Positions 1-64,000 of a stretch of 64,000 bases of DNA are shown one piece after another (within the stretch, counting starts at the first letter, position 1; every line of letters begins with the position of its first letter). The stretch lies in NCBI GenBank assembly GCA_009702325.1, contig WLID01000001.1:62001-126000 (forward strand), written 5' to 3'. This DNA is from Actinomycetota bacterium (GTDB lineage Bacteria; Actinomycetota; Thermoleophilia; Gaiellales; Gaiellaceae). The notes under the pieces are model-generated. The model was not told the DNA's origin. It did not search any database and saw only the letters and a list, made by a program, of their open reading frames with translations. A program made the translations under genes and the position numbers.

Positions 1-321
1 GGAGTGGTCGCCTCCGAGCACCAGGGGGATGAGGTTGGCGGTGGCGGCGTCGTTGACGAGGTTTGCGACGCGCCCGCAGGTCTCTTTGATTTGGGCGAGG
101 TAGCGAGCGTTCTGGCTGCCTGCTTCAGTTGCTTCAGCGACGGCGACGGTGACGTCGCCCCAGTCGGCGCAGTGGAGGCCGAGGCTTTCGACGCGTTCTT
201 TGAGTCCTGCGTACCGGATGGCGGAGGGGCCCATGTCGACGCCGCGGCGGCCGGCGCCAAGGTCAAGTCCGGCGCCGATGACGGCGACGCCGCGCGGGTG
301 TGGGTGTGGGTGTTCGCTCAT
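1..321 (-). CDS. Arginase/agmatinase-family ureohydrolase, N-terminal part
   Basis: The first 107 residues of a minus-strand gene that runs off the left edge are visible, beginning at ATG 319-321. The N-terminus has a His/Pro-rich start, then GVDMGPSAIRYAG and, at the edge, PLVLGGDHS. These are the N-terminal ureohydrolase signatures; GGDHS carries the first manganese-ligand histidine. Arginases hydrolyse arginine to ornithine and urea, but family members also use agmatine, guanidinobutyrate or formiminoglutamate, and the specificity region lies outside the window. The gene is divergent from the cupin gene. A TAGCCT box 8 nt upstream of the start suggests a leaderless mRNA. Family is secure; substrate is unknown. 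Confidence 0.85.
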   Translation of the reverse strand, partial: MSEHPHPHPRGVAVIGAGLDLGAGRRGVDMGPSAIRYAGLKERVESLGLHCADWGDVTVAVAEATEAGSQNARYLAQIKETCGRVANLVNDAATANLIPLVLGGDHS

Positions 322-329
322 CGCGGGCA

Positions 330-357
330 AGGCTACTCCTCTGAGGGCGGCTATCGT
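330..357. promoter_or_regulatory. Divergent leaderless-type promoters (arginase / cupin)
   Basis: The 44-bp gap between two divergent starts holds two -10-like boxes. TAGCCT (minus strand, 335-330) ends 8 nt before the arginase ATG, and TATCGT (plus strand, 352-357) ends 8 nt before the cupin ATG. There is no room for Shine-Dalgarno leaders, so both mRNAs probably start at or next to the start codon. No convincing -35 hexamer is seen. Prediction only. Confidence 0.5.
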
Positions 358-365
358 GCGCCGGG

Positions 366-818
366 ATGGAGACACGTGCTGCGGAGATCGTTGAGTTGCT
401 CGGTTTGGAGCCGTTGCCGCATGAGGGTGGGCTGTTTGCGCAGACGCTTGTTGATCCGTATTCGACTGCGATCTACTACATGACGGAGCCGGGTCAGTTT
501 TCGGCGTTGCATCGGTTGGATGCGACGGAGGTGTTTCACCATTACGCGGGTGCGTCGGCGAAGATGCTGTTGCTTTTCCCGGATGGTCGTGTGTCGGAAC
601 CGGTGCTCGGCAAGGACTTTGCTGCGGGTGAGCGGCCGCAGGTGATTGTTCCGGCGGGGGTGTGGCAGGGTACGTCGACGCTTGGTGATTGGTCGTTGCT
701 TGGCACGACAATGGCGCCTGGGTTTACGTGGGACGGGTTCGAGCTTGGCGAGGCGGTGTCGTTGATGCGCGATTGGCCTTCGGCGGCTTCGCGGATTCGG
801 GAGTTGACCCGCGCGTGA
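366..818 (+). CDS. Cupin-superfamily protein (DUF985 / cupin_5)
   Basis: A 150-residue protein matching the whole length of the DUF985 cupin family. Recognisable parts are the helical start EIVELLGLEPLPHEGG, the strand AIYYMTE, SALHRLDATEVFHHYAG (putative metal-binding histidines and glutamate) and the second cupin motif PAGVWQGT. The enzymatic role of this family is not established, although some members are described as sugar-epimerase-like cupins. The last base of the stop region overlaps the GTG of the downstream SDR gene (GTGA), so the two are probably translationally coupled. The start follows a TATCGT box by 8 nt. Confidence 0.8.
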   Translation: METRAAEIVELLGLEPLPHEGGLFAQTLVDPYSTAIYYMTEPGQFSALHRLDATEVFHHYAGASAKMLLLFPDGRVSEPVLGKDFAAGERPQVIVPAGVWQGTSTLGDWSLLGTTMAPGFTWDGFELGEAVSLMRDWPSAASRIRELTRA

Positions 819-1603
819 GCGAACCCGTGTCGGTGCCGCCGGTCGCAGGACTGCTGTCGCTTGACGGTCATGTTGCGGTTGTGACGGGTGCGAGCCAGGG
901 GATCGGTGCTGCGATTGCGGTTCGGCTTGCCGAGGCGGGGGCGTCGGTGGTGCTCGGTCAGCGTGCTGACGCGTCGGCGGTTGTTTCACTGATCGAGGAG
1001 CGGGGCGGCCGCGCGGGGTCGGTGTCGACCGATCTCTCGGTCGTGGGTGATGCGGAGACGTTGCTTGGTGAAGCGCGTGCGCGCTTTGGCACGCCAACGA
1101 TCCTCGTGAATAACGCGGCGTCACAGCCTGTGAAGTCGTTTGTGGACTTGACGGAGTCCGATTGGGACGATGTGTTTCGGACGAACGTGACCGGTGCCGC
1201 TGCGACGCTCGCTGCGTTTGCGCGCCTTCGGATTGCGGAGGGTGGTGGTGGCGCCGTAGTGAATATCGGTTCGATCGAGGGTCTGCGGCCGGCGGTGGGG
1301 CACGTGCATTACGCGGCGTCGAAGGCGGCGCTGGCGCAGCTGACGCGCGGTGCCGCGTTGGAGCTTGGCCCCCATGCGATTCGGGTGAATCTCGTCGCCC
1401 CAGGGCTGACGTGGTCGCCGACGCTTGAGGCGACCTGGCCGGAGGGCGTTGCCCGGTGGCTGGACGCGGTTGCGCTTGGCAGGTTGGGGATGCCGAGCGA
1501 TGTAGCTGACGCTGTGCTCTTCCTTGCGTCTGATGCGGCGCGGTTCGTAACCGGGGTCGAACTACCGGTTGACGGTGGTGTGCTCGCCCGACCTGCGTTT
1601 TAG
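815..1603 (+). CDS. SDR-family oxidoreductase
   Basis: Classical short-chain dehydrogenase of 262 residues. I place the start at GTG 815, which overlaps the cupin stop as GTGA; an in-frame ATG at 689 would overlap the cupin gene by 130 bp and adds unrelated sequence. Visible motifs are the Rossmann signature TGASQGIG, NNAA, the catalytic Ser (IGSIEGL) and YAASK, and a C-terminal VDGG. It resembles 3-oxoacyl-ACP or glucose/sorbitol-type dehydrogenases, but a true FabG is encoded at 43184, so this one probably serves another NAD(P)H-dependent alcohol/ketone step. The substrate cannot be read from sequence. Confidence 0.85.
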   Translation: MSEPVSVPPVAGLLSLDGHVAVVTGASQGIGAAIAVRLAEAGASVVLGQRADASAVVSLIEERGGRAGSVSTDLSVVGDAETLLGEARARFGTPTILVNNAASQPVKSFVDLTESDWDDVFRTNVTGAAATLAAFARLRIAEGGGGAVVNIGSIEGLRPAVGHVHYAASKAALAQLTRGAALELGPHAIRVNLVAPGLTWSPTLEATWPEGVARWLDAVALGRLGMPSDVADAVLFLASDAARFVTGVELPVDGGVLARPAF

Positions 1604-1637
1604 GTGCCTCTCAGCCGCTGAATCTGTCACGGACGGC

Positions 1638-1669
1638 TAGACTGCCGAAGCCCTGAAGCCAATTCAGGG
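1638..1669 (+). promoter_or_regulatory. tRNA-Phe promoter -10 box and leader hairpin
   Basis: A -10-like TAGACT lies at 1638-1643, inside GCTAGACTG; the same 9-mer recurs upstream of gyrB. Just after the expected transcription start is a perfect 7-bp hairpin, CCCTGAA/TTCAGGG with a 5-nt loop (1651-1669), followed by the tRNA at 1677. No U-tract follows, so it is not a terminator. It may be a processing signal or only structure in the precursor leader. Confidence 0.45.
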
Positions 1670-1676
1670 CTGGCAA

Positions 1677-1749
1677 GGCGGGGTAGCTCAGTTGGTAGAG
1701 CACACGGCTGAAAACCGTGGTGTCGCCGGTTCAAGTCCGGCCCTCGCCA
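1677..1749 (+). tRNA. tRNA-Phe (GAA)
   Basis: The full cloverleaf can be folded. The acceptor stem GGCGGGG pairs with CCTCGCC (one G-U pair), the D arm is TAGCTCAGTTGGTAGAGCA, the anticodon stem CACGG/CCGTG encloses CTGAAAA with anticodon GAA at 1710-1712, and the T arm is GCCGG-TTCAAGT-CCGGC. The discriminator is A and CCA is not encoded. It lies 73 bp after the SDR gene with its own promoter-like box. Confidence 0.95.
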
Positions 1750-1774
1750 CTCTGTTCGACGTAGACGGCGCCCG

Positions 1775-2242
1775 TTACGGGCAGCCGCCGGCCTTGTAGG
1801 TCTTGTAGTCCGACGTGGTCATCGCGCGGGTCCAGGTCGTTCCTGTCCAGTAGGCGTACACGGTGACTTCGGTTGCGAGGTCTTCTGTTGAGCCGGAGGT
1901 GGAGAAGATGACTGCGAGCTTGACGCGGTCGACGACGGCTGAGCCGAGGAGCGGCAGCGTTGCTGGTGTGCTGATCACACCTTCGGACTCGACGGCTTTG
2001 ACCTTGATCTTGAGGCCTTGTGCGTTCTTCTTTTCGCAGGCGATGAAGCGTTCGCGCGAGACGACCTGCTTGTAGGCCGGATGGTAGGCGTCCCATTGGG
2101 CGCCGAAGTTGCCGCCGAGGGTTGCTTTCACGAGTGCCACGGCGAATGGGGCTGGTGTCGGGATCGTCTTTGCCGATCCTCCTGCAACAACGGAGAGGGC
2201 GGCGATCGTGACGGCCGTTAGCGCGGCGAGTGTGCGTGTCAC
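1775..2242 (-). CDS. Small secreted protein of unknown function
   Basis: A 155-residue protein starting with GTG. The N-terminus MTRTLAALTAVTIAALSVVAGGSAK is a signal peptide with Arg, a hydrophobic core and an SxA-like cleavage region. The mature part has the pattern of small NTF2/lumazine-like secreted actinobacterial proteins (FAVALVKATLGGNF, DAYHPAYKQVVSRERFIACEKK), ending in a strand-rich half with YAYWTGTTWTRAMT. Two cysteines (about residue 90 and near the C-terminus) could pair. No enzymatic motif is recognisable. A TATCCT box lies 7 nt upstream of the GTG, so the mRNA is probably leaderless. Confidence 0.6.
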   Translation of the reverse strand: MTRTLAALTAVTIAALSVVAGGSAKTIPTPAPFAVALVKATLGGNFGAQWDAYHPAYKQVVSRERFIACEKKNAQGLKIKVKAVESEGVISTPATLPLLGSAVVDRVKLAVIFSTSGSTEDLATEVTVYAYWTGTTWTRAMTTSDYKTYKAGGCP

Positions 2243-2284
2243 GGGGGCCAGGATAGCCCGTATCCGTGAAGAGTCGGTATGGAT

Positions 2285-3088
2285 TTAGCTGATTGGGCTG
2301 AGGTGGACGGTTGTGCCCGGCCCACAGCCGGTGTGCTCTCGTGCGCTGCCGCCGTTGACCGCAACAGCGATCGCGCCGTACGAATCTTCGAGGAGGATGA
2401 GCTCTCCGGCTGCGACGTCGGCGAACGTGGTGCCGATCGGGACGCGGTCGCTGATCGCGCCGGCGCGGAGCGTCGCATGATCATCTGCAATCCCCGCCGC
2501 GGCGAGGTCGGCACGGGAGATGTTGAGCCCGAGGTTCCCAAAGCGATCGACGTCGAGGACGGTGGCGTGAAGGGTGCCGTTGTGATGCGTGGGTGTTGGC
2601 GGGTCGCAGCGAACGAGTGACTCAGGCGGCACTGCGTCGCCGAGCTCGAAGAGCGGTACGCCGCCTGCGAGGTGCGCGGCGACGGGCGAGAAGATGTCAC
2701 GGGCATGGAAAGTCCGCGACACCGGAGCCAGGTGGTAGCGCTCGTTCGTGAGCTCCACCGCACCGGAGACGCCCGCCAGTTCGGCGGCCTTGATCAGCAA
2801 GCCGTTGTCGGGACCAACGAGCACCCGGTTGTCGAGGGTCGAGACGGCGATCGCACGACGGGTGCTTCCGACCCCGGGATCGACGACGGCCACGTGAACG
2901 CCAGCAGGGATGTAGGGCAGCGTCCGAGCCAAGACCAGCGATCCTTGAAGAACGGCTTGTGGCGCGATGCCGTGGGTCAGATCGATCACGCGGGTCTGTG
3001 GTGCGATCCTCGCGATCACCCCTTTGCAGACCCCCACGAAGTCGTCCTCTAACCCAAAGTCGGTGAGCAACGTGATCGTGTCGAACAA
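2285..3088 (-). CDS. SAM hydroxide adenosyltransferase (SAM hydrolase, DUF62 family)
   Basis: A 267-residue full-length member of the fluorinase/chlorinase-related family that splits S-adenosylmethionine with water to adenosine and methionine. Recognisable motifs are LLTDFGLEDDFVG, IDLTHGI, VDPGVGSTRRAI, VGPDNGLL and the C-terminal DRFGNLGLN. The hydrolase class is distinguished by a conserved Asp-Arg-His set, and SRTFHARDIFSP fits it. It starts with TTG, 3 nt after the hemD stop, so it is the last gene of the heme/cytochrome operon. A role in removing SAM or damaged (R,S)-SAM for methyl-using pathways is plausible but inferred. Confidence 0.85.
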   Translation of the reverse strand: MFDTITLLTDFGLEDDFVGVCKGVIARIAPQTRVIDLTHGIAPQAVLQGSLVLARTLPYIPAGVHVAVVDPGVGSTRRAIAVSTLDNRVLVGPDNGLLIKAAELAGVSGAVELTNERYHLAPVSRTFHARDIFSPVAAHLAGGVPLFELGDAVPPESLVRCDPPTPTHHNGTLHATVLDVDRFGNLGLNISRADLAAAGIADDHATLRAGAISDRVPIGTTFADVAAGELILLEDSYGAIAVAVNGGSAREHTGCGPGTTVHLSPIS

Positions 3089-3091
3089 GCC

Positions 3092-3730
3092 CTACCGCTC
3101 CTCGGCGAAGCGCACGACCGCGCCAACAAGGCCGTCAAGGTCATGCGTGGCAGCTTCGTGTGCGACGGTGAGTCCGACGGAGCCGGCGACCTTCGTTGTC
3201 TCCGGCCCGATCGATACGGCGGGGGCGGCCCCACCGATCCATGCGTAGGCGCGTGCGGCGGAGCCGGATGCGAGCACGACAACATCGCCGGCTGGCGGAT
3301 CGGGGGTCAGCAGCACCGTTCGGTAGAGCGGCACGTAGTCGGCGCCAAGCGCGTCGATCGGGCCCCGCCGTGCGTTCTCGGCGGCCGCGAACAGCACCTT
3401 GCCTTCCGGCCGCGGAAATTCGGCGAGGAGCCCCTCCTGCGATGAGACGGTGGGAACGAAGGCGGGCTCGATGCCGTGGTGACGCAATGCCTCGGCCGTG
3501 CCCGGCCCAACAGCGGCGATGCGTGGCAGGTTGATCGCCCTTCGCGCGATCTCATCGGCACCGTTCGTGCTCGTCACGATCAGCCACTCGTACCCGGCGC
3601 AGTCGATCGGATCGTCGGAGGTACGTTCGATTTCGATCAGCGGGCACGGCACCACCTCGAACCCATGCGCTTCGAGCCGCTCGACGAGCGGGCCCGCCTG
3701 CGCACGAGGCCGGGTGACAATCACCTTCAC
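3092..3730 (-). CDS. hemD: Uroporphyrinogen-III synthase
   Basis: A 212-residue HemD, which cyclises hydroxymethylbilane to uroporphyrinogen III while inverting ring D. I start it at GTG 3728-3730, which overlaps the hemC stop as GTGA; a longer frame reaching 3904 only reads hemC out of frame. Family features are VIVTRPRAQAGPLVERLEAHG, PLIEIE, the VTSTNGAD turn, AAVGPGTAEAL, and the second-domain VLASGSAARAYAW and VSIGPETT. HemD sequences are poorly conserved, but position between hemC and a methyl-cycle gene makes the call firm. Confidence 0.9.
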   Translation of the reverse strand: MKVIVTRPRAQAGPLVERLEAHGFEVVPCPLIEIERTSDDPIDCAGYEWLIVTSTNGADEIARRAINLPRIAAVGPGTAEALRHHGIEPAFVPTVSSQEGLLAEFPRPEGKVLFAAAENARRGPIDALGADYVPLYRTVLLTPDPPAGDVVVLASGSAARAYAWIGGAAPAVSIGPETTKVAGSVGLTVAHEAATHDLDGLVGAVVRFAEER

Positions 3731-4563
3731 GCCGGGTGGCTCTCCAAGGCAGCAAGGAGCTGCAGGCCAAGCGCTGTCGGGTCGGCTCCTGTGAGGCGTT
3801 CCACCCAGGAGCCGTCCTCTGCCGCGACGAGGCCCGTGAGGACACCGCCGTCGTGGTGGGCGGCGACAGGGGCAAGACAGCCACCCCCGACTGCTGCGAC
3901 GCATGCGCGTTCGGCTTCCACGCGCCGACGTGTTTCGGCATCGTCAGCGTGGGCAACAATGTCTTCTTCGCCTGCGCGGACTTGGAGCGCCACGACCCCT
4001 TGCGCCGCCTCCGGCAGCATGATCGCTGGGGGGATCCGGAGCCCGATCTCACCATCGAGGCCGAGACGGTCGAGGCCTGCCGACGAGAGCACGAGTGCGT
4101 CGAGGCCGCGCTCCTTCGCCTTCCGTAGGCGGGTGTCGACATTGCCCCGTAGCGGCTCGACGGAGATGGTTGAGTCGAAGGCGAGAAGCTGGGCTCGCCG
4201 CCGAACCGATGCGGTGCCGATCCGCATTCCTGGCACAAGTGCGTCAGCCCCAATTAGCGCATCGCGAGGGTCGTCCCGTTCGAGGTACGCGCCCACGACG
4301 AGGCCGTCAGTGTCTGTCGAGGTCATGTCCTTCGCTGAGTGCACCGCAACGTCGATGCGTCCTTCAAGCAGAGCCTCTTCAATCTCTTTGACGAACACGC
4401 CGCGCTCGCCGATCTGCCCGAAGGGGCTCTTTCGATCGCGGTCGCCTGCGGTTGTCATCGGCACGATTGCAATCTGGTGACCGGCAGCCCGAAGGGCGGT
4501 CGCCGCGATCTCGGCCTGGACAAGCGCGAGCCTAGAGCCGCGTGACCCGATGCGAACGAGCAC
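3727..4563 (-). CDS. hemC: Porphobilinogen deaminase (hydroxymethylbilane synthase)
   Basis: A 278-residue HemC, which polymerises four porphobilinogens into hydroxymethylbilane on a dipyrromethane cofactor. Motifs are RIGSRGSRLAL, TTAGDRD, FVKEIEEALLEGRIDVAVHSAKD, the arginine-rich TASVRRRAQLL and LRGNVDTRLRK, and the cofactor-attaching cysteine in VGGGC. The usual KDLP appears as KDMTS. It starts at GTG with a purine-rich AGAAAGGTGG upstream. It is separated from hemA by 129 bp, the largest gap in this operon, and is coupled to hemD by a GTGA overlap. Confidence 0.95.
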   Translation of the reverse strand: MLVRIGSRGSRLALVQAEIAATALRAAGHQIAIVPMTTAGDRDRKSPFGQIGERGVFVKEIEEALLEGRIDVAVHSAKDMTSTDTDGLVVGAYLERDDPRDALIGADALVPGMRIGTASVRRRAQLLAFDSTISVEPLRGNVDTRLRKAKERGLDALVLSSAGLDRLGLDGEIGLRIPPAIMLPEAAQGVVALQVRAGEEDIVAHADDAETRRRVEAERACVAAVGGGCLAPVAAHHDGGVLTGLVAAEDGSWVERLTGADPTALGLQLLAALESHPA

Positions 4564-4692
4564 AGCGCACCACCTTTCTCAAGCCGACGCTCGGCCCGCA
4601 GGGACGAGGACGGACACGCACGCGGACAAATGCCGTCGGTGCCACGATGGGCAGCGGACGTGGCTGACGCAGCTCTCGCTTGTCGGAGGACG

Positions 4693-5889
4693 TCATCGGC
4701 CCTCTCCCAACCCGAAGAGGCGCCGTACGGCGTCGGCAAGCAGGGCGCCTTCGGGCTCGCCCGCAGCGTCTTTCAGCCGTACTGTCGGGAGATGGAGCAG
4801 CTTGTTCAGCAGTTGGCCGGTGGCGCGCTCCACGAGTTCGCGCTGTTCCGAGTTGAGTGTGCCGAGTCGATCAAGTTCTTCACTCCGGAGCTCCTCGGCG
4901 TGGGCCCGCAGCGCTGTGATCACGGGGACGGCATCGAGTGATGACTGCCACGCGCCAAAGCGGGCGGTCTCCTCGGCGACGAGACGTTCGGCCTGTTCTG
5001 CCTCGCGCCGCCGCACGCTGAGCGTCTCGGCAACGACGGCTTCGAGGTCATCGATGTCGTACAGGAAGCAGCCATCAAGCCCTTGTACGCCAGGGTCGAC
5101 GTCGCGTGGGACGGCAATGTCGATGAGGAACAGTGGGTTGTGCCGCTTGCCCGGAACGTCGCGCGCGTCGATCACGTGGTCGGGCGCGCCCGTCGACGAG
5201 AGCACCACGTCGACGTCACCGAGGTACTTCGCAAGTTCGTTGAGCCCGACGGGCGTGGCGCCGAACGCGGTGGCAACGCGCTCGGCGGCTTCAAAGCTTC
5301 GGTTGGCAACGTAGGCGATCGTCGCCCCACGGGTTGCAAGGTTGGAGGCGGCGAGTTCACCCATCCGACCTGCTCCAACAAGGAGTACCCGGCGGCCCGC
5401 GAGATCGCCGAACACCTGTTGCGCAAGCGCGGCGGCAGCTGACGGCACAGAGGCGGGACTCTCGCCGATCGCCGTCTCGGTGCGGACACGCTTTCCCACC
5501 TGGAGCGCCTGCCGGAAGAGCTTGTCGAGCAGCGGGCCCGGCTCGGCCGCTTCGTAGGCCGCTTTGACCTGGCCGAGGATCTCGCTTTCGCCGGGAACGA
5601 GCGAGTCGAGCCCGGCCGAGACGCGGAAGAGGTGCGCGGCGGCAGCCTCGCCGTGAAGACGGTAGGCCACGGTGGCGAGCGAGCCTCCCGCGAGCTCTTC
5701 GAGTGTCGCAAGAGCCGCTTCGTCGCTATCGCCTGCAAGGTAGAGCTCCGTGCGGTTGCAGGTCGAAAGACACACTGCGTCGCCAAGCCTGCGGGCCACT
5801 GCGGCGGCATCGTCGGGCTCGAGCGCAACGCGCTCGCGAACCTCGACTGGGGCGACGTGGTGCGAGATGCCAACGAGGGTCAAGCTCAC
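4693..5889 (-). CDS. hemA: Glutamyl-tRNA reductase
   Basis: A 398-residue HemA. It reduces the glutamate of Glu-tRNA(Glu) with NADPH to glutamate-1-semialdehyde, the first committed step of C5-pathway tetrapyrrole synthesis. Motifs are GISHHVAPVEVRER, the catalytic cysteine in STCNRTELY, the GESEILGQVKAAYEAA segment, GKRVRTETAIG and the NADPH site VLLVGAGRMGELAA. A C-terminal dimerisation helix follows. The start GTG overlaps the stop of the HemX/CcsA gene (GTGA), so heme synthesis is co-expressed with cytochrome maturation. hemB and hemL are not in this window. Confidence 0.95.
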   Translation of the reverse strand: MSLTLVGISHHVAPVEVRERVALEPDDAAAVARRLGDAVCLSTCNRTELYLAGDSDEAALATLEELAGGSLATVAYRLHGEAAAAHLFRVSAGLDSLVPGESEILGQVKAAYEAAEPGPLLDKLFRQALQVGKRVRTETAIGESPASVPSAAAALAQQVFGDLAGRRVLLVGAGRMGELAASNLATRGATIAYVANRSFEAAERVATAFGATPVGLNELAKYLGDVDVVLSSTGAPDHVIDARDVPGKRHNPLFLIDIAVPRDVDPGVQGLDGCFLYDIDDLEAVVAETLSVRRREAEQAERLVAEETARFGAWQSSLDAVPVITALRAHAEELRSEELDRLGTLNSEQRELVERATGQLLNKLLHLPTVRLKDAAGEPEGALLADAVRRLFGLGEGR

Positions 5890-6647
5890 GAGAGGTGCGT
5901 CCCTTCGAGCACAACACGCACGACGATCACGAGGGCGAACCCGACCAACGCAAACCGTGCGGCGTGGCGGCCCGTTGGCCGCATCACGAGGAATGAGGCG
6001 TAGAGCAGCCAGGTAAGGACGGTTGCGACCATCAGCGCGTCGACCCCGCCCCCGTTGCGCTGGAGGCGGGCAATGCCGACGATCAGACCGACCGTGAGGA
6101 ACGGAACGGCAACCGCGATCGTCCGCCGCATGAGTGCGTCGAGCGTTGCGAGCGGCGGCATTCGGAGCCGCAGAATGTCGGCCGCCCGACGCTTCAGACG
6201 TCGCTCTTCAAGCAGGTAGAGGCCGGCAAGCGCTGCCGCAAGGGTGAAGCCAGCGAATGCGGCAAGCACGCACCCGACGTGAAGCGTGAGGAAGAGGTTG
6301 CCGTAATGGGACTTCTGCCCTGAGCTCGTGCCACCCCCGACGCGCGCAACGAGAAACAGGATTGCAGCGAGCGGCATCACCGCGAGGCCAAGCAGCCGAT
6401 AGCGCGGCCGGCAGCCCCAGATCAGATATGTGCCGACAACGAACCACACGAACAGGTTGAGCGACCCCGCCCAGGTGCCCCACGGGAACCCTTCTGCGTG
6501 TGCAGCTTGGACGCTAAGCAGCGCGGTTTGGGCGAGCCATCCAAGCCGGACACCCCACGTTGCAAGCCGGTCGCCCCGTGGCGAGGCGTACGCAAGTGCC
6601 GCCTCGCCGTACCCGACGAGGACGGGCCAAAACAGCAGCTCAATCAT
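5886..6647 (-). CDS. HemX/CcsA-like cytochrome c assembly membrane protein
   Basis: A 253-residue protein with about eight hydrophobic helices. The start chosen is ATG 6645-6647 (MIELLFWPVLVGYGEAAL); the frame further upstream reads the small ccmD-like gene. The CcmC/CcsA superfamily signature appears as WGTWAGSLNLFVWF, followed by SHYGNLFLTLHVGCVLAAFAG with a conserved histidine. Directly upstream of hemA this matches Bacillus HemX, which influences HemA levels. A CcsB-type heme-handling role is the alternative. It overlaps hemA by 4 nt and the ccmD-like gene by 8 nt. Confidence 0.8.
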   Translation of the reverse strand: MIELLFWPVLVGYGEAALAYASPRGDRLATWGVRLGWLAQTALLSVQAAHAEGFPWGTWAGSLNLFVWFVVGTYLIWGCRPRYRLLGLAVMPLAAILFLVARVGGGTSSGQKSHYGNLFLTLHVGCVLAAFAGFTLAAALAGLYLLEERRLKRRAADILRLRMPPLATLDALMRRTIAVAVPFLTVGLIVGIARLQRNGGGVDALMVATVLTWLLYASFLVMRPTGRHAARFALVGFALVIVVRVVLEGTHLS

Positions 6648-6798
6648 CGGAGCGCTGACGCCCCGCGACCCGCTCGACCAGGTCGGCGACGTCGCGCTGG
6701 AGGCGCTGGAGCTTCGCCGCGATGATCCCCACGTAGGCGAGAACCCCGACAAAGACGACGAGGTAGGCGGCGGCGGTGTACTTCTCAGCTGGGCTCAT
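6640..6798 (-). CDS. CcmD-like single-span membrane protein
   Basis: A 52-codon gene starting at ATG 6796-6798 and ending in TGA 6640-6642. It reads MSPAEKYTAAAYLVVFVGVL, then AYVGIIAAKLQRLQRDVADL and a polar tail. It has one N-out hydrophobic helix (about residues 10-27) followed by an amphipathic, charged helix with the LQRLQRDV pattern. This is the CcmD architecture: a small protein that joins CcmABC and helps release holo-CcmE. Its start overlaps the ccmC stop by ATGA, and its stop overlaps the next gene. Size, topology and location support the call; sequence similarity in this family is always low. Confidence 0.75.
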   Translation of the reverse strand: MSPAEKYTAAAYLVVFVGVLAYVGIIAAKLQRLQRDVADLVERVAGRQRSDD

Positions 6799-7481
6799 GT
6801 GAGGAGCTCCTTCAGCTCGCGGATCCGGGTATCGAGTCGCTTACCCGCGAGCTCGAGCTGGTACAGGGTGACAAACAAAACGAGCATCGCGGCGAGGCAG
6901 ATGCAGAAGGTCGTCAGCATCGTTCCTGTCATCTGCGCCCCGCTCCGGGTGAAGACAACCGGGTGGATGAAGCTGTGCGAGAGACGGATTGCGAGGAACG
7001 AGACGGGGATCAGGACGACCCCGAAGAGCGCGTAGACGGCGCTCAGGTTCGCGCGCTGGGGGCCGGGATCAACCGAGTAGCGCAGCATGAAGTAGGCGCA
7101 GTAGAAGAGGAAGAGGACGAGGAAGAGCACGAGCTGGTCGTCGCTCCAAACCCACCAGACGCCCCACGAGATCTTTGCCCAGATCGACCCCGTGATCAGG
7201 GTCAAGGAGCCAAAGATCACGCCCTGATGGATCGCCACGTAACTTTCGAGGTCGGCGTTGGGATCGTCTTTCCACAAATGCCGGAGCGCCTTCCACGCAC
7301 CCCAGCCGAAGCACGCGTAGCCCGTCAGCGCGATCGGTACATGGAAGTAAAAGATGCGTTGCGAGAGCCCCTGGTCGGCGTCGCTCGGCGCCCAGAAAAA
7401 GACCGACACGATCGCGATGGCGAACATCGCGGTCGAAAATCCGACAAGTGCGGGCAGGGAGATGGCGCGTCGTGTGGTCAC
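6795..7481 (-). CDS. ccmC: Heme exporter/heme handling protein CcmC
   Basis: A 228-residue, six-helix member of the cytochrome c assembly family. The tryptophan-rich WWD signature is clear in WAKISWGVWWVWSDDQL, with flanking histidines (YFHVPIALTG, AIHQGVIFGS, LSHSFIHPVVF) that bind heme. CcmC presents heme to CcmE in System I maturation. The start at GTG 7481 is inferred from where homology begins; upstream codons are non-conserved. It lies 37 bp after ccmB. CcmE, CcmF and CcmH are not present in this window. Confidence 0.88.
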   Translation of the reverse strand: MTTRRAISLPALVGFSTAMFAIAIVSVFFWAPSDADQGLSQRIFYFHVPIALTGYACFGWGAWKALRHLWKDDPNADLESYVAIHQGVIFGSLTLITGSIWAKISWGVWWVWSDDQLVLFLVLFLFYCAYFMLRYSVDPGPQRANLSAVYALFGVVLIPVSFLAIRLSHSFIHPVVFTRSGAQMTGTMLTTFCICLAAMLVLFVTLYQLELAGKRLDTRIRELKELLT

Positions 7482-7518
7482 GTCGCCGTCAATCGTAGAC
7501 CGGCAGCGCGTTCCCGGC

Positions 7519-8157
7519 TCAGGCTTCCGCTGCGACGAAGTCGAATGCGGCCCAAGAGAGCAGCACAAAGACCGTGTCGTAGAGCGCGAGGAACAGGAGG
7601 AACTTCGGTCCGGCTGTGGCACTCGCACCGATGCCCCCGACGATCACCGGAATCGAAAGCGGCAGAAAGAGCAGGGGCTGGATCAGCTCACGAGCTCGGC
7701 CGGCAACCGCCATTGCCCCCGTCAGCGTGCCCACCGCGGCGATCCCGATATCCGCGAGAGCGACCGCCGCGACGGTCTTCAGGGTGAGGCCTGAGAAGAA
7801 CAGCGTGAAGGCCGGCAGGGCGACAACCTCCGCGATGCCAAGGAACGCGATCACCGCGATCGTCTTGCCAAGCCAGATCGTGCTGCGGTCGCACGGTGCC
7901 AACACGAGGGCGTCCATCAACCCCTGCTCGCGTTCGGGCACGAATGCTCGAGTGAGCCCAAGCAGCGACGTAAACACAATCGCGACCCAAAGGAGGCCGA
8001 GGGCGGCAACGTCGCTTGATCCCCGCGGGATCGCGAAGTGGAAGATCGTAAGAGCAGAGAGGACGAAGAGCAGCATCGCCGGGATCGTCTCTTTCGCCCG
8101 CAGCTCAAGCAGCAGATCTTTGCGCGTCAGAGCGGCAACATCGGAGAGGTACCTCAT
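7519..8157 (-). CDS. ccmB: Heme exporter ABC permease CcmB
   Basis: A 212-residue integral membrane protein with six predicted helices. It begins RYLSDVAALTRKDLLLELRAKE, the typical cytoplasmic start of CcmB, and contains FHFAIPRG and the family motif AFVPEREQGLMDALVLAP followed by RSTIWLGKT. CcmB is the membrane subunit driven by CcmA in releasing holo-CcmE. Its ATG overlaps the ccmA stop (ATGA), consistent with coupled synthesis of the two subunits. Confidence 0.9.
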   Translation of the reverse strand: MRYLSDVAALTRKDLLLELRAKETIPAMLLFVLSALTIFHFAIPRGSSDVAALGLLWVAIVFTSLLGLTRAFVPEREQGLMDALVLAPCDRSTIWLGKTIAVIAFLGIAEVVALPAFTLFFSGLTLKTVAAVALADIGIAAVGTLTGAMAVAGRARELIQPLLFLPLSIPVIVGGIGASATAGPKFLLFLALYDTVFVLLSWAAFDFVAAEA

Positions 8158-8732
8158 GCGAAGCCAAGCCTTTCGGTCGCGAGTCCTTCGACCCGCTCGG
8201 GATCATGCGTTGCGACAACCACGGCTCGTGCCGAACGCGTCGCGAGCTCCTCATCGAGGAGCGCCGCCCCAGCCGTGTCGAGAGCGTTGAACGGTTCGTC
8301 GAGGATCAGAAGCTTCGGTTCGTGCAGAAGCACACGGCCAAGCCCGAGCCGTTGCTGCATCCCGCGAGAGAACGTCGCGACCTCCTTGTCACGCACGTCC
8401 CAGAGCGCAAACCGCTCGAGGAGAGAGCGGATCCGCTGCTCGCGGTCGGGAACGCGATAGAGCCGTGCGAAGAGCGTGAGGTTCTCGTGCGGCGTGAGCT
8501 GCTTGTAGACGAGCGGCTCGTGGCCGAGGTACCCGATCTCCCCGCGAACGGGTAGCTCGAGTTCGCCACCCGTCGGCGCGGCCAGCCCTGCGAGCACACG
8601 GAGCAACGTCGTCTTGCCCGACCCGTTCGGCCCCGTCACAAGCAAGAAGCCGCCGACGTCGAGGTCGATATCGACCTTGTCGAAGATTCGGCGCGTGTCG
8701 AAACGCTTGGAGAGGTTGCGTGCTCGCACCAT
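8154..8732 (-). CDS. ccmA: Heme exporter ABC ATPase CcmA
   Basis: A 192-residue ABC ATPase. Walker A is GPNGSGKTTLL, the Q-loop region is YLGHEPLVYKQLTPHENL, the signature is a degenerate FSRGMQQRLGLGR in place of LSGGQ, and Walker B is LLILDEPFNALD, followed by the switch histidine VATHDPE. Short length and order ccmA-ccmB-ccmC identify it. The start is taken at ATG 8730-8732; a further 28 codons upstream lack similarity and would nearly touch ubiA. It probably couples ATP hydrolysis to CcmE release at the membrane. Confidence 0.88.
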   Translation of the reverse strand: MVRARNLSKRFDTRRIFDKVDIDLDVGGFLLVTGPNGSGKTTLLRVLAGLAAPTGGELELPVRGEIGYLGHEPLVYKQLTPHENLTLFARLYRVPDREQRIRSLLERFALWDVRDKEVATFSRGMQQRLGLGRVLLHEPKLLILDEPFNALDTAGAALLDEELATRSARAVVVATHDPERVEGLATERLGFA

Positions 8733-8766
8733 TGAGGCGAGAACGGTACCCCCGCGAAGCCCCGCG

Positions 8767-9657
8767 CTACGCGACGTCGGCAAGAACGAAGACGAAGAAC
8801 GCCACGCTGATGACACCGTTCATCGTGAAGAACGCTGCGTCAAGGCGCTTCAGGTTGCCAGGCCTCACAAGCGAATGTTCGTAGGTGAGGAGCGCGGCAA
8901 CCACCGCGACCCCGACCCAGTAGGCAATGCCGACGCTGAGCCCGAGGCCTGCGGCGACGAGCAGCGCGACCGTCGCGAGATGCATCACCCGCGCACCGAG
9001 AAACGCTCCCCGCTCGCCAAAGCGAACCGCCCACGAGTGGAGCCCCTGCGCACGGTCGACCTCAACGTCGAAGAGCGCGTAGAACAGGTCGAACCCAGCC
9101 ACCCAAAGGGCAACCGCTCCACCCAATGCCCACGCCTCCCACGGCATCGTGCCCTTGACTGCAACCCAGCCGCCCACCGGCGCGAGCCCGTCCACGGCAC
9201 CCAGCCAGAGGTGACACAGCCAGGTGAACCGCTTCAAGTACGGGTAGACGACAAATGCGATCACGGGAATCGGCCAGAGCCATCGCACGATCGGATCGAG
9301 CTGCCACACCGCCACGAGAAACACCGCGAGCGAGAGACCACAGAAAGCCGTCACCGCTGCCGGGCTCAAGAGTCCCGAGGGGATCTCACGCCCCGCGGTA
9401 CGCGGGTTTCGCGCATCGATTCCGGCATCGATCAGGCGGTTGAGGGCCATCGCGAGTGACCGCGCGCCCGCCATTGCAACCGTCACCCAGATCAGATCGT
9501 GGGCGGACGGAATTGCGTCAACCGCAAGAAATGCACCGACATAGGCAAACGGGAGCGCGAAGATCGTGTGCTCGATCTTCACGAGCTTCGCGAACAGCCC
9601 GGCGAGCCGCGCAGGCGTATGCACGCCGCGACGGCGCGGAGACACCGACGGGGTCAC
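8767..9657 (-). CDS. UbiA-family polyprenyltransferase (menaquinone pathway type)
   Basis: A 296-residue intramembrane prenyltransferase with eight or nine helices. Two aspartate motifs bind prenyl diphosphate through magnesium: NRLIDAGIDARNPRTAGREI and DLFYALFDVEVDRAQGLHS. HTIFALPFAYVGAFLA near the start matches the 4-hydroxybenzoate/MqnP branch. Because the host looks actinobacterial and the operon carries respiratory cofactor genes, MqnP (futalosine menaquinone route) is the best guess, but UbiA or a heme O-type role cannot be excluded. The start chosen is GTG 9655-9657, 1 nt after the mog stop; an ATG at 9699 would overlap mog. Confidence 0.82.
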   Translation of the reverse strand: MTPSVSPRRRGVHTPARLAGLFAKLVKIEHTIFALPFAYVGAFLAVDAIPSAHDLIWVTVAMAGARSLAMALNRLIDAGIDARNPRTAGREIPSGLLSPAAVTAFCGLSLAVFLVAVWQLDPIVRWLWPIPVIAFVVYPYLKRFTWLCHLWLGAVDGLAPVGGWVAVKGTMPWEAWALGGAVALWVAGFDLFYALFDVEVDRAQGLHSWAVRFGERGAFLGARVMHLATVALLVAAGLGLSVGIAYWVGVAVVAALLTYEHSLVRPGNLKRLDAAFFTMNGVISVAFFVFVLADVA

Positions 9658-9658
9658 G

Positions 9659-10144
9659 TTAGGTGTTGACGTGGTCGGTCGCGGACTTTTGATCGGCAAG
9701 CAGGCGCAGCGCGTGGGTCAAGGCGGGGCGCAGCACGGCGTATCCGTCGCGACAGGCGCCGGGCGAGCCGGCGAGATTGACGACGAGGGTCGCCCCGACA
9801 ACCCCGGCGGTGCCGCGAGAAAGCAATCCGTGCGGCGTCTTTGAGATCGAGTCGGCTCGAATCGCCTCGGCGATGCCCGGTGCGATGCGCGTGAGCACCG
9901 ACGCAGTCGCTTCCGGTGTGACGTCGCGTGCTGCGAGCCCGGTGCCACCCGTTGTGATCACACAGTTGGTCTCTGCGGCCAACGCGACGATCGCCGCCGC
10001 GATCTGGTCCTGCTCGTCCGGGACGAGCCGTCGCTCGACCTCGTACCCATCCTCGCGCAGGAGCTCCTCAAGCACCGCACCACTGCCGTCTTCGACAACA
10101 CCTTGTGAGACACGGTCGGAGACCGTGATGACGCCGACCCTCAC
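9659..10144 (-). CDS. Molybdopterin adenylyltransferase-type protein (MogA/MoaB)
   Basis: A 161-residue MoCF-biosynthesis domain protein. Motifs are [19 protein letters not shown], the substrate loop [26 protein letters not shown] and [15 protein letters not shown]. These proteins adenylate molybdopterin before metal insertion by MoeA (encoded at 15987). The start GTG overlaps the moaC stop (GTGA). MogA and MoaB are close homologues and cannot be separated here. Confidence 0.9.
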
Positions 10145-10593
10145 ACGACCTCGCGCTTGGTCTTCTCGACGAGGGTGATTTCGGTGATCACCATGCCCTT
10201 GTCGATCGCCTTCGCCATGTCGTAGACAGTCAGCGCAGCGACGCTGGCTGCAGTGAGCGCCTCCATCTCAACGCCCGTCTGCGCGGTCGTCTCGGCGACG
10301 GCGACGATGTCGACACGGCCTTCGCCGACCGTCAGCTCGACGTTCGCATGCGAGAGTGGAAGCGGGTGGCACAGGGGTATCAGGTCGCTCGTCCGCTTCG
10401 CAGCCATGATTCCGGCGAGCTGGGCGGTCGTGAGCGCGTCTCCCTTCGGGAGATCGTGAATCCGGCGGGCTGTCTCGGCGGCCATGAGCACGGCACCACG
10501 GGCCACGGCTCGACGGTGCGACACAGGCTTTGCGCCGACATCGACCATCCGGACCGCGCCGGAGGCCTCATCGACATGCGAGAGTTCGGTCAT
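10141..10593 (-). CDS. moaC: Cyclic pyranopterin monophosphate synthase
   Basis: A 150-residue MoaC that converts 3',8-cyclo-GTP to cyclic pyranopterin monophosphate together with MoaA. Motifs are [38 protein letters not shown], the catalytic-pocket [22 protein letters not shown] and a terminal EKTKREV. It is the first gene of the 12-gene minus-strand operon. A TACGAT box sits 6 nt before its ATG, so the whole operon probably starts as a leaderless mRNA here. moaA is not in the window. Confidence 0.95.
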
Positions 10594-10599
10594 TCCACG

Positions 10600-10605
10600 A
10601 TCGTA
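10600..10605 (-). promoter_or_regulatory. Leaderless-type -10 box before moaC operon
   Basis: TACGAT on the minus strand, followed by CGTGGA and then the moaC ATG. A 6-nt spacing places the expected transcription start at or within 1-2 nt of the A of ATG. No Shine-Dalgarno sequence or -35 hexamer is evident. It would drive moaC through the SAM hydrolase gene. Confidence 0.5.
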
Positions 10606-10677
10606 GAGGCTCGGAGCCCCGATGGTCGAGGGCGTGCGTCGAAAATCTTCGTTGCCTGAACGGACAACGGCGACGTC

Positions 10678-11871
10678 TCAGCGTTGTTCGTACGAGCGCG
10701 ACCCAAGCTGCACACGCAGCGAGAGCCGCTGGCGGCCCCGGACGATCGCGAAGTGCGCGTACTCACCTGGCCGAAGATCCTCGGCGACGATCCGTGCCAG
10801 ATCATTCGCGTCGGTAACCGGAATGCCATCGACGGCGACGACCGCGTCTCCCCCGACGGTGATCTGCTGATCGAGGAACGCGACGTTCTTGTGGCCAGGC
10901 TGGATTCCTGCGGAGGCCGCCGGGCCACCCAACGCAATGCCGTCGACGAGCGCTCCGTGGCGTGCTGCGTACCCAAATCGCTTCGCGATCGCTGGGGTGA
11001 GATCCTCGGCGCTCACGCCCGCCCAGGCGTAGAGCACGTGGCCGGTCGACAGAAGCTGGTTGAGCGAGTGCTGGGCGACATGAATCGGCACGGCGTACCC
11101 GACCCCGTCAAAGCCGCCGTTGGGCCCAATCTGCGTCTGCGCCGCGATGCCAATTGCCTCACCCTTCGCGTTGAGGATTGGGCCACCCGAGTTGCCGTGC
11201 GCGATCGGGGCATCGATCTGAATCGTGTTGAGGAGATCCGACGATGTGATCAACGACGGGATCACTCGTTGCAATGCCGAGATGACACCGACCGTCAGCG
11301 CGTCCGGCCCACCAAGCGGACTCCCGATCGCCGCAACAGGCTCGCCCACCGTCAGGCGACGCGAATCGCCGATCGGGATCGGCCGCAAGTCGTGGGCGTC
11401 AGGGTCGATCGTGAGCACACCCACGTCGTCGATCAGATCCCAGCCGACGATCTTCGCCTTCAGGCGATCGCCGTCGGGAAACGTCACGAAGACCGCCTCG
11501 GCGGGCTCGACTCCGCTCTGCCCTTGCTGGGTGATCACGTGGGCGGCCGTCAGCACGGCGCCGCCGAGCGAGACGACGAAGCCGGAGCCGAGCTCCGTCG
11601 CGATTCCGGTGTTCTCGGGTCCGGCGAACTCAGACGAGATCGTGACGACCCCTGGTGACCGCTGTGCGTAGATCTTCGCGGGTCGGAACGACCGTGAGAG
11701 GACGGGCTTCGCGACAACGATCTGGCGCAGTCCGTCGCTCGAGGAAGGCGGCGGCGAAAGGACCGGGCGGGAGCTGCCGATCCACCCCGTCGAATCGCCG
11801 ACGATGAGCGCGACCGCTCCACCTGCAGTCGCTGCGACCGCAACGACTACTCCGAGACGCCATCCCCTCAA
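10678..11871 (-). CDS. Membrane-anchored HtrA-type serine protease with PDZ domain
   Basis: A 397-residue DegP/HtrA protein. Residues 5-23 form a single N-terminal membrane anchor, placing the protease outside the cytoplasm. The chymotrypsin-fold domain has the triad His111 (VLTAAHVI), Asp149 (DDVGVLTID) and Ser228 (HGNSGGPI). A PDZ domain follows (about 290-390; RFGYAARHGALVDGI, GIQPGH, GDAVVAVDGIPV). It degrades or refolds damaged envelope proteins. It lies just downstream of an OmpR-type two-component pair, the same association as mprAB-pepD or cssRS-htrA, so regulation by that pair is likely. The start is TTG with TATCGT 9 nt upstream. Confidence 0.9.
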   Translation of the reverse strand: MRGWRLGVVVAVAATAGGAVALIVGDSTGWIGSSRPVLSPPPSSSDGLRQIVVAKPVLSRSFRPAKIYAQRSPGVVTISSEFAGPENTGIATELGSGFVVSLGGAVLTAAHVITQQGQSGVEPAEAVFVTFPDGDRLKAKIVGWDLIDDVGVLTIDPDAHDLRPIPIGDSRRLTVGEPVAAIGSPLGGPDALTVGVISALQRVIPSLITSSDLLNTIQIDAPIAHGNSGGPILNAKGEAIGIAAQTQIGPNGGFDGVGYAVPIHVAQHSLNQLLSTGHVLYAWAGVSAEDLTPAIAKRFGYAARHGALVDGIALGGPAASAGIQPGHKNVAFLDQQITVGGDAVVAVDGIPVTDANDLARIVAEDLRPGEYAHFAIVRGRQRLSLRVQLGSRSYEQR

Positions 11872-11925
11872 GCTGGCCGCACGATAGCCACATCGGCGGG
11901 TGATTTCACGTGCAAACGGTTGGGG

Positions 11926-13329
11926 TTAGGAAATGTCGGTCTGCTCACGTTCACCCGACGCTGGCAGCACCAGGCGAAAGACCGTCTCCGTGGCGCCCGA
12001 CTGGACGTCGAGGGTGCCGCCCATCAACACCGCCAGCTCTCGTGCGATCGCGAGGCCGAGACCCGAACCGGACGCCAGCGTTCCGTCAAGGCGATAGAAC
12101 CGCTCGAAGATCGACTCGACGGCGTCGGCTGGAATTCCGGGCCCGATATCGCTGACGACGAGTGATGCCCACGCGCCGTGCCGTTCCCATCCGACGGTCA
12201 CCGGAGTGCCCGGTGGTGTGTGCACCAACGCGTTGTCGACGAGCACGCGGCCGATCTGCAACACGCGCAGCTCGTCGCCTCGCACGTGCGCCGTCGCGTC
12301 GCCAACGACCTGCAACTGCCGTCCTGACGAGAGAGCACGCGCGGCGAACTCCGTCTCGAGCATGGTTGCTATGCGGCCGAGGTCGAGCTCCTCCTCGTCC
12401 AGCGTCATCCTTCCAGCATCGAGGCGGCCGAGATCGAGAAGGTCGGTCGCGAGCTTGCCGAGGCGGCGCACCTGCTCGCGCATGTCCGCAAGGAACTCCT
12501 CGCGGGTCGCGAGATCGAGCTCCTCGCTCTCAAAGAGTTCGAGGAACGCTCCCAGCGAGAAGATCGGGGTGCGTAGCTCGTGCGACGCGTTTGCGATGAA
12601 TTCGCTCCGCGCATGATCGAGCGAGGCGAGCCGAAGCCGCATCCGGTCGAACGCGCGCGCAAGCTGCCCCAGCTCGTCATCGCCGTCATCGACCACCGGC
12701 TGATCGAAGCGGCCGTCGGCGATCCGCTCTGCTGCCAGCTCGAGTCGGCTAATCCGCCGGGTGAGGAGCCGCGCGAGCAAGAAGCCGAGGAGCATCGCGA
12801 GCACGAGCGCCACCGATCCTGCGAGCAACACCCGGCCACGCACGACGGCGACCGTCTGCGCGTCGTTGTGGAGAGGCGTGGCGAGCAGCAGCGCCTCGCT
12901 ACGGCTTGTGAAGGGATAGGCGATTTCGGCGTATCGATCACCGTTTCGCGTGACGGTTCCCGACCTTGTGGCGCCCGCTGCGAGCGCCTGCAACACGATC
13001 GGGTCGTTGCGCATCTCTGGCGAGGTTCGTGGAGTCGAATCGGCGATCGCGACGGCGCGGGGCGGATGTTGTTGCGTCTGAAAGACGACAACGCGTGCAT
13101 CGGCCGAGGGAGCCGCAACATCGTCGACCCACGCCTGGGTGAGAAAGAACGCCTGCGAACGTTGGATGACGAGCTCGCCGAGTGCGGCCTCAAGCGACGA
13201 GAGCCGTGCACGCAGCAGCGATCGCTCGTAGGTCGGGACGACGATCACGTAGACGGTGACGAGAACGCACGCGACGATCGCAAACAACGCGACCGCCAGC
13301 CGCGAGCCAACCGAGCGGGGCCGAATCAC
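11926..13329 (-). CDS. Sensor histidine kinase (EnvZ/OmpR-type partner)
   Basis: A 467-residue transmembrane kinase. Helix 1 is at residues 10-32, then about 130 extracytoplasmic residues without a recognised domain, then helix 2 near 170-190. HAMP follows (LLTRRISRLELAAERIADG), then HisKA with phospho-acceptor NASHELRTPI, and HATPase_c with N box DNALVHTPPG, G1 DIGPGIPAD, F box FERFYR and G2 GSGLGLAIA. The GTG start overlaps the regulator stop (GTGA). The neighbouring htrA gene suggests that envelope stress or cell-wall damage is sensed (inference). Confidence 0.92.
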   Translation of the reverse strand: MIRPRSVGSRLAVALFAIVACVLVTVYVIVVPTYERSLLRARLSSLEAALGELVIQRSQAFFLTQAWVDDVAAPSADARVVVFQTQQHPPRAVAIADSTPRTSPEMRNDPIVLQALAAGATRSGTVTRNGDRYAEIAYPFTSRSEALLLATPLHNDAQTVAVVRGRVLLAGSVALVLAMLLGFLLARLLTRRISRLELAAERIADGRFDQPVVDDGDDELGQLARAFDRMRLRLASLDHARSEFIANASHELRTPIFSLGAFLELFESEELDLATREEFLADMREQVRRLGKLATDLLDLGRLDAGRMTLDEEELDLGRIATMLETEFAARALSSGRQLQVVGDATAHVRGDELRVLQIGRVLVDNALVHTPPGTPVTVGWERHGAWASLVVSDIGPGIPADAVESIFERFYRLDGTLASGSGLGLAIARELAVLMGGTLDVQSGATETVFRLVLPASGEREQTDIS

Positions 13330-14021
13330 GGGTCGCGGAAGCGGTAGCCGACACTGCGCACGGTGAGAATGTATTCGGGTGCGTGCGGTGCCTGCTCAAG
13401 CTTCTCGCGCAGGTGGCGAACGTGGACATCGATGGTCCGCGGATCGCGGTACTCGGCGCTTCCCCAGAGCGACTCGAGCAGCATCTGGCGCGACGTGACG
13501 CGGCCAGGGTGCGATGCGAGCGTGCGCAACAGCTCGAACTCGACGTACGTGAGCGGTATGCTCGCGCCGCGCATCGTGACAATTCGACGAGTCGGATCAA
13601 GAGTGAGCTCTCCGATCTCGACCAGGCCATCGGTGTCGGGCCCTCGCACGCTCCTTGAACGTCGCAGCAGCGCCCGCACGCGCGAACGAAATTCGCGAAT
13701 CGAGAACGGCTTGGTGATGTAGTCATCTGCCCCAAGCTCAAGGCCTACGACCTTGTCGAGTTCATCGTCCCGGGCGGTCAACATGATGATTGGCACCTCG
13801 CTCTGCGCTCGCAGGCGCCGACACACCTCAAGCCCATCGAGCTTCGGCAGCATCAGGTCGAGAACGACGAGGTCAATGCCCCCAGCACCGAACTGGACGA
13901 GTGCGTCCTCACCGTCGACCGCCTGCACAACACGGTGTCCGTCGCGCTCAAGCGGAAACGTCAGCACCTTGCGGACGCTTTCTTCGTCGTCGACGAGCAG
14001 GATCGTGGAGGACTCGGCCAT
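13326..14021 (-). CDS. OmpR/PhoB-family response regulator
   Basis: A 231-residue regulator. The receiver domain (about 5-118) has the acidic pair VDDEE, phospho-acceptor Asp in VVLDLMLPKLDG, Thr in MLTARDD and Lys in DDYITKPFS. A winged-helix DNA-binding domain follows (about 140-230; LTYVEFELLRTLASHPG, IDVHVRHLREKL, VRSVGYRFRDP). The start chosen is ATG 14019-14021 (MAESSTILLVDDEE); upstream in-frame codons to 14165 would overlap the divergent peptidase gene. A TACGAT box at 14058-14053 would give a short 5' leader. Confidence 0.92.
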   Translation of the reverse strand: MAESSTILLVDDEESVRKVLTFPLERDGHRVVQAVDGEDALVQFGAGGIDLVVLDLMLPKLDGLEVCRRLRAQSEVPIIMLTARDDELDKVVGLELGADDYITKPFSIREFRSRVRALLRRSRSVRGPDTDGLVEIGELTLDPTRRIVTMRGASIPLTYVEFELLRTLASHPGRVTSRQMLLESLWGSAEYRDPRTIDVHVRHLREKLEQAPHAPEYILTVRSVGYRFRDP

Positions 14022-14122
14022 TGTGATGGGTGCCTGCCGGGTCGTCTGACGCATCGTAGCGAGGGCGCTTGACTCCTTGGGAGTGGGCATCTCACCCGCC
14101 CCCCTCATACACTTCGGCGGCG

Positions 14123-15982
14123 ATGGCGCCAACTCAGCCTTCCCCTCGGCGTCGCCGGCGGGCACGACGCGGCACGACCGCGCGACCCGTCAACACCCGT
14201 CTCTATCGAGCAGCCTTCCTCCTCGCGGTGATCCCGGTTCTCGTGGCGGCCTTCACCCTCACCCGCCCGGCATCGCTTCCCGCACCCCAACTTCCACCGT
14301 CATTCGACAGTGTCGCCGCTGCGACGCTCGCGAAGCAGCTGGCTGCCGACTACCCAAACCGCACGCCCGGATCAGTGGGAGCCGCAGGCGCCGCTGGCTG
14401 GTTCGCCGATCAGCTACGGCCGTACGGGCTCGAGACCCAAAGCGATATCTGGGATCAGCGCGTGCTCGGACTCGGGCACGTGACGCTCCGCAACCTGACC
14501 GCCGTGGTTCCCGGCCAATCACCGTTGGCGATCGTAATCATGGCGCACCGCGACGACACCGGTGCTGGCCCCGGCGCCAACGACAACGCGAGTGGTACGG
14601 CCGCGCTCATTGAACTCGCGCGTGAGTACGCCCAGCCAGCATCGGACGCGACCCTGCCAGTACAGGCGGCTCACACGCTTGTGTTTCTATCGACCGATGC
14701 GGGGGCCTGGGGCGGTGTCGGTGCCGAGCGCTTCCTCAAGCACACCGCCTATCGCGGACGGATCGTCGCCGTCATCAACCTCGACGCGATCGCGGGCAGT
14801 GGTGCGCCCCGCGTCGCGTTGGCCGGCGATCGGCCCCGAAGCCCTGCCCTCACGCTTGTCGCCACGGCCGAGCGGCGTATCGCCGAACAGGCAGGACACG
14901 AGCCCCAACACACGGGGGTGCTAGGACAGCTGATCGACCTTGCATTCCCGTTTACACCCTACGAGCAAGGGCCCTTCGTTGCGCGTCAGATTCCCGCGAT
15001 CACCCTGACATCGGCTGGAAACCACCCGCCCGCAGCCTTCGGTGACTCGGCCACGCATCTCAGCCGCGACCGCTTTACGATTCTTGGGAAGTCGGCCCAG
15101 CAGCTTCTCGCTTCGCTTGACGCGGGGCTCGAGTTGACTCAGGGAACCTCCAGTTACATTCTCGTGGGCCAGCGGATCCTGCGTGGGTGGGCGGTTGAGC
15201 TACTTCTAATCTCGCTCACCTTCCCGTTCTTTGTCGGCGTCGTCGATCTCTTTGCGTTCTGTCGCCGCCGCCGCATCCGGCTTGGCCCGGCGGCGCTCGC
15301 CCTTCGTTCCCGCCTTGGCTCCTGGGGGTTCGTCGGTGTCGTTTTCACGTGTTTTTTCGCGCTCGGGGCGTTTCCACATGGAAACGGTCGACCTCCAGGG
15401 CTCGATAGTGCGGTTGCGAGCCACTGGCCAGCAGTCACCGTCGTGCTGTTTGTGGTGTTCGCGCTCGCTGGTTGGGTCGTTGCTCGCGACCGGCTCGTCC
15501 CACGGCGCCCTGCGACGCCCGATGAGCGACTCGCTGGGATGTGCGTCGCACTCCTCGCACTGGCGGTGCTGGCGCTGCTCGTGATTGCTACCAACCCGTT
15601 CGCGCTGATCTTCGTGCTCCCCGCGCTGCACCTCTGGCTGTGGCTTCCCCAGTGGAGCGACCGGCCTGCCGTGTTCCGCATCGCAATCCTCGCGGGCGGA
15701 TTGATCGGCCCAGCCCTTGTTCCGATCTCGCTTGGCGTCAGGTTCGGCCTGGGTGTCGACGCCTTCTGGTACCTGACTGTGCTCGTGTCGGTGGGGTACG
15801 TCTCGTTCGTCCCCGCAGCCATTGCACTCGCGGGCGGCGCGCTGACGAGCCAGCTCGGGGCCCTCGCGGTCGGTCGCTACGCCCCGTATCCGGAACGTGG
15901 CGAACGTCGGCGTCTTGGCCCGATCCGCCGTTCGATCCGGTTCGTCGTCATGTCACGCCGTTCGCGGCACCGCGCGCGGTAG
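14123..15982 (+). CDS. Membrane protein with degenerate M28-peptidase domain
   Basis: A 619-residue protein. A short Arg-rich cytoplasmic start and one membrane helix (about 28-48) precede an M28-like domain (about 60-345), followed by six to eight helices to the C-terminus. The fold signature is present: HxD motif MAHRDD (His142), GANDNASGTAALIEL and NLDAIAGSG. The usual catalytic Glu-Glu (GEE) is replaced by DAGAWGG, so zinc aminopeptidase activity is doubtful. ATG 14123 is chosen because TACACT lies 9 nt upstream; an ATG at 14069 is possible. It is divergent from the two-component genes. A role in envelope processing or sensing is a guess. Confidence 0.7.
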   Translation: MAPTQPSPRRRRRARRGTTARPVNTRLYRAAFLLAVIPVLVAAFTLTRPASLPAPQLPPSFDSVAAATLAKQLAADYPNRTPGSVGAAGAAGWFADQLRPYGLETQSDIWDQRVLGLGHVTLRNLTAVVPGQSPLAIVIMAHRDDTGAGPGANDNASGTAALIELAREYAQPASDATLPVQAAHTLVFLSTDAGAWGGVGAERFLKHTAYRGRIVAVINLDAIAGSGAPRVALAGDRPRSPALTLVATAERRIAEQAGHEPQHTGVLGQLIDLAFPFTPYEQGPFVARQIPAITLTSAGNHPPAAFGDSATHLSRDRFTILGKSAQQLLASLDAGLELTQGTSSYILVGQRILRGWAVELLLISLTFPFFVGVVDLFAFCRRRRIRLGPAALALRSRLGSWGFVGVVFTCFFALGAFPHGNGRPPGLDSAVASHWPAVTVVLFVVFALAGWVVARDRLVPRRPATPDERLAGMCVALLALAVLALLVIATNPFALIFVLPALHLWLWLPQWSDRPAVFRIAILAGGLIGPALVPISLGVRFGLGVDAFWYLTVLVSVGYVSFVPAAIALAGGALTSQLGALAVGRYAPYPERGERRRLGPIRRSIRFVVMSRRSRHRAR

Positions 15983-15986
15983 CCGG

Positions 15987-17180
15987 TTAGGCGAGCGGCA
16001 AGTACTCAACCGCGCTGCCCGCCTCTAGCAGGCCCTCGCCTCGTGGAACGAGCACGAGAGCGTCGGCGGTGGCGGCCCGCGCGATCATGTGCGAATCCTG
16101 GCCCGAGAGCGGTTCAAGAACGACGGATCCGTCTCGCACAACCTGGCGCGCGCGAATGAGCGAGTCTCGCTCTGCGACGCGCTTTGAGCCAGCTGCGAGA
16201 ACTCCCGGCAGAAAGCGGGGGCGTGGCTCCGAGGCGCCTTGGAGCGCGAGCAGCGCCGGGCGTACGAACAGTTCGAATCCTACGAGTGACGACACCGGGT
16301 TTCCTGGCAGACCAAAGACAAGGGTTTCGCCGCGCACGCCAAAGGCAATCGGCTTGCCCGGTCGCATGGCGACCCGCCAGAAGATCTCGATCACTCCAAG
16401 CTGTGCCTCAGCCGAACGGACGAGGTCGTGAACGCCAACCGAGACACCGCCGGTGGTGATCAGCACGTCTGCGTTCAAGCCCTGCTCAATCGCGGCGAAC
16501 GTCGCCGCCTCATCGTCGCGGACGGGGGGCAGCCGCACGACCTCGGCACCCGCCGCCGCGAGCTGGGCTTCGAGGATGAACCCGTTCGCGTCGTAGATCT
16601 GACCAGGCCCGAGCGGTGTTCCAGGTGCCTGAAGCTCCGATCCCGTGACGAGGACGCATACCTTCGGGCGGCGACCAACTGCCAGATCAGCCACGCCGCC
16701 GGCCGCAAGCGCACCCACGTGCGCAGCGCCAAGGCGCGTTCCGGGAGCGACGATCGTGTCACCCGCAGCGAGATCGCCACCACGAGGGCGAATGTTGTCA
16801 CCGAGGACAACAGGGTTCGGGATGATCAGCATTCCGTCCTGCTCTGTAACGAGCTCGACCGGCACAACGGCATCGGCTCCTTCTGGCACGACGCCGCCCG
16901 TCGAGATCCCGATCGCGCCACCTTCGGCGAGTGCGGTCGGCGACGGGGTTCCGGTGACGATGCGGCCGTGGATCGGCACGGTTCCGGGGGTTTCGCCGGC
17001 CCGAACCGCGAATCCGTCCATTGCCGAGGCCGCGAAGGGTGGGAGATCAACGATCGAAACGGCGGCCTCTGCGGCGAAACGCCCGGCCGCCCGCTCGAGC
17101 GAAACACGTTGGCTCGCAAGCGGTGTTACCCGTCCGAGGACGAGCTCGATCGCGTCGGAGATGCTGATGAGGTCTGACAT
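15987..17180 (-). CDS. moeA: Molybdopterin molybdenumtransferase MoeA
   Basis: A 397-residue MoeA that inserts molybdate into adenylated molybdopterin. Motifs are LPPFAASAMDGFAVRAG, GEGGAIGISTGGVVPEGADAV-like segment, IRPRGGDLAAGDT, the MoCF-domain VTGSELQAPG, YDANGFIL, ITTGGVSVGVHD, MRPGKPIAFG and LPGNPVSSLVGFELFVRP. It stands alone, 5 kb from moaC/mog. A TATCGT box 8 nt upstream of the ATG suggests a leaderless mRNA. Confidence 0.95.
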   Translation of the reverse strand: MSDLISISDAIELVLGRVTPLASQRVSLERAAGRFAAEAAVSIVDLPPFAASAMDGFAVRAGETPGTVPIHGRIVTGTPSPTALAEGGAIGISTGGVVPEGADAVVPVELVTEQDGMLIIPNPVVLGDNIRPRGGDLAAGDTIVAPGTRLGAAHVGALAAGGVADLAVGRRPKVCVLVTGSELQAPGTPLGPGQIYDANGFILEAQLAAAGAEVVRLPPVRDDEAATFAAIEQGLNADVLITTGGVSVGVHDLVRSAEAQLGVIEIFWRVAMRPGKPIAFGVRGETLVFGLPGNPVSSLVGFELFVRPALLALQGASEPRPRFLPGVLAAGSKRVAERDSLIRARQVVRDGSVVLEPLSGQDSHMIARAATADALVLVPRGEGLLEAGSAVEYLPLA

Positions 17181-17207
17181 CGGCGGCCACGATAGCCGCG
17201 CCGGCCG

Positions 17208-19496
17208 CTAGCCGCCTGTCGTCGTTGTTGCCGGAGGGGGTGGGACGATGGCGACCGGGGTTGTGTCGACCGGAACGGTTGTCGCCGGGGCCGGTGACGT
17301 TGGACCTTCAGGCACGGGCGTCGGGCTGGCTACTGCAACCGTTGTTGCTGGGATGGGAGCCGTTGTTGTCGCCGCTACGGTGGTCGTTGGTGCAAGCGGC
17401 GGGGGCGTGAAAGTAGCCACCGTCGCCGTCGGAATCGACGGGACGTAGATCGCCTTCGGCTTTGGAACCTTGAGCGTTATCGCGTCGGGTGTCCCTTCGG
17501 CCTGCCACGCATAGCCCCAGTTGCCGGGCTTCCACTCGATGTAGTGCGGTGGCTTCGCTGAGCGGAGGAGCGGGCGGGCCGGGAGGCCGCGTTCGGCCAC
17601 GCTCATCATCATGTGCCACATCGGCACGGCAAACGTCGCACCCGCGACTGCGCGGCCATGCACGGAGTACATCGGGATCTCACCCGAGGGGTAGCCCATC
17701 CAGACTGCGGTTGCGAGGTCACGGGTGTAGCCCACGAACCATCCATCGGCGTGGTCTTCGGTCGTGCCCGTCTTGCCAGCGTTTTCGTGAATGCCGTCAT
17801 CCGACCCGGCCCCGGTGCCGTAGACGGCGTTTTGGTGAAGTACCTCGCTCACCTTCGCCGCGACGGTCTCTTCGATTGCTCGGTGCGTGTGAGGGGTTCC
17901 CCAGTCAGCTGAGGTGTCGGTCTCTCCGCTTGGCAGCACGACCTTCGTAATCGCCATCGGCCGCGCATAGATTCCGCCTGATGCGAACGTCGCGTACGCG
18001 ACTGCCATATCGAGGGGAGACACCGAGAGCGGGCCAAGTCCGATCGAGGCCACTGGCGGCTGCGAGAGATGGACGCCAAGCCGCTGCGCCATCAGCCACA
18101 CGTTCCTCGGGCCCACGTCGAGGGTGAGCTGCGCGTAGACGGTGTTGTCGGAGGCGATCGTCGCGCGTGTCACCGACATCGACCCCGCGCAGCTGTGATC
18201 GTAGGTCTGGACGATCCATGGCTTGCCGATCGCGTAGTCGCCGGCACACCAGGGGCCCGATACGCATTCGAATGGCATCGACTGGTAGGTCGTGGTGTCG
18301 GGGTTCATCCCTTGCTCGATCGCTGTCGCGAGCACGAACGGCTTGAACGTCGAACCCGCCTGGCGTGCCGATTGAGCAGCCAGGTTGAATTGATTGACGG
18401 TATCTCCCGGGATCACTGCTGCCATGGCGCGGATCGCCCCTGTGCCGGGCTCGACGCTCACGATTGCGGCGGCGGGGTCGCCTGGTTGATCCAACGTCCG
18501 CTTGATCGCACGCGTTGCCGCCCACTGGTCGCGCGGATTGATCGTCGTCGTCACGCGGAGTCCGCCCTGCCGCACGGTGTTCGCGCCATAGTGGCGCACC
18601 AGCTCGTCGATCACGTACGAGAAGAAGTACGGCTGCCGAATCCGTGTGTAGACCCTCCCGGGCTTCAGGGCGAGGTCGTTCGAGTGGGTTGCAAACCGAA
18701 ATTGGGCGGCGCTGATCCGGCCCTGGGCGAGCAGAGCCGCGAGGACGTCGTTGCGACGCGCGACCGCGCCGGCCGGATTGTGAAAGGGGTCGTACAGCGA
18801 CGGGGCCTGGGGCAAACCAGCGATCAGGGCCGCCTGCGGCAAGGTCAGGTTAGCGACGTGGCGCGAGAAGTACGTTTCTGCGGCCGCCTCAACCCCGTAC
18901 GCGTGGTTTCCGTAGTAGACGGTGTTGAGATACGTCTCAAGAATGCGGTGCTTCGACCACTTCCCGCTGAGCTTCAGCGCCAGACAGGCCTCGCGCAGCT
19001 TGCGTCCAAGCGTCTGTTCTCGCCCGATGTAGAGGTTGCGGACGAGCTGCTGGGTGATCGTCGAACCCCCCTCAACGACCCGCCCCGCGCTCACGTCGCG
19101 CAGCAGCGCTCGTGCGATTCCTTGATAGTCGAGCCCGCCGTGCGCGTAAAAGCGCTTGTCCTCGATTGCGATCGTCGCATCGGGCAGCCACGACGCCATC
19201 GTGTCGAGTGATACGGGCTGCCGATTGCGCTCAGACGGAATCGAGCCGAGCAGTGACCCGTCGACGGCGTACACGAATGAGTTCTCGCCGACACCAACGG
19301 GCTGAAGTGCCGAGAGGTCGCAACCGACGGCAACCGCTGTTTTTGCACCCGCGCCGAGGAGGACGGCCGTGCCGACAACCATGGCGGCCGCCATCGCGGC
19401 AACGGCACCACGAGAGGCTCTCCGACGGCGGCGAAGCTCGCGCAGACGTCGCGCTGCGAGGAGCGCAAGGATGTCGTCTACGGGATCGGGTGTCAC
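17208..19496 (-). CDS. Bifunctional class A penicillin-binding protein (PBP1A type)
   Basis: A 762-residue protein: a cytoplasmic basic start, one membrane helix (about 28-52), a glycosyltransferase GT51 domain (about 75-240; EDKRFYAHGGLDYQGIARA, GGSTITQQLVRNLY, KLREACLALKL) and a transpeptidase domain (about 320-620) with active-site AGSTFKPF (SxxK), SDN in ASDNTVYAQL and KTGTTEDHADGWFVG. The last ~75 residues are a low-complexity Pro/Thr/Ala/Val tail, likely extending into the cell wall. It polymerises and cross-links peptidoglycan. Its GTG overlaps the mscS stop, so they share an mRNA. Confidence 0.95.
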   Translation of the reverse strand: MTPDPVDDILALLAARRLRELRRRRRASRGAVAAMAAAMVVGTAVLLGAGAKTAVAVGCDLSALQPVGVGENSFVYAVDGSLLGSIPSERNRQPVSLDTMASWLPDATIAIEDKRFYAHGGLDYQGIARALLRDVSAGRVVEGGSTITQQLVRNLYIGREQTLGRKLREACLALKLSGKWSKHRILETYLNTVYYGNHAYGVEAAAETYFSRHVANLTLPQAALIAGLPQAPSLYDPFHNPAGAVARRNDVLAALLAQGRISAAQFRFATHSNDLALKPGRVYTRIRQPYFFSYVIDELVRHYGANTVRQGGLRVTTTINPRDQWAATRAIKRTLDQPGDPAAAIVSVEPGTGAIRAMAAVIPGDTVNQFNLAAQSARQAGSTFKPFVLATAIEQGMNPDTTTYQSMPFECVSGPWCAGDYAIGKPWIVQTYDHSCAGSMSVTRATIASDNTVYAQLTLDVGPRNVWLMAQRLGVHLSQPPVASIGLGPLSVSPLDMAVAYATFASGGIYARPMAITKVVLPSGETDTSADWGTPHTHRAIEETVAAKVSEVLHQNAVYGTGAGSDDGIHENAGKTGTTEDHADGWFVGYTRDLATAVWMGYPSGEIPMYSVHGRAVAGATFAVPMWHMMMSVAERGLPARPLLRSAKPPHYIEWKPGNWGYAWQAEGTPDAITLKVPKPKAIYVPSIPTATVATFTPPPLAPTTTVAATTTAPIPATTVAVASPTPVPEGPTSPAPATTVPVDTTPVAIVPPPPATTTTGG

Positions 19497-20215
19497 GTCT
19501 TTCTCGGCAGGATGCCGAGCGCGACGAGCCGTTCCTGGGCAACGAGCCGAAGCTCGCTGGCCGCCTCTTCTGCGGACAGTCCGGCTGTGTCACGACGCAC
19601 GGCGATGCTCGCATCGTCAGCGCCCAAGGCGGTGACGTACGCTCGCGCTCCGTCGACTTCGAGGGCCGTCACGATCGCCCGCAGATCGGCCGCAACCGGC
19701 ACCCGCACAAGGATCTCAGCGACGGCAGACGAGCTGCGGATTGTTGAGTTAACGAGGGCTTCTGACGCAAGCTTCTCGTTCGGAATGACAAGCAGATTGT
19801 TGTCGCGGGTTCGGAGCCACGTGTAGGTAAGGCCGATCTCTTCGACGATCCCGTTTGTCCCCTGCACCTCGATCTCGTCCCCGAGTCGCACTGGCTGGGT
19901 GAACGCGATCATCAGCCCCGCCACGAAGTTGCCGATCGTGCGCTGCGCGGCGAAACCAATCACAAGACCGAGCACGGCCGACGACGCGAGAATCCCGCCC
20001 GCGATCGCACGGACGTGCGGGATCACAAGTAGCGCCGACAGGATTCCGACAAGCACAATCGTCGCGAAGACCGTCCGGCGCAGCACGCGGTAGCGGGTCG
20101 CTGTCTCAGGCGCGAGGTCGCGCCGCGACATCCGTGCATCGACGACCTTTGCGAGGGCCGACGTTGTCGCGATCACAACGGCCGCGGCAACCAGACGCCA
20201 CCAGAGCGTGCTCAT
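19493..20215 (-). CDS. MscS-family mechanosensitive channel
   Basis: A 240-residue small MscS-type channel. Three hydrophobic helices at the N-terminus end in the pore-lining TM3 and its kink (GGILASSAVLGLVIGFAAQRT), followed by the beta domain signature IAFTQPVRLGDEIEVQGTNGIVEEIGLTYTWLRT, RDNNLLVIPNEKL and a shortened C-terminal domain. It releases solutes on hypo-osmotic shock. Unlike many genes here, it has a good Shine-Dalgarno GGAAGGA 8 nt before the ATG. It is transcribed with the PBP1A gene. Confidence 0.9.
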   Translation of the reverse strand: MSTLWWRLVAAAVVIATTSALAKVVDARMSRRDLAPETATRYRVLRRTVFATIVLVGILSALLVIPHVRAIAGGILASSAVLGLVIGFAAQRTIGNFVAGLMIAFTQPVRLGDEIEVQGTNGIVEEIGLTYTWLRTRDNNLLVIPNEKLASEALVNSTIRSSSAVAEILVRVPVAADLRAIVTALEVDGARAYVTALGADDASIAVRRDTAGLSAEEAASELRLVAQERLVALGILPRKT

Positions 20216-20337
20216 CGCGATGTCCTTCCCTGCTCCAGCGGGGTGGGTTGGGTGTTAGCGTCGTACAAGATGCTCCGATTTACGCATATGTCGGTCGCCC
20301 CAGAGTGTAGGCGGCGGTCATCGCTGGACGTGACGCG

Positions 20338-21015
20338 TTGACGATCGCGCGCAAGGAACCCTGGTCGGGACTCCAGATTCGTACGGCCCTCTGGGTGATT
20401 CTGGTGTTGCTCCTTGGGTCAATCCAATATGCCGGTCGGGCGAGCTCGGGGACTCCTGATCGAAACGCGTTGTACCTCTACTCGACAGCGGTCGGTGGTG
20501 CGATCGCCTACGGCGTGATTCTCCTTGCGGTGCTCGCAATCGCTGGCTTCCGGCGCGACCTCCTGTGTCTTGCACGACCCTCGACGAGCTGGCTTCGCGG
20601 CCTGGGTCTTGCGTTGTTGCTGCTCATCGGGATCTACATCGCCGTGGCGCTGATGGATCCCTTCCTCCATGGTGGCCGGGAGCAGGGGCTCACGCCAACG
20701 GGCTGGCAGCCTGAACATGCGGGGGCGTATGCAGCGAACTTCGTTGTCGTTGCCGTGATCGCCCCGATTGTCGAGGAGCTCACCTACCGCGGGCTCGGCC
20801 TAACGCTTCTTGCGCGCCTGGGGGTGTGGCCGTCGATCATCACGATTGGCTGCGTCTTCGCGTTCGATCACGGGCTCGTTCAGGCGTTCCCCGAGCTGGC
20901 GCTCTTCGGAGCCGCACTCGCGTGGCTCCGGCTGCGGGTGAAGAGCGTCGTGCCGGGTATGGCGCTTCACGGAACGTTCAACGCTGCCGCGTTGATCGTG
21001 TCCGTCGCGTTCTAG
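20338..21015 (+). CDS. CPBP-family intramembrane protease (Abi/Rce1 type)
   Basis: A 225-residue protein with six to eight hydrophobic helices. The catalytic motifs are EELTYRGL (Glu-Glu-x-x-x-Arg), FAFDHG and ALHGTFNA (metal-binding or catalytic histidine and Asn). These glutamate-type intramembrane proteases cleave peptides or act in bacteriocin self-immunity; the substrate here is unknown. The start is TTG 20338, without a clear Shine-Dalgarno or -10 nearby, so the start is uncertain. It converges with the bifunctional nuclease gene 6 bp away. Confidence 0.85.
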   Translation: MTIARKEPWSGLQIRTALWVILVLLLGSIQYAGRASSGTPDRNALYLYSTAVGGAIAYGVILLAVLAIAGFRRDLLCLARPSTSWLRGLGLALLLLIGIYIAVALMDPFLHGGREQGLTPTGWQPEHAGAYAANFVVVAVIAPIVEELTYRGLGLTLLARLGVWPSIITIGCVFAFDHGLVQAFPELALFGAALAWLRLRVKSVVPGMALHGTFNAAALIVSVAF

Positions 21016-21021
21016 CCCGCT

Positions 21022-21570
21022 CTACTTGTCGTCAGGCTCAGCGAACGGGCCCGACGAGTCGAGGCCGTCGTCTTCGACGTCCTCTTCGACTTCGGCGAAA
21101 TCCTCCGCCGAGACGTTCTCCAGAAATTTGCGGAACTCGTCGACGATCTCCTCGTCATTCACATCGTCGCCCTCAAATTCGATTGAGGACTCCTCGATAA
21201 CCGACGCTGCGGCGAAGATCGGGGCCTGCGCACGAACCGCAACGGCGATCGCATCGGATGACCGCGAGTCGATCTCGATCTCGTTACCGTCGTGCACAAC
21301 CGTGATTGAGGCGTGAAAGGTGTTCTCGCGGAGCTCGGTCACGGTGACACGCGACACCTCGACGTCAAGCTCGCCGAGAATGTTCACGAGCAGGTCGTGC
21401 GTCAATGGTCGTGGCGCCGTCGCGCCTTGCAGCTTCATCAGGATCGCGGCCGCCTCCGGATGACCGATCCAGATCGGCAGATACCGGTTTCCGTCAGCGG
21501 TCTTCAGCAGCACGATCGGCTGCTTGCCGACGAGGTCGAACGAAACGCCATAGATCGTCATCTCAACCAC
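21022..21570 (-). CDS. Bifunctional nuclease domain protein (DUF151)
   Basis: A 182-residue protein. The BFN domain occupies about residues 4-135: VLLKTADGNRYLPIWIGHPEA, RPLTHDLL, VTVTELRENTFHASI and IDSRSSDAIAVAVRAQAPIF. BFN proteins have reported DNase and RNase activity in plants, but their bacterial role is unclear. A very acidic tail (last ~35 residues) follows and is typical of actinobacterial members. The start is GTG at 21568-21570, with TAATCT 6 nt upstream, another leaderless-type arrangement. Confidence 0.85.
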   Translation of the reverse strand: MVEMTIYGVSFDLVGKQPIVLLKTADGNRYLPIWIGHPEAAAILMKLQGATAPRPLTHDLLVNILGELDVEVSRVTVTELRENTFHASITVVHDGNEIEIDSRSSDAIAVAVRAQAPIFAAASVIEESSIEFEGDDVNDEEIVDEFRKFLENVSAEDFAEVEEDVEDDGLDSSGPFAEPDDK

Positions 21571-21637
21571 GAAGCCAGATTACCCCGCACCTCAGGCCCG
21601 AAGCCGGAACGCTGCGTCGTGCTCGGTCCCGTCTGGC

Positions 21638-21643
21638 TACACT
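21638..21643 (+). promoter_or_regulatory. -10 box of tRNA-Ile
   Basis: TACACT, ending 9 nt before the first base of the mature tRNA, so transcription probably starts within a few bases of the mature 5' end. No -35 element is obvious. Confidence 0.45.
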
Positions 21644-21652
21644 GCTGCCCGC

Positions 21653-21726
<74 letters not shown>

Positions 21727-21731
21727 CTCGC

Positions 21732-21763
21732 AGGCCCCTGCTACCCGCGGGGGCCTTTTCTTT
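21732..21763 (+). terminator. Rho-independent terminator after tRNA-Ile
   Basis: Stem AGGCCCC (21732-21738) pairs with GGGGCCT (21750-21756), with further GC pairs possible in the loop, followed by TTTTCTTT. It lies 6 nt after the tRNA and points on the plus strand. It also shields the convergently transcribed parB gene. Confidence 0.85.
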
Positions 21764-21767
21764 GCCG

Positions 21768-22637
21768 CTAGAGCCCGAGCCGTGCGAGCGCTTCGGCGAG
21801 ATTCTCGAGGTCGGCCTCGTCGTTCCACTGGAGCTCGACCTTGCCTGGTGCGACGCGCGCCTCAAGACCGGTGAGGCGCTTCAGCCCGTCGCGGATCTTC
21901 GCCGCGAGCACGGGATCGACGGCTGACTTCGTCCGCGGTTTGGTCTTGGCACCCGACCAGCGCGCTGCGCGTTCGGCTGCACGCACCGAGAGGCCCTGCG
22001 AGATGATCTTCCGGGCTAACTTGCGACGCTCGGCCTGATCGGGAACGGCGAGCACGGCGCGCGCATGACCTTCGGAGAGCTCGCCGCGCTCAACCATCGC
22101 GAGCACATCGTCGGGAAGCTCGAGCAGCCGCGTCTTGTTCGAGATCGCAGGCTTCGATCGACCGACGCGCTCCGAGACTTCACCGAGTGAGAGCTCAAAC
22201 TCGTCCATCAGCAACGCGTAGCCGCGGGCCTCTTCGATGACCGAGAGATCTTCACGAGCGACGTTCTCCACGAGGCCGAGCAGCAGCGTGTCACGGTCAT
22301 CGGCCTCCCGGATCACGCACGGAAGCGTTGCGAGGCCGGCTTCGCGTGAAGCGCGCCAGCGACGCTCGCCTGCAATCAGCTCGTAGCCACCCTCAAGGCG
22401 CGGCCGAACAACAACCGGCTGCAGGACACCCTGCGAGCGGATCGAGTCGGCGAGGCCCGCTGTGGCCTCGTGCTCAAAACGGCGCCGTGGCTGTCGCGGG
22501 TTCGCGTGGATCTGTTCGATCGGAAGGTGCGCGAGCTCCGGTGTTCCGGCACCGCCGATGAGTACCTCGAAGCCCCGGCCGAGGCCGCGGCGGGGAGGCG
22601 ATGCGACTTCGACTGCTGCAGTCGGGGTCTCGTTCAC
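21768..22637 (-). CDS. parB: Chromosome-partitioning protein ParB
   Basis: About 289 residues. RGLGRGFEVLIGG near the start is the ParA-stimulating N-terminus. The CTP-binding ParB/Srx domain shows QIHANPRQPRRRF, LADSIRSQGVLQPVVVRP and the GERRWRASREAG motif. The HTH that reads parS follows (VSERVGRSKPAISNKTRLLELP), then a C-terminal dimerisation domain. The start is uncertain: GTG 22637 (used) or TTG 22700, which overlaps parA by 17 nt. The frame is open to 22889, but that reads parA out of frame. No canonical parS 16-mer was found in the window. Confidence 0.92.
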   Translation of the reverse strand: MNETPTAAVEVASPPRRGLGRGFEVLIGGAGTPELAHLPIEQIHANPRQPRRRFEHEATAGLADSIRSQGVLQPVVVRPRLEGGYELIAGERRWRASREAGLATLPCVIREADDRDTLLLGLVENVAREDLSVIEEARGYALLMDEFELSLGEVSERVGRSKPAISNKTRLLELPDDVLAMVERGELSEGHARAVLAVPDQAERRKLARKIISQGLSVRAAERAARWSGAKTKPRTKSAVDPVLAAKIRDGLKRLTGLEARVAPGKVELQWNDEADLENLAEALARLGL

Positions 22638-22683
22638 GTCAGCGGATGCGGCGTCGGTCGTATCGGCGCCGCCGCCAGGGAAC

Positions 22684-23436
22684 TCAGCTGCGTTCGACAA
22701 GTTCCATCGCCACCTTCCAGTAGGCCTCGGCACCACGGGAATGCCGGTCGTAGTGCGTGACAGGGAGCCCGTGGCTTGGCGCCTCTGCGACGCGAACCGA
22801 CCGGGGTACGACAGTGTCGAACACGAGGGTGCCGAAGTGCTTCCGCACCTCTTCCTCAACCTCGGCGGCGAGGCGAGTGCGTGTGTCACTCATGGTGATC
22901 AGCACCCCCGCGATCGCCAGGGCGGGATTGAGGCGGCTCTTGATCAGATTGATCGAGCCCATCAGCTGCGAGAGACCCTCGAGGGCGTAGTACTCGGCTT
23001 GCACCGGGACGATCACGCGGTCGGCCGCACCGAGCGCGTTGACCGTCAGCGGGCCAAGTGACGGTGGACAGTCGAGCAGGATGAAGTCGTAGCCCTCAAC
23101 GTTCTTGAGTGACTCCGCAAGGAACCGTTCGCCGTCGGCACGACGAGAGAGCTCGACGGCCGCACCGGCAAGTTCCGGCTTTGACGGTACGAGCGACAGA
23201 TTGGGAAACGGTGTTGGCTGTGCGAGCTCATGAAGGGGGGCGCCGTCGAGCAGGTCGTAGCTCGACGTCTCACCTGCCCGCATCCCGAGACCTGAGGTTG
23301 CGTTCGCCTGAGGGTCAAGATCGACGAGCAGCACGCGCTCGCCGGCCTCGGCGAGACATGCCGCCAGGTTGACAGCGGTGGTCGTCTTACCGACGCCACC
23401 TTTCTGGTTCGCAAATGCGTAGATCCTCGCTGCCAC
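22684..23436 (-). CDS. parA: Chromosome-partitioning ATPase ParA
   Basis: A 250-residue deviant Walker ATPase of the ParA/Soj class. Motifs are the Walker A FANQKGGVGKTTTAVNLA, Walker A' LLVDLDPQANATSGLG, LLDCPPSLG, VPVQAEYYALEGLSQL and IAGVLITMSDTRT. It lacks the long N-terminal HTH of plasmid ParA. It pairs with ParB to segregate origins. The start is GTG 23434-23436. It lies 42 bp after rsmG, in the origin-left operon. Confidence 0.95.
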   Translation of the reverse strand: MAARIYAFANQKGGVGKTTTAVNLAACLAEAGERVLLVDLDPQANATSGLGMRAGETSSYDLLDGAPLHELAQPTPFPNLSLVPSKPELAGAAVELSRRADGERFLAESLKNVEGYDFILLDCPPSLGPLTVNALGAADRVIVPVQAEYYALEGLSQLMGSINLIKSRLNPALAIAGVLITMSDTRTRLAAEVEEEVRKHFGTLVFDTVVPRSVRVAEAPSHGLPVTHYDRHSRGAEAYWKVAMELVERS

Positions 23437-23478
23437 TGTGCAATTTTCGCGGTCGCGCCGGATGGCGCGGCGCGGGTG

Positions 23479-24057
23479 TCAGGCGAGCGGCCGCTTCTTC
23501 GCGATACCCGTCCGGCGTGGGAACAGCGGGGGCGTCTCGCCAATCTTTCGCAGGAGCGCAAGGCCGGCAGGTGCTGGTTCGAGCTCGGCGGCGAGCTTCC
23601 GCGCGGCAACTGCAAGTGCCTCGAAATCGGCGCTCTCCCCAACCCACAGCACAGCGGCGCCTCCAGGTGCCACAAGCGGCAGGCACCACTCGGCGGCCAC
23701 CGGCGGGTGGGCAAGCGCCTTGGCGACCGCCCCACCAGCCCAGTCGATCTTCTGCTCTTCTGCACGACCCCAGACCGCTCGTGCATTTGGTGGCGCCCAT
23801 TCGGTGAGGAACTCCCACTTGCGACGTTCCGCATCCAGCAGCACGAATTCAGTGGCGGGAAGCGCGAGCGCGAGCGGGATCCCGGGCACGCCCCCACCCG
23901 ACCCGACATCCACAATCGGCCCATCGAGCGCCGCCACGAGCTCGAGCCCTTTCATGGCGTCGTCGTAGAGATACCGTTGAGCGGCGGCGCGATCGAGCGC
24001 TGTCAGCCCGGGTGTCGCGACGACGGCGTCAAGCCAGGCTGCCGCCCGTTCGTCCAC
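23479..24057 (-). CDS. rsmG: 16S rRNA (guanine527-N7)-methyltransferase
   Basis: A 192-residue RsmG/GidB. The SAM-binding motif is IVDVGSGGGVPGIPLA, followed by VLLDAERRKWEFL and the downstream AVAKALAHPP region. It methylates G527 of 16S rRNA; loss of this enzyme gives low-level streptomycin resistance in many bacteria. It lies 3 nt downstream of jag and upstream of parA, the usual origin-left order. The N-terminal helices are slightly shorter than in E. coli. Confidence 0.93.
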   Translation of the reverse strand: MDERAAAWLDAVVATPGLTALDRAAAQRYLYDDAMKGLELVAALDGPIVDVGSGGGVPGIPLALALPATEFVLLDAERRKWEFLTEWAPPNARAVWGRAEEQKIDWAGGAVAKALAHPPVAAEWCLPLVAPGGAAVLWVGESADFEALAVAARKLAAELEPAPAGLALLRKIGETPPLFPRRTGIAKKRPLA

Positions 24058-24060
24058 GGG

Positions 24061-24738
24061 CTAGATCGGCGAGACAACAACGAACCGCTGAGGTTCGTCG
24101 CCGTCGCTCGACGTCTCAATCCCGTCGAGGTCTTTCAGTCGTTCGTGGACGATCCGCCGTTCGGCAGCGGGCATTGGCTCAAGCTCAACTGGATATCCAG
24201 ACTCACGTGCGTCGTCGGCAGCTCGGAGGGCAAGCGACTCAAGTGTGCGTCGGCGACGATCGCGGTAGCCGGCAGCATCGACGACAACATTGACGCGCTC
24301 GTCCGATCGTTGCGAAGCGACCGCTCCGGCAAGCGTCTGGAGCGCATCGATCGTCGAGCCGTGCTTGCCAATCAGCAGACCGAGATCATCGCCCTCACAC
24401 ACGGCGACGATCCCGTCCTCAGTCTCACTCACCTCGATCTCGCAGTCGAGATCCATCGCGGCTACGACACGGGCAAGGAGTGTGTGGACTCGACCTGCAG
24501 GTGAGGTGTCCTCGGGCTCACTCGGTGAGGCAGCAGGCGCGGGTGCTGACGCGACAACCCGAGCTGGGGTGTAGCCCACGCCGAGAATTCCCCGGCTGCC
24601 CTCCTCGACAACCTGAAACGTCACGGCCTCGTGGTCAAGGTTCGGCGCGCGCAGCTCAAGCTCGCGCAACGCGTGCAACTTCGCCTCGGCGACCGTCTCG
24701 CCAGAGGCCTCAACACTGACGTGGGTGTCGCTCGCCAC
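24061..24738 (-). CDS. RNA-binding protein Jag/KhpB (EloR)
   Basis: A 225-residue protein. The Jag-N domain (about 5-55; VEASGETVAEAKLHALREL, EEGSRGILGVG) is followed by a variable Ala/Pro/Ser linker, a KH domain (about 120-165) with LIGKHGSTIDALQTL, and an R3H domain (about 170-218; RDRRRRTLESLA, MPAAERRIVHERL). Jag/KhpB binds RNA and influences cell elongation in Gram-positive bacteria. The gene lies 4 nt after yidC, the usual order. Confidence 0.92.
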   Translation of the reverse strand: MASDTHVSVEASGETVAEAKLHALRELELRAPNLDHEAVTFQVVEEGSRGILGVGYTPARVVASAPAPAASPSEPEDTSPAGRVHTLLARVVAAMDLDCEIEVSETEDGIVAVCEGDDLGLLIGKHGSTIDALQTLAGAVASQRSDERVNVVVDAAGYRDRRRRTLESLALRAADDARESGYPVELEPMPAAERRIVHERLKDLDGIETSSDGDEPQRFVVVSPI

Positions 24739-24742
24739 CGTC

Positions 24743-25582
24743 CTACCCGCGACGCCCGCCGCCCTGCCGCTTAACGCGGCGGCGGCCGGGAGCTTGGGGT
24801 CGTGGCTGCTTCTGCTGCGCCACAGCCGGCGCGACGGTCCCCGCAGGGGTCCGCGACTTACCGGAAGGCTTCGCGGGAGCGGCGGGTGCGGCAGTCTTTG
24901 GCACGAGTCGTCGCGTTACAAGACCCTGGCCCACCGTCCACAAGTTCGTCGTCACCCAGTACAAGACGAGGCCTGCGGGGAAGTTCGCGATCACCGTGAT
25001 GAAGATCAGCGGCACGACCATCATCACGTAGCGCTGAGCCTTCTCCATCTGGCCCGACATGAACCACGAAGACAACACCTGGCTTGAGGCGTAAATCGCG
25101 AGCAGCACGTAACCCGACCAGTGCGCACTCGCCTTGTCGGTGATGCTCGGCACGATGTGCAGCCACGAGAGGTCGGCGCCCGCCTGAATGTGGCGGCCGA
25201 AGTGATTCAGCACCAGGTAGAGCGAGAAGAAGACCGGCAGCTGAGCGACGAGCGGAAGGCACGACGCGGCCGGGTTGACGTTGTTCTCTTTGTAGAACTT
25301 CATCAGCTCTTCGTTGAGCTTCTGCCGATCGCCCTTGTACTTCTTCTGGATCTCCTTCATCTGCGGCGCGTGCGCCTGCATCGCCTGCATCGAATGGATC
25401 TGCTTCACCGTGAGCGGGACAAGCAAGATCCGCACAACGATCGTGGTCGCGATGATCGACCACGCCCACGAGAGGCCAACGTTGTCGTGGAACCGGTCGA
25501 GGATCCAGCCGAGAGCGTTCTCGAGCGGACTCAGAGCGTTCTCGAGCGGACTCAGAATGCTGAAGACGAGCGCTGCGGTCAT
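24743..25582 (-). CDS. yidC: Membrane protein insertase YidC/Oxa1
   Basis: A 279-residue Gram-positive-type YidC without the large periplasmic domain. Core features are IIATTIVVRILLVPLTVKQIHSMQ (the positively charged groove arginine is in VVRILL), APQMKEIQKKYKGDRQKLNEELMKFY (coiled hairpin C1), ASCLPLVAQLPVFFSLY, and later helices with PLIFITVIANFPAGLVLYWVTTN. A basic Pro/Ala/Lys-rich tail (about 225-279) could contact ribosomes. The N-terminus contains an exact SPLENAL tandem repeat from a 21-bp duplication. The start ATG overlaps the yidD stop (ATGA). Confidence 0.94.
   Translation of the reverse strand: MTAALVFSILSPLENALSPLENALGWILDRFHDNVGLSWAWSIIATTIVVRILLVPLTVKQIHSMQAMQAHAPQMKEIQKKYKGDRQKLNEELMKFYKENNVNPAASCLPLVAQLPVFFSLYLVLNHFGRHIQAGADLSWLHIVPSITDKASAHWSGYVLLAIYASSQVLSSWFMSGQMEKAQRYVMMVVPLIFITVIANFPAGLVLYWVTTNLWTVGQGLVTRRLVPKTAAPAAPAKPSGKSRTPAGTVAPAVAQQKQPRPQAPGRRRVKRQGGGRRG
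25512..25553. repeat. Perfect 21-bp tandem duplication inside yidC
   Basis: Two identical 21-bp units (25512-25532 and 25533-25553), each containing CGTTCTCGAGCGGACTC, lie head to tail in frame in yidC. They encode two copies of a SPLENAL heptad at residues 11-24, just before the first membrane helix. The perfect identity points to a recent slippage event or an assembly artefact. Confidence 0.95.
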
Positions 25583-25809
25583 GCGTGGTCAACTCCTCCG
25601 GCCGACCACGGGTTGCAGCGGAGGATCCGCCAGCCAGCCTTGGCCGAGCCTTTGACGAGACCGTGCTTGTGCAGCGCGTCGATCGCGTACTGCGAGCAGG
25701 TCGGGTGATACTTACAGGTGCCTGGACGCACGAGCTGTCCGAGCGACAAGCGGTAGGCGTACACGAGTCCAATCCCGAGGCGGGACGGTGCTTGGCGCAG
25801 CGCGATCAC
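25579..25809 (-). CDS. yidD: Membrane protein insertion efficiency factor YidD
   Basis: A 76-residue protein. I start at GTG 25809, which overlaps the rnpA stop as GTGA; the frame extends upstream through rnpA without similarity. The haemolysin-like DUF37 signature is complete: YRLSLGQLVRPGTCKYHPTCSQYA, DALHKHG, KAGWRILRCNPWSAGGVD. Two invariant cysteines lie in CKYHPTCS. It assists membrane protein insertion near YidC. Confidence 0.93.
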   Translation of the reverse strand: MIALRQAPSRLGIGLVYAYRLSLGQLVRPGTCKYHPTCSQYAIDALHKHGLVKGSAKAGWRILRCNPWSAGGVDHA

Positions 25810-26159
25810 GCCGCCACCTTGGCGAGGACCTCGTCGACGCGTTCGGCGAGCCACTCATGGCCGCGAGCGTCGGCAGCTTCGGGAAGACCGGGGCGCACGA
25901 CGAGAACGTAGTCGCTCCCGGCCGGCACTGCATCCCGATCGAGCAACGCGCGCCACGTTTCGCGAAGTTGCCGCTTGATGCGGTTGCGGACAACCGCGTT
26001 ACCCGCGGCCTTTGGCACGGCAAGTCCGAGCCGCGGCTCACCCGGATCCTCGCCCTGCGCGAACCAGTAGAGCGTGAGGAACCGCGTTGAGGCCGACCGG
26101 CCTTGGCGATACACCGCGTCGAAGTCGCGCGAACGCGACAGCCGATTCTTACGCTGCAT
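25806..26159 (-). CDS. rnpA: Ribonuclease P protein component
   Basis: A 117-residue RnpA, the basic protein that with RNase P RNA matures tRNA 5' ends. The start ATG 26157-26159 gives MQRKNRLSRSRDFDAVYRQG. The central RNA-binding stretch is GLAVPKAAGNAVVRNRIKRQLRE (RNR motif). It lies 61 bp after rpmH, as in nearly all bacteria. Confidence 0.94.
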   Translation of the reverse strand: MQRKNRLSRSRDFDAVYRQGRSASTRFLTLYWFAQGEDPGEPRLGLAVPKAAGNAVVRNRIKRQLRETWRALLDRDAVPAGSDYVLVVRPGLPEAADARGHEWLAERVDEVLAKVAA

Positions 26160-26220
26160 GGGCCTTACTTTGCACAGTGCGCCAGCTTCCCCGTGATCTC
26201 TCTGGGGTTCGGGGCGGCAC

Positions 26221-26355
26221 TTAGGCCGAGAGGCGCTTGCGGCCCTTGGCGCGGCGGCGCTTGAGGACCATCTGGCCCGCGCGGGTGGCCATACGGTTAC
26301 GGAAGCCATGCTTCTTCTTCCGCTTGCGCACGTTCGGCTGGTAAGTACGTTTCAT
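26221..26355 (-). CDS. rpmH: 50S ribosomal protein L34
   Basis: A 44-residue L34: [20 protein letters not shown], then [20 protein letters not shown] and RLSA. It is the complete, extremely basic protein. It is the first gene of the origin-left operon (rpmH-rnpA-yidD-yidC-jag-rsmG-parA-parB). A perfect -10 hexamer TATACT on the minus strand at 26410-26405 gives a leader of about 45 nt that lies inside the origin region. Confidence 0.97.
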
Positions 26356-26675
26356 CGCCTCAAAAGGGGTCTTGTCCCCGACGACCATCGCCGGAGTCCG
26401 GGGCAGTATAGACGGACCGGCGATTTCCGCGGCTGCGAGTGTTCCACCGGGTTGTCCACAGGTGCCAATCTGTGGAAAACCCCTCCAAAAGCCGGGCGTT
26501 TGGCTGCGTGGTCCACAGGATGTCCACACCTGTGGAGAGTCTGGAGCGGTGTAGAAAATGCCTGCTCAGAGGCTTATTTTGTCTGGTCGGCCGGGGGTTT
26601 TCCTCAACAACACCGCGGTGAGAAGGGTGGTATTCTCGGCCTCCCCGACCGCTCGAAAGGAGCAAGCGAACACCT
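26356..26675. other. Putative replication origin oriC with DnaA boxes
   Basis: This 320-bp gap, the only gene-free stretch above 300 bp, lies where gene orientation switches. It holds five 9-mers fitting NNNTCCACA: TTGTCCACA (26452-26460), TTTTCCACA (complement, 26471-26479), TGGTCCACA (26509-26517), ATGTCCACA (26520-26528) and CTCTCCACA (complement, 26531-26539). A locally AT-richer stretch follows (about 26551-26585, with GTAGAAAATG and CTTATTTTG), a candidate unwinding element. The rpmH -10 TATACT (26410-26405) and a TATTCT box (26631-26636) for dnaA flank it. The dnaA-dnaN gap has at most one weak box. Confidence 0.75.
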
Positions 26676-28085
26676 GTGGAGCACCCGATCGAGCTGACGG
26701 CAGAGAGTCTTTGGGACGGCGTGTCGACTCGTCTTCGGGGGTCACTCAACGAGACCACCTTCACGACCTGGTTCTCCGACGTCGGTGCGATTGCCGCCGA
26801 CGACGAGAGCTTCGTGCTCGCTGTTCCAACAGACTTCGCGCGCAACTGGATTGAGGGCCACTTCCTCGAGCTGATCCGCGCGGCAGTCAAAGAGGTGTCG
26901 GGAGCTGAGCTCCGTCTCACGCTCGTTGTCGACCCAGCTCGCGCCCGAGCACCTGAGCAGCTTGAGGTGCGCGAGGAGTCGGAGTTCGTCGGACCAACAC
27001 TGCCACCGCCGCTCCCAGAAGCGGCAATGCAGCTCGGAACACCGCGGTCTGAGACCGGGACGATCAACCCGAAGTACACCTTCGACTCGTTCATCATCGG
27101 CTCGTCGAACCGCTTCGCTCACGCTGCCGCGCTCGCAATTGCTGAAGCGCCAGCGCAGGCGTACAACCCACTCTTTATCTACGGCCACACCGGGCTCGGA
27201 AAGACGCACCTGCTGCACGCGATCGCGAACTACATCGCGCAGAACTCGTCCCACCTCACCGTCCGGTACGTGACGTCTGAGACCTTCGTCAACGACTTCA
27301 TCAACAGCCTCTCCAACAAGCGCGTTGAGGGTTTCAAGCAGCGCTACCGCACGTACGACGTGCTCCTGATCGACGACGTCCAGTTCTTTGAACACAAAGA
27401 GCGCATCCAGGAGGAATTCTTCCACACGTTCAACTCGCTGCATGAGGCCGGCCGCCAGATCGTGTTGAGCTCCGACCGGCCGCCGCGTGACATCGCGACG
27501 CTCGAGGATCGCCTCCGTTCGCGGTTCGAGTGGGGCTTGATCACCGACATTCAGCCGCCCGATCTCGAAACCCGCATCGCAATCCTGCGCCGCAAGGTGC
27601 GAGCTGAAGCGATCAACATCGACGACCCGGAGGTGCTGACGTTCGTCGCAAGCCGCGTGTCGGCGAACATCCGCGAGCTCGAAGGTGCGCTCACGCGCGT
27701 GCTCGCGTTCTCCTCACTCACTGGCCGACGGATCGATGTCGAACTTGCCCAAGACGTTCTTCGTGACGTCTATCCCCAGGGTGAGGCGGCGACCGTTTCC
27801 ATTGAGCGCATCCAGGAGATCGTCTGCGAACGCTTCAGCGTCACACTCGACCAGCTCACAGGCGACCGTCGCTCACAGAACATCGTCTACCCACGCCAGG
27901 TCGCGATGTATCTCTCGCGCGAGCTCACCGACTCCTCTCTGCCGAAGATTGGCAAGGAGTTTGGAGGCCGCGACCACACCACGGTGATCCACGCAACATC
28001 GAAGATTGCACGCAAAATCCGTGAGGACAGGTCTGTTTATAACTTGGTGCAAGAACTCACAGCTCGCATCAAACACGCGCACTGA
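26676..28085 (+). CDS. dnaA: Replication initiator DnaA
   Basis: A 469-residue DnaA starting at GTG, with AAAGGAG 13 nt upstream (an unusually long spacing). Domain I (about 8-90; [14 protein letters not shown]), a short Pro-rich domain II (about 90-125), the AAA+ domain III (about 130-350) with Walker [14 protein letters not shown], Walker [10 protein letters not shown] and box VII/arginine-finger region [10 protein letters not shown], and domain IV with the DnaA signature [16 protein letters not shown] DnaA-box-like 9-mer also overlaps the start, so autoregulation is likely. Confidence 0.97.
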
Positions 28086-28220
28086 TCGTTGAAGCCTGTG
28101 TGTAACCCGAAAGTTCTCCACGTCCGCTCCCACAACGAAAATCCTGTGACAGCAACGGGTAGCGCAGGTTCTCCCCGGTCCCCACACCACTATGTACTAC
28201 GACGAGGTCTTTAAACTTAA

Positions 28221-29351
28221 ATGATCGATACAGACATCACACTGGGTGGGGCGTTGAAAGTCTCCGTCTCGAAGAGCGCCCTTGCTGAACATCTCGCGCT
28301 TGTGTCTCGCGGCGTTTCGTCGCGTACGGCCGTGCTCGTTCTTGGTGGCATCCAGTTGCGCGCGACGGGCGAAACGCTGTCGCTTGCCGCAACCGACATG
28401 GAGCTCTCGCTGCGCTCCTCCGTTGGAGCGAACGTGCAGAACGAGGGCGAGGTTGTTGTTCCGGGCCGCCTGTTGAACGATGTTGTGCGCTCGCTTCCAG
28501 ACGCCGATGTCGTGCTCGAACATCTTTCGGGGGAGGCGGTGCTCTCGATCACGTCGGGCTCCGCGTCGTACCGCATCCACACGTACGCCGCCGAGGATTT
28601 CCCACGGCTGCCCGACATCGACACGGTGGGCTTCCACGACCTCGAAGCAGACGCGTTAATCGAAACGGTGAACCGCGTTGGTCGGTCGGCCTCCCGCGAT
28701 GAGAGCCGCCCGGTCCTCACCGGAGTGCTGGTTCGCTTCGAACCCGGAAAGCTCGTCATGGCGGCAACTGACTCCTACCGACTCGCTGTCAAGGAGACAC
28801 CGCTCACGGGGGCTGTCCCGGAGCTTGAAGCGATCATCCCGGCCCGCGCACTGCAGGAGCTTGCTCGCATGGCAGGCGACTCGTCGACGGTGCAGCTCGG
28901 TGTGCACGAAAACCACGTCGTGTTCGGTGCCGGTTCAGGCTGGCTGACCACACGCCGCATCGACGGGCAGTTCCCGAACTACCGACAGTTGCTGCCGGAG
29001 CAGTTCGAGCACGAGCTCGCTCTTCCGCGCGAAGAGGTGCTCGGCGTCGTTCGGCGTGTCTCCGTGATGGCACAGCGCAACTCGCCGCTGCGGCTGAGGT
29101 TCGCCGAAGGCGAGCTGACCATCTCAGCTCAGACGCAGGATGTCGGCGAAGCTCGCGAGTCGCTGCCAGCCCCGTACACCGGCGAGCCGCTTGAGATCGG
29201 GTTCAACGCGGACTTTCTCCGTGACGGGCTCGAGTCGATCGAAGGTGACGCGCTCCGGTTCAAATTGATCAGTCCGCTTCGCCCCGCCGTCCTCCAGGGG
29301 CCGGCGCAGGACTACACGTACCTGATCATGCCGATCCGGCTCGCGGGCTGA
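28221..29351 (+). CDS. dnaN: DNA polymerase III beta sliding clamp
   Basis: A 376-residue DnaN with three clamp domains: LKVSVSKSALAEHLALVSRGVSSR at the start, the middle domain ADALIETVNRVGRSASRDESRPVLTG, and a C-terminal FNADFLRDGLESIEGDALRFKL with YLIMPIRL forming the hydrophobic partner pocket. The 135-bp dnaA-dnaN gap has one weak DnaA-like 9-mer (TTCTCCACG at 28114-28122) and a purine-rich CGAGG 13 nt before the ATG. The stop TGA shares its last two bases with the putative CTG start of recF. Confidence 0.96.
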   Translation: MIDTDITLGGALKVSVSKSALAEHLALVSRGVSSRTAVLVLGGIQLRATGETLSLAATDMELSLRSSVGANVQNEGEVVVPGRLLNDVVRSLPDADVVLEHLSGEAVLSITSGSASYRIHTYAAEDFPRLPDIDTVGFHDLEADALIETVNRVGRSASRDESRPVLTGVLVRFEPGKLVMAATDSYRLAVKETPLTGAVPELEAIIPARALQELARMAGDSSTVQLGVHENHVVFGAGSGWLTTRRIDGQFPNYRQLLPEQFEHELALPREEVLGVVRRVSVMAQRNSPLRLRFAEGELTISAQTQDVGEARESLPAPYTGEPLEIGFNADFLRDGLESIEGDALRFKLISPLRPAVLQGPAQDYTYLIMPIRLAG

Positions 29352-30374
29352 TCGTCGAGCACGTCACGCTCCGGAACTACCGGTCGTACACCTCGCTCGA
29401 CCTCGATCTCTCCCCCGGGATCGTGTTGTTCGTCGGCGACAACGGTGCGGGCAAGACCAACCTGCTCGAGTCGCTGCATCTCGCGACGCAAGGCTTTTCG
29501 CCACGCACGCGGCACGACCAGCAGCTCGTGGCGTTTGGAACGGAAGGTGGCGCCGTCGAACTGACAGTGCGCGATGGAGAGTTCGTGCGACGCCCACGTG
29601 TGGTGATTCCCGCCCGTGATGCGAAGCGGGCAACACTCGACGGGGTGGCGCTCCCTTCCGCCGAGAGCCTACGCCGTTCGTTCACCACCCTCGTGTTCAC
29701 TCCCGATCGCCTCGCGGTCGTCAAGGGCGGGCCGGCCGCACGCCGTGCCTATCTCGACCGTGTGGTGTCACGCCTCTTCCCCGCACGAAGCCAGCTCGCA
29801 CAGGAGTACGGGGCTGCGTTGGCGCAACGCAACGCTGCGCTCCGCCGCGTCCAACTCGGGCTCTCGTCACGCGACGCGATCGAGCCGTGGAGCGAGCAAG
29901 TGGTCACACTCGGTGCCGCACTCGTTGAAGCACGACGGGAGGCGGTCGCTGCGCTCGTGGATCCCTTCAGTGACAACACGGGTGCTCTCGGGCTTGGTGA
30001 GGGAACCCTCGTCTATGAGGGGGAGGCGCTCACATCGGGCGATCTCGCCGCGAAGCTCGAATCGGACATCGCTCGCGGCATCACGACTCTCGGTCCGCAC
30101 CTGCACGATCTCGCAATTGCCGATGGCGCACGCGCCCTCCGCCCATTTGGATCGCAGGGCGAGCAGCGATTGGCTGTGCTTGCACTGCTCCTTGCCGAGA
30201 TCGCGCTGCTGCCCTCCTCGCCGTTGCTGCTTCTCGACGACGTCCTCTCGGAGCTCGATAGCCGCCGGCGACGGGTGCTCGCAGAGCGCGTCTCAACGAT
30301 CGAACAGACGGTGATCACGGCCACGCACCGTTCCGCCCTTCCGGTTGAGCCCGCGCACGTCGTGGAGGTGACCC

Positions 30375-30391
<17 letters not shown>
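29348..30391 (+). CDS. recF: DNA repair/recombination protein RecF, probable CTG start
   Basis: A RecF of about 347 residues if started at CTG 29348. Walker A is GDNGAGKTNLLESLHL, the signature region is GSQGEQRLAVLALLLAE and Walker B is PLLLLDDVLSELDSRRR. Reading back from Walker A, homology continues through EHVTLRNYRSYTSLDLDLSPG to the dnaN stop, but between the upstream in-frame TGA (29246-29248) and GTG 29423 there is no ATG, GTG or TTG. CTG 29348 forms a CTGA overlap with the dnaN stop, like the GTGA/ATGA couplings elsewhere here. GTG 29423 would remove about 25 conserved residues. Confidence 0.9.
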
Positions 30392-33249
<2,858 letters not shown>

Positions 33250-33252
33250 CGG

Positions 33253-35871
33253 ATGTCCGAGGTCGAAACAGGAGGGTTGGGCGCGGGCCGCATCGAGCCG
33301 CGCGAGCTTGAGCAGGAGATGCGCTCGAGCTACCTCGACTATGCGATGTCGGTCATCGTCGGTCGGGCGCTGCCTGACGTTCGCGACGGCCTCAAGCCGG
33401 TCCATCGCCGCGTGCTCTATGCGATGTGGACGAACGGCAACCGGCCGGGCCGACCGTACGTCAAGAGCGCAAACATCGTCGGTGCCGTCATGGGTGATTA
33501 CCACCCGCATGGCGACTCGGCCATCTACGACACGTTGGTGCGCTTGGCGCAGCCGTTCTCGTTGCGCTACCCGCTCGTCGACGGCCAGGGCAACTTCGGC
33601 TCGATCGACGACGATCCCGCAGCCGCCATGCGCTACACCGAGGCGCGTCTCGCCCGACTCGCCGAGGAGATGCTGCGCGAGCTCGACTCCGACACCGTCG
33701 ATTTTGGCCCGAACTACGACGAGCGCAAGCGCGAGCCGCTCGTCCTGCCCGCGCGTTTCCCGAACCTGCTCGTCAACGGCTCATCGGGCATCGCGGTCGG
33801 TATGGCGACAAACATCCCGCCACACCATCTCGGTGAGGTCGTCGATGCAATCGTCACGCTGATCGACAACCCTCAGGCGAACGCCGACGACCTGATGAAG
33901 CACGTGAGCGGACCCGATTTCCCAACGGGCGCGATCATCGTTGGACGTTCAGGAATCCGCGATGCCTACCGCACCGGCCGAGGCCGCGTCGTCATGCGGG
34001 CCCGCGCTCACATCGAGGAGCTCCGCGGCGGCAAGAGCGCGATCATCATCACCGAGCTGCCCTATGGCGTAAAGAAGGGTGGCGACTCCGGGGTCATCAA
34101 GAAGATCGCAGACCTCGTCAACGAGAAGGTGCTCACAGAGATCTCCGATCTCGCTGACTACAGCGACCGCCGCACCGGCATGCGGATCCAGGTCGAGCTC
34201 AAGCGAGACGCAATCCCGCAGGTCGCGCTCAACAAGCTCTTTAAGCACACCGCGCTCCAGTCGACGTTCGGCTACAACGCCGTCGCGCTCGTTGGCGGGG
34301 TTCCAAAGACGCTCTCGTTGCTTGAGCTGATCACGCACTACCTTGAGTTCCAGCGCGAGATCGTCGTCCGCCGCTCGAAGCACGAACTCCGCCAGGCCGA
34401 GAAGCGCGCGCACGTCCTCGCCGGATACCTGATCGCGCTCGACCACCTCGACGAGGTGATCGCTCTCATCCGGGCGGCCGACGACGCCGACAATGCGCGC
34501 ACCCACCTGATGGAGAAGTTCGGCCTCTCCGAGGTGCAGGCATCCGCGATTCTCGAACTCCGCCTGCGCGCCCTCACCGGGCTTGAGCGCAAGCGCGTCG
34601 AGGACGAGTACAACGATCTGCAGGAGCGCATCGGTGAGCTCCGCGCGCTGCTCGGTGACGAGGCAAAGATCGACGCTGTTGTCCGTGAGGAGATCCTTGA
34701 ACTCAAGGAGCTCTACGGCAAGAACGACGAGCGCCGCACCGAGATCGTCTCCGCCGAGGAGGAGCTCGAACTTGAGGACATGATCGCCGAGGAAGACATG
34801 GTGATCGCCATCACACGCTCGGGCTACATCAAGCGGCTTCCGGTTACCGCGTACCGCGAACAGCGCCGTGGCGGCATCGGGGTTATGGGCATGGATCTCA
34901 AGGACGAGGATTACATTGAGCACCTCTTCGTCGCCTCAACACACGACTTCATCCTGTTCTTCACGAGCGTCGGCAAGGTCTACCGTCTGAAGGTGCATGA
35001 GCTGCCGCTCGGCTCGCGCCAGTCAAAGGGTCGCGCCATCGTCAACCTGCTCCCGTTCCGCCAGGGCGAGACGGTGCGGGCCGTGATCCAGACGCGCAAG
35101 TTCGAGGAGGCCGACTACCTGCTCTGTGCGACGAAGAACGGTGTCGTCAAGAAGACCGCTCTGCCGGAGTACAACACGCCGCTGAAGGCTGACGGCATCA
35201 TCGCGATCAAGATGCGGGAGGGCGACGAGCTCGTCTCAGTTCGCCACTGCTCGAAGGAAGACGACGTGCTGCTTGTGTCGCGGAAGGGTCAGGCAATTCG
35301 CTTTGCCGAGGCGGATGTTCGGCCGATGGGTCGCGCCACCGAAGGTGTCCGTGGCATGACGCTCCGTGCCGAAGACGAAGTCATCGCGGCCGAGATCGCC
35401 CGCGACGACTCCGATCTCCTGGTCGTGACCGAGAACGGATTCGGCAAGCGCACCCGCGTTTCTGAATACCCACGCAAGGGGCGTGGCGGCATGGGTGTGC
35501 AGACGGTGAAGCTGACCGAGGCCCGCGGCCAACTTGCTGGCGCGAAGGTCGTTCGTGACGGAGACCAGCTGATGATGATTTCGAACGGCGGCACCGTGAT
35601 CAAGATGGCGGTCACCGACGTGAAGCGCCTTGGCCGGTCAACGCAGGGCGTGATCGTGATGCGGCTGCGCGACGTCGAGACCGTTGGCTCGATCGCCCTC
35701 GTGATGGACGCTGGTGACGATCCGCCTGCACCGATCAGCGGCGAGCGCATCGCAGGCAGCACCGAAGCCGACGGGTCAGAGCTCGAGCTGTTCGATGATC
35801 CGATCGAAGATGACGTGCTCGAAGAGGATGACGTCGATGATGACGACGCATCCGACGACGACGACGAGTAA
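33253..35871 (+). CDS. gyrA: DNA gyrase subunit A
   Basis: An 872-residue GyrA. The catalytic tyrosine is Tyr128 in [11 protein letters not shown]. The quinolone-determining region [17 protein letters not shown] has Ser89 and Asp93, the susceptible-type residues. A long coiled-coil hairpin (about 390-500) leads to the C-terminal beta-pinwheel with the GyrA box QRRGGIG. The last ~25 residues are almost all Asp/Glu ([18 protein letters not shown]), an acidic tail that in other gyrases modulates DNA wrapping. It lies 3 nt after gyrB. Confidence 0.97.
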
Positions 35872-35910
35872 CAACGAGGCGTCCTCTGCGGCGCGTCCGA
35901 TGCCCGCGTT

Positions 35911-36732
35911 CTAGGTTGCGTCGCGAAGCCGACGGGCGGCGTCGACGGGGTCGACGGTCACCGTCCAGACGCCGGCGCCGAGTTCGAGTCCGGCCGGTGT
36001 CGTCAGCCGCGGCACGAGTTCGAGATGCCAGCGACTGCCTTCGTGCAGCCAGATGTTGAACGGGACGGCACGGCCGAGGATCGTGTCGAGTCGGCGCAGG
36101 CATTCGGCCGCGAGACACAGGGCGGGCCCGAGGAGGTCACTGCGAAGTCCCTCAGGTTCCCAGTTGGCCGGAGCGATCTGCAGCTCGTAGTCGCTCCGAG
36201 GTGACGTAGCGGCTCCAACAACCAGGCCGTCGCGTTCGAACGCACGCTCGACCGTTGGTAGGCCGCGCTCGACCAGAACAGCGGGTGGCGGGGTGGGAAG
36301 CCACGCGAGTTGCGAGTGGGAGTGCGTCTGCGACGAGCCGGCAGTCAAGCCCTCGTTCACGTATGGGAAGACCGTGCCGCCCGCGTCGCTCGCCCGTCGC
36401 TGCCACGCTGCCGCGACCCGGTTCAGAGTCTCGTCGGGCAGCTCGGCGAAGCGGGTTCGGTGCTCCCAGCCGTGGACCACGACCTCGTGGTGTCGCAGCG
36501 CCGGGTAGAGGTTGTCAACGACACGCACATCCCAGCCGGCCGGCCCGTCGCCAAGCCGCAGCCGCTCAACGGCCGTGTCGTGCTCATGACCGACACAGAA
36601 AGGACAGAGGTCAGGGTTGTCGACGGCGCCATGTGCGCCGGGTCGTGTTGCGCGGGCCGGCGCAAACGCCACCCACCGGGCTGCAACGGGATCTTGATGC
36701 AGGCGAGGCTCACCACCTGCGGAATCGGTCAC
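35911..36732 (-). CDS. GalT-like nucleotidyltransferase (HIT superfamily)
   Basis: A 273-residue protein resembling galactose-1-phosphate uridylyltransferase. The zinc-site CPFCVGHEHDT lies near residue 43, the N-terminal half has RVVDNLYPAL and EVVVHGWEH, and the nucleophile motif is THSHSQLAWLP, an HxHxQ active site whose second His would carry the nucleotidyl group. The C-terminal half has FNIWLHEGSRWHLELVPRL. It is shorter than classical GalT (about 340), so it may use another sugar phosphate. The start GTG 36730-36732 lies 2 nt after the slipin stop, so they are co-transcribed. Confidence 0.8.
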   Translation of the reverse strand: MTDSAGGEPRLHQDPVAARWVAFAPARATRPGAHGAVDNPDLCPFCVGHEHDTAVERLRLGDGPAGWDVRVVDNLYPALRHHEVVVHGWEHRTRFAELPDETLNRVAAAWQRRASDAGGTVFPYVNEGLTAGSSQTHSHSQLAWLPTPPPAVLVERGLPTVERAFERDGLVVGAATSPRSDYELQIAPANWEPEGLRSDLLGPALCLAAECLRRLDTILGRAVPFNIWLHEGSRWHLELVPRLTTPAGLELGAGVWTVTVDPVDAARRLRDAT

Positions 36733-36734
36733 AC

Positions 36735-37496
36735 CTAGAGGGTACCGCCGCGAGGCTTCAAGAAGCTCTGCAGCACATCGATCGGTGCTGGGAAGACGAT
36801 GGTTGTCGACTGCGACGAGCCAAGCTCAAGCAGTGTCTGGAGGTAGCGAAGCTGCAGCGCCGTCGGATGATCCTCGATGACGACTGCGGCGTCCTTCAGC
36901 TTTTCGGAAGCTTGGAACTCACCCTCGGCGTTGATCACCTTTGCGCGGCGTTCCCGCTCAGCCTCGGCCTCGCGGGCCATCGCGCGCTGCATGCTCTGCG
37001 GGATCTCAACGTCCTTCACTTCGACGACGGAGACCTTGATGCCCCACGGTGCCGTCTGGACGTCGATGATGCCTTGGAGCAGTGCGTTGATCTTCTCGCG
37101 GCCTGCAAGCAGCTCGTCGAGTGAGTGCTGGCCGAGCACCGAACGCAACGTTGTCTGCGCAATCTGTGATGTCGCAACCATGTAGTTCTCGACGTCGACG
37201 ACTGCCGACTTCGGGTCGACGATGCGAAAATACGCAACGGCGTTCACGCGAACCGGGACGTTGTCGCGTGTGATCACCTCTTGCGGCGGAACCTGCAGGG
37301 TGATTGTGCGGAGGTCGACCTTCACCATGCGATCGATCACCGGGAGCAGAACGAACAGCCCTGGCCCCTTCGGCGTGCTGCGGAGACGGCCGAGCCGGAA
37401 GACGATCGCGCGCTCATACTCGCGGACGATCCGCAACGAGACGTAGAGCAGTCCGGCCACGAGCGCGACGATGACGATGGTTGTGAAGACAGGCAT
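36735..37496 (-). CDS. Slipin (stomatin/SPFH-domain membrane protein)
   Basis: A 253-residue stomatin-like protein. One N-terminal membrane segment (about 3-22) is followed by the SPFH/Band-7 domain: [44 protein letters not shown], the [27 protein letters not shown] block and [38 protein letters not shown]-terminal oligomerisation segment follows. Such proteins organise membrane microdomains. Start ATG 37494-37496 has TACGAT 10 nt upstream. Slipins often have an NfeD partner, but none is adjacent. Confidence 0.9.
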
Positions 37497-37629
37497 CGCC
37501 GTAGTGATCGTACGAAGGCGCCCGCAATTGAGCGATTCGGCGAAATGCCTGTAAGGATTCTGCTGCAAAGGGCTTCTGCCCTTGAACGCGAAGCGAACCT
37601 GGGGCACCGTGATCGTTGGGCCCATCGCC

Positions 37630-39711
37630 ATGAAGAGATTTCTCGCCGCCTGCCTGATCGTGCTCGCGGCGCCCGCAGCAGCTCACGCTTCGGACGTCTC
37701 GATGACGGTTCGTGACGTCCCGCTTGGGGCGCGTTCGCTGCAGTCCGTCTCGGGCCCACCGTCGTTCGACATGCTCGCGGTTCACTGGCGCGGCAAGGGC
37801 AGTGTCTCGTTCCGTACGCGCTCAGCCGATGGACGCTGGTCGGCATGGCAGATTGCTGATGCCGACACCGGGCCTGATCCCGGCTCGCCAGAGTCACACC
37901 CGGGGTGGAACGACGGCACCCTCGCCTGGGTTGGCCCCTCGACGCAAGCGGCATTTCGTACGAGTGGCAAGGTGAGGGCCCTCAAGGCGTATTACGTCTC
38001 GTCGAAGCCACGGCGGACGACAGCTCGCACGCTCGCGGTCGCCGGCTCCCCAGCGATCGTTGCGCGATCAGCGTGGGCAGCCGACACGAAGATCGTGACG
38101 ACGAAGCCGGCACTTAGCCCGACGATCAGGCTCGCGATCGTCCATCACACGGCGAGCACGAACGCCTACACACCGGCGCAGAGCGCGGCGATCGTTCGGG
38201 GCATTCAGCTCTACCACGTCCAAGGAAATCACTGGAACGACATTGGCTACAACTTCCTCGTCGACCGCTTCGGCACGATCTACGAGGGTCGCGGGGGTGG
38301 CATCGAGCAGAACGTCATCGGTGCCCACTCGCTCGGGTTCAACAAGGACACGGTCGGGATCGCGTTGATCGGCGACTTCGACGGCGCGGCTCCAACCGAT
38401 GCGATGCGCCAGGCGCTCGTCAAGCTGCTCGCCTGGCGACTCGACGTCGCGCACCTCGACCCCCTCGCGACCACAACCTACGTGTCGGGCGGGAACTTGA
38501 AGTTCGCGCGGGGAACGAAGGTGACGCTCGCCGTGATCTCCGGTCATCGCGACACCTACCTCACCGACTGCCCCGGCAAAGAGATGTCGACACTGCTTCC
38601 AGCAGTCGCACAAGAAGTTGCCGCAACCGGTTTGCCGAAGCTCTACGCGCCCACCGTCACCGGCACGCTGGGAGGCCCTGTCCACTTCCGCGCAACGCTC
38701 TCGAGTGCGATCCCCTGGTCGATCACCGTCACGAACACAGCGGGCACAGTCGTTGGCCACAACGCGGGGACGAGCTCGACGATCGACTGGACGTGGAACG
38801 CGACGGGCGTGACCGGAAAAGTGACGTGGGTGATCGACGGAGGGCCCTCCCTGAAGAGCGCGACGGGGACATTGGGATCGGGTTCATCAGCCCCGGTCGA
38901 GCTCCTCACGAGTGTCACGGTCGCCCCGACCACGATCACACCGATGACACCGGCCACGACGTCGACGGTGATCCAATTTGCCTTGTCGATACCCGCCAAC
39001 GTTTCGATCCTCGTGTATCCGGATGCGGGCAGTAAGCCTGTCGCATCGCTGTTTGCCGGTGCTCTTCCCGCGGGCCCGCAGAGCGTCCAGCGCGACCTCA
39101 GCGTGCTTGCCACAGGCAGGTACCGACTCGTCCTGACCGCATCACCAGCGGGAGGTGTGCCGGTCAGCCGTTCGCAGTCGATCGTCGTCGACAGGACGAT
39201 TAGCGCACTGACCGTCTCCGCACCGTTGATCTCGCCAAACGGGGATGGCTACCTCGACGCGACACAGTTCACCTTCGCGCTTGAGCGGACCGTTCCCATT
39301 CAGGTTTCGATTCAGCGCGCGGGGGCGATCGTCGCGACGGTCTACACGGGCGAGCTTGGCCCAGGTGCCCAAGCCCTCGTCTGGCTCGGCACGGCGAACG
39401 GTGCGTCACTACCCGACGGCGAGTACCAGGTCGTTGTGACAGAGATCGATCCGTACGGCAGCGTCTCGGCGATCGGGACATTCATCTCCGACACAACCGG
39501 CCCAACGCTGACGCTCATCGATCCGTCGACCCTCACGTTCACGCTGAGCGAGCCAGCATCGGTCACGGTTGTGGTGAATGGTCAAACGCTCGTCCAGAGC
39601 GAGCCAGCAGGGACGTTCCGCTTCCCCTACGCCGGCCCGCCACCAACGTCGATCTCGGCATCCGCGCGAGATGCCGCAGGCAACACCGGCCCGCCCGTTA
39701 CGAGTCCGTGA
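37630..39711 (+). CDS. Secreted N-acetylmuramoyl-L-alanine amidase (PGRP type)
   Basis: A 693-residue secreted protein. The signal peptide [20 protein letters not shown] is clear. After a ~130-residue N-terminal domain comes the PGRP/amidase_2 domain (about 140-335): zinc ligands in [44 protein letters not shown], and [15 protein letters not shown] carrying the second His and the Cys/Asp. The C-terminal 330 residues form beta-sandwich modules including an FlgD-like [16 protein letters not shown] repeat, probably for wall or surface binding. It cleaves the lactyl-peptide bond of peptidoglycan. It converges with birA by a 14-nt overlap. Confidence 0.9.
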
Positions 39712-40222
39712 GCTGCGCGGCCCAGGCGTCGTACCCGGCCTCAAGGCGCTCAAGGATCTCAACCAGCAACTCAAGCCGATCAGCGTTGACGTAGCCCGAG
39801 TCGGGCCACGGCGTGCTCCCCACATTGATGCCGATACCAAGCACGACCCGATCGGTTGCGTCGGCGAGGATGCCCGCAACCTTCAGCCCATTGAGTAGGA
39901 CGTCGTTCGGGTGTTTGATCGTCGAACCGGGGATGGCGCCCGAGACCGCAGCGGCCGCGACCAGCGTGATCTCGGGCCAGCGTGCGACCGGCTGGGGCGG
40001 CCGCAGTGTCACAGAGAACTTCAGCCCCGTACTCGGCTCGTCAACCCAGACCCGGCCGAGGCGTCCGCGACCCTTCGTTTGATGCTCGGCAAGCGCCACG
40101 GTGCCATGCGGAGCGTCAGCAGGCGCTAGATGTTGCGTCGATTCGGTCTCGACGGCGTAGACATAGGGCCGCCCGAAGAGTCCGCGCAATTGAGGGGTCA
40201 CAACCTCCGGTGTCAGGTGCAC
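39698..40222 (-). CDS. birA: Biotin--[acetyl-CoA-carboxylase] ligase
   Basis: A 174-residue BirA without the N-terminal HTH repressor domain, so only a ligase. The biotinyl-AMP site is KGRGRLGRVW, with the family segments TESTQ, GLKFSVTLRP, IKHPNDVLLNGLKVAGIL and VLGIGINV. It attaches biotin to the BCCP subunit used by AccA/AccD encoded nearby; accB and accC are not in the window. Start GTG 40220-40222 lies 6 nt after a minus-strand TACTCT box. It is shorter than usual, lacking most of the C-terminal SH3-like domain. Confidence 0.88.
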   Translation of the reverse strand: MHLTPEVVTPQLRGLFGRPYVYAVETESTQHLAPADAPHGTVALAEHQTKGRGRLGRVWVDEPSTGLKFSVTLRPPQPVARWPEITLVAAAAVSGAIPGSTIKHPNDVLLNGLKVAGILADATDRVVLGIGINVGSTPWPDSGYVNADRLELLVEILERLEAGYDAWAAQLTDS

Positions 40223-40227
40223 CGAAC

Positions 40228-40234
40228 TAGAGTA
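40228..40234. promoter_or_regulatory. Overlapping divergent -10 boxes (birA / ECF sigma)
   Basis: TAGAGT on the plus strand (40228-40233) and TACTCT on the minus strand (40234-40229) overlap by 5 bp. The plus box ends 9 nt before the sigma GTG and the minus box ends 6 nt before the birA GTG. Only 20 bp separate the two start codons, so both mRNAs must be leaderless or nearly so and compete for one 7-bp symmetrical element. Confidence 0.55.
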
Positions 40235-40242
40235 CGGGTGAC

Positions 40243-40845
40243 GTGCAACCCTCAGATGCCGCCAGCCGTCGAACGTTAAGTGACGCGCCCCGTTCATCCG
40301 GTCTCGACCTCGACCGTCTCTCCGACCCAATTCTCGTGAGGCGAGCGAAGGATGGCGATCGTGCCGCGCTTGAGGTGCTCTGCGTCCGCCACGAGCCGCG
40401 AGTGCAGCGCCTTGCGCTTCATCTGCTGCGCGATCCCGAAGATGCGCGGGATGCGAGCCAAGACGCTCTCGCAAAAGTCGTCGTGCGACTCCGCCAATAC
40501 CGCGGCGAATCGCAGTTCTCGACGTGGCTGCACCGCCTGGTCGTGAACACGTGCAAGGACTTCGCGCAAGCACGGCAGGCACGGCGCACAGAACCGCTCG
40601 AAGCCGATAACAGGCGGGCCATCGATGGCGACCCTGCTGTCGCCGCTGCAGCAGCCGAGACACGGCGCGAGCTCGGCGCGTGCCTCGCTGAACTCCCACG
40701 GGCACAGGCAACCGTCGTAGCATTGAAGGACGCGTTCGATCTTGGCTTTGGCGAAATCGCCAAAGCCACAGGTCTTCCCGTCGGTACCGCCAAGTCCTAT
40801 GCCCATCGCGGGCGCAAACGACTCCAGGAGCGTCTATCTGCATGA
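40243..40845 (+). CDS. ECF-type RNA polymerase sigma factor
   Basis: A 200-residue sigma factor with region 2 (LVRRAKDGDRAALEVLCVRHEP, LRDPEDARDASQDALAKVVV, GESQFSTWLHRLVVNTCKDF) and region 4 with an HTH (FGEIAKATGLPVGTAKSYAHRGRKRL). No anti-sigma gene is adjacent; instead its ATGA overlap with fabZ makes it the first gene of the fatty-acid operon. It may control its own operon or a membrane-lipid regulon (inference). Confidence 0.9.
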   Translation: MQPSDAASRRTLSDAPRSSGLDLDRLSDPILVRRAKDGDRAALEVLCVRHEPRVQRLALHLLRDPEDARDASQDALAKVVVRLRQYRGESQFSTWLHRLVVNTCKDFAQARQARRTEPLEADNRRAIDGDPAVAAAAAETRRELGACLAELPRAQATVVALKDAFDLGFGEIAKATGLPVGTAKSYAHRGRKRLQERLSA

Positions 40846-41273
40846 GCGATGTCGTCCTCACCCGTGAACAGATCGAAGAGATCCTTCCCCACCGTGCGCC
40901 GTTCCTTCTGATCGACGAGGTTGTCGAGCTTGTTCCTGGCTCGCGGGTCGTGGCGCGGAAGACCGTCACCGAGGAGGATTGCGCCGGTCACTTCCCGGGC
41001 AACCCGATCTTTCCCGGCGTGAAGACCGTCGAGGCACTCGCGCAGTGCGGCGCGGTTGCGGTGCTCTCGCTCCCCGAAAACCGAGGCAAGCTCGCGCTCT
41101 TTGCGGGTATCGACGACATCCGCTTCAAGCGCATCTGTCGTCCAGGCGACGTGCTCGATCTCGAGTGTGAGGTCGAGACGGTGCGCGGGCCGATCGGCAA
41201 AGGAAAGGTGCGCGCGAGCGTTGGAGGCCAGCTCGCCGCCCGCGGCTCATTGACCTTCGCGGTGGGCGAGTGA
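40842..41273 (+). CDS. fabZ: (3R)-hydroxyacyl-ACP dehydratase FabZ
   Basis: A 143-residue hot-dog-fold dehydratase. The catalytic His is in GHFPGNPIFPGV and the Glu in KTVEALAQCGAVAV. Start features LTREQIEEILPHRAPFLLIDEV. It removes water from 3-hydroxyacyl-ACP in each elongation cycle. Its ATG overlaps the sigma stop (ATGA) and its stop overlaps the fabH GTG (GTGA). FabZ at the head of the operon before fabH is unusual but not unique. Confidence 0.95.
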   Translation: MSDVVLTREQIEEILPHRAPFLLIDEVVELVPGSRVVARKTVTEEDCAGHFPGNPIFPGVKTVEALAQCGAVAVLSLPENRGKLALFAGIDDIRFKRICRPGDVLDLECEVETVRGPIGKGKVRASVGGQLAARGSLTFAVGE

Positions 41274-42274
41274 AGGGGCGTATCGCAGGCCCCCGGGTCT
41301 CGATCACCGGTCTTGGAACCTACGCGCCCGAGAAGGTCGTCACAAACGATGACCTCTCGAAGCTCGTTGAGACCAACGACGAATGGATTCGGAGCCGCAC
41401 CGGGATTCGCGAGCGGCGTATGGCGGCGCCGGAGGAGGCGTCGTCTGACCTCGCGATTGCTGCATCCCGTGACGCGCTCGCAAATGCCGGTGTCGATCCT
41501 GCCGAGATCGACCTCGTCATCGTCGCGACGGTTACACCCGACATGCTCTTCCCGGCAACCGCCGCCCTCGTTGCGACGGCGCTCGGAATGACCAACGCTG
41601 CAGCCTACGACCTGTCGGCGGGCTGCACAGGGTTTGTGTACGCGCTGTCACAGGGGTACGGGTCGATCGCCTCGGGCGTTGCCAAGAAGGTGCTTGTCGT
41701 CGGCGTTGACGTGCTCTCGCGCGTCGTCGATTGGACCGACCGTTCGACCCTCGTGCTCTTCGGCGACGGAGCTGGCGCAGTCGTGCTGGAACAGGTCGAA
41801 AGCGGCGGCTTCCTCGGCTTCGAACTTGGGGCAGACGGTGCCGGTGGCGAGAGCCTCTGGCTGCCATGCAGCGGGTCGCGTCTCAGCGAAGAGACCGAGC
41901 GGACATTGCGCATGAACGGCCGCGAGGTATTCAAGTTCGCAACGCGAATCATGATTAGTTCCGCAGAGGCGATCCTCGATACGTGCGGCAAGAAGGTAGA
42001 CGACATCGATGTCTACGTTCCGCACCAAGCGAACGTCCGTATCATCGATCACGCTGCGGAAAGGCTCGGGATCCCCGAGGAGAAAGTCATAGTGAATGCC
42101 GACCGCTACGGGAACACCTCATCAGGTTCGATCCCGTTGGCGCTTGGCGAAGCGGTCACGGACGGACGGCTCCGTCCAGGAGCGCTTGTTTTGATGACAG
42201 GTATGGGTGCGGGCCTCACCTGGGGTTCCGCCCTCATCGAATGGACAATCGGAATGAACGGAGCGACCGAATGA
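41270..42274 (+). CDS. fabH: 3-oxoacyl-ACP synthase III
   Basis: A 334-residue FabH that starts fatty-acid chains from an acyl-CoA and malonyl-ACP. The catalytic triad is Cys in LSAGCTGFVYAL, His in VPHQANVRI and Asn in NADRYGNTSSGS. GLGTYAPEKVVTNDDLSK is the typical N-terminus. Its selectivity for acetyl- or branched-CoA cannot be told from sequence. Its GTG overlaps the fabZ stop and its TGA overlaps the fabD ATG. Confidence 0.96.
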   Translation: MKGRIAGPRVSITGLGTYAPEKVVTNDDLSKLVETNDEWIRSRTGIRERRMAAPEEASSDLAIAASRDALANAGVDPAEIDLVIVATVTPDMLFPATAALVATALGMTNAAAYDLSAGCTGFVYALSQGYGSIASGVAKKVLVVGVDVLSRVVDWTDRSTLVLFGDGAGAVVLEQVESGGFLGFELGADGAGGESLWLPCSGSRLSEETERTLRMNGREVFKFATRIMISSAEAILDTCGKKVDDIDVYVPHQANVRIIDHAAERLGIPEEKVIVNADRYGNTSSGSIPLALGEAVTDGRLRPGALVLMTGMGAGLTWGSALIEWTIGMNGATE

Positions 42275-43191
42275 CGAAAATCGCCTTCATGTTCCCTGGT
42301 CAGGGCGCATTCGAGCCCGGCATGGGCCGCGAAATCGCCGAGGCCGTCCCCGCCGCAATGAGGGTGTACGAGGAAGGCTCGGCCGCATCTGGGCTCGACC
42401 TCAAGCGGCTCTGCTTTGAGGGCACCGTCGAGGAGCTCGTTGAAACAGAAGTTCAGCAGCCCGCACTTGTCACGACCTGCCTTGCGATTAATGCCGCCCT
42501 TCGCGACCGTGGCATCGAGCCCGACTACGTCGTCGGACACTCCGTCGGCGAGTTTTCCGCACTCGGTGCGTCGAACGCGCTCAGCGTGACCGAGGCGATC
42601 GCGCTTGTCCGCGAGCGCGGTCTGCAGATGGCAGCTGCCGCCAAGGAGGCGCCGGGATCGATGGCCGCGATCCTTGGGCTTGCAGACGACGTCGTCGAAA
42701 ACATCTGCCGTAGGATCGCGAACGTCTGGCCCGCGAACTACAACTGCCCGGGCCAGCTCGTCGTCTCGGGTGAGGATGCCGCGATCGAGGAGTGCATCGA
42801 AGTTGCACAGCGCGAAGGTGCGCGTCGTGCTGTCCGCCTCAAGGTGAGCGGTGCCTTTCACTCGCCACTCGTTGCGCTCGCCGGTGAGCGTCTGAAGCCG
42901 ACGATCGACCGCATCGACTTCAAGACACCCACCGCCAACGTCATGTCGACGGTCACCGCGAAGCTTGAAGAGGCGGCGCGCTACCCCTCGCTGCTCGTCG
43001 AGCAGTTGACCGCCCCGGTGCGGTTCACGCAGGCCGCGCGGGCGATGGTCGACCAGGGCGTCACCACGTTCGTCGAGGTTGGACCCGGCAATGTGCTGAG
43101 CGGTTTACTGAAGCGCATCGATGGCTCCGTCCGTTCGTACTCCGTCAATGATCTGAAGTCTCTCGACGCGGCTGTGAGCGAGCTTGGCTGA
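42271..43191 (+). CDS. fabD: Malonyl-CoA:ACP transacylase
   Basis: A 306-residue FabD loading malonate onto ACP. Motifs are MFPGQGAFEPGMGREIAE, Gln of QQPALVTTCLA, the Ser nucleophile in VGHSVGEFSALGA, Arg in LVRERGLQM and His in SGAFHSPLV. It starts at ATG 42271, overlapping fabH by ATGA; codons further upstream in frame read fabH out of frame. fabG starts inside its last codons. Confidence 0.96.
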   Translation: MTKIAFMFPGQGAFEPGMGREIAEAVPAAMRVYEEGSAASGLDLKRLCFEGTVEELVETEVQQPALVTTCLAINAALRDRGIEPDYVVGHSVGEFSALGASNALSVTEAIALVRERGLQMAAAAKEAPGSMAAILGLADDVVENICRRIANVWPANYNCPGQLVVSGEDAAIEECIEVAQREGARRAVRLKVSGAFHSPLVALAGERLKPTIDRIDFKTPTANVMSTVTAKLEEAARYPSLLVEQLTAPVRFTQAARAMVDQGVTTFVEVGPGNVLSGLLKRIDGSVRSYSVNDLKSLDAAVSELG

Positions 43192-43912
43192 GTTCGCGTC
43201 GCTCGAGGGCAAGACGGCACTCGTCACCGGAGGTTCGCGAGGAATCGGTGCGGCAATTGCGCGCGAGCTCTCCCGTGCGGGCGCTTCGGTTGTTGTTGGC
43301 TACCGCGCAGGTGCCGAAGAGGCTGAGGCGTTGGCGAAGGAGATCGGCGGTCGCGCGATCGCTGCCGATGTGTCGACCGCCGAGGATGCAGAGCGGCTCG
43401 TGAACGAGGCGGGCGACCTGGACATTCTCGTCAATAACGCGGGCCTCACACGCGACGGATTGCTCGCTCGCATGTCAGATGATGACTGGCACACCGTCAT
43501 TGAGACGAACCTCAGCTCGGTGTTCTACACCTGCCGTGCCGTGACTCGGCCGATGATGAAGAAGCGTGCTGGCGTGATCGTCAACGTCAGCTCTATCGTC
43601 GGCATCCACGGCAACTGGGGCCAGACGAACTACGCAGCGTCGAAGGCGGGCATCATCGGCTTCACGAAGTCCCTCGCGCGCGAACTCGGTTCGCGCAACG
43701 TGCGTGCCAATGTGGTTGCGCCTGGGTACATCGCGACGCGCCTCACCGACGTTTTGCCCGACGAGGTTCGCACCGCGATGCTCGAGCAGACGCCGCTGGC
43801 GCGCCTCGGGGAGCCGGACGACGTTGCCGGGGCGGTACGGTTCCTTTGTTCCGACGCAGCATCGTTCATCACGGGCGAGGTTGTGCTCGTTGATGGCGGA
43901 ATGGGGATGTAG
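43184..43912 (+). CDS. fabG: 3-oxoacyl-ACP reductase FabG
   Basis: A 242-residue SDR, starting at TTG 43184 (8-nt overlap with fabD). Motifs are VTGGSRGIGAAIA, DILVNNAGLTRDGLL, VSSIVG with catalytic Ser, YAASKAGIIGFTKSLARELGSRNVRANVVAPGYI and SFITGEVVLVDGGMGM. All active-site residues (Asn, Ser, Tyr, Lys) are present, and the C-terminal signature is that of authentic FabG. It is separated by only 24 bp from fabF, with GGGAG before the fabF start. Confidence 0.95.
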   Translation: MAEFASLEGKTALVTGGSRGIGAAIARELSRAGASVVVGYRAGAEEAEALAKEIGGRAIAADVSTAEDAERLVNEAGDLDILVNNAGLTRDGLLARMSDDDWHTVIETNLSSVFYTCRAVTRPMMKKRAGVIVNVSSIVGIHGNWGQTNYAASKAGIIGFTKSLARELGSRNVRANVVAPGYIATRLTDVLPDEVRTAMLEQTPLARLGEPDDVAGAVRFLCSDAASFITGEVVLVDGGMGM

Positions 43913-43936
43913 TTCGATGCAAGGGAGACGGCAGGC

Positions 43937-45193
43937 ATGAGCGACAACGGGCGCAGGCGGGTGGTCGTCACCGGCCTTGGCATGGTCAGTCCACTCGGAA
44001 ATGACTTCGAGACGTCGTGGTCGCGCCTCCTTGCGGGCGAGAGCGGCGTTGGCCCGATCACGCAGTTTGACCACACCGAATATCCCGTCCACTTTGCCTG
44101 CGAACTGAAGGATTTCGATCCCACCAACTGGGTTGAGCGCAAGGCGTCGCGGCGAATGGACCGGTTCGCGCAGATGGCGATCGCTGCCGCCCACCAAGCG
44201 CACGCAGATTCGGGCGTGAACGTCGCCGACGATCCGACGCGCATGGGCGTGTCGATCGCGACCGGCATCGGTGGTCTCGCATCGTTCCAGGAGTGCTACG
44301 ACACGCTGCGCGACCGTGGGCCCGATCGTGTGAGCCCCTTCTCGATCCCGTCGATCATTCCGAACATGGGAACGGCGTGGGTCTCGATCGAACTTGGTGT
44401 CAAGGGTCCGGTCATGAGCGAGTGCACCGCGTGCGCGGCGTCGAACATGGCAATCGGCTCAGCGCTCGACGAGATCCGCAACGGCCGAGCCGACGTGATG
44501 TTCGCGGGTGGCACCGAAGCGCCGATCACACGGGTTGGCGTGGCGGGCTTCGACGCAATGCGCGCACTCTCTCGCCGCAATGAGGATCCAGAACGTGCTT
44601 CCCGACCGTTCGAGCGTGATCGTGACGGCCTCGTGATGGGTGAAGCTGCAGCCGTGCTTGTGCTCGAGGAACTTGAACGCGCGAAGGCACGTGGCGCGAG
44701 GATCTACGGCGAGCTCATCGGCTATGGAATGTCTGCCGACGCGTCGCACATCACCGAGCCGGACCCGACAGGTGAAAGCCCTGCGCGTTCGATGCGGATG
44801 GCTATGGAAGATGCACGCGTTGACCCGTCCGAGATTGGCTACATCAACGCCCACGCAACCTCGACGCCGATCGGCGACACCTCCGAAACACGGGTGATCA
44901 AGCTCGCTCTCGGTGAAGAGAACGCGTACAAGACGACGATCTCCTCCACCAAGGGGGCGACTGGCCACTGCTTCGGTGCTGCGGGTGCGATCGAAGCGGT
45001 GTTCACAACGCTCGCGCTGCGAGATCGGCGCGTGCCACCAACGATCAACTATGAGAATCCCGATCCGACGTGCGACCTTGACTACGTACCGAACGTCGCA
45101 CGCGACCTGCCGAACTTGAATGTCGCTCTTTCAAACTCGTTCGGATTCGGCGGCCACAACGCCACTATCGTCCTGCGCCGCTACGAGGGGTAG
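43937..45193 (+). CDS. fabF: 3-oxoacyl-ACP synthase II
   Basis: A 418-residue FabF condensing enzyme. The triad is Cys in SECTACAASNMAIGSA, His in INAHATSTPIGDT and His in KGATGHCFGAAGA. GLGMVSPLGNDFETSW is the usual start, and the C-terminus NSFGFGGHNATIVLRRYEG completes the thiolase fold. Normally acpP lies between fabG and fabF or near it, but the 24-bp gap here holds only a ribosome-binding site, so ACP must be encoded elsewhere. Confidence 0.96.
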   Translation: MSDNGRRRVVVTGLGMVSPLGNDFETSWSRLLAGESGVGPITQFDHTEYPVHFACELKDFDPTNWVERKASRRMDRFAQMAIAAAHQAHADSGVNVADDPTRMGVSIATGIGGLASFQECYDTLRDRGPDRVSPFSIPSIIPNMGTAWVSIELGVKGPVMSECTACAASNMAIGSALDEIRNGRADVMFAGGTEAPITRVGVAGFDAMRALSRRNEDPERASRPFERDRDGLVMGEAAAVLVLEELERAKARGARIYGELIGYGMSADASHITEPDPTGESPARSMRMAMEDARVDPSEIGYINAHATSTPIGDTSETRVIKLALGEENAYKTTISSTKGATGHCFGAAGAIEAVFTTLALRDRRVPPTINYENPDPTCDLDYVPNVARDLPNLNVALSNSFGFGGHNATIVLRRYEG

Positions 45194-45199
45194 GCCACG

Positions 45200-46765
45200 G
45201 TGAGGCGCCGTCTTGGCGCAGACAGCGGCGTCGTGCGATGGGCGACGTTCGACTGTTACGGCACCCTGATTGACTGGAACGGCGGAATCCGTCAGGAGAT
45301 CGCACGGGTGTTCGGCGAGGATCGCGCCGACGAGCTGCTGCAGCGCTACCACGAGCTTGAGCCCGTGATTCAGGAAGACGGCACTCTCAGCTATGCAGAC
45401 GTGATGACCGAGGCAATGCGCCAGCTCGGTGCCGCGGAGGCAGACGCGCCCATGTTGGCGGCCTCGCTTCCGTCGTGGCCCGCGTTCCCTGAGGTGCGCG
45501 CCGCGCTCGACGAAGTCCGGTCGCGCGGTTGGCGGCTCGCGATCCTCTCAAATACCGATCCGGCGTTCATCGAGGCTTCGAAGAAGCGGATCGGCGTCTC
45601 GTTCGAGGAGACGATCGTTGCGGCAGACATCAGCTCGTATAAACCATCCCACAAGCATTGGCAGGAGTTCTTCGCCCGCACCGGTGCTGACCCGGCTCAG
45701 CATGTTCACGTCGCGGCGAGCCTCTTCCACGACATCACCCCTGCTAACGAGCTGGGTATTCCGTCGGTGTGGATCAACCGCCTTGACGAGACCCCCGGCC
45801 CGCTCTCGCAGCCAACGAGAGAGCTCCGTGAGCTGGTCGGCCTGGCGGATACTCTCGACGGGATCGTGCCCTTGCGTTCCGAGAGTGCAACCACTTCACC
45901 CTCGGGGCGGTCTAAGATCGAGATGCCGATGACAGAAACACGTATCGACGTCCAGGTCGAGAGCACGCAAGCGCCGCCGACGGGACAGAAGCACCCGAAC
46001 ACGTGCCCTGGCTGCGGCTCGCATTTCCGAGACGATGAGCTCGCCGAGACGCTGTACGTGTGCGGGCACTGCGGCCATCACTTCCCGATGCCGTCACACG
46101 CGCGTATCGCCTGGCTCACCGATCCCGGTTCGTTCGTCGAGGACGCGGCGGGCGTCCGCTCCGGCGACCCCCTCTCGTTCTTCGACCTCCGCTCCTACGG
46201 TGAGCGGCTTGCGGAAGCCGAACTCAACACTGGCCTTGGCGAAGCGCTGATCATCGGATCCGGAACAGTTGATGGCCGCCCGCTGGAGCTGGCGGTTATG
46301 GACTTCTCGTTCATGGGCGGTTCGATGGGGAGCGCGGTTGGCGAGAAATTCGTTCGGGCCGCCGACGCGGCCATCGAACGCGGCACCCCGCTCCTTGCGG
46401 TGCCGAGCTCCGGTGGCGCCCGCATGCAGGAAGGCATCTTCTCGTTGATGCAGCTGCCAAAGACGGTGGCTGCCGTCGAGGATCTGCACGACGCAGGCCT
46501 TCCCTTCTTCGTGTTGATGGCGCACCCAACAACCGCTGGCGTGCTCGCGTCGTTTGCGTCGCTTGGTGACGTCACGATCGCCGAGCCGGGCGCACTGATC
46601 GCCTTCACCGGTCGCCGTGTGATTGAAGGCACGACCCGCGAGAAGCTCCCCGAAGACTTCGGGAAGGCCGAGCAGAACCTCCGCTTCGGCCACCTTGACG
46701 CCATCCTCCCTCGATCGGAGCAGCGGCCCTACGTGTCGCGACTCCTCAAACTCTTTGGCCGGTGA
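45200..46765 (+). CDS. accD: HAD hydrolase fused in frame to acetyl-CoA carboxylase carboxyltransferase beta (AccD)
   Basis: A single uninterrupted 521-codon frame. Residues ~15-232 form a haloacid-dehalogenase-type HAD domain: motif I FDCYGTLIDW, motif II ILSNTD, motif III Lys in SSYKPSHKHW, motif IV AASLFHDITPANELG. After a ~35-residue Ser/Thr-rich linker with ATG codons at 45923 and 45929 comes complete AccD (about 244-521): zinc ribbon CPGCGSHF...YVCGHCGHHF, SSGGARMQEG and IGALIAFTGRRVIEGT-like segment. TAAGAT at 45913 could give a separate, leaderless 278-residue AccD. So it may be a fusion, two genes without a stop between, or both. Confidence 0.85.
   Translation: MRRRLGADSGVVRWATFDCYGTLIDWNGGIRQEIARVFGEDRADELLQRYHELEPVIQEDGTLSYADVMTEAMRQLGAAEADAPMLAASLPSWPAFPEVRAALDEVRSRGWRLAILSNTDPAFIEASKKRIGVSFEETIVAADISSYKPSHKHWQEFFARTGADPAQHVHVAASLFHDITPANELGIPSVWINRLDETPGPLSQPTRELRELVGLADTLDGIVPLRSESATTSPSGRSKIEMPMTETRIDVQVESTQAPPTGQKHPNTCPGCGSHFRDDELAETLYVCGHCGHHFPMPSHARIAWLTDPGSFVEDAAGVRSGDPLSFFDLRSYGERLAEAELNTGLGEALIIGSGTVDGRPLELAVMDFSFMGGSMGSAVGEKFVRAADAAIERGTPLLAVPSSGGARMQEGIFSLMQLPKTVAAVEDLHDAGLPFFVLMAHPTTAGVLASFASLGDVTIAEPGALIAFTGRRVIEGTTREKLPEDFGKAEQNLRFGHLDAILPRSEQRPYVSRLLKLFGR
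45913..45931 (+). promoter_or_regulatory. Internal -10 box and starts for stand-alone AccD
   Basis: TAAGAT (45913-45918) is followed by CGAG and an in-frame ATG at 45923, and another at 45929 (10 nt after the box; MTETRIDV). This matches the leaderless pattern of other genes here and could express AccD without the HAD domain. It lies in the poorly conserved linker. Confidence 0.4.
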
Positions 46766-47696
46766 AGCTGAGCGCAGCCTCCGAGCGCGACTCGGACGGC
46801 TCACAAATCTGCCGCTGCTCCGCGGAACGCGTGTGCAAAGCGAGGCGGAGCGACTGCGGAAGCAGATCGAGAAGCTCGCGAAGGAGCCGAGCGAGGACGG
46901 CGCGTGGCGATCGGTAGAGCTCGCACGGGATCCCAACCGGCCCTACACCCTCGATTACGTCGAACGGCTGCTTGACGACTGGATTGAGCTCCATGGCGAC
47001 CGGAGCCGCACTGACGACGGTGCGCTCGTCACAGGACTTGGGACGTTTGAGGGTCGCACCGTGGCGCTGATCGGTCATCAGAAGGGTCGCGACGTCAAAG
47101 ATCGGCTTGATCGCCAGTTCGGCATGGCGTACCCGGAGGGGTACGCGAAGGCAATGCGGGTGATGGAGCTCGCCGATCGGTTCGGCTTCCCTGTGATCTC
47201 GCTTATCGACACGCCAGGTGCCTACCCGGGAGTTCTCGCGGAGCAGCACGGGCAGGGCGGTTGGATTGCCCGGTGCCAGGCGCTGATGCTGCGCCTCTCC
47301 GTTCCCACCGTTGCGTGCGTCATCGGTGAAGGCGGTTCGGGCGGAGCTGTTGCGATCGCTGTGTCGGACCGCGTGTTCATGCAGGAGAACGCGATCTACT
47401 CGGTGATCTCACCTGAGGGGTGCGCCATGATCCTCTGGCGCGATGTCGCCGATGCCAAGAAGGCAGCTGCTGCGCTCCGTCCTGACGCGTTCCACTGCTA
47501 CGAGCTCGGCGTCATCGACGGCATCGTCCCGGAGCCGACTGGTGGAGCACAGAACGATCCGGATCGCGCAGCGGCGCTGCTTCGAGAGTCGATTCGTTCG
47601 GCGTTCGCAGAGCTCGACGGCATGTCGCCGACAGAGCTCAAGCGCAGTCGGCGCGCAAAGTTCCGCGCCATGGGCGCGTTCGCGTCGCTCACGTAG
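46755..47696 (+). CDS. accA: Acetyl-CoA carboxylase carboxyltransferase alpha
   Basis: A 313-residue AccA forming the carboxyltransferase with AccD. Motifs are RPYTLDYVERLLDDWIELHGDR, LGTFEGRTVALIGHQKGRD, the oxyanion loops DTPGAYPGVLAEQHGQG and IGEGGSGGAVAIAVSDRV, and ISPEGCAMILWRD. The start is uncertain: TTG 46755 (11-nt overlap with accD, usual length) or GTG 46833 (287 residues). It converges with marC across the 186-bp gap holding DnaA-box-like sites. Confidence 0.93.
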   Translation: MAGEAERSLRARLGRLTNLPLLRGTRVQSEAERLRKQIEKLAKEPSEDGAWRSVELARDPNRPYTLDYVERLLDDWIELHGDRSRTDDGALVTGLGTFEGRTVALIGHQKGRDVKDRLDRQFGMAYPEGYAKAMRVMELADRFGFPVISLIDTPGAYPGVLAEQHGQGGWIARCQALMLRLSVPTVACVIGEGGSGGAVAIAVSDRVFMQENAIYSVISPEGCAMILWRDVADAKKAAAALRPDAFHCYELGVIDGIVPEPTGGAQNDPDRAAALLRESIRSAFAELDGMSPTELKRSRRAKFRAMGAFASLT

Positions 47697-47882
47697 CCCG
47701 TTTCGGGCGCTACATCGCCGATCCGCCCGGCATTTCATCGTGCCGTGGACTTCTCCACAGCGCCCACAGGGTTTTCAACCTGTGGAAAACGGCTGCAAAT
47801 CCGCTGCAATGCGGGTTTGCGCTGCACGTTTCGACCCAATCCCCACTTCAGGGGCGGCCTATGTGGAAAACCGTACGGGGTT
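47697..47882. other. Intergenic DnaA-box-like cluster (accA-marC)
   Basis: This 186-bp convergent gap contains TTCTCCACA (47751-47759, plus), TTTTCCACA (47781-47789, minus) and TTTTCCACA again (47862-47870, minus). They match the oriC 9-mers, and CCTGTGGAAAAC near 47780 resembles the oriC context. A GTAGCCCG-TTT-CGGGCGCTAC imperfect hairpin (47691-47711) just after accA may act in transcription termination. It lies 21 kb from oriC. Confidence 0.6.
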
Positions 47883-48470
47883 CTAGGTCAGCGAACGAAC
47901 ACCGTTCACAACGAGCTGAACGGCGATCGCAGAGAGCAGGAGACCGAACACTCGGGTGAGGAACGACAGGATGGCGGGCTTCAGTGTTCGGGTCAGGCGC
48001 TCTGACACAAGCAGCGTCACCCCAACGCACGCAACCGCGGCGACGATCGCGAGCAAGACAGCGATATGCCCCGCCGCTCCTGGATGTGCACGCCAGAGCA
48101 CGATCGCTGTTGCGATCGCCCCGGGTCCGGCGACAAGCGGGGTTGCAAGCGGAACCAGCGCAACATCCTCCGAGTCACCGGTTGGGAAGTCGGTGCCACG
48201 GAGCATTTCGAGCGAAACGAGCATCAACAGCAGACCGCCGGCGATCGACAGGCTGCCGAGTGAGACGTGCAGGTAGCGGAGGATCAGTTCGCCAAACATC
48301 GCGAACCCAACGATCAGCGCACCCGCGGCAACGACCGCTCTGACAGCCGCCGCCTGCCGTTCGGCGGGCGAAAGCCGCCGTGTGATCGTCAAGAACACCG
48401 GGGCGTTCCCGAGCGGGTCAGTGATCACAAAGAGCGTGACGAAGGTCTCCCCGAATGTCCGCCAATCCAC
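47883..48470 (-). CDS. MarC-family integral membrane protein
   Basis: A 195-residue protein with six helices and the MarC/NAAT signatures: FVTLFVITDPLGNAPVFLTIT near the start, FGELILRYLHVSLGSLSIAGGLLLMLVSLEML and PLATPLVAGPGAIATAIVL, and a final RVFGLLLSAIAVQLVVNG. Function is not established; it is related to small neutral amino-acid transporters. I place the start at GTG 48468-48470, where homology begins, 6 nt after TACTAT; the frame extends to 48719 without similarity. Confidence 0.85.
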   Translation of the reverse strand: MDWRTFGETFVTLFVITDPLGNAPVFLTITRRLSPAERQAAAVRAVVAAGALIVGFAMFGELILRYLHVSLGSLSIAGGLLLMLVSLEMLRGTDFPTGDSEDVALVPLATPLVAGPGAIATAIVLWRAHPGAAGHIAVLLAIVAAVACVGVTLLVSERLTRTLKPAILSFLTRVFGLLLSAIAVQLVVNGVRSLT

Positions 48471-48476
48471 GGGCCG

Positions 48477-48553
48477 ATAGTAGTCCGATCGGTGCGTCGA
48501 AACGAACATCGCGGGGAAATAGCGACGTGATCCTCGTGGCGCTGTTCTATTCT
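48477..48553. promoter_or_regulatory. Divergent leaderless-type promoters (marC / ABC exporter)
   Basis: TACTAT on the minus strand (48482-48477) ends 6 nt before the marC GTG. TATTCT on the plus strand (48548-48553) ends 7 nt before the ABC ATG at 48561. Both lack Shine-Dalgarno sequences. The 64 bp between the boxes has no other recognised element. Confidence 0.5.
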
Positions 48554-48560
48554 CGCGCCG

Positions 48561-49268
48561 ATGGCCGTGATCGAGATCGACACGCTGACGGTCGAGCGAG
48601 GTCGCGTACCCGTGATCGTCGACCTGTCTCTTGGTGTCGAGGCCGGCACCGTTACGGGTCTGCTTGGCCCGAGCGGTTCGGGGAAGTCGACGTTGATGAG
48701 GGCGATCGTTGGCGTACAACTCGTCACGTCGGGCACGGTGAAGGTTCTGGGGGCACCCGCAGGCTCGGCGACTCTTCGGCGACGTGTCGGGTATGTGACG
48801 CAGGCGCCGGCGGTGTATCTCGACCTAACCGTGGCGGAGAACCTCCGCTACTTCGCCCGTGTTCTCGGTGCGTCGCCCCGCACCGTTTCCGCTGCGCTGC
48901 AGACGGTCGACCTGGTTGGCTACGAACGTCGGCTGGCAGGGACGCTCTCCGGCGGCCAGCTTTCGCGGGTTTCGCTCGCGACTGCTCTCCTCGGTAACCC
49001 CGAGGTGCTTGTACTCGATGAGCCGACAGTCGGGCTTGACCCGGTGCTTCGCCGCGACCTGTGGGCCGCATTCCGACGGTTGGCGGAGCACGGGACAACG
49101 ATCCTCGTCTCATCCCATGTCATGGATGAGGCCGATCACTGCGACAGGCTCCTGCTCCTTCGTGACGGCCAGCTTCTCGCAGATGACACACCTGCAGGTC
49201 TGCGGGCCCGCACTGGCAAGGCAAGCCTCGACGAGGCGTTCTTGTCGCTCGTGGAGGCGACGGCGTGA
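48561..49268 (+). CDS. ABC exporter ATP-binding protein (ABC-2 type)
   Basis: A 235-residue ATPase. Walker A is GPSGSGKSTLM, Q-loop YVTQAPAVYLDLTVAENL, signature LSGGQLSRVSLA, Walker B VLVLDEPTVGLDP and switch His SSHVMDEADHC. The DrrA/CcmA-like C-terminal segment is short. It partners with the permease that overlaps it by GTGA. It exports an unknown substrate, such as a lipid or drug. Confidence 0.92.
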   Translation: MAVIEIDTLTVERGRVPVIVDLSLGVEAGTVTGLLGPSGSGKSTLMRAIVGVQLVTSGTVKVLGAPAGSATLRRRVGYVTQAPAVYLDLTVAENLRYFARVLGASPRTVSAALQTVDLVGYERRLAGTLSGGQLSRVSLATALLGNPEVLVLDEPTVGLDPVLRRDLWAAFRRLAEHGTTILVSSHVMDEADHCDRLLLLRDGQLLADDTPAGLRARTGKASLDEAFLSLVEATA

Positions 49269-49999
49269 ACGTCTACGTGACGATGGCGACCGCAGAGCGT
49301 GTGCTTCGGCAGCTGCGCCGTGACCCCCGGACGCTTGCGCTCGTGTTGCTCGTGCCGCCGCTGCTCCTGACGCTCTTTCGCTACGTCTTCGATGGGAGTC
49401 AGATGACGTTCGATCGCATCGGCGGCCCGCTCGTTGGGATCTTCCCGTTCACGATGATGTTCGTCGTGACATCGATCGCGATGCTGCGAGAGCGCACCTC
49501 AGGAACGCTCGAGCGACTGATGACGACACCGCTCGCGAAGCTCGATCTGCTCCTGGGATACGCGCTCGCGTTTGCTGCCGTAGCGGTCGCGCAGGCGGGC
49601 ATCGCGTGCGGCGTGGCATTCGCACTCCTTGGCCTGCACGTTCAAGGCTCGGTCGTGGTGGTGATCGGGCTTGCCGTGATGAACGCCGTGCTTGGCATGG
49701 CCACCGGCCTCTTCACGAGCGCGTTCGCACGGTCAGAGTTCCAGGCCGTCCAGTTTCTGCCGGCCGTGGTGTTCCCACAGTTGCTCCTCTGCGGCCTGCT
49801 GGCGCCGCGGGTTCACATGGCCCACGTGCTGTACATCGCGTCGTTTGCGTTTCCTCTCACTTGGGCGTACGACGCGCTCTCACATGCGGTGGCGGGCACA
49901 GGGTCGGCGAAGATCGTGCGCGACAGTGCGATCCTGGGAGGCGTAATCGTTGCGGCGCTCGCGCTTGGAGCCACAACGCTCCGCCGCCGCACGCCCTGA
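49265..49999 (+). CDS. ABC-2 family permease
   Basis: A 244-residue permease with six helices: an amphipathic N-terminus (TAERVLRQLRRDPRTLALVLLVPPLLLTLF), the ABC-2 segment RERTSGTLERLMTTPLAKLDLLLGY (coupling helix) and LPAVVFPQLLLCGLLAPR. It forms the exporter with the ATPase upstream. Substrate unknown. It converges with the helicase gene 34 bp downstream. Confidence 0.88.
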   Translation: MNVYVTMATAERVLRQLRRDPRTLALVLLVPPLLLTLFRYVFDGSQMTFDRIGGPLVGIFPFTMMFVVTSIAMLRERTSGTLERLMTTPLAKLDLLLGYALAFAAVAVAQAGIACGVAFALLGLHVQGSVVVVIGLAVMNAVLGMATGLFTSAFARSEFQAVQFLPAVVFPQLLLCGLLAPRVHMAHVLYIASFAFPLTWAYDALSHAVAGTGSAKIVRDSAILGGVIVAALALGATTLRRRTP

Positions 50000-50033
50000 G
50001 GTCGCTGTCTGCGCGAGCGTGACGCTCGTCGTG

Positions 50034-52262
50034 TTACGCCCGATCGACAAGGCGACGAAGCAGGATGCGCGCCCCGCTCTTGTCGAGGAAGTCGTTCAAG
50101 TTTCCGCACTTCGGGCTTTGCACACACGACGGGCAGCCGTCATGGCACGGGCAGCCTTCCAACATGCGCACGGTGTCGGCGACCCACCCTTCCCACTGTT
50201 CGAAGCCGCGCTCGGTGATCCCGACGCCGCCAGGGTGGCCGTCGTAGACGAACACCGTCGGCTGACCGGTCTCCGGGTGGAGATTCGTTGAGAGGCCGCC
50301 GATGTCCCAGCGGTCGCACATCGCCCACAACGGCAGCATTGAGATCAGCGCGTGCTCGGCGGCGTGGAGCGTTCCCAGAAGCTTGGGCATTGCATCGAGG
50401 TCGACGAGCTGCTCCGACTCCGGCACGAACCAGATCGCTTCGGTGCGGAAGCTCGCCGGCGGTTCGACGAGCGGGACGAGCTCAATCCGCGACTGGGTCT
50501 GGACGCCCTTACGTTCATACCCAACAACCTGCTCAGTTACCTCGATCTCACCGAAGCAGAGTTGAAGCCCCGTTCGCCGCCCTGTCATCACCGGGGTGAT
50601 GATCGACGTCATCGTCTCCTTCTGAGCCTGGGTGTACCAGTCGCCGGAGAACGGTTCGACCACTGCCGTCCGTGTTACGTGGTCGAGCAGCCGAACCAAG
50701 TAAGACTCGCCGAGATGGAGGTAGACGGCTCCTTCATGAACGGTTGACGACGCCCGTGATCGCTCAATCGTTCCGAGCACGCTGCCTGTCGTCCCCTCGA
50801 CAATCGAGTACACCTCGGGTTCGCTCGACCGCAGTCCGATCCGTGCGGCAGGGTGATCCTTGCCGCCCCACACATAGCCCCGAGGTGTCGCCCGAAGCTC
50901 TGGATCATGTGCGGCTGCGGCGACGGCCTCCTCGCCGAGAATCGCCGCATCGGCCGTATCGATCGGGGCCTCGTAGGCGGCGGCCTTCACGTGCCCGGCA
51001 AGCACGCGGTGGTTTGTGTGGTCGAGAATTGCTGCCTCGACGCGTCGGCCGAGGAGCGTCTCCGGCTCCCGCATGAAGTACTGGTCGAGTGCGTCCTCGG
51101 TCGCGACCATGACGGCAAGCCCTTCGCCCCGACGTCCGGCCCGACCCCACTGCTGTCGGAGCGACGAGACGGTTCCAGGGAACCCCACCGAGATCACTGC
51201 GTCGAGCAGCCCAATGTCGATGCCGAGTTCAAGGGCGTTTGTTGTCGACACGCCCAGTAGGTCGCCGGCGAGCAATCGCTCCTCGATCTCCCGCCGCTGG
51301 GCCGCCGTGTACCCCGCGCGGTACGGCGAGAGTCGCCGGTCACCACCGAGCCGCTCCGACGTGAACCGGTGGATGAGCTCGGCACCCTTGCGGCTCTTGG
51401 CAAACGTCAGCGTGCGCAATCCCTGCTGGACAAAGCCCGCCTGCAACTTCGCGGCCTCGGCGAGCGCGGACGCGCGAAGGCCAAGCTCGGCATCGAGGAG
51501 CTCCGGGTTCCAAAGCACGATGGTGCGGGCCGCGTGCGGAGCCCCATCGTCGCGAACCACCGTCACGGGAGCGCCCGTGAGTCGAAGGCCGAGCTCGCCC
51601 GGATTCGCGATCGTGGCGGACGCGAGCAGAAACTGGGGTGTCGCACCGTAAAGCGCAGCGAGTCGGCGGAGGCGGCGAATGACGTTCGCCACGTTCGACC
51701 CAAACACGCCGCGATACACGTGCGCCTCATCGACGATCACAAACCGGAGGTTCGCGAGCACGTCCGCCCACAGATCGTGGTGCGGCAGCACCCCAACGTG
51801 GAGCATGTCGGGATTCGTGAGCAGTACGCGCGACGACCGCCGCAGCGCGGCGCGTTGCTCAACCGGCGTGTCTCCGTCATAGATCGCCGGCCGCAAGGAC
51901 GGCAACCCATAGCCTGCCAGCGTGCGGAACTGATCCTGCGCGAGAGCCTTGGTCGGGTAGAGATAGATCGCGCGGGCGTGCGGATCGGTGGTCAAGGCAT
52001 CAAGCACCGGCAGGTTGAACGCGAGTGTTTTGCCCGACGCTGTGCCCGTCGTGATCAGCACGTGCTCGCCCCGCTCCGCCGCATCCCAGGCGTGCCGCTG
52101 GTGGGTGTAGAGCGCATCGACACCGATCGCGTTGACTACCGCGGGGGCGAGCGTCTCGGGCAGCGGCGCAAACGCCCCTTCCTGCTCTGGCTCTCGACCT
52201 CGATGGGCAAGTTCGACGCCCAAGAGAAGGTCTGCTGCAAGCAAGAGGCGGTCGTCAGCCAT
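50034..52262 (-). CDS. DEAD/DEAH-box helicase with DUF1998 (MrfA/YprA-like)
   Basis: A 742-residue SF2 helicase. Walker A is ITTGTASGKTLAFNLP, Ia LYPTKALAQDQ, motif II IVDEAHVYRG (DEAH), III LASATIANP, VI QQWGRAGRRGEG. The C-terminal DUF1998 has four zinc-binding cysteines in CPCHDGCPSCVQSPKCGN. Bacillus MrfA with this layout takes part in repair of mitomycin-C damage; a DNA-repair role is inferred. The start ATG 52260-52262 has TACGAT 6 nt upstream. Confidence 0.88.
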   Translation of the reverse strand: MADDRLLLAADLLLGVELAHRGREPEQEGAFAPLPETLAPAVVNAIGVDALYTHQRHAWDAAERGEHVLITTGTASGKTLAFNLPVLDALTTDPHARAIYLYPTKALAQDQFRTLAGYGLPSLRPAIYDGDTPVEQRAALRRSSRVLLTNPDMLHVGVLPHHDLWADVLANLRFVIVDEAHVYRGVFGSNVANVIRRLRRLAALYGATPQFLLASATIANPGELGLRLTGAPVTVVRDDGAPHAARTIVLWNPELLDAELGLRASALAEAAKLQAGFVQQGLRTLTFAKSRKGAELIHRFTSERLGGDRRLSPYRAGYTAAQRREIEERLLAGDLLGVSTTNALELGIDIGLLDAVISVGFPGTVSSLRQQWGRAGRRGEGLAVMVATEDALDQYFMREPETLLGRRVEAAILDHTNHRVLAGHVKAAAYEAPIDTADAAILGEEAVAAAAHDPELRATPRGYVWGGKDHPAARIGLRSSEPEVYSIVEGTTGSVLGTIERSRASSTVHEGAVYLHLGESYLVRLLDHVTRTAVVEPFSGDWYTQAQKETMTSIITPVMTGRRTGLQLCFGEIEVTEQVVGYERKGVQTQSRIELVPLVEPPASFRTEAIWFVPESEQLVDLDAMPKLLGTLHAAEHALISMLPLWAMCDRWDIGGLSTNLHPETGQPTVFVYDGHPGGVGITERGFEQWEGWVADTVRMLEGCPCHDGCPSCVQSPKCGNLNDFLDKSGARILLRRLVDRA

Positions 52263-52316
52263 CCGGCGATCGTACGTCTGCTGCCCGCCAACGGCAGCGT
52301 CTGCTCGCTAATCCGG

Positions 52317-52628
52317 TTAGAGGTAGGCCGCGAAGCGCTCGCGGAAGTGCTTGCCCGGCTTCGCCCCAACCACGGTTTCGCGTAGCTCACCGTCGGCAAA
52401 CAACAGCACCGTTGGAATCGAGAGGACGCTGAACTTCGACGCCGTGATCGGGTTCGCGTCGATATCGAGCTTCACGAACTCGACCGCCGAGGTCTCACCA
52501 GCGAGTTCGTCGAGCACCGGCTCGACGAGTTTGCATGGGCCGCACCACGGGGCCCAGAAGTCGACAACGACGGGCTTGGAGGCGTTCAACACCTCCGCTT
52601 CAAACGTTTCGTCGGTGACGTCTCGCAT
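52317..52628 (-). CDS. trxA: Thioredoxin
   Basis: A 103-residue thioredoxin with active site FWAPWCGPCKLVEPVL, the cis-proline region VLSIPTVLLFADGE and the typical start VTDETFEAEVLNASKPVVVDF. It reduces disulphides with thioredoxin reductase. Start ATG 52626-52628 with TAGGCT 6 nt upstream suggests a leaderless mRNA. It lies alone between the helicase and glycosyltransferase genes on the same strand. Confidence 0.96.
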   Translation of the reverse strand: MRDVTDETFEAEVLNASKPVVVDFWAPWCGPCKLVEPVLDELAGETSAVEFVKLDIDANPITASKFSVLSIPTVLLFADGELRETVVGAKPGKHFRERFAAYL

Positions 52629-52642
52629 GCGTCCAGCCTAGT

Positions 52643-53362
52643 TCAGAGCTGTCGTGCGATCGCGCGCAGGCGGAGGAGCGGAACGTACCAAAACGCCTCG
52701 GCGACGATTGTCCGGCTCATCTTCGACTTCCCTTCCTCTCGATCGACGAATGCGATCGGAATCTCCGTGACGCGGAATCCCGCTCTTGCGGTTCTGTAGG
52801 CGTTCTCAATCTGGAACGCGTAGCCGCGGGCATCGATCGCGTCGAGATTGATCGTTTCGAGAACGGTGCGACGAAAGCACTTGAACCCACCGGTGAGGTC
52901 GCGAATGCGGCTCCCGAGAATGAGACGGGCGTACAGGTTGCCGCCTGCCGAAATCGCTCGGCGAACAACGCCCCAGTTGGGAATCGTCCCACCCGGGACG
53001 TAGCGCGACCCGATGACAAGATCGGCACCTGCCTCCGCCTCGGCAATCAAGCGCGGAACGTCAGCGGGATCGTGCGAGAAGTCGCAGTCCATTTCGAGCA
53101 CAAGCTCCGCACCCTCAGCGAGCGCATGCCGAAAGCCCGCGATATATGCCGGGCCGAGACCTTCCTTGACCTGCCGATGCAGCACCCCCACATAGGGGCG
53201 CTCCTTCGCGAGCCGATCGGCGATCTCGCCGGTGCCGTCGGGCGACCCGTCATCGATCACAAGGATGCGGTCGCCCTCCCGAAGCACACCTGAGAGCGCC
53301 TCGACCATCCGCTCGAGGTTCTCGCGTTCGTTGTAGGTGGGGAGGCAGATCGTGGCGTGCAT
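52643..53362 (-). CDS. Polyprenol-phosphate mannosyltransferase-like GT2 enzyme
   Basis: A 239-residue soluble GT2 with the DPM-synthase hallmarks: LPTYNERENLERMV, VIDDGSPDGTGEIAD, KEGLGPAYIAGFRHAL, the metal-binding MDCDFSHDP, IGSRYVPGG and DLTGGFKCFRRTVL, ending in FVDREEGKSKMS. It transfers mannose (or a similar sugar) from GDP-sugar to polyprenyl phosphate at the inner membrane, for cell-envelope glycans or glycoproteins. It lacks C-terminal membrane helices, unlike Ppm1. Confidence 0.9.
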   Translation of the reverse strand: MHATICLPTYNERENLERMVEALSGVLREGDRILVIDDGSPDGTGEIADRLAKERPYVGVLHRQVKEGLGPAYIAGFRHALAEGAELVLEMDCDFSHDPADVPRLIAEAEAGADLVIGSRYVPGGTIPNWGVVRRAISAGGNLYARLILGSRIRDLTGGFKCFRRTVLETINLDAIDARGYAFQIENAYRTARAGFRVTEIPIAFVDREEGKSKMSRTIVAEAFWYVPLLRLRAIARQL

Positions 53363-53426
53363 CGTGATCGGCGCTCTTGCGCCTCACAGCAGTTTCGCAG
53401 TATTCGGCGAGCGTATGATCGATCGA

Positions 53427-55133
53427 GTGAGTCTCCCCCGGAACGACGAGCTCGCCAGCCAGTTCGATCTTCTCGCCGACCTGATGGAGATTGAAGGGGC
53501 AGACGGCTTCCGCATCGCCGCCTACCGCAAGGCCTCGGCGAGGATTCGCGAGACACCCGTGCCGGTTGCAAAGCTCGCCCTGGAGGGGAAAGCGAAGGAG
53601 CTCTCGGGCATCGGTAAGACGATCGAGGCGAAGATCGTCGAAGTTGTGAACGACGGAGAAGTGCACGCGCTCACGAAACGCAAGGCGACCGTTCCGGCCG
53701 AGCTGGCGTCGTTTCTTCGCCTCCCCGGCGTCGGCCCGAAGACGGTGCGGCGCATGTGGAGCGAGCTCGGAATCACGACGCGCGAGGCATTGCAGGCGGC
53801 CGCCGAGACCGGTGCGCTACGGGAGCTCGATGGAGTCGGCGCGAAGCTCGAAGAGCGGATCCTCGAGGCGCTGGCACGACCCGAGGCAACAGAGTGTCCG
53901 CGGCGGACGCTTCTCGGCAACGCCCTCCCGCGACTCGAAGACGCGGTTGCCGCGCTTCGGGCCCACCCGGCGGCCATCGCCGTCGACGCAGCGGGTTCGG
54001 CGCGGCGCGGTCGTGAAACCGTTCGCGACCTTGATGTGATCGCGTCAGCGACGGACGCGGACGCCTTGATCGATGCGTTTTGCACGCTCCCATGGGTCGT
54101 CTCGGTTGAGGCGAAGGGCCACACGAAGGCGACCGTTGTGTCGCAGGACGGTCTGAAGGTCGATCTCCGTGTCGTTCCACACGAGTCGTACGGCAACCTG
54201 CTGCAGCACTTCACCGGCTCGAAGGAGCACAACGTTGCGTTGCGCGAAGACGCCGTCCGGCGGGGACTGTCGGTGTCTGAATACGGGGTCACCGAGGTTG
54301 AGTCGGGAACCGTCCACGCGTTCCCGACCGAGGCGGAGGTGTATCGCTTCCTCGGGTACGACTGGATCGCACCGGAACTGCGTGAGAACCTCGGCGAGCT
54401 TGAGGCGGCGCGGGCGGGCGACCTCCCGACGCTCGTGGCGGAGGCCGATCTTCGCGGTGACCTGCACACCCACACGACCTGGTCGGACGGAAAAGACACG
54501 CTCGACGCGATGGTCGCCAAGGCTGTATCTCGCGGCTACGACTACTACGCGATCTGCGATCACTCCCAGCGTCTCCGTGACGGTGGCTTCGAAGGTCAGG
54601 CGGCCGCGATCGCTGCGCTTGCGCCCACCGTTCCGCTCCGGCTGCTCCGCGGGGTTGAAGCGAACATTCGGGCCGACGGCACGATCGATGTTCCCGACGA
54701 GATCCTCGCCGAGCTCGACTGGGTCGTTGCGTCGCTCCACCATGGCTTCGATAAGAGTCCGACCGAGCGTCTCCTCGCCGCAATGGAGAACCCGTACGTT
54801 GATTGCATCGGGCACCCGACGGGCCGCAAGATCGGGAAGCGGGCGCCGGCCGACATCGATATCGAACGGGTGGTTGCGAAGGCGCTTGAAACAGGCACGT
54901 TCCTCGAGATCAACGCGCAGCCCGACCGGCTTGACCTCTCCGACGTTCACGTCCGTGCCGCCCGCGAAGCGGGGCTGAAGCTCGTCATCGACTCCGACGG
55001 GCACAGCACCGGTGCGCTCGACTACGTCGCGCTGGGCGTCAGCCAGGCGCGACGTGCATGGCTCACCAAAGCCGATGTTCTGAACACCCACACGTGGACG
55101 CAGATCGAGACCTTGCGGAAGCGCCGACCGTGA
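53427..55133 (+). CDS. DNA polymerase/3'-5' exonuclease PolX
   Basis: A ~568-residue PolX. The 8-kDa and fingers-palm region (about 1-320) has LPGVGPKTVRRMWSELGI (HhH), GVGAKLEERILEAL, and the palm motif GSARRGRETVRDLDVI with the two catalytic aspartates. The PHP exonuclease (about 335-565) has DLHTHTTWSDGKDTLD, CDHSQRL, GVEANI, CIGHPTGRKIG and INAQPDRLDLSD. It fits base-excision and gap repair. Start: GTG 53427 follows TATGAT by 7 nt and gives a normal N-terminus; ATG 53415 is the alternative. Confidence 0.93.
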   Translation: MSLPRNDELASQFDLLADLMEIEGADGFRIAAYRKASARIRETPVPVAKLALEGKAKELSGIGKTIEAKIVEVVNDGEVHALTKRKATVPAELASFLRLPGVGPKTVRRMWSELGITTREALQAAAETGALRELDGVGAKLEERILEALARPEATECPRRTLLGNALPRLEDAVAALRAHPAAIAVDAAGSARRGRETVRDLDVIASATDADALIDAFCTLPWVVSVEAKGHTKATVVSQDGLKVDLRVVPHESYGNLLQHFTGSKEHNVALREDAVRRGLSVSEYGVTEVESGTVHAFPTEAEVYRFLGYDWIAPELRENLGELEAARAGDLPTLVAEADLRGDLHTHTTWSDGKDTLDAMVAKAVSRGYDYYAICDHSQRLRDGGFEGQAAAIAALAPTVPLRLLRGVEANIRADGTIDVPDEILAELDWVVASLHHGFDKSPTERLLAAMENPYVDCIGHPTGRKIGKRAPADIDIERVVAKALETGTFLEINAQPDRLDLSDVHVRAAREAGLKLVIDSDGHSTGALDYVALGVSQARRAWLTKADVLNTHTWTQIETLRKRRP

Positions 55134-55789
55134 CGCAGCTCGCGTCGGTGCGCGGGGTGATCTTCGACCTCTGGGACACCCTCGTCGATTGGCCCCACGA
55201 GGCGATGCACGACCTGAACACCCAGATCGCCGCACACATTGGCATCGATCTACCCGAGCTTCACGTGCGACTTCGGTCGACCTACCGCATCTCGCAGACC
55301 GGCCCGTACGAACGGGCGCTCCGTGCGCTCGGAGTGCCTGAAGCACACGTGACCGAGCACGTCGAAGCGCGCTTCGCGTTCACGCGTACCGTCTTGAACC
55401 CCCGACCCGGCGTGCTCGAAACGCTCGCGGCTCTACGCGCGCGGGGTATCCGCACCGGACTCATCTCAATGTGTTCGGAAGACGTCGTCGTCGCATGGCC
55501 CGGCACAGCGATGGCGGAGCTTCTCGATACCGCCACGTTCTCGGCAACCACCGGGCTCGTGAAGCCTGAGCCGGAGATCTATCTCGCGACAGCCGCAGCC
55601 CTTGGACTCACTCCTTACGAATGCCTCTTCGTTGGTGACGGCGCCAACAACGAACTCGCAGGCGCCGAGGCGACAGGCATGACGGCAGTGCTCATCGCAC
55701 CCGCCGACACCGACCCGCAATGGCTCGAAGTGCGAGACTGGCAAGGACAACGTGTCACGACGATCCCGGAGGTGCTCGAACTGTGTTGA
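55130..55789 (+). CDS. HAD-superfamily hydrolase
   Basis: A 219-residue HAD (subfamily IA). Motif I is FDLWDTLVDW, II LISMCSE, Lys of motif III in GLVKPEPEIYL, motif IV FVGDGANNELAGAEA. The cap domain is alpha-helical. Substrate unknown; related proteins are phosphoglycolate- or phosphoserine-type phosphatases. Start GTG 55130 overlaps the PolX stop as GTGA, in the same operon as ybjQ and the lyt genes. Confidence 0.85.
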   Translation: MTQLASVRGVIFDLWDTLVDWPHEAMHDLNTQIAAHIGIDLPELHVRLRSTYRISQTGPYERALRALGVPEAHVTEHVEARFAFTRTVLNPRPGVLETLAALRARGIRTGLISMCSEDVVVAWPGTAMAELLDTATFSATTGLVKPEPEIYLATAAALGLTPYECLFVGDGANNELAGAEATGMTAVLIAPADTDPQWLEVRDWQGQRVTTIPEVLELC

Positions 55790-56106
55790 TCTCGACCATG
55801 AACGATGTGCCTGGCCACACGATCGAGGAAGTGTTCGGCGAGGTGTTTGGCCTGACCGTGCGGTCGCGCAACATCGGCTCCCAGATTGGTGCCAGCCTAA
55901 AATCGATCCTCGGCGGCGAGCTCAAAGGCATGACGAAGGCACTTGAAGACAGCCGTACCGAAGTGATTCAGCGCATGGTTGATGCGGCCGAGGCAAAGGG
56001 TGGCAACGCGATCGTCGCGATGCGGTTCGACACATCGGAGATGGGGCCGAACTGGACTGAGATCTGCGCGTACGGCACCGCTGTTCGGATTCGCCCCACC
56101 GCGTAG
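55783..56106 (+). CDS. YbjQ/DUF74 family protein
   Basis: A 107-residue YbjQ-type protein. GTG 55783 gives the family start VLISTMNDVPGHTIEEV and overlaps the HAD stop by 7 nt. The core FGEVFGLTVRSRNIGSQIGAS, LKGMTKALEDSRTEVIQRMVDAAEAKGGNAIVAMRFDTSEMG matches the pentameric DUF74 fold. Function is unknown (proposed heavy-metal binding). It belongs to the polX operon. Confidence 0.85.
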   Translation: MLISTMNDVPGHTIEEVFGEVFGLTVRSRNIGSQIGASLKSILGGELKGMTKALEDSRTEVIQRMVDAAEAKGGNAIVAMRFDTSEMGPNWTEICAYGTAVRIRPTA

Positions 56107-56121
56107 CGTCGAGCCCGACCG

Positions 56122-57192
56122 ATGCCACGAGTCCGCCGGTCGAGACGGCAGCCACCCGCACTCGAACTGCTTGCCGCCACGCTCCCTGAGCTTCGCCGCG
56201 GCCTCTCAGAACAGGCTGCGCGCACCGTTGCGTACGAACTCTTCGAAAAGCTGGGCTTCGGTGCTGTAGCAGTCACCGATCGTCACGAGGTGCTCGCGTT
56301 TGTCGGAGCGGGAGCCGACCACCACCACCGGGGAGATACACCGATCCGGCCCGTGTTCGAAGCGCTCGCGCAGGATCGGCCGCTGCTCGCCCCGCTCGGA
56401 CTGCGTGTCGAATGTGGGCATCCCGCCTGCCCTCTGGGCGCGGCTGCGGTGATCCCGCTCCGTGCTTCTGACGGGCCAGCAGGCGCGGTTGTCGCGTACG
56501 CAACCGACGGGTCGCCGCTCGATGAGGCCGCGGTTGAAACGCTCGAGCAGCTCGGCGATCAGCTCTCCGCGCAGCTCCAGCTCTCAGAGCTCGCGTCTGC
56601 GACGACGACTGCTCTCCAAGCACAAATGGAGCCACACTTCGTCTTCAACGCGCTCAATACGATCGCGTCACTCGTGCGTACTGACCCCGACCGCGCACGC
56701 GGTCTCGTTCTCGCCTTTGCTGACTACGTGCGGTCGAAGCTCGCACGCGGCAACGAGTTCGTGACGCTTGAGGAAGAGCTCCGACATGTCGAGAGCTACC
56801 TGGCACTCGAACAGGCACGGTTTGGCTCGCAGCTCGAAGTGACGGTCGATGTCAGCGCCGAGGCGAGAGCAGTGCGCCTCCCTCCGTTCCTCGTGCAGCC
56901 GATCGTCGAGAACGCGATCAAACATGGCAAGACCGACCGGCCGCTCCGGCTCATCGTCCGGGCGCGGGTGCGTCGCGGCAGCCTGCGCGTCACCGTGCGT
57001 GACGACGGCCGCGGCATCGCCCGCGATGCGCTCGAACGCGTCCTAGAGCCAGGCGTCTCGGAGAGTCCCGACGGGACGGGCCTCGGTCTCGCGAGCGTTC
57101 ACCAACGACTGACCGCGGCATACGGCGAAGGGGTTCGTCTGCGGTCATTCCCGTTCGGCACCGTCGTCAGGCTTGAGGTGCCAGTCGGGTGA
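56122..57192 (+). CDS. LytS-family sensor histidine kinase (cytosolic, GAF)
   Basis: A 356-residue kinase without transmembrane helices. The N-terminal ~150 residues form a GAF-like domain (AVTDRHEVLAFVGAG, ECGHPACPLGAAAVIPL) with two conserved-looking cysteines that may sense a ligand or redox state. The His_kinase domain shows the LytS phosphorylation motif QMEPHFVFNALNTIASL and a HATPase_c with IVENAIKHG, DDGRGIA and GTGLGLASVHQRL. Its partner regulator overlaps it by GTGA. The signal is unknown; LytS relatives regulate wall or carbon metabolism. Confidence 0.9.
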   Translation: MPRVRRSRRQPPALELLAATLPELRRGLSEQAARTVAYELFEKLGFGAVAVTDRHEVLAFVGAGADHHHRGDTPIRPVFEALAQDRPLLAPLGLRVECGHPACPLGAAAVIPLRASDGPAGAVVAYATDGSPLDEAAVETLEQLGDQLSAQLQLSELASATTTALQAQMEPHFVFNALNTIASLVRTDPDRARGLVLAFADYVRSKLARGNEFVTLEEELRHVESYLALEQARFGSQLEVTVDVSAEARAVRLPPFLVQPIVENAIKHGKTDRPLRLIVRARVRRGSLRVTVRDDGRGIARDALERVLEPGVSESPDGTGLGLASVHQRLTAAYGEGVRLRSFPFGTVVRLEVPVG

Positions 57193-57905
57193 GCGTGCGG
57201 GTCGCGCTCGTCGACGATGAGGCCCCGGCTCGTTCGGAGCTGCGGTTCCTCCTGTCGCGTCACTCGGCGATCGAGGTAGTCGGGGAGGCAGCGAATGCGG
57301 CCGAGGCCCTGACGCTCGTGTTGGCTGGCTGCGACGCGATCTTTCTCGACATCGAAATGCCGGGACTCACAGGGATCGACGCTGCGAGGCTGATCCGCTC
57401 CGCGCACGAGCCCCCCGCCGTCGTGTTCGTGACAGCGCACGCCGGGTACGCCGTTGAAGCATTCGCCGTCGAAGCCTTCGACTACCTGCTGAAGCCGGTC
57501 GATCCCGAGCGGCTCAGTCGTGTCGTCGAGCGCCTCCTGGAACGCTCACATTCAGAAAGCGCGACGGCGCCCCCAGCCAGGATCTCGGTCGTTGCCGGCG
57601 GCGGGGTTGAGCTGATTGATTGGGAGGCGATCCACTTCGCCGTCGCTGACGGCGACTACTGCCGCGTGCACACCTCCGACCGGTCGTACCTCTGCGCCCA
57701 GCCGCTCGGCGACCTCGAAGCAGAACTTCCCTCCGAACGATTCGCACGCATTCATCGCTCAACCCTCGTAAACCTCGCGCATGTCGCAGCGGTTCGACGC
57801 GTTGGCTCCGATCGCTTGAAGCTCGTTCTTGACGACGCCACCCGCACAGAACTCGACGTTGCCCGACGACAGTCCGCTCGCCTCCGCGAGCGACTCAACC
57901 TCTAA
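57189..57905 (+). CDS. LytTR-family response regulator
   Basis: A 238-residue AlgR/LytR-type regulator. The receiver has ALVDDEAPARSEL, phospho-Asp in AIFLDIEMPGLTG and FDYLLKPVDPERL (Lys). The LytTR DNA-binding domain (about 135-235) shows HFAVADGDYCRVHTSDRSYL, FARIHRSTLVNLAHV and VLDDATRTELDVARR. It pairs with the kinase upstream. The last gene of the plus-strand operon; a converging YtxH-like gene lies 26 bp beyond. Confidence 0.92.
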   Translation: MSVRVALVDDEAPARSELRFLLSRHSAIEVVGEAANAAEALTLVLAGCDAIFLDIEMPGLTGIDAARLIRSAHEPPAVVFVTAHAGYAVEAFAVEAFDYLLKPVDPERLSRVVERLLERSHSESATAPPARISVVAGGGVELIDWEAIHFAVADGDYCRVHTSDRSYLCAQPLGDLEAELPSERFARIHRSTLVNLAHVAAVRRVGSDRLKLVLDDATRTELDVARRQSARLRERLNL

Positions 57906-57930
57906 ACGTTGAAGCAGTGAGCCGTCGGCG

Positions 57931-58368
57931 CTACTCCGTCGCGTCGTGCGCCACAGACGCAACGGTGCCGCCCGGCTCATGCCCACCCAGCACGGCGTCT
58001 TTGATAAACCGGCGCGTCTCCGGGCCCGTCAACGGGTTGAAGAGAATGCCAAGAGCAATGCCCGCGACGAGCACGGTCCCCTTGCGGCCGCCGCGGCCCC
58101 TCACAGGTCGACCTTGGAGCCGCTCGCTTGCGTGCCGCAGATCCTCGATCGCCTCCGTGAGCTTCGCGCGCAGGTCGTCGTCAGTCGCGACACGCGATGC
58201 GAGCTGAATCGGAGTTCGCTCCGAGCCCGACAGCTCCGAGTACAACTCACGTGCCGTCCCGAACGCTCGCATGACGTCGTTGCGTAGCTTGTCGTCGGTC
58301 ATCGCTCGCTCGACGTACGGTTTGATGTTCTCCGCAGCGTCCGCGACTCTGTCCTTGTTCCTCGCCAT
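57931..58368 (-). CDS. YtxH-like protein of unknown function
   Basis: A 145-residue protein. An N-terminal helical region (about 1-90, rich in Arg/Glu/Leu) is followed by a hydrophobic Gly-zipper VLVAGIALGILFNPLTGPETRRF, the YtxH signature, near residues 98-120. It is probably membrane-associated. ATG 58368 has an AAAGGG ribosome site upstream; ATG 58395 is an alternative. Its start overlaps the divergent lipoprotein ATG, so promoters must lie inside one of the two genes. Confidence 0.6.
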   Translation of the reverse strand: MARNKDRVADAAENIKPYVERAMTDDKLRNDVMRAFGTARELYSELSGSERTPIQLASRVATDDDLRAKLTEAIEDLRHASERLQGRPVRGRGGRKGTVLVAGIALGILFNPLTGPETRRFIKDAVLGGHEPGGTVASVAHDATE

Positions 58369-58906
58369 GTCAACCACACCCTTTCCCTCATGCATCTTCG
58401 ACCGCCGGACTGCTGGCCGGTTCGGGCCGATCGCTGCCGCCGTCATCTCGGCGGTAGCCCTTCTAGCCTTCGCGGGTTGCGGCGGCTCTTCAAAGGTACA
58501 GCGACTGACAGGGCCGGGGTTCACGTTTTCGGCCCCGAACGGATGGCAGGTGCTTCGGTCAAGCACCAAAGTCACCGCACAGTCGGGAACTGTTGACCTC
58601 GTGTCCGTGCACACCTACCGGCTCACGAAGACCTACACCCCTGATCTCTACGTCGCCTCCGGTCGAGAGCTTGGCCGCACCGTTACGCAACTCGCCAAGC
58701 AACTCAAGGGCGTTGTCGCCCATGCCCACACCGTCACCGTCGCCGCCACCGATTCGCACTCCTACCGCATCGACTACGGCGCCATGTCAGAGGAGCTGAC
58801 CTTTGTCTTCCGCGACCGCACAGAATTCGAACTGGTGTGCCGCTTCCCAAAGGGCACGACGTCGTCGGCATGCACCGAACTGCTGACGAGCTTCACGCTC
58901 GTCTAA
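58367..58906 (+). CDS. Probable lipoprotein of unknown function
   Basis: A 179-residue protein from ATG 58367. A signal region with Arg (FDRRTAGRF) and hydrophobic stretch GPIAAAVISAVALLAFAGC ends in a lipobox FAGC, so it is probably a lipoprotein anchored outside. The mature part is strand-rich (GFTFSAPNGWQVLRS, VDLVSVHTYRL, YRIDYGAMSEELTFVFRDRTEFELVCRF). No enzymatic motif. The CATG at 58366-58369 is a shared start for both divergent genes. It converges with lon by 5 bp. Confidence 0.65.
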   Translation: MSTTPFPSCIFDRRTAGRFGPIAAAVISAVALLAFAGCGGSSKVQRLTGPGFTFSAPNGWQVLRSSTKVTAQSGTVDLVSVHTYRLTKTYTPDLYVASGRELGRTVTQLAKQLKGVVAHAHTVTVAATDSHSYRIDYGAMSEELTFVFRDRTEFELVCRFPKGTTSSACTELLTSFTLV

Positions 58907-58911
58907 CGCCC

Positions 58912-61346
58912 CTACCGGTTCGACGACGCCGCTGCGGCCTGGCGTTCGAGCCGCTGCGGACGCGGCCGAACCTGGCGCAGCGAGCCCTGCGTAAACGCGG
59001 CAGCGAAGACGTCGGCGATCGTGTCGGCAGGAATGAACTCGAGCGAGCCGCGCGACTCGGGCGTCAGGTCGTCGACGTCGCCCATGTTCTCGCGTGGCAG
59101 AACGATACGGCGAAGCCCCGCGCGTTGCGCGGCAAGTGCCTTCTCCCGCACCCCACCGATCGGCAACACGAGCCCCGTCAAGGTGATCTCGCCCGTCATG
59201 CCGAGATCGGCCGCCACCGGCTCCTCGCGAAGAAGCGATGCAATCGCAGTCGCCATCGTCACGCCTGCTGACGGGCCATCCTTCGGAATCGCGCCCGCCG
59301 GAACATGGATGTGAAGGTCGTTATTTGCGAACCAATCGTCGGCGATGTTGAAGAGCGAAGCGTGCGACCGCACCCACGAGAGGGCCGCGCGGGCCGACTC
59401 CTGCATCACATCGCCGAGCTGTCCCGTCACCGTCAGGCCGCCCTTGCCGGGATACGCCGCGGCCTCGATAAACAGCACGTCGCCGCCGGCAGCCGTGTAG
59501 GCGAGCCCCGTCGCAACACCTGGCTGTGACGTGCGCTTGCGAACCTCACCGCTGTAGCGCCTGGTGCCAAGCCAGTCACGCAGACGCCGATCGTCGACCC
59601 GCGTCTTCTGCGTCTTCCCCTTCGCAACCTGCGTCGCCGCCTTCCGGCACACGTCGGCCAAGCGCCGCTCAAGACTCCGGACACCCGCCTCGTGGGTGTA
59701 CTCGCGGATGATCGTGCGCAACATCGCATCCGACAGCGACAGCTGAGACCGCTTCAGCCCGTTCGCCACGAGCTGCTTCGGCAGCAGGTGCCGCTTCGCG
59801 ATCCCCAGCTTCTCGGTCTCGGTGTACCCCGACAGCGAAATCGTGTCCATCCGGTCGAGCAGTGGCCCAGGGATCGTGTCGACCGTATTCGCGGTGCAGA
59901 TGAAGAGCACCTTCGACAGGTCGAATGGCAGATCGAGATAGTGGTCGCGGAACGTGCCGTTCTGCTCCGGGTCAAGCACCTCGAGCATCGCGCTCGCCGG
60001 ATCGCCACGGAAGTCAGAGCCCATCTTGTCGATCTCGTCAATCAAGATCACCGGGTTCAACGAACCAGCGTCACGGAGCGACCGAATGATCGTGCCTGGC
60101 ATGGCGCCCACGTACGTCCGTCGATGCCCACGGATCTCGGGCTCATCACGCACACCACCAACCGCGATGCGCACGAACTCACGGCCGAGCGCGCGCGCAA
60201 TCGACTGGCCAAGCGACGTCTTGCCTACACCAGGGGGTCCGACAAAGCACAGGATCTGTCCCGAAATCTCGTTGCGAAGCTTCGACACCGCGAGATACTC
60301 AACAATCCGATCCTTCACCTTGTCGAGATCGAAATGCTCTTCATCGAGCACCGCCCGCGCATGGTCAAGATCAAGGTTGTCGTCGGTGGTCTGACCCCAC
60401 GGCAGCGTCAAGATCCAGTCGACGTAGGTTCGGATCACGCCGTACTCCGCCGACGAAGCAGGCAGCCGTTCAAGGCGTGAGAGCTCGCGCTCCACCGGTG
60501 TCCGAACCTCGTCCGGTAGGCCGACGAGCGCATCAAACCGTTCGCGCAGCTCCGCAAACTCCGCCTGCTCAGGATCGGACTCACCAAGCTCCTGCTGAAT
60601 CGCCTTCAGCTGCTGGCGCAGGAAGTACTCCCGCTGCCCCTTTTCCATCTCCGACTGCACCTGCGACTGAATCTTCGAACCAAGTTCAAAGACCTCCACC
60701 TCGCGCGACAAGATGCCGGAGATCCGCCGCAGCCGCTGCTCGACATCAACCATTTCAAGCAGCTCTTGGCGCTCGCTCGTCGAGATCGTTCGCAGCGTCG
60801 ATGCGACGAGATGGCACAGCGTGCTCGCATCCTCAACGTTCGCAACCGCAAGCTGCAGCTCCTCCGGAAGGTACGGCGCAAGCCCAATGATTTGGGCGAA
60901 CTGCCCCTGCACATTGCGCGTCAACGCCTCCAGCTCCGGCGTGCCCGCGCTCACATCGGGGAGCGCCGCAAATGTCGCCGTCAGGTAGGGCTCGGCATTG
61001 CCGCGGCCGGTCAGCAGCACCCGTTGCAGACCCCAACGAGAACACGCAACGTCCCGTCGGGCACCTTGATCATCTTGTGGATGACCGCAACCGTGCCGAC
61101 CTCGTAGATGTCGGCAAAGCCTGGCTGCTCCACATCCGCATCACGCGCCGAGACCAACGCAACGAGCCGATCGCCGGCGACGACATCGTCGATCAGCCGA
61201 ACCGACCGATCCTGGCCGATCGCAAGCGGGGCCATCGACTGGGGAAACACCACCGTGTCCTTCAACGGCAGCACCGGCAGGACGCGCGGCAGCTCCACCG
61301 TCTCCTCGCCGCCCTCCTCGGTCAACTCGAAGGTGATGCCGGTCAC
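58912..61346 (-). pseudogene. lon: ATP-dependent protease Lon, split by a frameshift
   Basis: Two frames together form a full Lon. The N-terminal part (GTG 61346 to TGA 61011, LON_substr domain LPVLPLKDTVVFPQSMAPL, ending VLVGVCNGCC) and the larger part (58912 to about 61031; LTGRGNAEPYL onward) with AAA+ Walker A GPPGVGKTSLGQ, VILIDEIDKMG and the protease Ser-Lys dyad in KDGPSAGVTMA and VREKALAAQRAG. Adding one base at the C4 run (61031-61034) restores VLVGGLQRVLLTG. A true mutation, programmed shift or base-call error is possible. Coupled to hsp20 by GTGA. Confidence 0.88.
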
Positions 61347-61870
61347 GATGCACCCACCGCGATCGAGATGCGCCCGCTCGCCGCAGTTTGCGGCGCAACC
61401 GGCAGCTGCACCGTCACCACACCGAGCTCGTACCGAGCCTTCGCGCCCGCCGAATCGATATCGGCAGGCAAGCGAATCTGGCGGCTGAACAGGCCGTACT
61501 CGATCTCGACCTGCTCGTACACGCGGCCATCACCGTTCTGCCGCGGACGCTCGCCCGAAATCACGAGGGTGCGTTCCGACACGGCGAGGTTCAAGCTCGC
61601 CGGGTCAACTCCAGGAACCTCGATCACGACGGTCACGAGATCCGGGTCGCACGTCTGGAACGCGTCGACATTCGGGCGAAAGCCACGGCGAAGCCCGACA
61701 TACCGCGGCACCCGCCAAAGATCAGCGAAGAGCTCCTCGATCTCGTCCTGCAACGTGCGCGTGTCCGTGTCGCCCAACAAAGCCTCGCCAAAGTCGACCC
61801 GCGCCATCACGGGATACCCGCCTGGAATCGGCGTGGCCGGTGTTGCCTTTAGGTCGACCGTGCGCTTCAC
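61343..61870 (-). CDS. Small heat shock protein (Hsp20/alpha-crystallin)
   Basis: A 175-residue sHsp. N-terminal arm (about 1-60) with FGEALLG and a helical segment; alpha-crystallin domain (about 65-155): FRPNVDAFQTCDPDLVTVVIEVPGVDPASLNLAVSERTLVISGERP, and KARYELGVVTVQLPVAP. It holds unfolding proteins; the IxI tail is not obvious. GTG 61870 has GGGAG 6 nt upstream. No CIRCE or HAIR operator is visible in the short gap upstream. lon overlaps its stop. Confidence 0.92.
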   Translation of the reverse strand: MKRTVDLKATPATPIPGGYPVMARVDFGEALLGDTDTRTLQDEIEELFADLWRVPRYVGLRRGFRPNVDAFQTCDPDLVTVVIEVPGVDPASLNLAVSERTLVISGERPRQNGDGRVYEQVEIEYGLFSRQIRLPADIDSAGAKARYELGVVTVQLPVAPQTAASGRISIAVGAS

Positions 61871-61903
61871 ACTGTTCTCCCACGCAAGGCCAAAACGCGC
61901 CTC

Positions 61904-61909
61904 TAGCCT
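61904..61909 (+). promoter_or_regulatory. Leaderless-type -10 box of the MMPL gene
   Basis: TAGCCT is followed by GTGGGG and then ATG 61916, a 6-nt spacing like the other leaderless-type promoters. The GGGG could alternatively act as a weak ribosome site. Confidence 0.45.
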
Positions 61910-61915
61910 GTGGGG

Positions 61916-64000
61916 ATGGAGCGCTGGACACGTCTCGTACTTCGCCTTCGCTGGGTTGTCGTGGGCGCTTGGGCCACGATCCTGATCGCAGGCGGGATCG
62001 CAGCCGGCAAACTCGCGCCCCTGCTCTCGAACACCTTCTCGGTACCCGGCACATCATCGGAGCACGTGAAGCAGGTGCTCGAGACCCACTTCGGCAACCG
62101 AGCAGACGGAGCCTTCACCGTCGTGTTCGAGCTTGCGAGCCCAGCAACCCCCGCAACGCTCGCGGAGCTGCAAGCAGTCACCGACCGCGCCGCAACGGCG
62201 ATCCCCACCGGCAAAGCTGGGCCAATCACCGCGGCAGGCACACATCTCGCCTACGGCGACATCGTCTCGACATTCGATCTCGCATCCGCCAAGGCCTACA
62301 GCGATCCCCTGCGGACGGCGATCGGCACCCCCGCCGGCGTCACGCACAGCTACGTGACGGGGGCAGCAGCGATCCAGCACGACCTCGACCCGATCTTCTC
62401 CCAAGACCTCAAGAAGGGTGAGGCGATCGCGATCCCCATCGCACTACTCGTGCTGCTCTTTGTCTTCGGCCTTTCGCTGTCGGTGACGATTCCACTCGTC
62501 TTCGCGGCCTGCACGATCACGGGCACGCTCGGGCTCGTCTATTTCGTCGCGCAGCTCGCGGAAACGCCGACTTATGCCACGAACCTCGTCGAACTGATCG
62601 GCCTCGGTATCGCAGTCGACTACTCGCTGCTTGTCGTCTACCGCTTCCGCGAAGAACTCGCTCTCGGCCGCACCAAAGACGACGCGATCGTCCGCACGAT
62701 GCAGACCGCCGGCCGTGCCGTCATCTTCTCGGGCGCGGCCGTCGCCCTCGGACTGGCTCTCCTCGTTGCGATGCCGCTGCCATTCATGCGGATGCTCGGC
62801 ATCGCGGGCTTTCTCATCCCGATCGTGTCGATCGCTGCCGCCGCTACGTTGCAGCCCGCGCTGCTCTCCTTCTACGGCCGCCGCGGCACCGCCCGCCGAC
62901 GCATCCTTCCAGGCGAACCGGCCGACCCTGAACGCGGCATGTGGGCGCGGCTCGCCCGGTCGATCATGGCCCGCCCCAGGTGGTATCTGATCGGCGGCAC
63001 CGCCATCCTCATCGCCGCTGCCACCCCGGCCCTCTGGCTCCAGGTCACCCCGGGATCAACGTTCGGTATCCCTCGAACCCCCCAATCCGTGCACGGGTTT
63101 GACCTCCTCCAACAGCAGGTCGGCCCAGGTGCAATCGCGCCCACCCAAGTGCTCGTCGATGGCGGCCGACCAGGCACTGTCACCGACCCCGCCACGCAAG
63201 CAGCAATGGTGCGGCTCACAGCCTCCATCAGAGCCGACCGCGAAGTTGCGAGCGTCCTCTACGCTCCCGCGGGCCGCTACCTGGACCCGAGCCGACAGTT
63301 CGGCCAAATCATCGTCGCGGGCAAGCACGATTACGGCTTCCCGGAGGCGCAAGCGTTCGTCCACCGTCTTCGCAACACCCTGATCCCGAACGCGCATTTC
63401 CCCCCAGGCGTGACCGTGGAAGCTGGCGGCGCGGCACCTCAAGGCGTCGACTTCCTCCACCAGGCCTACAGCACCTTCCCGCCCTTGATCGCCGCCGTCC
63501 TGGCGCTCACCTACATCCTTTTGCTCCGCGCGTTCCGTTCGCTGCTTCTACCTCTCAAGGCGGTGCTGCTCAACCTCCTCTCTGTTGGAGCTAGCTATGG
63601 CCTTCTCGTCATCGTCTTCAAGTGGGGACTCGGACACTCTCTGCTTGGCCTCTACCACTTCGGGCAGGTCGAAGGTTGGATCCCGATCTTCCTCTTCGCG
63701 ATGCTCTTCGGCCTCTCAATGGACTACGAGGTCTTCCTCGTGACGCGCATGCGGGAAGCTTGGGATGATGGCGACGACAACATCACGGCTGTCGCCCACG
63801 GACTTGAGCGCACGGGCCGGATCATCACTGCGGCCGCTGTCATTATGTGCGCCGCTTTCGCTGGCTTTATGGCCGGCCGCATCGTTGGGCTGCAGGAGTT
63901 CGGACTTGGCCTCGCTGTCGCAGTGTTCGTCGATGCAACGCTTGTCCGCTCGATCCTCGTTCCGTCGCTCATGGCAGTGCTCGGACGATGGAACTGGTAC
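61916..64000 (+). CDS. MMPL-family RND transporter, C-terminally cut
   Basis: The first 695 residues are present and the frame is open to the window end. N-terminal TM1 (WTRLVLRLRWVVVGAWATIL) is followed by a periplasmic domain, then TM2-6 with GLGIAVDYSLLVVYRFREE (MMPL motif), a second periplasmic domain, and TM7-11 with LFGLSMDYEVFLVTRMRE. The last residues VLGRWNWY match the end of a typical MmpL core, so little is missing. It exports lipids or small molecules by proton motive force. It is divergent from hsp20. Confidence 0.9.
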   Translation, partial: MERWTRLVLRLRWVVVGAWATILIAGGIAAGKLAPLLSNTFSVPGTSSEHVKQVLETHFGNRADGAFTVVFELASPATPATLAELQAVTDRAATAIPTGKAGPITAAGTHLAYGDIVSTFDLASAKAYSDPLRTAIGTPAGVTHSYVTGAAAIQHDLDPIFSQDLKKGEAIAIPIALLVLLFVFGLSLSVTIPLVFAACTITGTLGLVYFVAQLAETPTYATNLVELIGLGIAVDYSLLVVYRFREELALGRTKDDAIVRTMQTAGRAVIFSGAAVALGLALLVAMPLPFMRMLGIAGFLIPIVSIAAAATLQPALLSFYGRRGTARRRILPGEPADPERGMWARLARSIMARPRWYLIGGTAILIAAATPALWLQVTPGSTFGIPRTPQSVHGFDLLQQQVGPGAIAPTQVLVDGGRPGTVTDPATQAAMVRLTASIRADREVASVLYAPAGRYLDPSRQFGQIIVAGKHDYGFPEAQAFVHRLRNTLIPNAHFPPGVTVEAGGAAPQGVDFLHQAYSTFPPLIAAVLALTYILLLRAFRSLLLPLKAVLLNLLSVGASYGLLVIVFKWGLGHSLLGLYHFGQVEGWIPIFLFAMLFGLSMDYEVFLVTRMREAWDDGDDNITAVAHGLERTGRIITAAAVIMCAAFAGFMAGRIVGLQEFGLGLAVAVFVDATLVRSILVPSLMAVLGRWNWY

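Follow-up and report, generated by a model that had tools for sequence, protein, structure and literature searches.

A HAD-AccD fusion frame in two sister genomes of the Gaiellaceae, probably a tolerated loss of a stop codon ahead of an embedded accD promoter

Does a frame that runs without a stop codon from a HAD-type hydrolase into accD, which codes for a subunit of the enzyme of the first step in fatty-acid synthesis, encode a selected bifunctional protein, or two proteins that have been joined and keep their separate work? The frame lies at 45200..46765 on the + strand of the 64,000-nucleotide stretch of DNA that was analysed (the window). It starts with a GTG at 45200, ends with a TGA at 46763-46765 and comprises 521 codons plus the TGA. 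In the 521-aa product Pfam matched Hydrolase/HAD (aa 14-192) and Carboxyl_trans (aa 338-482), and NCBIfam matched HAD_type_II (aa 14-197) and accD (aa 253-517). This confirmed the claim of a first-pass annotation that a HAD domain and a complete AccD share a single stop-free frame. That annotation knew of no described HAD-AccD fusion, and in the literature searched we also found no paper describing one; the search gave nothing useful on N-terminal extensions of AccD with zinc or on acetyl-CoA carboxylase in Gaiellales. We regard HAD-AccD as a new fusion architecture, which probably arose when a stop codon was lost ahead of a promoter that now lies within the frame.

The HAD domain is type II haloacid-dehalogenase-like and occupies about aa 12-225 (45233..45874, +), as judged from PF00702/PF13419, TIGR01428 (below cut-off), 3SMV and the predicted model. 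All four motifs that define the HAD superfamily were present (D18/T22, S117-N118, K148 and D178) and invariant across the aligned relatives, and the PF00702 score was above the cut-off. Among solved structures the HAD domain is closest to (S)-2-haloacid dehalogenase / L-azetidine-2-carboxylate hydrolase (3SMV). With this family (PDB 3SMV, 8YWO; TIGR01428) the HAD half has in common the stretch FDCYGTLIDW, the SN of motif II, the SYKP lysine and the SLFHD motif. It differs in that the cut-off of TIGR01428 (haloacid dehalogenase type II) was not reached, with a score of 108.3 vs 125.4, and in that it lacks a stop codon of its own in the clade of the window genome (G000) and a second genome, G009. 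These solved relatives are unconnected with the chemistry of CoA or biotin, which argues against a selected bifunctional protein in which the HAD was recruited to AccD, either to work on a carboxyltransferase ligand or to set the amount of AccD.

The accD gene proper (45929..46765, +) encodes 278 aa beginning with MTETRIDVQVE..., and its ATG at 45929 aligns with the starts of free AccD in relatives. The complete AccD corresponds to aa 244-521 of the fused frame, and the four zinc-ribbon cysteines (C269, C272, C288 and C291) are all present together with the carboxyltransferase domain. The zinc ribbon and the four HAD motifs (D18, S117, K148, D178) had both been read correctly from the letters alone. 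The closest solved relatives of this half are bacterial carboxyltransferase beta subunits. It resembles known AccD (TIGR00515; PDB 2F9I, 2F9Y) in its full carboxyltransferase domain, its four-cysteine zinc ribbon and the accA that follows, but differs from it in the N-terminal in-frame HAD extension. The cut-off of TIGR00515 was missed (291.7 vs 317.45). Three unfused AccD relatives also stayed below it, at 295-314, and the low score is therefore a trait of the family and no effect of the fusion.

An accA ORF lies directly downstream of the HAD-AccD frame and supplies the expected partner of AccD, and fabF ends six bases upstream of the frame. The TTG at 46755 was the sole in-frame start of accA found in 46701-46900, and it overlaps the end of accD (46755-46765). 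Further upstream, the gap between fabG and fabF is 25 nt (43912-43937), too small for acpP.

In the predicted model of the fused chain the HAD was modelled with high confidence to about residue 222, followed by low-confidence residues 227-265 between the domains; this agrees closely with the linker of about 35 residues proposed earlier. The mean pLDDT was 62.5 overall and the model was built from six rows; the AccD half was poorly modelled because the alignment had only these six. Residues 227-265 are predicted to be disordered. A disordered linker would suit a reading in which the locus yields effectively two separate proteins, free AccD and a HAD-bearing chain that does not matter, either because the fusion is cleaved there or because the operon messenger hardly reaches accD, and the predicted promoter of accD itself, discussed below, would suit it as well. 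We regard this reading as unlikely.

How widespread is the fusion? Among 103 genomes of the family a stop-free joint between HAD and accD was found only in the window genome and in G009 (contig CAIWTI010000211.1, from a MAG named Kiruna_bin-03445). G009 is a second species-level genome with the same open frame, the same length and no stop, and its protein is 88% identical. Both genomes are metagenome-type assemblies, which speaks for an error of assembly or sequencing that erased the stop codon. Since two assemblies of different species show the same frame, the same length and no stop, the fusion is not a sequencing error, and we consider an explanation by such errors highly improbable.

The first-pass annotation had argued that a stop codon between the two genes in relatives would make the fusion a chance read-through frame. 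Such a stop was present in 49 of the 51 distinct loci where both genes lay on one fetched piece, but both closest genomes are open, which therefore points to a recent loss of the stop and not to a meaningless chance frame. In five genomes (G010, G007, G006, G030 and G078) HAD and accD stand in one frame with a stop in between, and in G004 the HAD adjoins accD in a different frame. In most other relatives one or more genes separate the two, so the pair is not normally adjacent; in the relatives examined the intervening gene encodes an arginase-family protein (PF00491). In L010, L013, L016 and L029 a zinc-ribbon plus arginase-family (PF00491) protein lies between HAD and accD, and this gene is missing between the two in several genomes, the window genome among them.

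A search for AccD homologues with an N-terminal HAD domain had been proposed; G009 has one, and no third fusion was found in a class-wide sample of 399 genomes, which was scored so that fused or adjacent in-frame HAD/accD pairs would stand out. Apparent fusions of the HAD to other downstream genes (L061, L070 and L078) were rejected; stops are present and the tblastn matches had overshot them. The two open genomes are sisters in the AccD tree (support 100/100) and in the HAD tree (100/99). The distribution is therefore explained if the HAD stop was lost once, and the fusion is carried neither by independent lineages nor by a broad clade. That a frame without its stop should run on into accD is no great surprise taken alone: for 15 random codons the chance of an open in-frame path is about 0.2. 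The HAD does lie in the fab operon of many relatives, as a selected bifunctional protein might lead one to expect. That reading is weakened by the restriction to two sister genomes and by the position of the HAD in nearly all relatives, apart from accD and usually with other genes between.

The linker (about aa 226-243; 45875..45928, +) also holds a predicted promoter of accD. The TAAGAT box and the two ATGs (45923 and 45929), noted earlier as a possible source of free AccD, were found where they had been placed. The box, at 45913-45918, is the -10 hexamer of the conserved element GGTCTAAGAT (45909..45918, +), and it is preceded by a conserved upstream block TGCAACC (45886..45892, +), TGYAACC in relatives. 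The first ATG (45923..45925, +) is a possible alternative start. From the first T of the -10 hexamer it is 10 nt to this ATG, below the range of 11-16 nt, and 16 nt to the ATG at 45929, the upper edge of that range. A TANNNT beginning 11-16 nt before the accD start was present in 59 of 65 distinct relatives of the family, and in background blocks in 4 of 260 (1.5%). TGYAACC 18 nt before TCTAA is common to many relatives. In 13 genomes of the genus AACC-N16..18-GTCTAAR occurred at 11 sites, 10 of them directly at accD, and the accD element was also found in G001-G005, G007-G009 and G011. Among the starts in the window (fabZ, fabH, fabG, fabF, HAD, accA and accD) the signature is found at accD alone.

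A TANNNT about 12 bp before the start is a mark of leaderless genes, which are common in Actinobacteria (PMC3160421; PMC3898074). In the first of these studies they account for about a fifth of the genes of actinobacteria (PMC3160421); in M. tuberculosis about a quarter of the genes for which there is a primary start site are leaderless (PMC3898074). Upstream of accD in the window no Shine-Dalgarno-like site was seen, and together with the TANNNT this matches a leaderless gene, with window spacings at the edges of the range. The accD start codon would coincide with the expected transcription start or follow it closely, as in the published leaderless genes (PMC3160421; PMC3898074). Unlike in those, the promoter here doubles as coding sequence of the open frame that runs in from upstream, and accD has the extra block TGYAACC 18 nt before TCTAA. 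Judged by these signatures, the TAAGAT box very probably acts as a promoter from which free AccD is made, and the linker appears to be mainly accD's own promoter, which we infer to be active. With the promoter signature at accD and no Shine-Dalgarno site, free AccD would most likely be translated from a messenger of its own that is nearly leaderless, and not by re-initiation on the long messenger. The earlier proposal of two forms from one locus is thereby supported as a likely outcome.

We compared the window genome with G009 to see how the parts of the frame evolve. The dN/dS was 0.085 for HAD and 0.04 for AccD, with a dS of about 1.2. For the linker it was about 0.7, with 4/3/4 changes over the codon positions, none of which is favoured, in a comparison of only 17 codons that has little power. 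The promoter blocks are identical in the two genomes. Ten of their third codon positions are degenerate, and none of these differs either (p about 0.002, from neighbouring rates). Outside these blocks 18 of 28 linker sites differ, vs 102 of 215 silent sites of the HAD. A linker that changes faster than silent sites of the HAD, outside the promoter blocks, speaks against a selected bifunctional protein. Although 17 codons make a weak test, the pattern looks like a promoter within an untended spacer that evolves like non-coding DNA, and unlike a selected protein linker.

Two further observations are expected from a selected bifunctional protein: the frame is kept open in both genomes, and the HAD is strongly selected while it can be made only within the fusion. 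As to the first, no stop has arisen in either lineage while roughly one synonymous change per site accumulated, as a selected fusion also predicts; in a neutral simulation, though, the frame stayed open in both with a probability of 0.58-0.79, and the open frame is therefore no evidence for function. As to the second, strong selection on a HAD with no other in-frame stop argues for a HAD-bearing chain that is made and working, and hence for a fusion that is at least tolerated; the fused HAD-AccD protein is thus probably made. Nothing found supports a new joint enzyme. The proposed action of the HAD on a ligand close to the carboxyltransferase was not supported, with two sister genomes only, a rarely adjacent pair and a linker under DNA-type constraint, and we consider a selected bifunctional protein improbable. 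We give similarly little credence to the idea that the locus makes two AccD forms by design, one tethered to the HAD and translated from the fab operon messenger, the other free and supplied by the embedded promoter, and that their ratio tunes the assembly of the carboxyltransferase or places HAD activity at the complex.

The explanation that we favour, and hold to be probable on the comparative sequence evidence, is a clade-specific loss of the HAD stop that gave a tolerated HAD-AccD fusion, with free AccD still supplied from its own promoter. The common ancestor of the window genome and G009 would already have been without the genes that usually lie between HAD and accD. The HAD stop would then have been lost, so that the frame runs through the accD promoter into accD. 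Ribosomes translating the HAD on a fabF-HAD-accD messenger would meet no other in-frame stop and produce the 521-aa chain, and RNA polymerase starting at the linker promoter would give a (nearly) leaderless accD-accA messenger and the normal 278-aa AccD. Because free AccD would be supplied independently, the loss of the stop may have done little harm. HAD and AccD would each keep the ancestral job, with AccD pairing with AccA and the tether tolerated but not selected. We infer from these comparisons that transcription does start at this promoter, that cells contain both products and that joining the two proteins serves no function.

A domain fusion could in this way arise with the downstream gene shielded, because a promoter at the start codon within the linker would keep supplying the normal essential protein. 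The case is also a warning against claiming a bifunctional enzyme in an actinobacterial genome from nothing more than two domains in one open frame.

The element dedicated to accD, present about once per genome in the genus, may offer a testable handle on how the first step of fatty-acid synthesis is set in members of the genus, which are uncultured. In sequence and spacing, AAC followed by GTCTAA resembles the promoters of ECF sigma factors; distant relatives keep the TANNNT only, without the rest of this pattern, and the literature searched held nothing useful on ECF sigma in Thermoleophilia. In the genus TGYAACC-N18-TCTAA is near single-copy per genome, as one might expect if a particular regulator or an alternative sigma factor served accD. 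We rejected the element as a general promoter motif, since the exact pattern AACC-N16..20-TCTAA occurred only 4 times in the whole window genome (19 in the control). One of three other matches to the relaxed pattern in this genome, which may be due to chance, lies at 1501-1528 of L123 (G000:C1:657582-657609), shortly before an Asp23-like gene, after which comes a DAK2-domain (FakA-like) gene; both names are given by sequence resemblance. The single match to acyl-carrier protein in the genome, at C1:666699-666902, is about 9 kb from this Asp23/DAK2 site.
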